Assembly (NCBI GenBank): GCA_013792005.1 | Contig: VMSU01000049.1 | Span: forward strand, 1-40,572 | Source of the DNA: Desulfobulbaceae bacterium | GTDB lineage: Bacteria; Desulfobacterota; Desulfobulbia; Desulfobulbales; VMSU01 | Reading direction: 5' to 3' | Length of the DNA stretch: 40,572 bases | Part shown: piece by piece, positions 1 to 40,572 of the stretch | Numbering within the stretch: position 1 is the first letter of the stretch | How the letters are laid out: each line of letters begins with the position of its first letter | The notes under the pieces: generated by a model | Told to the model about the DNA's origin: nothing | The model's input: only the letters and a program-made list of their open reading frames with translations | Database searches by the model: none | Translations under genes and position numbers: made by a program

Positions 1-1576
1 CCTTGGCCTGCTCTAACGCCTGACTCATGATCTCGCGGGAAACTCCGTCGATCTTGATGTCCATCTGTAGGGCGGAAACACCCCTTGCGGTGCCGGTGAC
101 CTTGAAGTCCATATCACCCAGATGATCTTCATCGCCTAAGATATCAGAGAGAACAACAACCTCATCATTCTCCTTGATCAGGCCCATGGCAATCCCGGAA
201 ACCGGCTCCTTAATCGGAACACCAGCATCCATCAGAGAAAGAATACCTCCACAGACCGTAGCCATGGAAGAAGAGCCATTAGACTCTAACACCTCGGCAA
301 CAATACGGATGGTATAAGGGAATTTCTCGCGATCCGGCAGAACGGCGGCAATCGCCCGGGTAGCCAAGGCACCATGACCGATATCACGTCGACTTGGTCC
401 GCGAAGAGGTCGGCACTCGCCCACGCAGTATGGAGGAAAATTATAATGGAGCATAAAGGGCTTGAAGGCCATTCCGTACAGCGATTCAACGCGCTGCTCG
501 TCATCACCACTGCCAAGTGTAGCTATCGCCATGACCTGGGTCTCACCCCTGGTGAACAGCGATGAACCATGAACCCTGGGCAACACTCCAACTTCGCCGG
601 TGATCGGTCGCACCTCATCAAAACGACGCCCGTCGATCCGAGACTTGTTCTGGACAATGTGGCCTCGCATCACCTTTTTCTTAAGTTTATACAACAGTTC
701 CTTCGCTTCCTTAAGAGACACAGTTTCGTCTTGGGATAACTGATCAAGGACATTTTTTTCCAAGGAGTGATAGAGAGTGGAACGCTCCATCTTGTCAGCC
801 GTGGATGTAACCTTTTCCATATCCTGACCGGCCATTGCCGTGATCCGGGCAAGAAGCGCCTCATTGATCACCGGTGCGCTGACTGTCATCTTCGGCTTGC
901 CAACGGCTTCCCGCAACTCGTCCTGAATATCAAGCAGGGGCTGCAAGCCATCAAAACCAAAATAGATGGCGTCCAGAATCTCCTGCTCCGTAAAATTATC
1001 CGCTCCGCCTTCAACCATGACTACGGCTTTACGTGATCCTGCAACAATCAGATCCAACCTCGAATTTTCAAGTTGAGACTTGGTAGGATTCAAAATCAAC
1101 ACACCATCCACCGAGCCAACGCGAACGCCGGCAATCGGACCCTCAAATGGGATATTGGAAACCCCAAGGGCAGCCGAAGCGCCAACGATAGAGAGGACAT
1201 CCGGGTCATTCTCTTGATCCATGGACAAGACAGTGGCAATAATCTGAGTCTCGTTACTGTAGCCATCGGCAAAAAGCGGGCGTAGGGGGCGGTCGATAAA
1301 GCGACAGGTCAATGTCTCCTTTTCGCTGGGGCGGCCGATCTCACGCCGAAAAAAACTCCCCGGGATCTTGCCAACTGAGTATAATCGCTCTTGATATTCT
1401 ACAGTCAGTGGAAAAAAATCTAAATCCATACGGGGTTCAGACGCTGCAGTTGTAGTCACCAACACCACAGTCTCTCCGTATGTTACCACAACCGAGCCAT
1501 TAGCTTGCTTCGCCAAACGACCACTTTCGATGGTGAGTTTTTTCCCACCAATTTGAGTCTCTACTATTCTGACCAT
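1..1576 (-). CDS. pnp: Polyribonucleotide nucleotidyltransferase (PNPase), C-terminus cut by window edge
   Basis: PNPase degrades RNA phosphorolytically from the 3' end and acts in the RNA degradosome. The frame stays open from the start to base 1, giving about 525 codons of the usual ~700. The first RNase PH domain (roughly residues 10-145), the all-helical linker domain and most of the second RNase PH domain are present. Recognisable segments include FFRREIGRPSEKE near residue 75, SRIDGRRFDEVRPI near 320 and ATVCGGILSLMDAGVP near 440. The KH and S1 RNA-binding domains would lie beyond the window. Two adjacent ATGs exist at 1579 and 1576; 1576 is preferred because AGGAG lies five bases upstream of it. 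It is the last visible gene of the rimP-nusA-infB operon, directly after rpsO, which is the classical rpsO-pnp pairing. Confidence 0.97.
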   Translation of the reverse strand, partial: MVRIVETQIGGKKLTIESGRLAKQANGSVVVTYGETVVLVTTTAASEPRMDLDFFPLTVEYQERLYSVGKIPGSFFRREIGRPSEKETLTCRFIDRPLRPLFADGYSNETQIIATVLSMDQENDPDVLSIVGASAALGVSNIPFEGPIAGVRVGSVDGVLILNPTKSQLENSRLDLIVAGSRKAVVMVEGGADNFTEQEILDAIYFGFDGLQPLLDIQDELREAVGKPKMTVSAPVINEALLARITAMAGQDMEKVTSTADKMERSTLYHSLEKNVLDQLSQDETVSLKEAKELLYKLKKKVMRGHIVQNKSRIDGRRFDEVRPITGEVGVLPRVHGSSLFTRGETQVMAIATLGSGDDEQRVESLYGMAFKPFMLHYNFPPYCVGECRPLRGPSRRDIGHGALATRAIAAVLPDREKFPYTIRIVAEVLESNGSSSMATVCGGILSLMDAGVPIKEPVSGIAMGLIKENDEVVVLSDILGDEDHLGDMDFKVTGTARGVSALQMDIKIDGVSREIMSQALEQAK

Positions 1577-1720
1577 CATCTCTCCTGTCGCCGCCCAGCG
1601 CCAGATTGCAGGACATCCCACTCTCCAGCGCCTTTCCGTAGGCGGTATTGTCCTCATACTTCTTGCAGAGCCATTGCGGAAAAAAGGTCCCTGTACTCCA
1701 CAAAAAAGCAGCCCCATCAA

Positions 1721-1741
1721 GTCTTCTGCCAACCAGAAGAC
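1721..1741 (-). terminator. Hairpin between rpsO and pnp
   Basis: An 8-bp perfect stem (GTCTTCTG / CAGAAGAC) with a 5-base loop lies 10 bases past the rpsO stop. On the transcribed strand it is followed, after a short spacer, by a run of six T. In E. coli the rpsO-pnp junction carries a terminator and an RNase III site that controls pnp. A similar partial-termination or processing role is inferred from position only. Confidence 0.5.
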
Positions 1742-1750
1742 CCAGGGTTC

Positions 1751-2020
1751 TTACTTACGAATGCCAAGCTCCTGAATAACTTCACGGTAGCGCTCAACAT
1801 TTTTGCCTTTCAAATAATTAAGCAAACGACGTCGTTGGCCAACCAGTTTCAGCAATCCGCGGCGCGAATGGTGATCTTTTTTGTGGGTCTTAAAGTGATC
1901 GGTCAAGTAAATGATCCGCCCTGTCAAAAGAGCAATCTGTACCTCAGGGGAGCCGGTATCTCCTGGATGATGACCAAATTTTTCAATCAACTCTTTTTTC
2001 TGTTCAGTTTGTAATGTCAC
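1751..2020 (-). CDS. rpsO: 30S ribosomal protein S15
   Basis: S15 binds the central domain of 16S rRNA early in 30S assembly. The 89-residue product has the exact family length and the conserved signatures [33 protein letters not shown] and [13 protein letters not shown]. The start is GTG with GGAGG six bases upstream. It lies between truB and pnp in the order also seen in E. coli. In many bacteria S15 represses its own mRNA through a 5' leader structure; whether the ~100-base upstream gap does so here cannot be judged. Confidence 0.98.
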
Positions 2021-2057
2021 GATAGACCTCCATTGGTTCTAAAAAAGTTATAATCAA

Positions 2058-2086
2058 ATTATTTACAATCTGTAATGCGAGTACAA
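2058..2086 (-). promoter_or_regulatory. Possible internal promoter upstream of rpsO
   Basis: On the minus strand a TTGTAC hexamer is separated by 17 bases from AATAAT, in the ~100-base gap between truB and rpsO. The match to sigma-70 consensus is partial, mainly in the -10. An internal rpsO promoter exists at this place in the E. coli operon, which makes the call plausible but not secure. Confidence 0.35.
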
Positions 2087-2121
2087 CCGGTGGCGTTCTA
2101 TATAAACGCTGGATAACCTAC

Positions 2122-2901
2122 CTAAGCAGATACGTTTCCAGCCTCTTCTTTATTGATAATCTGCTCAATAGCAGCAAGCCCAAAAGCGTGTGCCAAGAGC
2201 AAAGCCCGCGCCTCATCTTTGTCTGCCAACAGTGCGCCGGACACGGCGCTAGATACTGAAAAAGGACCATTGTCCAACCTTCGAAGCGCTGTCAAATGCG
2301 CTCCGCAACCAAGCGCCTTACCAATATCTGCCGCCAAGGTCCGGATATACGTTCCTTTACTGCAACGCACCCTGATCCCCATGGTCTCACCCCTAAGGAA
2401 AGTGCAGGATAACTCATCAATCTGCACCGGCCTCGGCTCTTTTTCGATTATCACGCCGTTCCGGGCATAGTGATATAATGGTTTCCCTTGATGCTTGACC
2501 GCAGAAAACGCCGGAGGCGCTTGCATCTGCTTCCCCATAAACCTATCCAGACAGGCTCGTACCATTGTCAGATCAAGGGCTGGCACCTGATGTTCGGCAA
2601 CCACCCGACCTTCGACATCAAGAGTATCTGTTTCCACCCCGAGACGCATCTCAGCCTCGTAGAGTTTATCACCCAGCATCAGTCTCGGAATCAACCGAGT
2701 AGCTGGCCTGCCGATACAGATAATCAATAGCCCCGAAGCAAAAGGGTCAAGAGTCCCAGTATGGCCGACCTTTTTAATCTGCAGCGCCCTGCGCACCTGT
2801 TGGACCATTCTGAATGAAGTTGGTCCAACAGGTTTGTCGATTAAGACAAGACCTGCTGTGAACTCTGTCCCACCATTAGGGGATTGGGTATCGCTCAGCA
2901 A
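2122..2901 (-). CDS. truB: tRNA pseudouridine(55) synthase TruB
   Basis: TruB converts U55 of the T-loop of tRNAs to pseudouridine. The 259-residue product shows the family motifs GLVLIDKPVGPTSF near residue 17, VGHTGTLDPFASGLL near 46 (containing the catalytic Asp) and FSAVKHQGKPLYHYAR near 130, plus RCSKGTYIRTLAADIG near 178. The only plausible start in frame is TTG at 2901, because a stop codon lies just upstream and no other start codon intervenes. The coding region begins 19 bases after the nrnA stop, consistent with one transcript. The C-terminus is shorter than in E. coli and lacks an obvious PUA domain. Confidence 0.96.
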   Translation of the reverse strand: MLSDTQSPNGGTEFTAGLVLIDKPVGPTSFRMVQQVRRALQIKKVGHTGTLDPFASGLLIICIGRPATRLIPRLMLGDKLYEAEMRLGVETDTLDVEGRVVAEHQVPALDLTMVRACLDRFMGKQMQAPPAFSAVKHQGKPLYHYARNGVIIEKEPRPVQIDELSCTFLRGETMGIRVRCSKGTYIRTLAADIGKALGCGAHLTALRRLDNGPFSVSSAVSGALLADKDEARALLLAHAFGLAAIEQIINKEEAGNVSA

Positions 2902-2920
2902 TATCCGGAACCTGACATCC

Positions 2921-3898
2921 TCAGTCCTGCACTAACGGGAGAAGCAGGGAAACAACTCGGTCACGAGCCTCTTGAAGAGTTTCACCATTACCAAACTTAC
3001 AGCCTGCCGCGTTTCGATGTCCACCACCCCCAAGTCGACGAGCGATCTTAGCGACATCGTAAAGCGTACCCTTGGAGCGCATACTAACACTGATGACATC
3101 CGCCTTTTCCTTCAAAAACACAGCGACCTTAACCGAAGCGAGAGAACGGGGATAATTAATAAAAGATTCGGTATCTTCAGAGACTGCCCCCGTAGACTCA
3201 AACATCGCTTTAGTGGCGGTGATAATGGCTAATTTGCCCTCAGAATGGAGTTCAAGAGTAGATAATACTGCCTGCAGAAGATGTAACCGGTTTTCTGTAA
3301 AATTATCAAATAATTTCCCAGCAACATGCTCGGGGTTGATTCCTTTAGCAACCAGCTCGCCGGCAACAGCAAAAGTTTGGGGTGTCGTTGATGCGTACTT
3401 GAAAGACCCGGTGTCAGAAACAATAGCGGTATAGAGACAAAACGCGGCATCAAGAGAAATTTCCGCCCCCAATGCCTGGGCCAGTTCATATACCATATCA
3501 CCGGTAGATGCACGCCCTGACTGAACCCAGCGCAAATCACCGAACTCTTTATGCCCGGCATGATGATCAATGACAATCAAGGGATGAACCGTCAGCATCC
3601 TCTCGACTGAGCTTCCGAGCCGGAAACAGTCGCCGCAATCAAGCACAATAACACAATCCACAGTCGCCAAGTTAGGTAAATGTGTCGTCAGTTTTTCACA
3701 ACCTGGCAAAAAACTATAGAGGTGAGACACGGGCTCCTCACTATAGCGGATAACCTTTTTTCCCATTCCCTCAAGAATGTCACCCAACCCAAGCTGTGAG
3801 CCCAAAGCATCTCCGTCTGGAAAGACGTGGGTCGCAACAAGAATAGTCTCAGCTGTCTGGATCGTCTTGACTATCTGGTTCAGATGATTGTCGCTCAT
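2921..3898 (-). CDS. nrnA: DHH/DHHA1 phosphoesterase, bifunctional oligoribonuclease/pAp phosphatase NrnA-like
   Basis: Members of this family degrade nano-RNAs and dephosphorylate pAp. Of about 325 residues, the N-terminal DHH domain carries HVFPDGDALGSQLGL, a VIVLDCGD motif, the name-giving DHH in LIVIDHHAGHKEFG and a later SDTGSFKYASTT. The C-terminal DHHA1 domain ends with GGGGHRNAAGC. The start is the ATG at 3898, with GGGAG seven bases upstream, rather than the in-frame TTG two codons earlier. The 5' end overlaps the 3' end of rbfA by about 50 bases, so the two are translationally linked. It sits between rbfA and truB, positioned to clean up RNA fragments produced by the downstream PNPase; that link is inferred. 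Confidence 0.93.
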   Translation of the reverse strand: MSDNHLNQIVKTIQTAETILVATHVFPDGDALGSQLGLGDILEGMGKKVIRYSEEPVSHLYSFLPGCEKLTTHLPNLATVDCVIVLDCGDCFRLGSSVERMLTVHPLIVIDHHAGHKEFGDLRWVQSGRASTGDMVYELAQALGAEISLDAAFCLYTAIVSDTGSFKYASTTPQTFAVAGELVAKGINPEHVAGKLFDNFTENRLHLLQAVLSTLELHSEGKLAIITATKAMFESTGAVSEDTESFINYPRSLASVKVAVFLKEKADVISVSMRSKGTLYDVAKIARRLGGGGHRNAAGCKFGNGETLQEARDRVVSLLLPLVQD

Positions 3899-4307
3899 TG
3901 GCAATCTCCCGCAGTATCTGGTCCATTTCTGCCTGCCGCAAAGCCGAAATGTCGTGCTTAAACTGCAACTCCGGCATATAGCGCAGGTTCAATGTTTTGG
4001 CCAGATGAGTACGCATAAATCCACGTGAACTGGCAAGCCCTGCCTCGACATACTTCATATCCTCAACCGGGCAGCTAAAATAAACAAACGCTGTGCGCAG
4101 ATCGGGAGGAACTTCTACCCGAGTAATCGCTACCTCGACCAGTCTTTGATCCTTGACCTTCTGTAAGAGAAGCATGGCAAGCTCTACCCGGATGGCGTCG
4201 GCGACTCGGGCCGGACGACGACTCGGAGCACGTCCAAGTTCGGGTGAGGCATACTTGGTCTTTCCTTTTCGAGATGATGTCATTGTATAACCGATAGCCA
4301 AGGCCAT
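3849..4307 (-). CDS. rbfA: Ribosome-binding factor A
   Basis: RbfA is a small KH-like protein that assists late 16S rRNA 5'-end maturation of the 30S subunit. The 152-residue product has the typical RVADAIRVELAMLLLQKVKDQRL stretch split over residues 34-56, followed by VAITRVEVPPDLRTAFVYFS and LRYMPELQFKHD. It starts 7 bases after the infB stop. Both the ATG at 4307 and one eight codons downstream are possible; the first has a weak TAGG upstream. The acidic Ser/Asp-rich tail overlaps nrnA. Confidence 0.94.
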   Translation of the reverse strand: MALAIGYTMTSSRKGKTKYASPELGRAPSRRPARVADAIRVELAMLLLQKVKDQRLVEVAITRVEVPPDLRTAFVYFSCPVEDMKYVEAGLASSRGFMRTHLAKTLNLRYMPELQFKHDISALRQAEMDQILREIANERQSSEPDSQDDPDS

Positions 4308-4313
4308 TGAAGC

Positions 4314-7019
4314 CTAAAGCTTGCCGGCCACCTCGTCCATGACAAAGGCTTCCAGAGTATCGCCAATCCTGATGTCATTATAATTCTCAACACCAAGTCC
4401 GCACTCATAACCTGTCAGCACCTCTTTCACATCATCCTTAAATCGTTTCAAAGAGGCGAGAGTACCGGTGTAGACAATCACACCATCACGGAGCAATCTG
4501 ACTTTAGAGTTCCGCTCGACTTTCCCGTCAGTAACGTAACAGCCGGCAACGGTACCGACCTTAGGAACGTTAAAGGTTTCACGCACTTCAAGCCGCCCCA
4601 GAACGCGCTCGACATACGTCGGCTCCAACATCCCGGTCATGGCCAGACGAATGTCGTCCAAGGCATGATAAATAACATCATAGAAACGGATATCAACATT
4701 CTCGCTCTTGGCGAAGTCCTGCACCTTGGAGCTTGGCCGAACATTGAAACCGATAATAATTGCGTTTGAGGCGGCCGCTAGAAGAACATCGGAGTCCGTG
4801 ATCGTACCGGTACCCTCATGGAGAACGCGAACCCGAATTACATCGGTGCCCAAGTTGGCAATCGCTTGTCCAAATGCCTCCAAAGTCCCCTGAACATCTG
4901 CTCGGATGAGGACAAACAGTTCTTTAACATCACCCTCTTTCAACTTATCAAAGAGGTTGTCAAGCGATACCTTCGATGCCTTACCAAGCTGTAACTCCCG
5001 ACTCTTCATCTGCCGCTCGTTACTTAGATTTTTGGCCATCTTCTCGTCTGGCAGAACGATAAACTCATCGCCAGACATCGGTACGCCGCTCAATCCTTGA
5101 ATCTCAACCGGCATTGCCGGACTGGCCTCTTCGATTTTCTTGCCCTTATCATCAAGAAGCGTCCGGACTTTACCGTAATAATCGCCAATGACAAATGCAT
5201 CGCCTGTCCGCAGTGTTCCATGCTGAACCAAGACAGTTGCCAACGGTCCGCGCCCCTTATGAAGGTGGGCCTCGACTACCCTGCCACGTGCGCGCCGATT
5301 ATGATCCGCTCTCAACTCCAGCACTTCGGCCTGGAGCAGGATTTGCTCAAGCAGACCCTCAATGCCAATATTCTTTTTTGCGGACACTTCACAGAAGATG
5401 GTATCTCCACCCCACTCTTCCGGGACCAGAGCAAAATCAGAGAGTTCACGCTTAACCCGCATAGGATCGGCATTAGGCTTATCAATCTTGTTGATTGCGA
5501 CCACGATAGGGACCTGAGCCGCCTTCGCGTGATTGATGGCCTCCTTGGTCTGATCCATGACTCCATCGTCAGCAGCAACAACCAGGACGACGACGTCGGT
5601 CACTTGAGCGCCACGGGAACGCATCTCAGTAAAGGCAGCATGACCCGGCGTATCGAGGAATACCACATCTCCCTGCGCTGACCGTACGTAGTGCGCGCCA
5701 ATATGCTGTGTAATTCCGCCCGCTTCACCAGCGGCAACGTCAGTGTTCCGAATGGCATCAAGGATCGATGTCTTGCCATGATCAACATGGCCCATGACTG
5801 TAACAACTGGAGGGCGAGGTCGCATCTCTCCGCCGCTCGCCTCTTCTTCAAGATTGATGATACTAATTTCATCAGTCATGGCCAGCTCAACTTCGTATCC
5901 GAAATCACCGGCCACCACAGTAGCAGTTTCCAAATCAAGTGACTGATTAACTGTCGCCATGACACCAAGCGACATCAATTTTCCAATAAGCTCACCGACC
6001 TTGATCCCCATGCGGTGCGCAAGATCACCGATGGTTATGGTCTCATGAATAATAATTCTCTTTTTAATAGCCTTGGTTTCGCCGGCAGAAGGCAAGATCT
6101 CTCCCTTCATTTTTTTGCCGCCGCCACGTCCACCACGCCCTATTTTAAGCGATGCAGCAAAACGACCGCCGCCAGCCATGGCAACATCTTCAATATCAAC
6201 ATCAGCAAAGCCTTTTTTCTTGAGAGCGCCCTTTTTCCCTCGGGCATCAGCGGCGTCAGCAGCATGGGTAAACTTGACAAAACGCTTGGCCTTATGGCCC
6301 TTAGCGGCATCGTCCTCCCCTCCAGCAACAGTCGCAGGCTTGGCCGGCTCAACACTCCCTGCCGCCTTTTTGGGCCGTGGTGGCGGTGGAGCCGGACGTT
6401 TCGGCGCTACAGACCTCGGAGCTTCGACAGGAATCTGAATTGCAGCCCGCTTGATTACCCGAGCAAACCCCTTACGAGCATGCTCAGCACGTGCTACCTG
6501 CTGGTCTTCAGTCTCGAGGTCTTCCTCCTCTTCCGTTTCTACTTCGGCAGAAACTTCAACCTCGTCACCAGGAGCTGCTTCAGGTTCTGATTCAGTCGTC
6601 AAAAGAGGCTCATGGGCAGATTCTTCTTCCTGAGGTACGATAGTCTCCAGAGACGTCCCTGGGACAGTCGTCTCTTCAGCTGTGATCTCAACTGAGATTT
6701 CATCCTCTTCTTCGACCTCGTCTTCTTCCGACATCTCCAAATCAGTCGCCACATAGGCTTGCTCGACAGCCTGCAAATCCAGGTTAGGAACGGCTTTGGT
6801 TCGTCGCCGAATAATAGTTCCCCCTGTCTTCGCCTGGATCCTTTTCTCCTGGATCTCGGTGTGTGTTGACAGCAACCGTTTTTTAATATCTTCAGCAACA
6901 GCCTCATCCAAAGCTGAGCTGTAACTCTTCACGTCGTATCCCAGTTCTATGAGCTTGGCCGCCAGCACCTTACTGTCCATGCCTACTTCTTTAGCCAACT
7001 CGTAAACCCTGACCTTCAT
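4314..7019 (-). CDS. infB: Translation initiation factor IF-2
   Basis: IF-2 is the GTPase that places fMet-tRNA on the 30S subunit and drives subunit joining. The roughly 901-residue protein begins with [19 protein letters not shown], the usual IF2_N module. A long low-complexity region rich in Glu, Ala, Pro and Lys follows (about residues 90-300), then a second IF2_N segment. The G domain starts near residue 405 with GHVDHGKT, then DTPGHAAF and NKIDKP, followed by the C1 and C2 domains. A longer frame opens upstream, but GGGAG eight bases before the ATG at 7019 and homology to IF2_N support this start. It lies between ylxR and rbfA in the operon. Confidence 0.96.
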
Positions 7020-7106
7020 TAGCCCAACTCCCATCTTTCTCCATACATCGTAATGAAGCCCCGCTGAGAGCAAGACTCCGTAAAAATAGTAACTGCTCAG
7101 ATTAAT

Positions 7107-7388
7107 TCAACTGTAGACCATCCTGGCAAACTGTGCTTCAAGCCCTACCTGCATAACCAGATCAGAAGCCTTATCCCGCGCCTGACAGCGCAAGGCCCAC
7201 CCCAGTTTTTTTCGCTGCTTCATCAGCCGCTGAAAACATCCTGACTTCCGGCAACAGTAAGCCCCTCGGCCGGGCCTACGACCAGCCTCATCAATCATCA
7301 ACTCTCCTGCCGAAATCACCAAGCGAACGAGTTCTGCCTTACCGACCTTGGCACCACAACCGAGACACGTTCTGATCGGGCCGGGCAC
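7107..7388 (-). CDS. ylxR: YlxR family RNA-binding protein (DUF448)
   Basis: YlxR proteins are small basic nucleic-acid-binding proteins commonly encoded between nusA and infB; their precise role is unsettled. The product has the hallmark PIRTCLGCGAKVGKAELVR near the N-terminus and the later GRRPGRGAYCC...C segment. The open frame extends upstream into nusA, but a GTG at 7388, preceded by AGAAGG, gives a 93-residue protein of normal family length. The exact start is uncertain. It begins about 20 bases after the nusA stop. Confidence 0.85.
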   Translation of the reverse strand: MPGPIRTCLGCGAKVGKAELVRLVISAGELMIDEAGRRPGRGAYCCRKSGCFQRLMKQRKKLGWALRCQARDKASDLVMQVGLEAQFARMVYS

Positions 7389-7407
7389 TATCCTTCTCAG
7401 ATCCTTA

Positions 7408-8709
7408 TCAAGATGGCTGTTCAGTGGCGGGCAGCACCTCAGCCTCAACCACACCCTCATCCTCATTCTTAGGGACCGGCACGGCACGTGCGGCCGCAAT
7501 CAGATTTGCACAAACCTCCTCCGACACCCCCTCCAACATCCCAGATAAGGCAGCCGGATCAGCCTCCGCCAATTCTGCGGCAGAGGTGATATCGTTATCA
7601 TACAAGATATCGGCCATTGGATGATTGATTCCTTTGATGGCGATCAATGATTGGAAGCCCTCTTCCATGAGCTTTTGATACTTCTGCTCACTCTTGACAT
7701 CGATCCGCCACCCCATAAGCTCAGAGGCCAGACGCACATTCTGTCCACCCCGGCCGATGGCAAGAGACAACTGGTCATCGGCAACCACGACCTGCAAGGT
7801 CCGACGTTCCTCATCAACAACCACCATCGACACCTCCGCCGGAGCCAGGGCATTGGAGACAAATTTGGCAGGGTCCGGGCTCCAGGGCACGATATCGATC
7901 CGCTCTCCCTGTAGCTCCTGTACCACATTCTGCACTCGCGATCCCTTCATACCAACACAGGCGCCAACCGGATCGACATCGTTTTCCGATGAAGATACTG
8001 CAATTTTCGCCCGAACACCAGGCTCTCGGGCTACTGCCAGAATTGTAACAATACCTTCTGCAATTTCAGGAACTTCAATAGCAAACAACTTAGCAACGAA
8101 TTGCTTGTCGGTACGGCTCAAGATCAACTGTGAATCACGCGCGTCTTGGCGAATATCCATCAACAAGGCTCGGATTCTGTCACCCTGGTGATAAGAACGC
8201 CTCGGCATCTGCTCGTTTCTGGGCAAGATAGCATCGGTGCGACCAAGATTGACAATAATATGGCCGCGCTCAAAACGCTGCACGATACCGTTGACAACAT
8301 CGCCCTTGCGGTCTTTAAACATCTCATAGACCACCTCACGCTCTGCATCCTTCATCTTTTGGATAATAACCTGCTTAGCAGACTGAGCGGCGATACGGCC
8401 AAGCTCAGAAACATTCTCCATCTTACTGCCCAAGTCATCCGTCAGCTCCACATCCGGATCGAGAACCTGCGCCTCAGCTAAGGATATCTGGGTCTGCTCG
8501 TCCTCTACAGTTTCCACAACCGTACGGAACTGATAGAGCTCGACCTCACCAGTCTCATCATTATATTGGGCCTCCATCTCACGACGCATGCCAAATTTCT
8601 TCTTGGCAGCGGACATGACAGCCTCTTCCAACCCCTTAATCAGCAGGTCGCGGTTTATCCCTTTGTCCCTACAGACTTGATCGATCACTCTCTTTAAATC
8701 TGATATCAT
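7408..8709 (-). CDS. nusA: Transcription termination/antitermination factor NusA
   Basis: NusA binds RNA polymerase and modulates pausing, termination and antitermination. The 433-residue protein has the N-terminal polymerase-binding domain (LKRVIDQVCRDKGI at residues 5-18), an S1 domain near 135-205 (GIVQRFERGHIIVNLG) and tandem KH domains with DPVGACVGMKGSRVQNVVQEL and LAIGRGGQNVRLA. A short helix-hairpin-helix region near 355-415 ends it, so it lacks the tandem acidic repeats of the longer E. coli protein. The start is ATG with GGAGA six bases upstream. It follows rimP closely; in E. coli NusA autoregulates the equivalent operon. Confidence 0.97.
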   Translation of the reverse strand: MISDLKRVIDQVCRDKGINRDLLIKGLEEAVMSAAKKKFGMRREMEAQYNDETGEVELYQFRTVVETVEDEQTQISLAEAQVLDPDVELTDDLGSKMENVSELGRIAAQSAKQVIIQKMKDAEREVVYEMFKDRKGDVVNGIVQRFERGHIIVNLGRTDAILPRNEQMPRRSYHQGDRIRALLMDIRQDARDSQLILSRTDKQFVAKLFAIEVPEIAEGIVTILAVAREPGVRAKIAVSSSENDVDPVGACVGMKGSRVQNVVQELQGERIDIVPWSPDPAKFVSNALAPAEVSMVVVDEERRTLQVVVADDQLSLAIGRGGQNVRLASELMGWRIDVKSEQKYQKLMEEGFQSLIAIKGINHPMADILYDNDITSAAELAEADPAALSGMLEGVSEEVCANLIAAARAVPVPKNEDEGVVEAEVLPATEQPS

Positions 8710-8748
8710 CCGACTTCTCCAAACATCATCCCAGGATACTCCTGCAGG

Positions 8749-9213
8749 TTAAAACTCGATAACCAGCTTCGCCCTGACAATATCCTCCAAGGCAATCTGT
8801 TCATTTTTTTCAGGCGCTCCATCAACGGTTACCACACCCTTTATCTCATCAACACCAGCAATTATGCCGGCAACATGTCGCGTTTCTTCCCCAACTCTTA
8901 TCTTAATCGTGACTTTTTGGCCCAGGTTTCTGATAAAATCCCGTGCTGTCGTCAACGGCCGATCCAGACCAGGCGAAGAGACTTCCAAATGATACGCCTT
9001 GGCAATAGGGTCTTCCACTTCCAGAAAATGCCCTACCGTCCGACTCACCGTGGCGCAGTCATCAAGAGTAATCCCACCCTGCTTGTAGATAACCAGCCTA
9101 AGCACCAAACCAATCGGCTCATTGCGCAGCTGTATCTCCACCAACTCAAAGCCAAGGTCCGTCAGCAGCGGCTCAATCAACTGCCGAACCTGCGCTGTTG
9201 CCGCTGTTTCCAT
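8749..9213 (-). CDS. rimP: Ribosome maturation factor RimP
   Basis: RimP is needed for efficient 30S subunit maturation. The 154-residue protein begins METAATAQVRQLIEPLL and contains the conserved LGFELVEIQ, LRLVIYKQGGITLDDCA and LEVSSPGLDRPL motifs. The open frame runs on upstream through the antisense of the tRNA gene and is not real there. The ATG at 9213 has GGAGG seven bases before it. It is the first protein gene of the operon. It begins only ~28 bases after a terminator-like T run, so its expression presumably depends on readthrough or antitermination. Confidence 0.95.
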   Translation of the reverse strand: METAATAQVRQLIEPLLTDLGFELVEIQLRNEPIGLVLRLVIYKQGGITLDDCATVSRTVGHFLEVEDPIAKAYHLEVSSPGLDRPLTTARDFIRNLGQKVTIKIRVGEETRHVAGIIAGVDEIKGVVTVDGAPEKNEQIALEDIVRAKLVIEF

Positions 9214-9240
9214 ACCTCGTCCTCCGACTCGCCCCTTCAG

Positions 9241-9268
9241 GAAAAAAAAAAAGCGGGTAAAAACCCAC
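9241..9268 (-). terminator. Intrinsic terminator or attenuator between tRNA-Gly and rimP
   Basis: On the minus-strand RNA a 6-bp stem (GUGGGU / ACCCGC, one G-U pair) with a UUUU loop is followed immediately by eleven U residues. It lies about 100 bases past the tRNA and just upstream of the rimP ribosome-binding site. It would end most tRNA transcripts and leave the nusA operon to readthrough. E. coli also has terminators between metY and rimP; the functional parallel is inferred. Confidence 0.8.
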
Positions 9269-9319
9269 TTTCCATAAATCAGCTGACCACGTAAGATCAA
9301 CAACAACCATTTTTGGAAG

Positions 9320-9377
9320 CCACTCCGCCGACATCGACTAGCATGGCCTGATGTTAAAACATCAGACTGCGGAGTGG
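9320..9377 (-). other. Long inverted repeat overlapping the tRNA-Gly CCA end
   Basis: A 9-bp perfect inverted repeat (CCACTCCGC at 9320-9328, GCGGAGTGG at 9369-9377) encloses a nested 7-bp hairpin, CTGATGT-TAAA-ACATCAG, at 9348-9365. The outer right arm includes two bases of the encoded tRNA CCA end. The transcript could fold into a two-tier hairpin that competes with or guides tRNA 3' processing. Confidence 0.6.
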
Positions 9378-9450
9378 AGCGGGCAACGAGATTCGAACTC
9401 GCGACACCAAGCTTGGGAAGCTTGTACTCTACCAACTGAGCTACACCCGC
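9375..9450 (-). tRNA. tRNA-Gly (anticodon CCC)
   Basis: The 76-base cloverleaf can be folded by eye. The acceptor stem GCGGGTG pairs with TGCCCGC, the D arm contains AGTTGGTA, and the anticodon stem CAAGC/GCTTG holds the loop TTCCCAA with anticodon CCC. The T arm has GTTCGAATC, the discriminator is T and CCA is encoded. It decodes GGG glycine codons. A near-perfect sigma-70 promoter lies just upstream and a terminator downstream. It heads the rimP-nusA-infB operon, the place taken by the initiator tRNA gene metY in E. coli. Confidence 0.97.
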
Positions 9451-9468
9451 CCAGCAGACCAATGCTAT

Positions 9469-9496
9469 ATTATACTAAAATAATCCCCGCTGTCAA
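9469..9496 (-). promoter_or_regulatory. Consensus sigma-70 promoter for tRNA-Gly and the rimP-nusA operon
   Basis: On the minus strand a perfect TTGACA is separated by 16 bases from a perfect TATAAT. Initiation would fall about 5-12 bases before the mature tRNA 5' end at 9450. It is the strongest promoter match noticed in the window, as expected for a stable-RNA gene. Confidence 0.88.
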
Positions 9497-9543
9497 GAAG
9501 ATATATCCACACAGGGGCGTCGTCAGCCCTCCTTGTTTCTCGA

Positions 9544-10200
9544 TCAACCGATTATCACCGCTTGAGCAAAAGAGATAATCGGCATGATCAACCGCGGCAA
9601 TATTCCGGTATAAAAAAGAACCAGGAGAATAATAAACCCATACGGTTCCAGACGGATATAAAAAGCAGCCAGGTCGTGAGGAAGAAGGCCAAGAAGAATT
9701 TTACTACCGTCAAGGGGCGGAATAGGAACCAGATTGAATACCGCCAGCATAATATTGATCCAAATACTGGCAACAAGCATTTGCATCAGCGGCATAAGAA
9801 TGAAAACCGGAAGGCCCAGACTAAAGAGAGCGATCAGCTTAGCCGCCAAAGCGCTAACCACCGCCATCGCCAGATTTACCGCCGGACCCGCCAGGGAAAC
9901 CCAGATCATATCCTGCTGCGGATTTTTAAAATATCGCGGATCAACCGGAATAGGCTTGGCCCAACCAATCTTCATCACAAAAAATGCTATAACCCCGAGC
10001 GGGTCCAGGTGCTTGAGCGGATTTAAGGTCAACCGGCCCATCTGAGCGGCCGTTGGATCTCCCAAGCGATATGCCACCATTCCATGAGCAAACTCATGCA
10101 CAGTCAGGGCAAAAAGAAATGGCGGAGTAAGAAGAATAAGTTCCTGAATCACAGTAATAGGTATCCTGGTTAGTATTAAGACAAGGCGGGTAAAAAACAC
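9544..10200 (-). CDS. Site-2 protease family (M50) membrane metallopeptidase
   Basis: This is a polytopic membrane zinc protease of about 205-218 residues, of the S2P/M50 type that cleaves within or near the membrane. Visible motifs are HEFAHG (HExxH, residues ~35-39) in an early membrane helix and NLVPIPPLDGSKIL (~160), which holds the third zinc ligand Asp. Between them is an AGPAVNLAMA segment, and there are four to five hydrophobic helices. The frame begins with GTG at 10200, two bases after the preceding stop. A later GTG with AGGA upstream would also leave all motifs intact, so the start is uncertain. It is cotranscribed with the DHH/CBS/nucleotidyltransferase gene; the substrate is unknown. 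Confidence 0.88.
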   Translation of the reverse strand: MFFTRLVLILTRIPITVIQELILLTPPFLFALTVHEFAHGMVAYRLGDPTAAQMGRLTLNPLKHLDPLGVIAFFVMKIGWAKPIPVDPRYFKNPQQDMIWVSLAGPAVNLAMAVVSALAAKLIALFSLGLPVFILMPLMQMLVASIWINIMLAVFNLVPIPPLDGSKILLGLLPHDLAAFYIRLEPYGFIILLVLFYTGILPRLIMPIISFAQAVIIG

Positions 10201-10202
10201 CC

Positions 10203-12920
10203 CTACGGCAGAGGGTAATGCTCACAAAGAAAGGCCTCTTCATCCTCCTCGGTCACCACCAAACCATCGAGCTTGGCCTCCAGCAGATGGTTCAGAATCG
10301 TGGTATAGAGAGGCCCTGCCGGATACCCCTTAGCCTTTAGTTCAGCACCTTGAATATGAGTGCTCACCTGACAAAGATCGGTAACATAGAGGGATACGGC
10401 TTGCTTGCCCGCCTTCTTGACCAGCAACCCCATCAGGTGGAGCACCCCTTCGATACTTAACGGCTTCAGCAACCAGTAGACTTCGCTGGGCCTCAGCGGA
10501 GGGCCTTGAATGCTGATCTGCTCGGGCGCAGGTTCGGAATACTCAAGTCCGCAACTATCCGAATCCGCCACCAGACAATCATCGGTCAAGGTTCGATGAT
10601 TGATTACCTTGAGGATCTTGGTCACCGCTGCTTTCTGCCGGATCAAAAGGTTACGGTCCCGCTCGCTGACTTCAAATTTCACACAGAAATCCAACAGCTG
10701 ACGGGCTGTAAGTCGAGCGGTTAAGGCCAAAAGAAAGGTTTGCCATTGAACAAACGGCTCCTCCCGGTACAGCAGTTTAAACCACGCCACCCCGCGATGC
10801 GTCTCTCTGAGAATATTCTTCAATCGCTGATCGAGCTTGAGAGCCGAGTGAAAAAAAGCCAACAGATCGAACCCCGCCAGTCGATAGATAGCCGGCTGGG
10901 GATTTTCTTCCGTTAGAATATACTTCAACTCTTGAAAGAAACGCTTGCCGGAGAAACGGCCAAACATCTCCTGCTTAATAGCGCTTTTGATCAGCCTCTC
11001 GGTGAACTTTCCAAGTTTAAAGCCGAGCCGCTGCTCAAAACGGATCGCCCGGAAAATCCGGGTCGGGTCCTCAACAAAGCTCAAATTGTGGAGAACCCGA
11101 ATCTGCTGATCACGAATATCGTTCTGACAGTTAAAAAAATCCACCAGCACTCCGAATTTTTCAGGATTCAAGGCGATGGCAAGGGCATTGATTGTGAAGT
11201 CGCGACGGAACAGATCGAGCTTGATGGAACTCATCTCCACAGTCGGCATCGCCGCCGGGTACTCATAGTATTCAAGGCGAGCAGTGGCGACATCGATCTT
11301 AAAACCGTCGGCAAGCTTGACCACGGCAGTTTGAAACTTCTCATGGGGTCGGCTCACCCCGCCCAACCGCTGAGCCAACTCACCGGCAAAGCGGATGCCA
11401 TCCCCCTCAATCACGATATCCAGGTCAAAATTGCGGGTGCGCCGCAAGAGATCACGAACAAAACCGCCAACAGCATATGCCGCATAGCCCATTTCCCGCG
11501 CCACCTCACCGATAGTTCGCAGCAGGACAAGCATCTCTTTGGGCAGGTTGTTGACCAAGACCGTGTTCAAGTTGCGATGACGGACATTGGACGGCTGATC
11601 ATCCCGGTCGCTATCGCCCGCCGTGCTCAATCGGTCCTTAACCAGGAGATTCAGCAAATCCGTTCTGGTGATAACCCCGATCACCCGCTCATCCTCCACC
11701 ACCGGCAAAAAACGCTGACGGTGCTCAATAATCCGCTCCTGGATATCGGCAAGGGTCGCGTCTGGAGAAAGGATAGCGAACTCGGTGCTCATATAGTCGG
11801 TCACCGGCAGATCCCCCAAGCCATGGAAGATGGCCTTCTCGGCCACCCGCCTTGAGATCAGGCCTAAGGCCCGCCGTTCCACGTCCAACACCGGCAGGAC
11901 GGTAATATTATAACGGGTCAGGATCTCATTGACATGAACGATGCTCGTCTCCGGCGGCACAAAAATCACCGGCGCAGACATTAACTCCCGAGCCGGGCTA
12001 CGGGGCTGAACATGTTTGTGCAACAACCAAACCAACCTCTCCTCTGCCTCGACCAAAGACATATTCTTGATAGTGGCCGAAGCCGCCGAGGCGTGACCAC
12101 CGCCGCCAAATTCCAAAGCAATGGTACCGACATTAATCTCCGGTACCCGACTGCGAGCGATGAGATAAAGGCGATCACCCATGGCAGCCAAAGCGAAGAT
12201 GGTGTTCAAGTTCTCAATAGCCATGAATTTGCGGACCAACAGAGCAAATTCGTCGATATAATCCGGCAGCATGATCCGAGCAACCACCACGGGCAGCCCG
12301 TGAATTGTGTACGTGGTGGCCGAGTCGATCATGGTATTCAGGATGCCAAGCTCGGTGGCGCTCAGCTCCTGAACAATAAACGGCGAAATCACACTCAGAT
12401 TGGCCCCCCGAGCCAGAAGCCATGCCGCGGCCTCAAGATCCAGAGGAGTGGTGGTGTCGAACAGGAATGAGCCGGTATCCTCATGAATGGCCATGGTCAT
12501 AAGGGTAGCATCATCGGCGGTAATCTCAACCCCCCGCTCCCTGAAGATCTCCACGAAAATCGAGGTAGTGGAACCCATCGACCGAACCACCTCCAGATCT
12601 CCTCGCATGTCCTCAGGGGCATCAGGGTGATGATCATAAAGATGCACAGAGATGCCGGGGTTGGCCAGGCACTCGGCAAGAACACCGATTCTACTCGCCT
12701 GCCTGGTGTCAACAACGATAAGCCTGGTAACCTCGGCAAGATTGATATTCTTCAGACGTTGGAAGGTATAGGCCAGAGAGGACTGCTTGATGTAATCACG
12801 GACATTACGCTCCTGGGACCCAGGAAAGACCATTTCTGCTGACGGATAAAGCTTTTTGGCGGCCACCATAGCAGCAAGGCTGTCAAAATCCGCATTAAGA
12901 TGGGTGGTGATGATTTCCAT
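10203..12920 (-). CDS. DHH phosphoesterase - CBS pair - tRNA nucleotidyltransferase/poly(A) polymerase fusion
   Basis: A 905-residue three-part protein. Residues ~1-300 form a DHH/DHHA1 phosphoesterase domain (NADFDSLAAM near 9, YDHHPDAP near 96, GGGGHASAAS near 273). Residues ~310-430 are two CBS repeats (MSAPVIFVPPETSIV; MSTEFAILSPDATLA), which usually sense adenine nucleotides. From ~465 there is a class II nucleotidyltransferase head with YAVGGFVRDLLRRTRNFDLD and RRDFTINALAIAL, then the RNA-binding region. Such fusions occur in deltaproteobacteria and are annotated as A-adding or CCA-adding enzymes. Which bases it adds and what the DHH domain cleaves cannot be told from sequence. It is followed two bases later by the M50 peptidase gene. 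Confidence 0.93.
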   Translation of the reverse strand: MEIITTHLNADFDSLAAMVAAKKLYPSAEMVFPGSQERNVRDYIKQSSLAYTFQRLKNINLAEVTRLIVVDTRQASRIGVLAECLANPGISVHLYDHHPDAPEDMRGDLEVVRSMGSTTSIFVEIFRERGVEITADDATLMTMAIHEDTGSFLFDTTTPLDLEAAAWLLARGANLSVISPFIVQELSATELGILNTMIDSATTYTIHGLPVVVARIMLPDYIDEFALLVRKFMAIENLNTIFALAAMGDRLYLIARSRVPEINVGTIALEFGGGGHASAASATIKNMSLVEAEERLVWLLHKHVQPRSPARELMSAPVIFVPPETSIVHVNEILTRYNITVLPVLDVERRALGLISRRVAEKAIFHGLGDLPVTDYMSTEFAILSPDATLADIQERIIEHRQRFLPVVEDERVIGVITRTDLLNLLVKDRLSTAGDSDRDDQPSNVRHRNLNTVLVNNLPKEMLVLLRTIGEVAREMGYAAYAVGGFVRDLLRRTRNFDLDIVIEGDGIRFAGELAQRLGGVSRPHEKFQTAVVKLADGFKIDVATARLEYYEYPAAMPTVEMSSIKLDLFRRDFTINALAIALNPEKFGVLVDFFNCQNDIRDQQIRVLHNLSFVEDPTRIFRAIRFEQRLGFKLGKFTERLIKSAIKQEMFGRFSGKRFFQELKYILTEENPQPAIYRLAGFDLLAFFHSALKLDQRLKNILRETHRGVAWFKLLYREEPFVQWQTFLLALTARLTARQLLDFCVKFEVSERDRNLLIRQKAAVTKILKVINHRTLTDDCLVADSDSCGLEYSEPAPEQISIQGPPLRPSEVYWLLKPLSIEGVLHLMGLLVKKAGKQAVSLYVTDLCQVSTHIQGAELKAKGYPAGPLYTTILNHLLEAKLDGLVVTEEDEEAFLCEHYPLP

Positions 12921-13362
12921 GGAGGTCTGGTTTGTCTCTCTTTATTCATAAGCAGGGCGCTTCAGGCAACAACCCAAACCATAGAATAAAATCCGTACCC
13001 CGGCAACAGGTAACTCACGATCATACTGAAAAGAGATTCTGCACCATGGCTCTAATATTACTCGGGGAAAAGGGTCATTAAAACAGGGCATCGGGAAATC
13101 ATGTTGATTTAATCTTCAGTCCTCTAGAATTGCCCGTATGGCATCTATCCTCCAGCTCAGTTCCCGGGTTTCATAAAGATGAAGATATGACGGAAATGAT
13201 GCCTCCCATAATAATGGTGGGTGTCAGATTTTGATTATCTTCGTCTCACCAGTGTCAGATTTTGCACTTATTACAACTCCACCTTCTGTGATCTGCGCTA
13301 GTTGTCAATGATTTGCTTTAACGTCTACAACATGCCAAAAATACCCATCAGCTTCGTTCTTG
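12921..13362. other. Gene-free interval between the DHH/CBS fusion and the ABC permease
   Basis: No frame of coding character was seen in about 440 bases. It holds the promoter region of the DHH/CBS gene, a pair of 13-base direct repeats (listed separately) and the downstream end of the ABC permease transcript. The composition is mixed and the interval may contain insertion-sequence debris. Confidence 0.5.
13221..13264. repeat. Pair of 13-base direct repeats
   Basis: The sequence GTGTCAGATTTTG occurs at 13221-13233 and again at 13252-13264, 31 bases apart. Repeated short motifs beginning TGT are typical of IS21-type element ends, so this could be the remnant of such an end. No transposase gene is present nearby, so the origin is a guess. 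Confidence 0.45.
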
Positions 13363-14841
13363 CTATGAGGTTACCCGGCAACGCCGGAAGCCTTGTGCTG
13401 CGAGCCAGGTAAACACGAAAACCAAAAAGCTGATCCCTGTCATTTCAAAGACAACGCGAGATGAGGTGCCAATGTCCGGATTTTCCAAATAGTGAAAGCG
13501 GGGGAAACGGTCATAGTCGTCAACTGTCAGCATCCGCTCGGCTTTGGCCCGGCAGACAAAGAAGTCGCACCATTGTTGGTGAAAGTGATCAACCTGGTCT
13601 GAAAAATCTTGATAACGGCTACGTCCGGTACCGGCTATTTCCGCAAGCGCGTCGTACATAAGCATCGCCGGCGAAGCAAACGCAAGACGTTCGGCCAGGG
13701 TGTGCTGCTGCTGTAACTTGGTATCATGAGTTGCGATGATCTCATCGGCACGGGCGGTAGCAGCTTGCACGCTGGCAAGGCTCCGCAGGGTTCGCTCCCG
13801 GAGGCTGCCCCGCTCTAGCTTATCCTCGTGCGTATGCGTAACTCCTCCGCGCGAATGTTCTTCCGGTGTGCCGACCAGGGCGGCGTCACGCTCGCGGTCG
13901 GCATCGACCTTAGCCGCCCGCACCGCAAAAACCAACTCGGCGCGCGATGGCGAGGGATAACGCGTTTCTGCCCAAGCATTAACGAGGGTGGGCACAATCA
14001 ATAGCAGGCCAATCCAGGCCGCCACCAAGAGCAGGGCGTTATAAGCTGAATCCCGGCTTAGCAGTCCGTTCACAGCTCCGCTCAAAGCGGCCCAGAATGC
14101 CCCGTAAAGAATGATCGCCAGCGCCATGATTACCAGCGACTGAACCGTGCCCGCCAGATTGCTGCCAATAAAAAAAATAAGCCCCGAGAAAACCGACACC
14201 AAGGTAAAAAGGATGGGAAGCCCGGCTCGCACCAGAAGCTTGCCGATCATCACGGTTCGCAAGTGAACCGAACATGAAGCGGTAAGGGCGAGCGTCCCCT
14301 GTTCTCTCTCCCCAGAAACCAGGTTATAGGTGAGCGCGAGAATCCAGAGCGGATAGACAAAGACCAGGACAAAGGCAAGATCAAAGGAGCCAGCGAGGAG
14401 ATGAACCGGATTGTCGATTTCGTTACTGAAGAGAAAAGTGTCCTTGCTCCCGGTCGAGACTAACACAGTAGGCGGGTAGAGGTCACTTTGGCCGACAGCC
14501 GTAATTGCCAAGGGGTGAGGCGGCAAGGATAGGTTTGTCGCGCCTCTCCCGTTCCCGACAAAAATAGCATTTCTCGGGTCTCGGTAAGGGCGATCCGGGG
14601 GCGGTACCTTGCCGGCCTCGATGTCGGCCAAATTCGCCCGCAAATCCGTGAGCCTTTTTTGCTCATCGACACTTGCGGCTGCAACAGAAAGCGTTTGACG
14701 CTTTTCCAAAACCTTACCGTTGTGAAGGGCATAGGTTACGGTGCAGAGGATCATCGCAAGTACGAGCCATAGCGCTGGATCATGCCGGAGATTGCGCCAT
14801 TCGCAACGAATCGCTGCCTGAAAGATATGTAAGTTTGCCAT
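13363..14841 (-). CDS. ABC-2 type transporter permease, DUF3526-like (second permease)
   Basis: This 492-residue membrane protein has one hydrophobic helix near residues 24-42, then a ~140-residue hydrophilic loop containing an NPVHLLAGSFDLAF motif. About five helices follow, with the coupling motif SGEREQGTLALT near 220. A second polar loop (~320-440), rich in Arg, Glu and His, precedes a final helix. This topology matches DUF3526-type ABC-2 permeases. The ATG at 14841 has AGGAG eight bases upstream; the upstream open frame is non-coding. It follows the other permease by 11 bases and is last in the ATPase-permease-permease operon next to a TonB receptor. The substrate and direction are unknown; ABC-2 proteins are usually exporters. 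Confidence 0.85.
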   Translation of the reverse strand: MANLHIFQAAIRCEWRNLRHDPALWLVLAMILCTVTYALHNGKVLEKRQTLSVAAASVDEQKRLTDLRANLADIEAGKVPPPDRPYRDPRNAIFVGNGRGATNLSLPPHPLAITAVGQSDLYPPTVLVSTGSKDTFLFSNEIDNPVHLLAGSFDLAFVLVFVYPLWILALTYNLVSGEREQGTLALTASCSVHLRTVMIGKLLVRAGLPILFTLVSVFSGLIFFIGSNLAGTVQSLVIMALAIILYGAFWAALSGAVNGLLSRDSAYNALLLVAAWIGLLLIVPTLVNAWAETRYPSPSRAELVFAVRAAKVDADRERDAALVGTPEEHSRGGVTHTHEDKLERGSLRERTLRSLASVQAATARADEIIATHDTKLQQQHTLAERLAFASPAMLMYDALAEIAGTGRSRYQDFSDQVDHFHQQWCDFFVCRAKAERMLTVDDYDRFPRFHYLENPDIGTSSRVVFEMTGISFLVFVFTWLAAQGFRRCRVTS

Positions 14842-14852
14842 AAGTGATACTC

Positions 14853-16337
14853 CTAAATTACTCGTATGCGCTTCACAGCGAAGGCAGCAAGAAGCGCCGC
14901 CATGATGAACCAGCCCGTCAGAGAAAAGAGATTGCTGGCCTGCGCCGCAAGCACCCATTCGGCTTGGGGTCCGTGATATATAAAGGAAGGAATTTTTTCC
15001 CATATTTCAGGGTCAGCCACATAGTTTTCGTCGCCGTAACGGCCATTGTGGATGAGATCATCACTCGCGATGGTCTGGATTATGCGCCGGTGTTGCTCGG
15101 CGGCGCTAGCGAAATGACGGTGGCTCCGGTTGTCCGTGCCTGCCATTCCCATCGAGTAGGGCTGAATAGCGAGAAATGGCACGGCAAAACCGAGAACCGC
15201 GCGCCATCTATCCTGTCGGAGAAAATCCTCCTGTAAGGCGCCAAAATGACGATCGTAGATACGATAACCTTGCTCATCGCTTTCACGCAGAGATAGGCCT
15301 CGAAAATTAACGGGGAGATCCTCAACTCGCTCAACTCCATATTGGCGGAGCACCTGATCGCGGAAAGCAATAAAGGCTGGATGCTTTTCGTTATGTTCGA
15401 AGGATTTTTTCTTGTCGTTGGCGATATCTTGACGGTATTCGAGTGCACTGGGGAGCGGCAGGGTGTCGCGCACAAAATCCGTCAACAAACGTGGTGCGAG
15501 AAAACAGATGAACAGCCAGAAGGCCAACAAACCGACCAATGCCGCGCGTGAGGTCCAGGAAAAAGCCGAGACCGCCAGCGCCAAGGCGGCAAAACCTCCG
15601 AGATAGAGACCGTAGCCGATCACCAACCAGCCAAGCCGCACCAGTTGATCTTGGTACGAAAGAACCGATGGCTCGACGAGGAAAAGACAGCACAGCAAAA
15701 CTCCCGCCAAAGCAGGCAACAGCAAAGCCGCGAGAACGGAAATCACCGCGAGATATTTGCCAGCGAGCAGGTCTAACGGGCGGGTCCCCAAGCTCAAGAG
15801 CTGGCGCAGCGTCCCCCGTTCTCGTTCGCCCGAGAATGCCGAAAAACCGAGCATAATCACCAGAAGCGGCATCACCGTCTGGAGCACGAAGGCCAGGGAA
15901 AGGTTTCCGAGACGCACCGAAAGGCCGCCATCGTACGCCGGGATAAATTGCACCTCGTTTTGTTTGTGGGCCTCAAGCCAGACGGCGGTGCCGACATAGG
16001 CTTCAATGCCAGGGTCGGCGAGCGCTAACGGACTTTGCATCTTAAAAGCGTATTGGCCGAAATGGGCTCCGGCATGCGGGTTCTTGGCACCCTGGGCGGT
16101 CCAGAGCTGGCGGTCAGCCTCCGCCGCAACCGTTCGGTCGCGCTCCGTGCGTTGTGCCTGGCCAGCTCCGAAGATAACGGCGCAGGCCATAAGAAGCAGA
16201 GTTAGTGCTGCGAGCCAACGAAAGCGGGCATCACGATTAATTTCAAGCCACTCCTTGGCGGCTATGGTTCGGATGATCCGCCAACGGACATAGTTCGTTG
16301 TGTCGTCGGTCATGCTAACCGCTATCGGACTACTCAT
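14853..16337 (-). CDS. ABC-2 type transporter permease with DUF3526-like domain (first permease)
   Basis: The 494-residue membrane protein has a first helix near residues 43-62 and then a periplasmic segment with GAHFGQYAFKMQSPLALADPG split over about 90-115 and AVWLEAHKQNEV, hallmarks of DUF3526. Next comes the SGERERGTLRQLLSLG coupling segment near 180 and five further helices. The last third holds a polar loop and a C-terminal helix. The start is ATG with AGGAG eight bases upstream, and it overlaps the ATPase stop by four bases (ATGA), so the subunits are translationally coupled. It is homologous in layout to the downstream permease, suggesting a heterodimer. Confidence 0.87.
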   Translation of the reverse strand: MSSPIAVSMTDDTTNYVRWRIIRTIAAKEWLEINRDARFRWLAALTLLLMACAVIFGAGQAQRTERDRTVAAEADRQLWTAQGAKNPHAGAHFGQYAFKMQSPLALADPGIEAYVGTAVWLEAHKQNEVQFIPAYDGGLSVRLGNLSLAFVLQTVMPLLVIMLGFSAFSGERERGTLRQLLSLGTRPLDLLAGKYLAVISVLAALLLPALAGVLLCCLFLVEPSVLSYQDQLVRLGWLVIGYGLYLGGFAALALAVSAFSWTSRAALVGLLAFWLFICFLAPRLLTDFVRDTLPLPSALEYRQDIANDKKKSFEHNEKHPAFIAFRDQVLRQYGVERVEDLPVNFRGLSLRESDEQGYRIYDRHFGALQEDFLRQDRWRAVLGFAVPFLAIQPYSMGMAGTDNRSHRHFASAAEQHRRIIQTIASDDLIHNGRYGDENYVADPEIWEKIPSFIYHGPQAEWVLAAQASNLFSLTGWFIMAALLAAFAVKRIRVI

Positions 16338-17050
16338 GCTGCCAACTCCTGACGTGAGATATCGAGGTATTCACGCTCAAGCCCGACGTGATCGGTGTCG
16401 TCGGTATTGAATACCGCAGCCAAGCGACCGCGCTGCATGATGCCTACACGGGTGGAACACTGTTTGGCGAGAAACAGATCGTGGGTGACCATCAGCACAG
16501 CCAGATTACGCTGCCGCAGATCCTCGATCAACCTCGCAAATTCATTCGCGGCTAGCGGATCGAGACCCGAGGTCGGCTCGTCTAGGAGCAGAGCTTTTGC
16601 CTCCTTGGCCAAGGCGATGGCGATCCCCACCTTTTGCCGCATCCCCTTAGAGTAGCCGGAGACGCGGCGGGTTGCGGCGTTCTTTGGCAAGCCAGCCTCG
16701 GAAAGCAGGGTCAGCAGGTCGCCCCGCTCACGCTGGCGTCCAGAGGAGAGAGCGCTGAAATACTCCAAGTTCTCAAGCCCGGAGAGATTGCCGTAAAGCA
16801 TTACCGTCTCGGGAATATAGGCGAGTCTCTTCCGCGCATCTAGCGGTGCCTCAGCAGCATTGACGCCACAAACCAACGCTTGTCCAGAAGTGGGGGTAAT
16901 AAAATTGAGGAACAGGTTTACGGTGGTGGTTTTGCCTGCTCCGTTGGGGCCAAGCAGGCAGAAAACCTCACCGTCCCGGACATGTAGATCAAGGCGATCA
17001 AGCGCTGGTATACCTTGATAGATCTTGGTGAGTGAGCGTGCTTCGAGCAT
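16334..17050 (-). CDS. ABC transporter ATP-binding protein
   Basis: This ~238-residue nucleotide-binding subunit has the Walker A motif LLGPNGAGKTTT (near 33-44), the ABC-2 style signature VSGYSKGMRQKVGIAIALA (near 130) in place of canonical LSGGQ, Walker B LLLDEPTSGLD and the H-loop VMVTHD. The expected Q-loop position reads AYIPE, a variant also seen in exporter-type ATPases. The ATG at 17050 is taken over an in-frame TTG two codons earlier; AGGAG lies ten bases upstream. It would energise the two permeases that follow, and a hairpin separates it from the TonB receptor gene. Confidence 0.93.
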   Translation of the reverse strand: MLEARSLTKIYQGIPALDRLDLHVRDGEVFCLLGPNGAGKTTTVNLFLNFITPTSGQALVCGVNAAEAPLDARKRLAYIPETVMLYGNLSGLENLEYFSALSSGRQRERGDLLTLLSEAGLPKNAATRRVSGYSKGMRQKVGIAIALAKEAKALLLDEPTSGLDPLAANEFARLIEDLRQRNLAVLMVTHDLFLAKQCSTRVGIMQRGRLAAVFNTDDTDHVGLEREYLDISRQELAA

Positions 17051-17081
17051 GAACAAGTATCTCCTTGATTTTTAACAAAAT

Positions 17082-17118
17082 CCGGCAATAGTCACAAACC
17101 TCTGAACACTATTGCCGG
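17082..17118 (-). terminator. Hairpin between TonB receptor and ABC genes
   Basis: A perfect 11-bp stem (CCGGCAATAGT / ACTATTGCCGG) with a 15-base loop lies in the ~100 bases between the receptor stop and the ATPase start. On the minus strand it is followed by ATTTTG, a short T-rich tract. It probably acts as a partial terminator that lowers ABC expression relative to the receptor, or as an mRNA stabiliser. Confidence 0.6.
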
Positions 17119-17150
17119 AGTCTTATTTGTTATTAATAAATCCCGCTACC

Positions 17151-19442
17151 TTAAAAAGTGTACTTAAGGTTGGCCAGAAAAGTCCGCCTTGGGTAAGGAT
17201 GTGACACATGATACAGTTCGTCGGTGAGGTTATCTATCCCTAGGGATGCTGTCATGTCCTTCATGATAAAGAAGGAGACCTTCGTGTCAAAAACCAGGAA
17301 TTCATCAAGCCCGCCATAGCCACCGTTGTCGTCGCTGTTATCGAGCTTATCAAACTGCTCTCCCGAGTAGTGGCCTGCTAATGTGACAAACCAGCGATCG
17401 GAAGGCGCATAATCGAGAACGCATTTGGCACGCCATTGCGGTACGCGCGGGAAGTCCTTGCCAACACTCCCTGGCACATTCTCGTTGGCCAATATCTCGG
17501 AATCAGAAAATGCGAGATTGGCAAACGCTCCAAGCCCGTCGATGAGGAGTTTTCGTTTATTGATCGCAACCTCGATGCCCCGAGTCCTCACTTCATCCAC
17601 ATTCTGAAAATTTGTAATATTTGTATAGGTGTTGGTCTGGCTGTAAATGGCATCATCCACGTAGTCTTCGAAAAAAGTCAGGCGTGCTTCCCCTGTTTCT
17701 CCCAATAGGCGTGTGATGGTAAAATCCTTGGCAAAATCCTTTTCTGGCTTCAGGTCTGGGTTTGACTTGTTGATGACCCCTGAACTTGTAATCCCTCCGA
17801 AATAGAGTTCGCCTACTGTCGGAAATCTGGTCGCTGTACCAAGAGAAATGCGCAATCTCCAGTCCTCCGATGGTTTAAATGTTGTTGAAACCTTTGGCGA
17901 GATATCACTGTCGCTCTTATCAGGCATACTACTGGTGAGACGCCCTGTGGCGGCATCGGTCGACTTTGATGCATCGTTGCCCTCCCACCATTCCTGCCGG
18001 GCTCCGGCATAGACTGACCACTTCTTGTTGATGTCCCATGTGTCGTCGATAAAGACAGCGTGGGTCTGCGTTGTTCCTTTTTGGCCAATACTTAAAGTCG
18101 TTTTCGAATCACTGCTCCAATTTGTTGCATTCCAGGTGTCAGAATCGACGTAATACCGATCGTGGTGGTAGCCTGCCCCCACCGTGTGGAGGCCTGCCCC
18201 CTTGATCTCGTATGAACCTTTCAAATCGGCAGTATTCCATCCATTGTCGTTCTCCGTAACCGTGCCCGCGCCACCGCTTTGTGAAGTGGGAGGGGTGGCG
18301 CTCGACGTTCGGGTAATATCCTCAGGGCTGGTATAAAGACTCACTCCGGCAAAGACTTTAATGCCCTTCGGCGAATTATACATATAGGTCAGACCAGAAA
18401 GTGCGTCTTGCCTCTCCGTTTCTGCATAGGCGAAGGTATTTGGAGCTAACGTAAATTGCTTGCCATTGATGTTAACGTTGCCCGAGTATATGCGATTCCC
18501 ACTGGCATCCAACAAATATGATTCTGGACTATCGCGAGCCAGCAAGCTGTCCCAAAAGCCCAAGGTGAAACGGATTTGCGACTCGGGGGTCAGGTCATAG
18601 GCCAGCTTAAACTTTGCCGTGTTGTTTGTTATGTCCTGCACCCCCTGAGCCCCCAAAATATATCTCGGTTGATTTCGAGGATCCTGGTCTGCCACCCATC
18701 CGGTTACGGCTGTTCCGGTATCGGCCCCTCCTGAAGATGCCAATACCGTGGCATACATGATTCCTTGAGCCTGCGTTTGCAGGCGGTCAGCCCAGATTGA
18801 GAGAGACAAAGGCCCGACCTTGTCTCCGTAGTATGCATTTGCTGTGTACCCGTTAAGATCAGAATCGGAATTGTATTCCCTGAAGTTCTGGAAAGTGTAA
18901 GTGACATCTGCCTGTGCTTCTCTCTTCTGCGGCATGTGCGTGCTGATAATAGCCGCCCCTGACATGGAATTACCGCTCAGCGCTGCAGAAAAAGGCCCAT
19001 AGATCATGTCCACGCTTTCAATTTCGCCGGGCATAACCATCTGCCACTTCGGCGCATTGCTGTTACCGGCTGCGGTAAAATCACTTATACTGAGACCATC
19101 AGCAATGACCTGAGTTCTCGCAGTCATGGTTGAGTTATTGGCCCGGATAACCAGGGGGCTATTTGTAGACCCGGTGTATAACTTTCGCAGATAGGAGCCC
19201 GGCATGTATTTGAACACGTCCGCCGTATCTACAGTGTTTATCCGTTTAATTCCTTCGGCAGTAAGTGTCTCCACCACAGCCGGCACTTTGAAGATGCTTT
19301 CATCGACAATCGTTCCCGTGGGGGTTACCACTATATCGTCAAGCTTTGTCTCTTTATTCTCCCCTTCTGCTGAAGCTAGGGAAAAGAACGTAAGCAGAAT
19401 AAGTGTGCTTCCAAACATCTCTTTCACAATTTTTTTCTTCAA
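17151..19442 (-). CDS. TonB-dependent outer-membrane receptor
   Basis: The 763-residue precursor has a signal peptide (KKKIVKEMFGSTLILLTFFSLASA, cleavage near residue 25) and a TonB-box-like LDDIVVTPTGT just after it. A plug domain follows (about 45-165: VDTADVFKYMPGSYLRK, GPFSAALSGNSMSGAAI), then a barrel rich in alternating aromatic strands. It ends in ...RTFLANLKYTF with the terminal Phe needed for assembly. The start codon is TTG at 19442, chosen because a near-perfect AGGAGG lies six bases upstream. The exbB-exbD-tonB genes upstream and the ABC operon downstream suggest a dedicated transport route. The ligand cannot be inferred; siderophore, metal complex and peptide all remain possible. 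Confidence 0.93.
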   Translation of the reverse strand: MKKKIVKEMFGSTLILLTFFSLASAEGENKETKLDDIVVTPTGTIVDESIFKVPAVVETLTAEGIKRINTVDTADVFKYMPGSYLRKLYTGSTNSPLVIRANNSTMTARTQVIADGLSISDFTAAGNSNAPKWQMVMPGEIESVDMIYGPFSAALSGNSMSGAAIISTHMPQKREAQADVTYTFQNFREYNSDSDLNGYTANAYYGDKVGPLSLSIWADRLQTQAQGIMYATVLASSGGADTGTAVTGWVADQDPRNQPRYILGAQGVQDITNNTAKFKLAYDLTPESQIRFTLGFWDSLLARDSPESYLLDASGNRIYSGNVNINGKQFTLAPNTFAYAETERQDALSGLTYMYNSPKGIKVFAGVSLYTSPEDITRTSSATPPTSQSGGAGTVTENDNGWNTADLKGSYEIKGAGLHTVGAGYHHDRYYVDSDTWNATNWSSDSKTTLSIGQKGTTQTHAVFIDDTWDINKKWSVYAGARQEWWEGNDASKSTDAATGRLTSSMPDKSDSDISPKVSTTFKPSEDWRLRISLGTATRFPTVGELYFGGITSSGVINKSNPDLKPEKDFAKDFTITRLLGETGEARLTFFEDYVDDAIYSQTNTYTNITNFQNVDEVRTRGIEVAINKRKLLIDGLGAFANLAFSDSEILANENVPGSVGKDFPRVPQWRAKCVLDYAPSDRWFVTLAGHYSGEQFDKLDNSDDNGGYGGLDEFLVFDTKVSFFIMKDMTASLGIDNLTDELYHVSHPYPRRTFLANLKYTF

Positions 19443-19496
19443 CTAACTCCTCCTTTCATGTTTCTGTACACCCTCTTTTCTGATAGTGTAAAAAAA

Positions 19497-19566
19497 GGGA
19501 CGTTGATTGCTACAGCGTTTCCCATCGGGGCAGGGTCTCTCCGCCAAAGGTTATGACCCTGTCCCG
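19497..19566 (-). promoter_or_regulatory. Structured leader upstream of the TonB receptor
   Basis: In the region 55-125 bases before the TTG start, the minus-strand RNA can form a 12-bp stem (19555-19566 with 19526-19537, one G-U pair) closing a 17-base loop. Alternatively, GGGAC at 19561-19565 can pair with GUCCC at 19497-19501, enclosing a conserved-looking AUGGGAAACG stretch. No T run follows, so it does not look like a simple terminator. It resembles none of the common riboswitch classes that could be compared by eye (cobalamin, TPP, SAM, c-di-GMP, Moco). Confidence 0.45.
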
Positions 19567-19958
19567 GCCTTAAATTTCCTGCTTCTCATGCCATGTAATT
19601 TCTTTATCTCCCCCCGTCACCTCCCTACTTTTAGTACCGCCACTCTGTTTAAACCCTATGCCTCTGACAGTAGATGAGAGAAGAGGACGTTGTTTCTTTC
19701 TGCATTTCCATTCGCCTTATCCGTTTGCTATTGAAGGAGAATCCTGGCAAGCGATCACCGGATACCCCATCTGCTTCGCAGCCTCGCTTACCTGCTTAGC
19801 CATCCCGTGACTTTTTGCGAGATTATCAAGTATAGCTCGCAGCCCCCTTTCGCGCATCTGGGGCACCCTGCAATCGCTTACAGTTCCAAGGTGGAGCGCA
19901 GTTTCTAGTCGCTGCCCCGTGATCACTTACGAATCCTGACCTACCCGGCGCAGGGCAC
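19567..19958. other. Gene-poor interval between tonB and the TonB receptor
   Basis: About 390 bases with no convincing gene. A short minus-strand frame at 19717-19926 looks like repeat-derived shadow coding. The interval holds a partial MITE-like right end (listed separately). The remainder shows nothing recognised, though the receptor promoter should lie here. Confidence 0.5.
19793..19827. repeat. Partial copy of the 151-bp MITE-like element (right end only)
   Basis: About 35 bases (TGCTTAGCCATCCC, then CTTTTTGCGAGATTATC) match the right end of the elements at 28777-28927 and 29531-29681 with a few differences. The expected left end with GATGGCGTCGC is not found 151 bases upstream. It is therefore a truncated or heavily diverged copy. 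Confidence 0.6.
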
Positions 19959-20762
19959 TCAGGTCAGTGAAAAAACGATGGTGAGTTCTAAGGGTATCTC
20001 TTCATTGAAGGTCGGGGCGGGTGGCTTGGCAAAAGGCGAGGCTGCCAATACCGCCTTCTGTGCCGCTTGGTCGAGGGTCTCATATCCCGAAGACTGGGCG
20101 ATCTCGACATTGCGCACCTCTCCTTCCTGGCTAATCACAAATCGGATGCCGACCCGGCCTTCTATCTGACGGCGTCTGGCCATTATGGGGTAATTTTTAT
20201 GGCTTTCAATGCGGCCTCTCACCATGGTCAGGTACTGCTGCCGGATATCGATATGACCAGCGGAGACTGAGGAGGCATTACCTAGCGTACCATCGCTCGG
20301 TTTACCAGTCCCTGTTGAGGCGGAGGTTTGAACAGTGCCCATCGGTGGGCTGGGTGATGTATCTGCTACCTGTGAACTTGATTCGCTGGAAATATCTGCC
20401 ACGCCCTGGGCCGACTGAATCTTGGCGACAGGCTGGAGCTCTGGCTCAACAACCTTTTGGATGGCCGTCGGCACAGGCTTCTTGGGGGGGGATAGTGCAA
20501 CGGCAGTGATTTGCTTTTCAACTGGGGGTACTGGCACTTCCAGTGGTGGGGGGGCAGTGATTACGTCTGGTTCTGAAGGTGCTGCGGGGAGAGGTTCTTC
20601 GGCGATGATCGGAGGAAGTTCCGACGGTGATGATGCCAGGATAAAAAAATCGATGGCACGGGGCGGTAATGGTACCGGTAAATTAGCCACGCTCATGAGT
20701 GAGGTCAGCATCAAACCATGAAGCATGAGCGACAAGCCTAGGCCGTTTATGATTCTGGTCAT
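19959..20762 (-). CDS. tonB: TonB family energy transducer
   Basis: TonB transmits the proton-motive force from ExbB-ExbD to outer-membrane receptors. The 267-residue protein has an N-terminal membrane anchor (about residues 7-27) with the Ser-x3-His pattern (LSLMLHGLML). A Pro-rich, Ser/Thr-rich periplasmic spacer spans ~45-180. The C-terminal TonB domain holds YPIMARRRQIEGRVGIRFVI, then VEIAQSSGYETLDQAA and the final strand. The start overlaps the exbD stop by four bases (ATGA). It is most likely dedicated to the receptor gene ~500 bases downstream. Confidence 0.93.
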   Translation of the reverse strand: MTRIINGLGLSLMLHGLMLTSLMSVANLPVPLPPRAIDFFILASSPSELPPIIAEEPLPAAPSEPDVITAPPPLEVPVPPVEKQITAVALSPPKKPVPTAIQKVVEPELQPVAKIQSAQGVADISSESSSQVADTSPSPPMGTVQTSASTGTGKPSDGTLGNASSVSAGHIDIRQQYLTMVRGRIESHKNYPIMARRRQIEGRVGIRFVISQEGEVRNVEIAQSSGYETLDQAAQKAVLAASPFAKPPAPTFNEEIPLELTIVFSLT

Positions 20763-21139
20763 GATTTTTTCTCCGTTTGCAGACTGGCCTTGATAAAGCC
20801 CAAACCCTTCACGGTATCCATCACCTCGACAAAACTCTGCAGGGCTACGTTGCGGTCAGCCCGGATCAGGACTGGCGTCTCTCTGGTGAGCTGACTTAGT
20901 GCCGCGCCAAGGCCTCCAATATCAATGGGTTTCGCTTCAAAAAAAACGACCCCCTTGCTGTCGATTTCGATGGTGATTGATTTCAGTGGCTCGACGGCAA
21001 AGTTCATGGCCTTAGGAAGTTCCACCGGGATTGCGCCGACGGCTATAAAGGTCGAAGTTGTCAACACGATGGTAAGGAGCACGAGCATGACATCGACTAA
21101 GGGAATAACGTTGATGCTGGTAAAGCCTTTGTCATCCAT
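20759..21139 (-). CDS. exbD: ExbD/TolR family biopolymer transport protein
   Basis: ExbD forms the proton-conducting motor with ExbB. The 126-residue protein has a short cytoplasmic N-terminus, one membrane helix with the conserved Asp in NVIPLVDVMLVLLTIVL (near residue 16) and a periplasmic domain containing KGVVFFEAKPID and VLIRADRNVALQSFVEVMD. It overlaps exbB by eight bases and tonB by four, giving a tightly coupled three-gene set. Confidence 0.94.
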   Translation of the reverse strand: MDDKGFTSINVIPLVDVMLVLLTIVLTTSTFIAVGAIPVELPKAMNFAVEPLKSITIEIDSKGVVFFEAKPIDIGGLGAALSQLTRETPVLIRADRNVALQSFVEVMDTVKGLGFIKASLQTEKKS

Positions 21140-21554
21140 GCTTGATCTCCCACTTAAGAAGGAGCACCTTTGCTTGCCGTAACAGCAAGTTGTAGATGAT
21201 CACCGCCGGGATGGCCACCAAGAGGCCTACTGCTGTGACTTTGAGGGCAAGGGCCAAGCCGATCATGATCTTGCTGGTGTCCATGAATCCGCTTTTGCCC
21301 ATGTTATAAAAGGTGAGCATGATGCCGAGTACTGTGCCCAAAAGGCCGATATACGGGGCATTGATGCCAATACTGGCAATGAGATGCAGCTTGGCGAAAA
21401 GATCGAGTTCCAGATTCCTCCGATCCGAATACTGAGCAAAGGATATCCTTTTGAAGAACAAGAACCGTTCGATGCCGATAGCCACCGCTGCGATACTCAT
21501 CATCACCAATAACCCGATGATACCGTAGTCAATCGTTTCTTTTAGCCATTCCAT
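21132..21554 (-). CDS. exbB: MotA/TolQ/ExbB proton channel family protein
   Basis: This 140-residue ExbB is compact compared with E. coli (244) but has three hydrophobic helices (about 10-30, 65-85 and 100-125). It carries the conserved ASIGINAPYIGLLGTVLGIM and LALALKVTAVGLLVAIPAVI segments. The ATG at 21554 lies eight bases after AGGAGG; an in-frame GTG two codons earlier is too close to that site. It is the first gene of the exbB-exbD-tonB operon, with a promoter-like sequence about 85 bases upstream. Confidence 0.93.
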   Translation of the reverse strand: MEWLKETIDYGIIGLLVMMSIAAVAIGIERFLFFKRISFAQYSDRRNLELDLFAKLHLIASIGINAPYIGLLGTVLGIMLTFYNMGKSGFMDTSKIMIGLALALKVTAVGLLVAIPAVIIYNLLLRQAKVLLLKWEIKHG

Positions 21555-21637
21555 GAGCACAACCTCCTTTTAAGCTGAATAACACCCAAATGACACGGGT
21601 CACCATATAGTGTAACTAGAAATAGTATTAGGTGCTC

Positions 21638-21666
21638 TTAATAAAGATTAAAACAGCAACAGTCAA
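21638..21666 (-). promoter_or_regulatory. Putative promoter of exbB-exbD-tonB
   Basis: On the minus strand TTGACT (five of six consensus bases) is separated by 17 bases from TATTAA (four of six) in AT-rich DNA upstream of exbB. No clear Fur-type palindrome was recognised over it, so iron regulation is not supported by eye. Confidence 0.55.
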
Positions 21667-21705
21667 GATAAAATAAAACTAAAATAATAATCGTGCTACC
21701 ATTGA

Positions 21706-21985
21706 ATGAAAAATATTTCCTCCCGTCACCGATTCAGGGGGGATGTCCTGGCACGCAGAAAACTTAGAGCTGTCGGCCATCTGACCCAGCCCATCAGGCG
21801 AGACGAACTGCTTAATCTGCTTTCCCAAGGGATCAAACTGCCAGAGGGAACGGACACGGTATTAACCAGACATCATGCCGAAGTAGGACGGAAAGATCGG
21901 CCGGTTCGAATTCTGGTGGCTGAAGATCATCCGGTGAACAGGAAGCTTGCTTGGACATCAGGGTTTGAAAAAAGCCGGAAAAAGT
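21706..21985 (+). pseudogene. Fragment of a hybrid sensor histidine kinase (end of one REC domain and start of another)
   Basis: The frame encodes GHLTQPIRRDELLNLLSQG, typical of the last strand and helix of a receiver domain, a linker, and then RPVRILVAEDHPVNRKLA, the opening of a second receiver domain. After that the homology stops about 40 bases before an insertion element. No kinase core or upstream receiver sequence precedes it. It is a doubly truncated remnant of a larger multidomain kinase, left beside the IS and unlikely to function. Confidence 0.75.
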
Positions 21986-23295
21986 CAGTGTTGTCCGGTT
22001 AAGGACTTGCAGGTAAATTTCTTGGCGGAGTATTATCGTTCAAGCCAGAAACATATGGGCCACAATCCGCTTCACGGGTTTCGTTGAGGATCTTGCTTCG
22101 CAATTGACGTACCCTTTTAATGTTTACCGATTCTCCGTGCTCTTCGTGGCAGTAAATGGCCAGAAGCAGATAGGTGATAAGGCCAGCAAGAATTTGAATC
22201 TTGAGGCCATGCTCACTGCGGGAGATTAAATGGTAGCCGCGCAGGTGGCGTTTCCACCATGCGAAAAACTTTTCAATATCCCAGCGTAGCTTATATATTT
22301 GGGATATTTGCTCAGCTGTCAGGTCGAATCGGTCAGTGGCAATCCAATATTCCTTGCCATCAACTCGATAGCCAACAAGACGCAGTGGTTTCTCGGTCTG
22401 ATTAATGCCCGATTGGCCTAGTTGAACCATGGCATCGTAAAAGATGAAGCTGTTCACTGGCTGCTGGAAATTCTCCAGGCAGGTTGTGATGGTGTGTTGC
22501 CTTTGATCCTGCAGACGAAGTGCTTTCCCTCTGCCTGCCAGAGATCAAAATCTTTGTGGCTCTGATGCCCTCGATCCATGATACCGGGTTCGCCAGGCTT
22601 CAGGATTTTGGAGACAAAGGGACGCTCGCCACCGTTGCCGTCGGTGAGAAATATTCTTTTGGAAGCGAACGGTTAACATCGAAACCGATGTGGATTTTTG
22701 CTTTTTTTGATCCGCCACGATAGGAGGCCTATTCCATTGAAAGCACAGAGTCGATGAGCGAGCCATCAATAGCAACCAGTTGGCCAAGCTCAGCGTATTG
22801 TTGCGGTAATATTTGAGCCACGGTTTTTTGAAGTTCCTGAAGACGAAAAGGAACTGTTCAAGCCCTCGTTCTCTCATGGCTTCAAAGAAGGCGCTTTTGC
22901 TAATTCCACCAGGCGGAGCTATGACGCTTCTGGCGAAATCGTCATCCTGCAAAACCTGGATGAGATGGCGACCGGAGGTATGCTCTTCCAAGTGGAAAAA
23001 GATGAATGCATTAAGTTGGTGTTCGAATTCCATTTATAGTGGCCTGTTGCATCGTGAGACAAGGCGAGGAGCACTAAACAAGATATTGTTTAGTGGTTGA
23101 CAAAGGTTTCTGAAGGAAACGGTTGAGTAGCTTTTTCTGACTGGCATCGATCGTAGCATTTTTCATAACTCCATAGAATGGTTAGTAATTATGAAATTTC
23201 GCCAACCGTTTTTTGCCTCCTTATCAAGACATTTTTCTTATTTTTGATAAATATTTCAGATTGTTATAATGCAATTCTCTAACCGGACAACACTG
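21986..23295 (-). mobile_element. IS4-type insertion sequence, 1310 bp, inactive
   Basis: The element is bounded by perfect 16-bp inverted repeats, CAGTGTTGTCCGGTTA at 21986-22001 and its complement at 23280-23295. One degraded transposase gene lies on the minus strand and its stop codon falls inside the left repeat. No matching target duplication is visible at the two flanks, suggesting later rearrangement or decay. A short truncated frame beginning near 23166 precedes the transposase. Confidence 0.88.
21999..23052 (-). pseudogene. IS4 family transposase, multiply disrupted
   Basis: Pieces of one transposase are found in successive frames. The N-terminal part HQLNAFIFFHLEEHTSG...SAFFEAMRERGLEQF is followed in another frame by VAQILPQQYAELGQLVAIDG, then a TAG where a Trp is expected after VLSME, then SKKAKIHIGFDVNRSLP. 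After a further shift come GGERPFVSK, PGIMDRGHQSH and HFVCRIKGN. The C-terminal part has YKLRWDIEKFFAWWKRHLRGYH, the DDE-type Y-(2)-R-(3)-E-(6)-K signature region. At least three frameshifts and one nonsense change are evident, so it is non-functional. Confidence 0.88.
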
Positions 23296-23589
23296 CATTG
23301 TCTCCCCTGCCCCCAATCCGCTGCATATAAACCTTAGGCGACATAGTGATGGAACGAGGAGTGGGGCCAATCCGCAGGCGATGTCGCCAAGCCGTGTTTC
23401 ACAGAATTGTAATGAATACATTCGAGATGATTAGCGAAATCCTTTTGCGCCATGAGCACAAAAAAAGGGAAGGTACCTGGTTAATTCGAAAAAAATGAAT
23501 TAATAGTGTTTTCAGGCATACGGGGTACCCTGGTGCGACAGTTATATGAGGTTTGACAAATTTTTCACCATCAAGGATGACGACACACA
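23296..23589. other. Interval between the IS and the small Cys gene
   Basis: No convincing gene is seen in this ~290-base stretch. An 8-bp inverted repeat (GGCGACAT at 23337-23344, ATGTCGCC at 23381-23388) with a 36-base loop is the only structure noticed. The continuation of the receiver-domain fragment on the other side of the IS is not found here. Confidence 0.4.
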
Positions 23590-23766
23590 ATGACTTTCTA
23601 CTGTAAAAATTTCGATATCAACGCCGACCGCTGCACCAAAATCAAAGGTGAATGCATCCCCGGGCGTCGTGGCTGCGTTCTTGAGGGAAAGGTAAAACTG
23701 AGCGAGGAACTGCAAAAAAAAGTGGCCGCTTTAAGTGAGACCATCGACAAACCGGAGGGCCAATAA
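23590..23766 (+). CDS. Small cysteine-containing protein, 58 residues
   Basis: The ATG frame encodes 58 residues beginning MTFYCKNFDINADRCTKIKG. Cysteines fall at positions 5, 15, 22 and 29 (spacings 9, 6 and 6) in the N-terminal half, followed by a charged, probably helical tail (KVKLSEELQKKVAALSE). Four regularly spaced Cys suggest a metal-binding or disulfide knot; there is no signal peptide, so a cytoplasmic metal site is likelier. The ribosome-binding site is weak (AAGGA about 12 bases upstream). I do not recognise the family. It precedes gloB by ~95 bases on the same strand. Confidence 0.65.
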   Translation: MTFYCKNFDINADRCTKIKGECIPGRRGCVLEGKVKLSEELQKKVAALSETIDKPEGQ

Positions 23767-23860
23767 CACGGCGCTCTCTCTAAGACCATCGGTCCCTCTT
23801 CCCATCTGCCCCCACTTGACACGAGATTCATCACCAAAAAACCTTTGAGGCGCCATCTCT

Positions 23861-24610
23861 ATGGATATTACGATAATAGAATCTCTTACCGACAACTATA
23901 TCTTTGCCTCATTAAACACCAAAACCAACGAGGCTTTTTGTGTTGATCCCGGAGAAGCAAAACCTCTCCTTTCCTGGCTAAGCGCCCATTCAGCAAAACT
24001 CTCGCATATCTTGTGTACCCATCACCATCTAGACCACACAGCCGGAATTCGCGCCCTCGTGCAGCGCTTCCCAGAAGTCGAAGTGATCGGCGCAAGCGAT
24101 TCAGGACGTATTCCAAATCAAAACCGGGTGGTTAAGCCAGGTGAAAAATTCATCCTTTTTGGTCAAGAATGTAAAGTACTTGATGTTCATGCACATACCC
24201 GTGCTCATATCGCATATCATTTTCCAGCCAGTTATGATCTTTTTTCCGGAGACACTATTTTTGCCGGCACCTGCGGGGCTATCTTTGAAGGGACGCTCAC
24301 CGACATGCTCAGTGCGCTCAAAAAAATTAGATCCTTGCCGGCGGAAACAAAAATTTGGTGTGCGCATGAGTATAGCCTAATGTACCTTACCAACGCCTCA
24401 CGGGTTGAACCGTGGAATGAGGAGACCAAGACCCGATTACAGATCATCCATAACCTTCGGCAGCAGCAGAGGCCAACAGTTCCTCTTTTATTATCTGACG
24501 AAATCCTCACCAACATTTACCTCCATTGGGATCATCCTCACTGGAGACAAAAACACCGCACCACTACCGACATGGAACTATTTAAAATAATAGCCGAAAT
24601 TGACAGCTAA
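23861..24610 (+). CDS. gloB: Hydroxyacylglutathione hydrolase (glyoxalase II)-like metallo-beta-lactamase fold protein
   Basis: Glyoxalase II hydrolyses S-lactoylglutathione to lactate and glutathione in methylglyoxal detoxification. The 249-residue protein has the binuclear metal motif THHHLDH (residues 53-59), later SGDTIFAGTCG and the third His region CAHEYSLMYLTNA. A C-terminal helical domain of glyoxalase II type follows. Its length matches the family (~250). The substrate may differ in organisms lacking glutathione; a related thiol-ester hydrolase role is possible. Confidence 0.9.
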   Translation: MDITIIESLTDNYIFASLNTKTNEAFCVDPGEAKPLLSWLSAHSAKLSHILCTHHHLDHTAGIRALVQRFPEVEVIGASDSGRIPNQNRVVKPGEKFILFGQECKVLDVHAHTRAHIAYHFPASYDLFSGDTIFAGTCGAIFEGTLTDMLSALKKIRSLPAETKIWCAHEYSLMYLTNASRVEPWNEETKTRLQIIHNLRQQQRPTVPLLLSDEILTNIYLHWDHPHWRQKHRTTTDMELFKIIAEIDS

Positions 24611-24622
24611 AACCAATTGTCC

Positions 24623-25162
24623 ATGAAGAATACGATGAACCATTTCCAGTTCGTTCACTCAGAAGAACAAGTAGCCGCCGTCGTACGCCTCGCCCACGAA
24701 ATTTGGCAGGAACATTACGTCCCCATCATCGGTCAAAAACAAGTTGACTACATGGTAGCGAAATTTCAAAGCGCGCATTCAATTATTGCGCAACTCAGCG
24801 ACACATATGAGTATTACCTTGTTTCTCATCAAGGACAAGACCTTGGCTATGTAGCCATCGTTCCAGACAGAACCGGACCAACCCTGATGTTAAGCAAGAT
24901 CTATATCTTGAAGTCAGCGCGCGGCCTTGGCCTAGAAAAACAGACCTTATATTTTGTGGAAGACTTATATTTTCAGCGGGGAATCAATCAGATATGGTTG
25001 TCAGTTAACAAGTACGGTCTCGACGCGATTGCTTGGTACGCACGGATGGGGTTCAGAAATGCAGGGCCGACCCGTCAGGGCATCGGCGAAGGTTTTGTCA
25101 TGGACGACTTCCGGCTGGTTAAGACGATCACCATACCGGTATCGGTTCGTGATGCGCCGTAA
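24623..25162 (+). CDS. GNAT family N-acetyltransferase
   Basis: The product is a ~179-residue acyl-CoA-dependent acetyltransferase. It has the core GNAT pattern: strand LGYVAIVP, LMLSKIYILKSARGLGLEKQ (the acetyl-CoA pyrophosphate loop, a variant of R-x-x-G-x-G/A), then IWLSVNKYGLDAIAWYARMGFRNAG, the usual strand-helix before the end. The start is placed at ATG 24623, 12 bases after the gloB stop; a TTG two codons upstream and an ATG at 24635 are alternatives, and no clear ribosome-binding site decides. The substrate is unknown. The close spacing suggests cotranscription with gloB. Confidence 0.85.
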   Translation: MKNTMNHFQFVHSEEQVAAVVRLAHEIWQEHYVPIIGQKQVDYMVAKFQSAHSIIAQLSDTYEYYLVSHQGQDLGYVAIVPDRTGPTLMLSKIYILKSARGLGLEKQTLYFVEDLYFQRGINQIWLSVNKYGLDAIAWYARMGFRNAGPTRQGIGEGFVMDDFRLVKTITIPVSVRDAP

Positions 25163-25204
25163 CCCGCACCCCTCTAGTTAACCAACACAACAAGGAGTCC
25201 AATC

Positions 25205-25612
25205 ATGAGCACGCATAGACTGATATGTTTCATCGCCATAGTGGTATTTGGGGTAGGGAATGCCGGAGCAAAAGAGGTGCTCCTCGAAGCGGGAGAAACA
25301 TACCGCCAGGGAGACCTCACCGTCACCTGCGGGCAATCATCGTCAACAGGTCTCCCCATGATCCTTAACGACTGCCAGCACTGGGACGATTTTAATGCCA
25401 AGTGCCTGTTTGAAAAAAAGACCCATATGTATAGAGATCTCGAATGCGTTGAAGAGTGCCAGTTCTGGGATAAGTTCAACAACACCTGCCTTTACCAGAC
25501 AAAATGCACCTTCTACCCACCCCAGCAATCCTTTGTACGAACCACCTGCGAAAAGTTTGACGATTTCAACAATACCTGCATGAAAACAAAGGATACGAAA
25601 ATCGGCCGCTGA
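25205..25612 (+). CDS. Secreted cysteine-rich protein with three C-x2-[WF]-D-x-F-N-x2-C repeats
   Basis: The 135-residue precursor has a signal peptide (about residues 1-22, ending AGA). The mature part has nine Cys. Three near-identical motifs occur at residues 57-67 (CQHWDDFNAKC), 85-95 (CQFWDKFNNTC) and 115-125 (CEKFDDFNNTC), spaced 28-30 residues apart. Extra Cys at 42, 81 and 101 precede them. The pattern suggests an exported disulfide-bonded or metal-binding repeat protein. The start has AAGGAG about ten bases upstream. I do not recognise the family and assign no function. It lies between a GNAT gene and the YkgJ-like gene on the same strand. Confidence 0.8.
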   Translation: MSTHRLICFIAIVVFGVGNAGAKEVLLEAGETYRQGDLTVTCGQSSSTGLPMILNDCQHWDDFNAKCLFEKKTHMYRDLECVEECQFWDKFNNTCLYQTKCTFYPPQQSFVRTTCEKFDDFNNTCMKTKDTKIGR

Positions 25613-25674
25613 GACCGATAAAATCAAGGTAACAGTTCACCAAGGGTACCAAAACTACAGGTAACCCCGGAACT

Positions 25675-25781
25675 GTAAACGTTCACAGTGCTGCAGATAC
25701 ATGAAAGAGGCCTGTACGCTATACATATGGTAGGCGAACCAGGCCGATGACAAAGCAGATGCGGTGCTGCTGAACGTTTAC
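25675..25781. repeat. 107-bp palindromic repeat, copy 1
   Basis: The ends are 11-bp perfect inverted repeats (GTAAACGTTCA / TGAACGTTTAC). Imperfect pairing extends inward through AGTGCTGCAGAT and GCAGATGCGGTGCT, with an inner GGCCTG / CAGGCC pair. A copy of the same length lies at 32873-32979. It sits just before the YkgJ-like gene, and its right end extends that gene's apparent frame upstream. Confidence 0.8.
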
Positions 25782-25802
25782 AAAACAAGGAAGAACCTAC
25801 GA

Positions 25803-26483
25803 ATGATATCAGACATTTATACCATCTTCGTCGAGGAATCGGCAGGTATTGATTTTGCCTGCCGGTCGGGATGCTCCACCTGCTGTACCAGGAGTGTCAA
25901 TCTGACCACCGCCGAAGGGCGGTTGATTGTCGATTTTCTGCACAAGACCGGCAAAGGCCTGCCGGACCTGCCCAGAGACCAGGTGTTACTGCGTCCTACC
26001 CTGACCGGTAATGGACTGGCCAGCCTCTATCTCTCCGGCAAAGAGTTTGAACCGGAGGCAGAGGCGCCCTGGTTGTTTGAGCCTTGCTTTTTCCTTCAAG
26101 ACAACCTCTGCACCATCTACCCCGTACGTCCTTTTGCCTGCCGGAGCTTCAATTCCACGGTCATATGCGCCCAATCGGAGGTAGCCGAGGCGCCGGATTG
26201 GCTCATTACTCTGGCCATTGTGACCAACCAACTCCTGGAAGACCTGGATCGCGGCGGATGGTGGGGCAACTTAGCCGATGTCCTCTCCTTTCTCGACGCC
26301 ACAAACGAGGAAACCGCAAGTATGGCAGCCCAGGAACGTTTGCTCCCGACCCAACCCTTACCCGGACTCCTGGTTGTGCCGCAGGAACGCCCCCTGATCA
26401 ACCGATTCCTCGTCAAGGTCCGGGAGCGAACCGGCTATACCCCGGCATCTCTCAGCGTTACCGGTACAGACACCTTGAGCTAA
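25803..26483 (+). CDS. YkgJ family cysteine cluster protein
   Basis: The ~226-residue protein has the N-terminal cluster C-x3-C-x2-CC (ACRSGCSTCCTRS near residue 20) and a later C-x5-C-x7-C stretch (CFFLQDNLCTIYPVRPFAC), the pattern of the YkgJ or Fe-S/zinc-binding UPF0153 group. Family members are thought to bind a zinc or iron cluster; the biochemical role is not established. The ATG at 25803 is preferred because the frame upstream runs into the palindromic repeat, and AAGGA lies about 11 bases before it. It ends just before a strong bidirectional terminator facing glnN. Confidence 0.85.
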   Translation: MISDIYTIFVEESAGIDFACRSGCSTCCTRSVNLTTAEGRLIVDFLHKTGKGLPDLPRDQVLLRPTLTGNGLASLYLSGKEFEPEAEAPWLFEPCFFLQDNLCTIYPVRPFACRSFNSTVICAQSEVAEAPDWLITLAIVTNQLLEDLDRGGWWGNLADVLSFLDATNEETASMAAQERLLPTQPLPGLLVVPQERPLINRFLVKVRERTGYTPASLSVTGTDTLS

Positions 26484-26528
26484 CAGGCACCACGTAGCAA
26501 ACGATTACCGCCACCAGGCCCCGTTAAA

Positions 26529-26564
26529 CCAAGAAAGGGGAGGCTTTCGCCTCCCCTTTCTTGG
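26529..26564. terminator. Bidirectional terminator between YkgJ-like gene and glnN
   Basis: A perfect 16-bp stem with a 4-base loop (TTTC on plus, GAAA on minus) lies between two convergent genes. The left arm is CCAAGAAAGGGGAGGC. The minus-strand continuation begins TTTAAC, so termination of glnN is especially likely; no long T run follows on plus. Confidence 0.85.
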
Positions 26565-26586
26565 TACTTGAAACCGATCGCTGCAA

Positions 26587-28716
26587 TTACAGCGTGAACA
26601 ACAGATCGCTATAGGTCGGCACCGGCCAAAGATCGGCAGGGGTGATGGCTTCAAGGGCATCGATATCGGCACGCAGTTTGGACATGACAACTGCCACCTT
26701 ATCGCGATAAGCCGCAGCCTGCTTGTCAACCTTATCAATGGCCTTGGCCTTGTTGGTCTCATCCTCAAGCTTCACCACGTTTTTTGCGGCTGACTCAAGT
26801 AGTGCCCCGGCCTGGGCCAGGAGATCCTTCTGCACAGAAGAGTATTTCCCGGTCACATTGATCGAATTGCCCAATTCGGTCATAAAAGTAATTACCGACG
26901 GGATATACAACCGCTTGACCATTTGAATAGAAGTTTGAGCTTCGATATTGATTTGCTTGGCGTACTGCTCGACATAAATGTCATAACGGGAGTGCAACTC
27001 CTCTTTGCTCAATACCTTATACGCCCCAAACATTTTTATAGCCTTGGGGGTAATAAAGGCCTTAAAGGCATCGATTGCGGTCTTGACATTGGGCAATTTG
27101 CGCTTCTCTGCTTCGCTCGCCCAGTCCTCTGAATAGTTATTGCCGTTAAATACGATTCGACCATGCTTCTCAAGGGTCTCCTTAAGAAAAGCCACAATCT
27201 CGGCATTAACATCCTTGGCCTTCTCCAAGCGGGTAGCGATTTCATCCAAGGCCTCGGCGGCAATGGTATTGAGCGCAACATTGGGTCCAGCTATGGACTG
27301 AGACGAACCGACCATCCGAAATTCAAACTTATTGCCGGTAAAAGCAAAGGGCGAGGTCCGGTTACGGTCAGTGTTGTCCTTCGGCAACTCCGGCAAGGAA
27401 TCAACACCGATATTAAGGGACTTACAGATTCCGCCTTTGCAGTTTTTTTCTCCCTTAGCGACCCTATCAAAAACGTCATAAAGTTCATCACCCAAAAAGA
27501 CAGAGATGATGGCAGGGGGAGCCTCGTTGGCGCCCAACCGATGATCATTTCCCGCACTCCCGCAGGTGCCGCGAAGGATGTCAGCATGAGTATCCACCGC
27601 CCTAAGCATGGCACAGACAAAGACCAAGAACTGAGCGTTATCAGCCGGAGTACTTCCTGGCTCAAGAAGATTAATGCCATCATCAGTGCTCAATGACCAG
27701 TTATTGTGCTTACCAGAACCATTGACTCCAGCAAAGGGCTTCTCATGAAGCAGGCAGACCATGCCATGGCGGAGGGCCATCTTCTGCATAGTCTCCATGA
27801 CCAACTGATTGTGGTCGGTGGCGATATTGGTGGTTGCAAATACCGGAGCCATTTCAAACTGGCCAGGGGCAACCTCATTGTGCTTGGTTTTTGAGGCGAT
27901 CCCCATTTTCCACAGCTCTATATCCAGATCCTTAATATAGGCTGAAACCCGATCCTTGATGGCGCCGAAGTACTGGTCTTCCAGCTCCTGACCCTTCGGA
28001 GCAGGAGCGCCGAATAAAGTCCGACCACAAGAAAGCAGATCCAAGCGCTCAGCGAGAAGATCCTGATCAATAAGAAAATACTCCTGCTCAGCCCCAACCG
28101 TTGAAGTTACCCTGACGGACGTGGTGTTACCCATGGCCTGCAGTACACGCAATGCCTGCTTGGAAACTGCCTCCATGGCACGAAGCAGGGGAGTTTTTTT
28201 ATCTAGGGCTTGACCCGTGTAGGAACAAAAAGCCGTGGGGATGCACAAAGTGACATCGCCAACTTCGTCCTCCTTGAGGAAGGCCGGTGAAGTACAGTCC
28301 CAGGCGGTATATCCCCGGGCTTCAAAAGTAGCGCGCAGTCCTCCACTGGGAAAAGATGAGGCATCCGGCTCGCCCTGGATAAGCTGCTTGCCAGAGAACT
28401 CCATGATCACACCACCATCGCTGGTCGGCGAAATAAAAGAATCATGCTTCTCGGCGGTGATGCCGGTCAGCGGCTGAAACCAATGGGTATAGTGGGAGGC
28501 ACCCTTTTCAATCGCCCAATCCTTCATGGCATTGGCTACCACCGCAGCCACCTCGGGCTGCAGGGAAGTTCCCATATCTATAGTCTGACGCAACGCCTTA
28601 TAGGTCTCTTTTGGCAGGCGTTCCTTCATTGCCCTGAAATTAAAGACATTGCTCCCAAATAAAGTTGGAAGCGACTGAGCCATCATATCGTTATTTTTAC
28701 ATCCGCACTTACCCAT
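26587..28716 (-). CDS. glnN: Glutamine synthetase type III
   Basis: The enzyme condenses glutamate and ammonia with ATP to glutamine. The 709-residue length and motifs match GSIII and not the ~450-470-residue GSI. They include the N-terminal [17 protein letters not shown], a central [34 protein letters not shown] (nucleotide and glutamate site) and [21 protein letters not shown]. The ATG at 28716 has GAGGAG nine bases upstream, so the Cys-containing [10 protein letters not shown] start is accepted. It stands alone between the terminator and a 151-bp repeat; no PII-type or NtrC-type gene is adjacent. Confidence 0.95.
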
Positions 28717-28776
28717 CTAAGTATTCTCCTCGTTTTTTGGTTCCTGAGCACAGCACACTTTTCCACAATGAACATT

Positions 28777-28927
28777 GATGGCGTCGCAAAAAATCCGATC
28801 TACTGCGTTGCGTAGAGGTTTTACTCATTCGGCATACCATATGTACGTCCTCACTCGCAAAACGCACCCCGCACCTTGTATATCGGCCCTCTTTCTTAGC
28901 CATCGGCTATCTTTTTGCGAGACTGTC
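28777..28927 (-). mobile_element. 151-bp MITE-like element, copy 1
   Basis: The element begins GATGGCGTCGCAAAAA and ends TTTTTGCGAGACTGTC, giving terminal inverted repeats that share TCGCAAAAA. It is flanked on both sides by the direct duplication AACATT (28771-28776 and 28928-28933). Together with the same-length copy at 29531-29681 this shows a transposed, gene-less element. The strand is arbitrary. Confidence 0.85.
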
Positions 28928-29124
28928 AACATTAGCAAATGTGATCTTTTTATCACATTATCGTGCATCGCGAAAGAAAATATTTACAACGCCGTAATAA
29001 ATATCGCCACACAAGCGGTGCTGTTCCTCTTTGAGCGACACCCTGTCACGACCTGTGTTCAGACAAAAAGCGGGCTGACCGGAAGAAATCCCGCCATACA
29101 GTTACCGCTTTTCATAACAAATAA

Positions 29125-29445
29125 TTACGGCATACACTTGTAAACACTGAACGATCGCTCTCCATTAATAACTTCAGAAGCGACCGTCAGAGTATCTCCC
29201 CCCATCTCGGCCGCGCTGTTTCGGCCAAGGGTCATCAACTCGCGCGCCACCTTTCCTTCATCACGCTTAAGATCGCCGACAAAGGTGTCTCTCACTGAGA
29301 CCTTTGTCTGGCCGATACTTTTACATCCCTGCACTTCAGATGTTGCCACCACCCGCACATTATCTCCGTTGTGGCTCAATTTAACCCAGGTGCAGCTACT
29401 CACTGCCAAGAGGATTACAGCTGATACAGTTGTTAATTTCCACAT
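29125..29445 (-). CDS. Small lipoprotein, DUF4156-like
   Basis: This 106-residue protein has a lipoprotein signal with lipobox-like AVSSC (Cys near residue 18). The downstream portion VQGCKSIGQTKVSV, RELMTLGRNSAAEMGGDTL and the final YKCMP resemble the DUF4156/YjeI group of envelope lipoproteins. The ATG at 29445 has AAGGAG nine bases upstream, and an upstream open frame is not used. It probably sits on the periplasmic face of the outer membrane; its function is unknown. It is bracketed by two same-orientation copies of the 151-bp element, so it could be lost by recombination between them. Confidence 0.85.
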   Translation of the reverse strand: MWKLTTVSAVILLAVSSCTWVKLSHNGDNVRVVATSEVQGCKSIGQTKVSVRDTFVGDLKRDEGKVARELMTLGRNSAAEMGGDTLTVASEVINGERSFSVYKCMP

Positions 29446-29530
29446 AACGACTCTCTCCTTAAAAAAATTTCCCGTATCTTCCACACAGGACATGATCGTT
29501 TCTGTCCGGGAGATAAAGACACCTATACTT

Positions 29531-29681
29531 GATGGCGTCGCAAAAAATCCGATCTACTGCGTTGCGTGGCGGTTTTGCTCGTTCGGCATACCATATGTAT
29601 GGCCTCACTCACAGAACACACCCCGCGCCTTGTATATCGAACCTTTTGCTTAGCCATCCCCAGACTTTTTGCGAGATTGTC
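29531..29681 (-). mobile_element. 151-bp MITE-like element, copy 2
   Basis: It has the same length and orientation as the copy at 28777-28927, about 85-90% identical by eye, with the same GATGGCGTCGCAAAAA start and a TTTTTGCGAGATTGTC end. The flanking duplication is ATACTT on each side (29525-29530 and 29682-29687). It sits between a zinc-ribbon gene and a lipoprotein gene. Confidence 0.87.
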
Positions 29682-29701
29682 ATACTTGCCATAGCAACAT
29701 G

Positions 29702-29935
29702 TCAAAACAACATCTCTAAAAACCGGTGGTGAAAGTGCGACAAATTCGCATTGCACTCACCACAGAAAAACTTGATCTCTCCCAAAACCTGAGATTCGTC
29801 ACCATCCTGAGTAAAACTACAATCGGTATTTTGTAAGTACTGGGTAGTAATCACCACCCCATCGGCAACTTCAAAAAAATCGGTATCGTTGCCACACTCA
29901 GGGCAGACAATCCGAAGAGATGTCGTCTGGTTCAT
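29702..29935 (-). CDS. Small zinc-ribbon protein, 77 residues
   Basis: The product has CPEC (11-14) and CGEC (58-61) knuckles with a third Cys at 39, and a His-rich end (HFHH, 67-70), typical of a compact zinc-ribbon. The ATG at 29935 with AAGAAGA upstream is chosen over the longer frame, which has no family signature before it. No known family is recognised. The 3' end lies only 20 bases from the 151-bp repeat. It may be a nucleic-acid-binding or adaptor protein, but no role is assigned. Confidence 0.65.
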   Translation of the reverse strand: MNQTTSLRIVCPECGNDTDFFEVADGVVITTQYLQNTDCSFTQDGDESQVLGEIKFFCGECNANLSHFHHRFLEMLF

Positions 29936-30085
29936 AAGTCTTCTTTCTTCACTTGGACACATCGCACGGATCTGTATCGAGTTACACATCCCGTGCTGGG
30001 TAGGTGCCAATATTGTAAGGTTTATAGTATCTCTCCCGCTGCAGGCGGCAGAAGAGCGCCAATCTAAGACCGAGTCTAAGTCTTG

Positions 30086-30364
30086 TCAATATCTGACCAT
30101 AAACCCGGACTCCTCAGGGTTCACCTTGGCCGAAGCCGTGTCAACCCCGGTGACCTGAGACAGAGGAGACCCCTGGCGCAGCCAGTTCACCATAAGCGCA
30201 ACCTCCTCGGCGTCCCCCTGGAACTCGGTCTCCACCGTGCCATCCTCTCGATTCCGCACCCAGCCGCTCAAACCAAACCGGCCTGCCTCTTTCACTGTAT
30301 AATCTCGAAATAATACCCCTTGCACCCGGCCTCTTACGATAGCCTGGATTCGAACCATGGCCAT
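30086..30364 (-). CDS. acyP: Acylphosphatase
   Basis: Acylphosphatase hydrolyses carboxyl-phosphate bonds such as in acetyl phosphate. The 92-residue protein has the family GRVQGVLFRDYTVKEA motif, with the catalytic Arg at residue 20, and GWVRNREDGTVE with the catalytic Asn at 38; the more common GVGFR is GVLFR here. The start ATG has AGGAGG eight bases before it, which overlaps the ligA stop codon region, so it is coupled to ligA. Confidence 0.94.
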   Translation of the reverse strand: MAMVRIQAIVRGRVQGVLFRDYTVKEAGRFGLSGWVRNREDGTVETEFQGDAEEVALMVNWLRQGSPLSQVTGVDTASAKVNPEESGFMVRY

Positions 30365-30367
30365 GAA

Positions 30368-32458
<2,091 letters not shown>

Positions 32459-32647
32459 TCAACGACGCTCAGACAACAATGCCCCGCCAGACGAGATATT
32501 TTCGTGGGGAACTTCATCGATAAAAATAAGAATAGAGCTTTTTGGTTTTCCAGCTGCCTTGGCAATAACCTCCGTCACCCCGCTGCAAATCTCTTCTTTT
32601 TGCTTTTTATCAAGTGTCCCGGCCACTCGAATACTAACATACGGCAT
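32459..32647 (-). CDS. 4-oxalocrotonate tautomerase family protein
   Basis: This 62-residue enzyme of the tautomerase superfamily begins MPYVSIRVAGTL, with the catalytic proline immediately after the initiator Met. It continues with the GVTEVIAKAAGKPKSSILIFI segment typical of small 4-OT subunits, split around residues 23-43. It would act as a homo-oligomer. The substrate is unknown and no aromatic-degradation genes are nearby. AGGG is seen upstream of its ATG. Confidence 0.88.
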   Translation of the reverse strand: MPYVSIRVAGTLDKKQKEEICSGVTEVIAKAAGKPKSSILIFIDEVPHENISSGGALLSERR

Positions 32648-32980
32648 AACAGCCTCCCTTCTTTAGAGTTATTGTGCTCAGGTTGACGAGTGAAAGGTTC
32701 ATGAGCAATCTTGAACCATCGAACAAGAGATAAATTCTCAGGGAGAGATCAACCCTCGACAGGGCTCATTGACCAATAACTGTCAACTGCAGTCCCTCAC
32801 TCTGAGTTATATATGATTGCTATTTTGTGACTATCCACCTTCTGACCCAGAAAGATGCCGAAGCCCAGAACCGTAAATGTTCAGCAGTGCCGCAGATGCT
32901 GGGCATCGGCCTTCGATGTGTGCTTTTCGCACATGAGCAGGCCGATAACAACGCAGATGTGGCACTACTGGACAGTTACG
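32648..32980. other. Gene-free interval containing a palindromic repeat
   Basis: About 330 bases between the tautomerase gene and the pentapeptide-repeat gene. It holds the 107-bp repeat copy at 32873-32979; the rest is AT-rich with no gene and presumably includes the tautomerase promoter. Confidence 0.5.
32873..32979. repeat. 107-bp palindromic repeat, copy 2
   Basis: It has the same length as the repeat at 25675-25781 and starts GTAAATGTTCAGCAGTGCCG. Its ends are inverted (GTAAATGTTCA against TGGACAGTTAC, imperfect), with an inner ATCGGCC / GGCCGAT pair and a GTGTGC-GCACAT hairpin at the centre. It ends next to the pentapeptide gene's stop codon. Confidence 0.78.
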
Positions 32981-34018
32981 CTATTTTTTTGGTTCGTCGA
33001 AACGTGCCCCGGTCAAAGTGGCATCACTTAAGACCTCACCACCCAGGATAGCCCCGCGGAAATCGGCATCTGACAGATCTGCTCCACTAAAATCGGCAAG
33101 ATACAAATCAGCCCCGTTAAAAATCGCGCCCTTCAGATTGGCGCCTCGAAAAATCGCCCCCTTGAGGTCTGCCTCCTTAAAATTACCGTCAGCCAGTTGA
33201 GCCCCTGTAAAATTAGCCCGCGCCAAGTTCAAACCCTTCATGGACACATTGTTCAGCAGAGCCCCGGAAAAATTGCATTCGATGCAAAACCCCGATTTTT
33301 TCGCCTGCTTGACCAAATCCTCCACCTGCTGTGTTGGCTCAGTCACCGTTGCTGCTTCAGTTACAGTAATTTCCGGAGCTGCGGCCAGGGCAGCAACGGG
33401 ATTCTGGACAGCCGACGCTTCATCAGGGGGAGGATCAAGTTGAGCAGGACCAGCAGCCCCCTCTTCAGAAGCCATTGGCGGCGTCTCCGCCACCAATGAA
33501 GCCTCTCCTGCAGCAGGCGCCGCAGTCTCGCTTGCAAGAGGAAGCCCACTGCTCTCTGATGATTTTTCTGGCAACACTTCTTTTTCTTCTGCTACCACCT
33601 GAGAAAGCTGATGTGCAGCTGCCCCGGCCAGAAGCGTTTTAGTGTCCCCGTCCAGCTTTGACTCAGCAAGATACGCCCCGTCAAACCGGGCGCCATCAAC
33701 CTTCGCGCCACTCAAATCGGCCTGGAAAAGATCTGCCGCATCGAACACCGCTCCAGAGAGCGTGGCCAGGGAAAGGTCCGCCCCTGCCAAATCGGCCATC
33801 CGCAAAGAGGCCTTGGTCAAATCTGCTCCCTTGAGATTTGCTCCAACCAATTTGGCTTTAGCCAAATCCTTTCCAACCAATAGGGCTCCGCTCAGATCAC
33901 ACGCCGGACACTCATTTGTTGTTAACAGCCGGTCCAAATCACCTTGAATAAAGGCTATTGCCGTTCCTGGCACAAAAAATCCCCCGGCTATTATCCACAA
34001 AACTAACAAACGTTGCAT
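32981..34018 (-). CDS. Exported pentapeptide-repeat protein with two repeat blocks
   Basis: The ~345-residue product has a signal peptide (MQRLLVLWIIAGGFFVPGTAIA, about 22 residues). Two runs of A(D/N)LxX pentapeptides, at about residues 40-130 and 255-340, predict right-handed quadrilateral beta-helices. An acidic, Pro/Ala-rich linker separates them. Each block opens with a CxxC motif (CPACDLSGALL; CIECNFSGALL), a known header of such repeats. The ATG at 34018 is chosen for its signal peptide; its ribosome-binding site is weak. It begins inside the ahcY 3' spacer and is probably cotranscribed with it. The role is unknown; pentapeptide proteins range from DNA-mimic gyrase protectors to structural proteins, and the export signal argues against a gyrase role. 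Confidence 0.87.
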   Translation of the reverse strand: MQRLLVLWIIAGGFFVPGTAIAFIQGDLDRLLTTNECPACDLSGALLVGKDLAKAKLVGANLKGADLTKASLRMADLAGADLSLATLSGAVFDAADLFQADLSGAKVDGARFDGAYLAESKLDGDTKTLLAGAAAHQLSQVVAEEKEVLPEKSSESSGLPLASETAAPAAGEASLVAETPPMASEEGAAGPAQLDPPPDEASAVQNPVAALAAAPEITVTEAATVTEPTQQVEDLVKQAKKSGFCIECNFSGALLNNVSMKGLNLARANFTGAQLADGNFKEADLKGAIFRGANLKGAIFNGADLYLADFSGADLSDADFRGAILGGEVLSDATLTGARFDEPKK

Positions 34019-34043
34019 ATCCTGTATCGACCCAAAGTTCGTA

Positions 34044-35345
34044 TTAATATCGATAGTACTCTGGCTTAAACGGCCCGGAGACGTCCACTCCAAGGTACTC
34101 AGCCTGCTCCTTGGTCAAGGTGGTCAATTTAACGCCAATCTTGGCAAGATGCAGCCGAGCCACCTTTTCATCAAGTATCTTGGGCAAAAAATAGACCTTA
34201 TTTTCATACTGAGCATGATTCTGCCACAGCTCAACTTGCGCCATGACCTGATTGGTAAACGAGTTGCTCATTACAAAACTGGGGTGCCCCGTGGCACAGC
34301 CAAGATTAACCAACCGGCCCTCGGCAAGCACGATCAACCGCTTCCCATCGGGAAATATAACATGATCAACCTGGGGCTTAATATTTTCCCACGTCAGATT
34401 ACGGATGGAAGCGATATCGATTTCGCTATCAAAATGACCGATATTACAGACAATCGCCTCATCCGGCATCATATCCATGTGCGACCGGGTGATAACCCGA
34501 ACATTACCGGTACAGGTAACAAAGATATTGCCGCACGGCGCAGCCTCCTCCATGGTCACCACCCGGTATCCCTCCATGGCGGCCTGCAGGGCACAGATCG
34601 GATCTATTTCACAGACCAGCACCGAAGCGCCCATTCCGCGAAGAGCTGCAGCGCACCCCTTGCCCACATCACCATATCCCACAACCACCGTGACCTTGCC
34701 GGCCACCATAACATCGGTCGCGCGTTTGATTCCGTCAATAAGGGACTCACGGCACCCATACAGATTATCAAACTTTGACTTGGTTACTGAATCGTTGACA
34801 TTGAAGGACGGGGCCTTCAATGTGCCAGCGCGCATCATCTCGTTTAAGCGCATCACCCCGGTTGTTGTCTCTTCACTGATTCCCTTAACGTTCTTCATCA
34901 ACTCGGGGTAATCTTCATGCATCATCTTGGTGAGATCACCGCCATCGTCAAGGATCATATTGGGACACCATCCATCAGGACCCTCAATAGTCTGCTTGAT
35001 GCACCAATTAAATTCATCCTCATTTTCACCCTTCCAGGCGAAGGTAGGAATCCCAGCAGCCACCATGGCCGCGGCCGCATGGTCCTGGGTTGAAAAAATA
35101 TTACATGAAGACCAGCGCAACTCGGCTCCCAGGTCCACCAGTGTCTCCATCAACACCGCCGTCTGGATGGTCATGTGCAGGCATCCGGCAATTCTAGCGC
35201 CTGCCAGAGGCTTCTTTCCGGCATACTCTTCCCGGGTTGCCATCAGACCTGGCATCTCTTTTTCGGCAATCGCAACTTCCTTGCGGCCCCATCCCGCCAA
35301 TCCCATATCAGCAACTTTATAGTCGCCGTTCTTTAAAACTGTCAT
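34044..35345 (-). CDS. ahcY: Adenosylhomocysteinase
   Basis: The enzyme reversibly hydrolyses S-adenosylhomocysteine to adenosine and homocysteine, using bound NAD. The 433-residue protein has [24 protein letters not shown], the NAD-binding [18 protein letters not shown] near 220 and the C-terminal KPEYYRY end. AAGGGA lies six bases before the ATG. It follows metK after 28 bases, so SAM synthesis and SAH breakdown are encoded together. Confidence 0.97.
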
Positions 35346-35373
35346 GATTTTTCCCTTGATTAATTATCGTAAA

Positions 35374-36537
35374 TTAAAGACCGGCATCCTGTTTCAGGAT
35401 TGCCGCCTTATCGGTCCGCTCCCAGGTGAATTCGACGCGTTCTCGGCCGAAATGCCCATACGCGGCAGTCTTCTTATAGATCGGTCGCAACAGGTCAAGA
35501 TGCTGAATGATCGCCTTGGGTCTAAGATCGAAGTGACGCAGGATTAAGGCCTTAATCTGCTGATCGTCAATCTTACCAGAACCAAAGCTGTTAACATTAA
35601 TTGATACTGGATTCGAGATACCGATGGCATACGCGATCTGTACTTCCACCTCGTCAGCCAGCCCGGCGGCAACTATGTTCTTGGCGACATAACGCCCCAT
35701 ATAAGCGGATGACCGATCAACCTTAGATGGATCTTTGCCTGAAAAGGCTCCGCCGCCATGAGAGCCTCGCCCACCATAAGTATCAACGATGATCTTACGA
35801 CCGGTTACTCCGCAATCCCCCACCGGACCGCCAATGACGAAACGCCCGGTCGGATTGATGAAGTATTTGGTGTTACTGTCCAGCATCTCTGCCGGCAAGA
35901 TCGGTTTAATGATCTCCTCCATGATCCCCTCTTTGAGATCTTCATAATCCACTTCCGGAGAGTGCTGGGAAGAGAGAACCACGGCCTCGATCCTCTTAGG
36001 GGTTCGACCATCATACTCGATGGTGACCTGGCTCTTGGCATCCGGCCTCAGCCAGGGCAGACGCCCTGCTTTTCGGACCTCAGACTGACGTTTCATCAAC
36101 CGATGCGCCAGATAAATTGTCATGGGCATGAGAACTTCTGTTTCGTTTGAGGCATAGCCAAACATCAACCCCTGATCACCAGCCCCCTGGTCCAGATCCA
36201 GACCACGACCCTCGTCAACTCCTTGGGCAATATCAGGCGATTGCTTATCGATGCTGGTAAGAACCGCGCAGGACCGATAGTCAAAGCCCATGTCAGAGGA
36301 GTTATAACCAATCTCCTTGATGGTGTCCCGGACGATCTGAGGCATATCAACCCAGGCCGAAGTAGTAATTTCGCCAGCAATTAATGCCATACCAGTGGTC
36401 ACCATGGTCTCGCATGCAACACGAGCCTTAATGTCCTGCGTAAGAATACTGTCCAAAATAGCATCAGAAATCTGATCGGCAACCTTATCCGGGTGCCCCT
36501 CTGAAACCGATTCTGAGGTAAAAAGATAATTCGGCAT
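35374..36537 (-). CDS. metK: S-adenosylmethionine synthetase
   Basis: MetK makes SAM from ATP and methionine. The 387-residue protein shows [18 protein letters not shown] near residue 9, [12 protein letters not shown] near 117 and [18 protein letters not shown](V)DRS near 256, all family-defining and containing the ATP, Mg and K ligands. The ATG has GGAGG four bases upstream. A perfect TATAAT at 36584-36589 (minus strand) may be its -10; no SAM riboswitch was recognised in the ~80-base leader. Confidence 0.97.
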
Positions 36538-36605
36538 GATTCCTCCGTGTAAAATATTAAATAAAATCCATCAGTTAATATTAATTATAGTTTCTTTAAA
36601 GTAAA

Positions 36606-36625
36606 CAGGCCGAGCATCAGGCCTG
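36606..36625 (-). terminator. Small hairpin at the 3' end of panE
   Basis: A 6-bp stem (CAGGCC / GGCCTG) with an 8-base loop overlaps the panE stop codon. On the minus strand it is followed by TTTACTTT. It is a plausible weak terminator ahead of metK. Confidence 0.45.
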
Positions 36626-37537
36626 AACAAACTCACGATCTTTGACCGCAGCCACCAATGCGCCGTTAGTCGATGCAGAAATACCAAGACGCTCTGCCAA
36701 GCGGACAATTTCTCCATTAATGGCATCCACCTCCGTATGCCGGCCTGCCCGGATATCCTGAAGCATGGATGAAACATTGGCCCTTGTGTCCCGACAAACG
36801 ACAAGGACTCGTTCCTCAGGATTATCAAAAACTGCGATGCCAAGGGCTGAGGCGACCAGAACCGCTTCATGCACTGCCGCTTTCATGGTGACCAAGGCCT
36901 GGGGGCGAGACAGCAACTCACCGTTAGTACAATCTTCAACTACGGTGAGAGCGTTTATCCCAACGTTGATAATCAACTTATTCCACGCCGCAGCCAGAAT
37001 ATCGTCCACAACCTCAGTATCAATTCCAGCCCGGGTCAACAGTTCTGCCACCTTATTGAGCCGTGACCCGACCTCCACCGCAACTGGTGAAAGAGATCCC
37101 AGGAAGGTCGGCCCGTCTCCCCCGTGCCTAACAACCCCCTCTCCCAACAGATGCGCACCTTGAGCCGTAACTCCTAATGCCCAGTTGACAGCTAAGTTCG
37201 ATAGCTCGCGATGATGAGCAATTCCATTTTGCATGGCTATGAGCAATCCATCCCGGGCGAGAGCTGGAGCAAGAGAGCGGGCGGCTCCCGCCGCTGAATC
37301 AGATTTAACACATAGCAACGCCAACTCCACCGGAGCGGCCTGAGCAGGATCAGCTATGGTCGGTACCGGCACAACTGTAGCCTGACCATTTCGATCATAG
37401 AGTGTAATCCCGTGGGCTTCAATTCTCCGAGCACGCTCCGAACGATGATCCACCAGCCAGACCTGATGCCCAGCCCGGGCTAATGTAGCGCTAAAAAAAC
37501 ATCCCAGCGCTCCTGGACCAACCACGCAGATTTTCAC
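36617..37537 (-). CDS. panE: 2-dehydropantoate 2-reductase (ketopantoate reductase)
   Basis: This enzyme uses NADPH to make pantoate for coenzyme A. The 306-residue protein starts MKICVVGPGALGCFFSATLARAG, the Rossmann nucleotide-binding loop, and contains AAWNKLIINVGINALT with the likely catalytic Lys near residue 190 and an ASSTNGAL-like C-terminus. The start is GTG at 37537, with GGGAG six bases upstream. Related ketoacid reductases share this fold, so the substrate is inferred by family. It lies between the NrfJ-like lipoprotein and metK. Confidence 0.9.
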   Translation of the reverse strand: MKICVVGPGALGCFFSATLARAGHQVWLVDHRSERARRIEAHGITLYDRNGQATVVPVPTIADPAQAAPVELALLCVKSDSAAGAARSLAPALARDGLLIAMQNGIAHHRELSNLAVNWALGVTAQGAHLLGEGVVRHGGDGPTFLGSLSPVAVEVGSRLNKVAELLTRAGIDTEVVDDILAAAWNKLIINVGINALTVVEDCTNGELLSRPQALVTMKAAVHEAVLVASALGIAVFDNPEERVLVVCRDTRANVSSMLQDIRAGRHTEVDAINGEIVRLAERLGISASTNGALVAAVKDREFVQA

Positions 37538-37594
37538 TCTTTACTCCCGATGAGGGAATTTGTTCAACTTCTTACAACAGATCACACTAAACGC

Positions 37595-37627
37595 GAATAC
37601 TCCCCTACCAGAAGCAAGGGAGTATTC
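37595..37627 (-). terminator. Terminator hairpin after the OB-fold lipoprotein gene
   Basis: A perfect 10-bp stem (GAATACTCCC / GGGAGTATTC) with a 13-base loop lies ~40 bases after the lipoprotein stop and upstream of panE. It lacks a long T run, so termination strength is uncertain. Confidence 0.6.
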
Positions 37628-37667
37628 ATCGTCACACACAACAGGGGAGGTCCAATCAACTGCCAAC

Positions 37668-38519
37668 TTATTTGGTTACTTTGGCATCCTCAATAATAAC
37701 ATCATACTTATACCCTGAACCAAAATCTTTGGCGGCGGCGGCTGGACCTTCCACCGTTACGATATCGCCTTTTTCAGCAGTCTCCATGGTGGTCACAACC
37801 AGGTCATGGGTATTCTTGTTAGGATCACCGGTTCCATCCTGGATATGAATCCAATTCTTGCCCATGATATTTTTGGAAACCTTAACAACCTGCCCCTTAA
37901 CCGCGACATTTTTTTTATCAAGGGTCGCCGCCTTTTCATACAAGTCAGCAACAGACTGTCCATCAGGGCCAGCCGCTTTTTCCACCTTCAGGTCAGAAAA
38001 AGCAACGATGTTGCCAACGCTACCTCCTGACGCATCAGCACCTCCACTCTTCACGGCATCGCCAAAGCTCTCTGCCGCGCCACCTGCCGCGACCTCTTGT
38101 CCATCGCCCCTGGAAACCCCTGTGGCAAAAATAATCTTTTCAAAGGTCTTATTAAGGGTCTTGCTACTGAAATTCTCCATCACCGAGCCACCTTGAAGAG
38201 TAATCTCCTCTCCGATTGTCAACTCAGTCTTGGGGGCAGCCGCCCACACTTCCGTGCCTGAACCATCATCAAGACGAATATACGTGTAGCCGCTTGCATC
38301 CATGACTTCAGCCACTTTGCCCTTCACAACTGCTGGCGCAGCGGCATCGGCGGCGGCAGGAGCTGCCTCTGGAGTTGCTACCGCAGTCTGGCCAGCTGGG
38401 GCCTCCACAGTGGTGGCTGCCTTCTCTTTCCCCTTGTCCGAGGATTGTTGATTATCGCCACAAGCGGTCAAAGCAAGTGTTAATGCAAAGCAGGTCAAAC
38501 AACTATAAATCTTCTTCAT
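37668..38519 (-). CDS. Lipoprotein with two NrfJ-like OB-fold domains
   Basis: The 283-residue precursor has a lipobox (LTACGDNQQ, Cys near residue 20) and an Ala/Pro-rich linker. Two OB-like domains follow: VVKGKVAEVMDASGYTYIRLDDGSGTEVWAAAPKTE near 65-100 (split here by its length) and NVAVKGQVVKVSKNIMGKNWIHIQDGTG near 205-235. This pattern matches NrfJ-related exported proteins. The ATG at 38519 has AAGGAG seven bases upstream. The ligand and function are unknown; its N-terminal region resembles the small lipoprotein encoded upstream. Confidence 0.87.
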   Translation of the reverse strand: MKKIYSCLTCFALTLALTACGDNQQSSDKGKEKAATTVEAPAGQTAVATPEAAPAAADAAAPAVVKGKVAEVMDASGYTYIRLDDGSGTEVWAAAPKTELTIGEEITLQGGSVMENFSSKTLNKTFEKIIFATGVSRGDGQEVAAGGAAESFGDAVKSGGADASGGSVGNIVAFSDLKVEKAAGPDGQSVADLYEKAATLDKKNVAVKGQVVKVSKNIMGKNWIHIQDGTGDPNKNTHDLVVTTMETAEKGDIVTVEGPAAAAKDFGSGYKYDVIIEDAKVTK

Positions 38520-38600
38520 CACACATCTCCTTTACAGTAAAATAAAAGCGTACATTAAAATAGCCATCAAACAACAACAGCGGGACACATTCGACCTTCA

Positions 38601-38855
38601 TTACCTATCATCAGATGAACCAGCAGAGAGAGGCTGATCCGCAGGAGGGATCGACTCGTGCCCCGGCTCAACTGGAACAGTCGGCAAATCTCCGGAAACC
38701 GCCTCCTGAACAGCAAACACAGACTGAGCCATAGGGACAGCGACCACTGTCTCCTGTTTACCCTCGGACACCTCTGCAGATTGCTGATTATCGCTGCAAG
38801 CGGGCAAGTACATCATCAATACGGCCAAGATCAAACCATAATACAGCCTATTCAT
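38601..38855 (-). CDS. Small lipoprotein related to the OB-fold lipoprotein N-terminus
   Basis: The 84-residue product has a signal with lipobox-like YLPACSDNQQS, Cys near residue 20, followed by an acidic, Pro-rich tail without any OB fold. The DNQQS core right after the lipobox also occurs in the adjacent larger lipoprotein (ACGDNQQSS), pointing to tandem duplication and loss of the folded domains. The ATG at 38855 has GGAG seven bases upstream, which excludes the ATG two codons earlier. It may be a decaying or regulatory paralogue; its function is unknown. Confidence 0.75.
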   Translation of the reverse strand: MNRLYYGLILAVLMMYLPACSDNQQSAEVSEGKQETVVAVPMAQSVFAVQEAVSGDLPTVPVEPGHESIPPADQPLSAGSSDDR

Positions 38856-38959
38856 GCTCATTCTCCACCCAAGCTAACCCCAAGAACCTAATATGCCGCC
38901 AAGACCCCTTTCGTCACCAAAAACCGCACAAAATATACGCAAAATAGTTTTCTATACCA

Positions 38960-40572
38960 CTATTTCTTGATAAAGGCAAAGGTCAACTTTTTGTTTTTAA
39001 TACCGACACGACACACGCCACCCTTGCCAAGACTACCAAACAAAATCTCCTCTGCCAAAACATCACCAATCTCTTTCATAATCAGCCTCCGCAACGGTCT
39101 GGCTCCGCAATCGGGATCGTACCCTTGATTCGCCAGCCATAACCGCGCCGCATCCGATAAAGTGATGGTAATTTTCTTATCAAGAAGCTGGTCCTGCAAC
39201 TCTCCAATTAATTTATCGACAATTTTTTCAATCACTCCCCCTGCCAAGGGCTGGAAACTGATAATCCCGTCCAGACGGTTGCGAAATTCCGGCGCAAACA
39301 AATCCTGCAGCGCCTTTTGATCACGACCAGCCTTTGATCCCGTAAATCCAATGGCTTGCCCAGCCATCTCTCGTGCCCCGGCGTTAGAGGTCATGATCAG
39401 AATAACATTTCGGAAATCTGCCCTCCGTCCGGCATTATCGGTAAGGGTGGCGTTATCCATGACTTGCAGCAGAATACTAAACACATCAGGATGAGCTTTT
39501 TCAATCTCATCAAGCAATAACACACAATAGGGGTGCTTGCGGATGGCATCGGTGAGCAACCCGCCTTGATCAAAACCGACATAGCCAGGAGGTGCGCCGA
39601 TCAAACGAGCAACCGCGTGCTTTTCCATATACTCACTCATATCGATGCGCTCAAAATGAACTGTCAGCGTCGCCGCCAACTGACGACCGACCTCGGTTTT
39701 ACCAACCCCGGTCGGTCCCGTAAAAACAAAGGCGGCAGTCGGTCGCCTCGGATCATTCAATCCAGCCCGGGAACGCTTGACAGCCGTCACCATTGCCTCA
39801 ATAGCCTGGTCCTGACCAAATATTTTTCCCTTAAGCGCGCTGTCCAGATTCTTCAAGGCCTCCTGATCGGACACTGATGCGGTCAGCGCCGGAATGTTGG
39901 CCATTTTAGACACCACCATTTCAATGTCCCGACCGGTAATCAATCGGCGCCGACGCGTGCCCTTTCCCTCTAAACGGTAAATCGCTCCTACTTCATCAAC
40001 CACATCAATGGCCTTGTCCGGGAGAAACCGTTCATTGATATATCGCTTGGCCAACTCTGCGGCAGCCTGCAAGGCCGGTTCACTGTATTTGACCCCATGA
40101 TGCTCTTCATAGCGAGACTTAAGCCCCTTCAGGATAGCAATGGTTTCCACCACCGACGGTTCTTCGATATCGACCTTCTGAAAACGCCGGGACAAAGCTC
40201 TATCCTTTTCAATATAGTGTTTGTACTCCTCATAGGTAGTCGAGCCGATGCAGCGCAAAGAGCCATCCTGGAGTGAAGGTTTCAGCAGATTTGACGCGTC
40301 CATGCTGCCGCCGCTGGTGGCTCCCGCGCCGACAATGGTATGAATCTCATCAATAAACAAAATGATATTCCCCGCTGCCTTGACCTCCTTGAGCACCCCC
40401 TTCAACCGCTCCTCAAAATCTCCCCGATATTTGGTGCCAGACAGCAATGAACCCATGTCCAGGAGCCGGACGATCACATCCTTGAGCAAACCCGGAACCT
40501 TGCCTTGATAAATGTGCAGCGCCAATCCCTCAGCGATAGCGGTCTTACCAACCCCTGGCTCGCCCACCAGCA
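38960..40572 (-). CDS. clpA: ATP-dependent Clp protease ATP-binding subunit ClpA, N-terminus beyond window
   Basis: ClpA unfolds substrates for the ClpP protease. The frame is open to the right edge; the last ~535 residues are visible. In order: D1 Walker A GEPGVGKTAIAEG at the edge, the D1 ATPase region with LFIDEIHTIVGAGATSGG, and the linker. The D2 Walker A GPTGVGKTEVGRQLA is near the middle, followed by VLLLDEIEKAHPDVFSILLQ and the C-terminal domain with DPDCGARPLRRLI. The absence of a coiled-coil middle domain between D1 and D2 favours ClpA over ClpB. A weak 7-bp hairpin overlaps its stop codon. Confidence 0.96.
   Translation of the reverse strand, partial: LVGEPGVGKTAIAEGLALHIYQGKVPGLLKDVIVRLLDMGSLLSGTKYRGDFEERLKGVLKEVKAAGNIILFIDEIHTIVGAGATSGGSMDASNLLKPSLQDGSLRCIGSTTYEEYKHYIEKDRALSRRFQKVDIEEPSVVETIAILKGLKSRYEEHHGVKYSEPALQAAAELAKRYINERFLPDKAIDVVDEVGAIYRLEGKGTRRRRLITGRDIEMVVSKMANIPALTASVSDQEALKNLDSALKGKIFGQDQAIEAMVTAVKRSRAGLNDPRRPTAAFVFTGPTGVGKTEVGRQLAATLTVHFERIDMSEYMEKHAVARLIGAPPGYVGFDQGGLLTDAIRKHPYCVLLLDEIEKAHPDVFSILLQVMDNATLTDNAGRRADFRNVILIMTSNAGAREMAGQAIGFTGSKAGRDQKALQDLFAPEFRNRLDGIISFQPLAGGVIEKIVDKLIGELQDQLLDKKITITLSDAARLWLANQGYDPDCGARPLRRLIMKEIGDVLAEEILFGSLGKGGVCRVGIKNKKLTFAFIKK

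Follow-up and report, generated by a model that had tools for sequence, protein, structure and literature searches.

A large family of probable MITEs with a conserved hairpin core in Desulfobulbales and related bacteria

Results

Two copies and a fragment in one contig

Two intergenic sequences of 151 bp in the genome of a Desulfobulbaceae bacterium very probably represent a MITE family, that is, non-autonomous DNA transposons of about 150–162 bp that are moved in trans. The window, by which we mean the whole stretch of 40,572 bp that was analysed, is contig C49 of a 4.0-Mb, sulfate-reducer-like genome in 252 contigs. The two copies have the equal length and exact positions that had been proposed for them (Table 1), correspond to the base form of the element without inserted modules, and lie in the same orientation with approximately 600 bp between them. 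Their identity had been put at 85–90% by eye and is 87% when computed, with a match that can be extended to 154 nt in a repeat search of the window. Copy 2 is a member of a subfamily and shares 94–97% identity with several other copies. Both copies are bounded by imperfect inverted ends of 16 bp (GATGGCGTCGCAAAAA / GAC(A/G)(A/G)TCTCGCAAAAA), i.e., the terminal inverted repeats that characterize MITEs are present (GATGGCGTCGCAAAAA / GAYRRTCTCGCAAAAA). These common ends, as well as the different 6-bp duplications that flank the two copies, bear out the original prediction.

Copy 1 has as its neighbours a gene for a DUF4156 protein (29125–29493, minus strand) and a gene for a type III glutamine synthetase (start codon at 28716), and is placed 61 bp upstream of the latter. 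Copy 2 is neighboured by the DUF4156 gene and an open frame at 29702–30010. One further fragment, also anticipated, consists of the inner site (see below) and the right end only. It lies inside a repeat of a second palindromic family (about 19745–19895) and is directly followed by AAGTATAGCTCG; its target and its host repeat are of the same kind as those at locus L103, read on the opposite strand. The left part of the fragment is missing, and module-type sequence (CCTCGCTTACC) is found at the junction. This arrangement could plausibly have arisen by recombination between module copies in the two families. The second palindromic repeat, which may be one family or a related pair with ends near GTAAACGTTCACCGGGCACCCC and TAACTATTCAGCCGCACCCC, was also seen at L149 (600–960), L207 (750–1135) and L219–L225. 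It both receives MITE insertions and occurs inside MITEs.

Table 1. Features of the MITE family in the window
Feature	Position	Strand	Remarks
MITE fragment	19793..19827	+	inner site and right end only (CTTAGCCATC...TTTTTGCGAGATTATC)
Target duplication, left of copy 1	28771..28776	.	AACATT
MITE copy 1	28777..28927	+	151 bp, base form without inserted modules
Left end of copy 1	28777..28792	+	GATGGCGTCGCAAAAA
Hairpin core of copy 1	28777..28904	+	bases 1–128; fold and covariation
Inner end-like site of copy 1	28895..28904	-	CTTAGCCATC; 23 bp from right end
Right end of copy 1	28912..28927	-	inward reading GACAGTCTCGCAAAAA
Target duplication, right of copy 1	28928..28933	.	AACATT
Target duplication, left of copy 2	29525..29530	.	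ATACTT
MITE copy 2	29531..29681	+	151 bp, base form; subfamily member
Left end of copy 2	29531..29546	+	GATGGCGTCGCAAAAA
Hairpin core of copy 2	29531..29658	+	bases 1–128; fold and covariation
Inner end-like site of copy 2	29643..29658	-	inward reading GATGGCTAAGCAAAAG; 23 bp from right end
Right end of copy 2	29666..29681	-	inward reading GACAATCTCGCAAAAA
Target duplication, right of copy 2	29682..29687	.	ATACTT

Transposition and target site

Transposition of the gene-less element, as originally proposed, is evident from its many copies, duplications that differ from site to site and the existence of empty sites. Perfect duplications of 6 bp (134 pairs) or 7 bp (36 pairs) flank 170 of the 298 end pairs, compared to a mean of 2.4 matching pairs and a maximum of 7 when the right flanks are shuffled among pairs. 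The duplications also differ between copies and are thus not part of the repeat. Of 184 distinct copies, 170 have duplications that start with A and end with T, and the consensus of the target with its flanks, TY[AWNNWT]RA, is palindromic. The A....T rule is valid for duplications of both lengths, which is most simply explained by joining of both element ends 5´ of an A. A 4-bp duplication with T/A edges belonging to the element was considered and rejected, since the 12 copies with duplications that break the rule still match at both sides. The A and the T are therefore those of the target.

Empty sites were obtained from nested insertions into repeats. The copy at L103 (4959–5109) interrupts another palindromic repeat (CCAGCCGGCGAGCTATACTTTCGGTATGTGAGCCGGCTGG), of which several intact copies (92–97% identity) have the sequence ATACTTT once, and the copy at L371 (2858–2990) interrupts an older copy of the same MITE family. 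Judged by these sites, insertion is clean. The element ranges from 80 to 236 bp across copies and contributes no open frame of gene length itself. Insertions tend to spare long open frames; 14% of the copies, versus 74% of control positions, fall inside a frame of at least 250 codons.

Copy number and distribution

The 151-bp unit recurs throughout this genome and in relatives, as the original prediction called for. Searching this genome with the element gave at least 42 matches among those listed, and the 4.0 Mb contain 106 occurrences of the end motif GRNRGNSTCGCAAAAA and none of the reversed control pattern. In the parts of this genome that were covered, 67 distinct copies have matching duplications; the number across all loci is 187. 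A sequence search of 193 genomes of the class (Desulfobulbales and relatives) detected the element in 81, and 35 of 58 genomes of relatives carry it. Named records with the end block are mostly bins of Desulfobulbaceae, Desulfobulbales and Desulfurivibrionaceae, with a few Desulfuromonadales. The end block is also found on contigs that were binned as Sideroxydans or Chloroflexi, perhaps wrongly. Taken by themselves, these records would place the window in Desulfobulbales. In the single-contig genome G133, the two complementary end patterns occur 52 and 65 times and combine to form more than 50 near-identical copies of 162 bp, and in draft assemblies the element tends to occur at contig ends.

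Sequence searches of plasmids and phages gave no match to the element. Among viral-class contigs from IMG/VR, prophage-borne relatives of the MITE were observed at L298 (273) and L405 (2332), which suggests that the family can be carried by prophages. A different repeat bearing a MITE-like end is found at L410 (116), and the remaining end matches on viral contigs are due to chance and mostly fall within coding sequence.

A conserved hairpin and an inner end-like site

Bases 1–128 of the element constitute one long hairpin that extends from GATGGC of the left end to an internal GCCATC, and its stems are conserved through compensatory changes. In a set of 29 representatives with less than 88% identity, 86.1% of the cells in the inner region of the hairpin are paired, 20 of 28 pairs have double changes, and the covariation is 0.391. 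The corresponding values from shuffled controls, which ignore relatedness, are 73.2%, 14.3 pairs and 0.173. Slid controls, which unlike the shuffle retain relatedness, reach at most 48% paired cells and a covariation of at most 0.111. Column pair 16–78, for example, is UA in 15 representatives and CG in 12, and column pair 27–66 is CG, UA or GC. Conservation extends to the unpaired blocks of the internal loops and to the apex (CATACCATATGTATG).

The internal block, read inward as GATGGCTAAGCAAAAG, resembles the element ends and makes up a third, inner end-like site. Its distance from the right end is 22–24 bp in 123 copies, 27–28 bp in 4, 33–34 bp in 30 and 44 bp in 1, and the tail sequence in between is variable. 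Because the spacing changes in steps near 10.5 bp, these counts, in which copies within a genome are not independent, suggest that one protein touches the inner site and the right end on the same face of the helix.

Inserted modules and other interiors

Longer copies fall into classes of 174–176, 184, 199–200, 206–209 and 234–236 bp because short hairpin modules of 24–34 nt are found at fixed positions of the core. Module A (CGGAGTCTC-N-TCGCTTACC), a hairpin of 24–25 nt, has 56 distinct contexts; TG comes directly after the hairpin in 54 of these and T directly before it in 46. A slightly looser pattern has 58 occurrences in this genome. Module A is present also within the second palindromic repeat family (GTAAACGTTCACCGGGCACCCC...), and thus in two unrelated repeat families, as well as in a few stand-alone places, and looks like a very small mobile unit in its own right. 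Examples were seen at L073 (2858–2921), L061 (2776–3800), L099 (384 and 3121–3185) and L228 (964). Module B (CCCCGTCCAACACCAGCGGGGATTGAACTGAAT) occurs 24 times in the genome, has a T before it in each of 19 contexts, and interrupts T/TG in one fixed MITE site, CTGCGT/TGCG (the slash marks the interruption; examples at L060 3163, L066 5527 and L079 3028). Going by sequence, the hairpin of module B appears similar to a CRISPR repeat (GCGGGGATTGAAC). The modules are reminiscent of REP/RAYT (Y1) systems in being short hairpins in front of a fixed dinucleotide without evident duplication. They are, however, absent from all Y1 transposase loci of this genome, which leaves a RAYT unsupported as the mover of the modules.

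The same kind of ends and duplications surround unrelated palindromic repeats at L352 (132 bp), L374 (255 bp) and L377 (190 bp). Since these loci keep the ends and the duplications, it appears that the ends define the mobile unit and that the interior is exchangeable. Most of the copies fetched, a set retrieved largely by searching with the 128-bp hairpin, have this hairpin as their interior. Forms of 80 bp that have lost most of the hairpin are found at L065 (5846), L082 (2902), L085 (2937), L087 (2971), L095 (3007) and L308 (10896), each with its own duplication, and an 8-bp direct repeat (CTTTTGCT) marks the point of the deletion. This means that the short form is mobile on its own, or that one deletion has arisen repeatedly. 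As these forms could also arise in place via the direct repeat, they are not taken as proof that the hairpin is dispensable.

Search for an autonomous partner

The original prediction pointed to a full insertion sequence (IS) with the same ends as something to look for, and here the outcome was negative. Several hundred loci were searched for ends at most 6 kb apart with duplications of 5–9 bp, tolerating up to three diverged bases in the ends, and two transposase families were tested by profile. An autonomous partner with these ends was not found in the sampled loci of this genome, the examined relatives, G133 or the viral contigs. A scan of the whole single contig of G133 gave no transposase gene between such ends, and the unpaired or oddly spaced ends examined in G133 are MITEs, degraded copies or chance matches. 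Pairing of ends in the several hundred loci yielded nothing but MITEs and chance pairs, among the latter those of 4969 bp at L113 and 2190 bp at L361, and the apparent pairs of 1.9–2.1 kb on contig C156 of the present genome and at 2220964–2223095 of G133 each consist of two separate MITEs. Loci of ISNCY_2 have no such ends.

The window itself contains a degraded IS (21986–23295) in which a DDE_Tnp_1 gene is split over two frames, with the domain detected only in the downstream piece. The 26-nt ends of this remnant (CAGTGTTGTCCGGTTAAG...) are unrelated to those of the MITE, in agreement with the earlier view that it is not the source. The mobilising transposase may, as proposed, be located elsewhere.

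Discussion

By the features tested, an identified partner excepted, the element is a MITE. It is not of the ISDol1 type by its ends, not ERIC by its sequence, and not a known Rfam family. A transposase making staggered cuts would recognise the outer ends (GATGNNNTCGYAAAAA), and probably also the inner end-like site near the right end. Joining would then take place 5´ of an A on both strands of the short, palindromic and A+T-rich target, such that insertion leaves the duplications of 6–7 bp. The chemistry would be of the DDE type.

Alternative explanations differ in what they take to be primary. With only the window in view, two copies separated by some 600 bp in the same orientation could be a chance or duplicated intergenic repeat that has never been mobile, but this is refuted by the different duplications, by dozens of other copies in unrelated locations, and by the empty sites. 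The identity of the mover is a separate matter. Insertion sequences of the ISNCY_1 group make 6-bp duplications, and an ISNCY_1-type (ISDol1-like) element of the same order was the first candidate on account of this length. Such transposases are indeed present in the order (one complete genome has nine identical copies), so that duplication length and order are held in common with the MITE. The ends found, however, read GTGTCTGTCC.../GTTTCTGTCC..., accompanied by duplications (e.g., TAACTA), and do not resemble GATGGCGTCGCAAAAA; the candidate is refuted for the copies tested, and we regard it as very improbable in general.

The fold could instead be primary and mobility secondary, as in a dispersed functional RNA or a protein-binding hairpin acting as an ERIC- or REP-like regulator. 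The double changes in the core, in excess of the shuffled controls, and the conserved internal loops and apex argue for such a role. Against it, each copy has its own duplication and, together with the empty sites, this implies that the unit moves as a transposon; unrelated interiors with the same ends also carry duplications. Rfam models gave no match in the window region, and elsewhere two sub-threshold microRNA matches in one copy. Moreover, paired changes could also stem from repair between the arms of the quasi-palindrome. On balance, a primarily functional hairpin seems unlikely. Quite unlikely, too, is a composite in which the 128-bp core, flanked by transposon ends, is selected for a function other than transposition (as RNA, or as a cruciform to which a host protein binds), and a stand-alone protein of host, phage or plasmid serves as transposase. 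If this were true, the MITE family would persist across an order without an autonomous partner. The reading that we favour remains that of a MITE moved in trans.

No published name for the family was found in the literature searched, and it is an ordinary kind of element that forms a large, apparently unnamed family. The ERIC sequence of enterobacteria is a conserved intergenic palindrome of about 127 bp, which compares with the 128-bp hairpin core described here, but its ends differ, and the present element has no sequence match in a collection of 5,426 E. coli genomes. The Chunjie MITE of Geobacter uraniireducens was reportedly described by Chen et al. in 2008. Like the present element, Chunjie is gene-less and intergenic with inverted ends and direct repeats, and the account cited here gives tens of full copies (178–235 bp) and many partial ones, and counts ERIC elements among MITEs (PMC10969869); its host is related at the phylum level, and the two are compared by description only. 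Palindromic, intergenic multicopy sequences are likewise seen in the related bacteria Geobacter bemidjiensis and Pelobacter carbinolicus, in the passages cited without a description of ends or duplications (PMC2996986, PMC3543383). Going by descriptions only, Chunjie and these multicopy sequences would be the likeliest published relatives.

In conclusion, we describe an abundant MITE family across an environmentally important bacterial order, with ends, target preference and empty sites measured and with a covarying fold. The family raises two testable questions, namely which transposase moves it without a visible autonomous partner, and why the hairpin is conserved though other interiors share the ends and the duplications.
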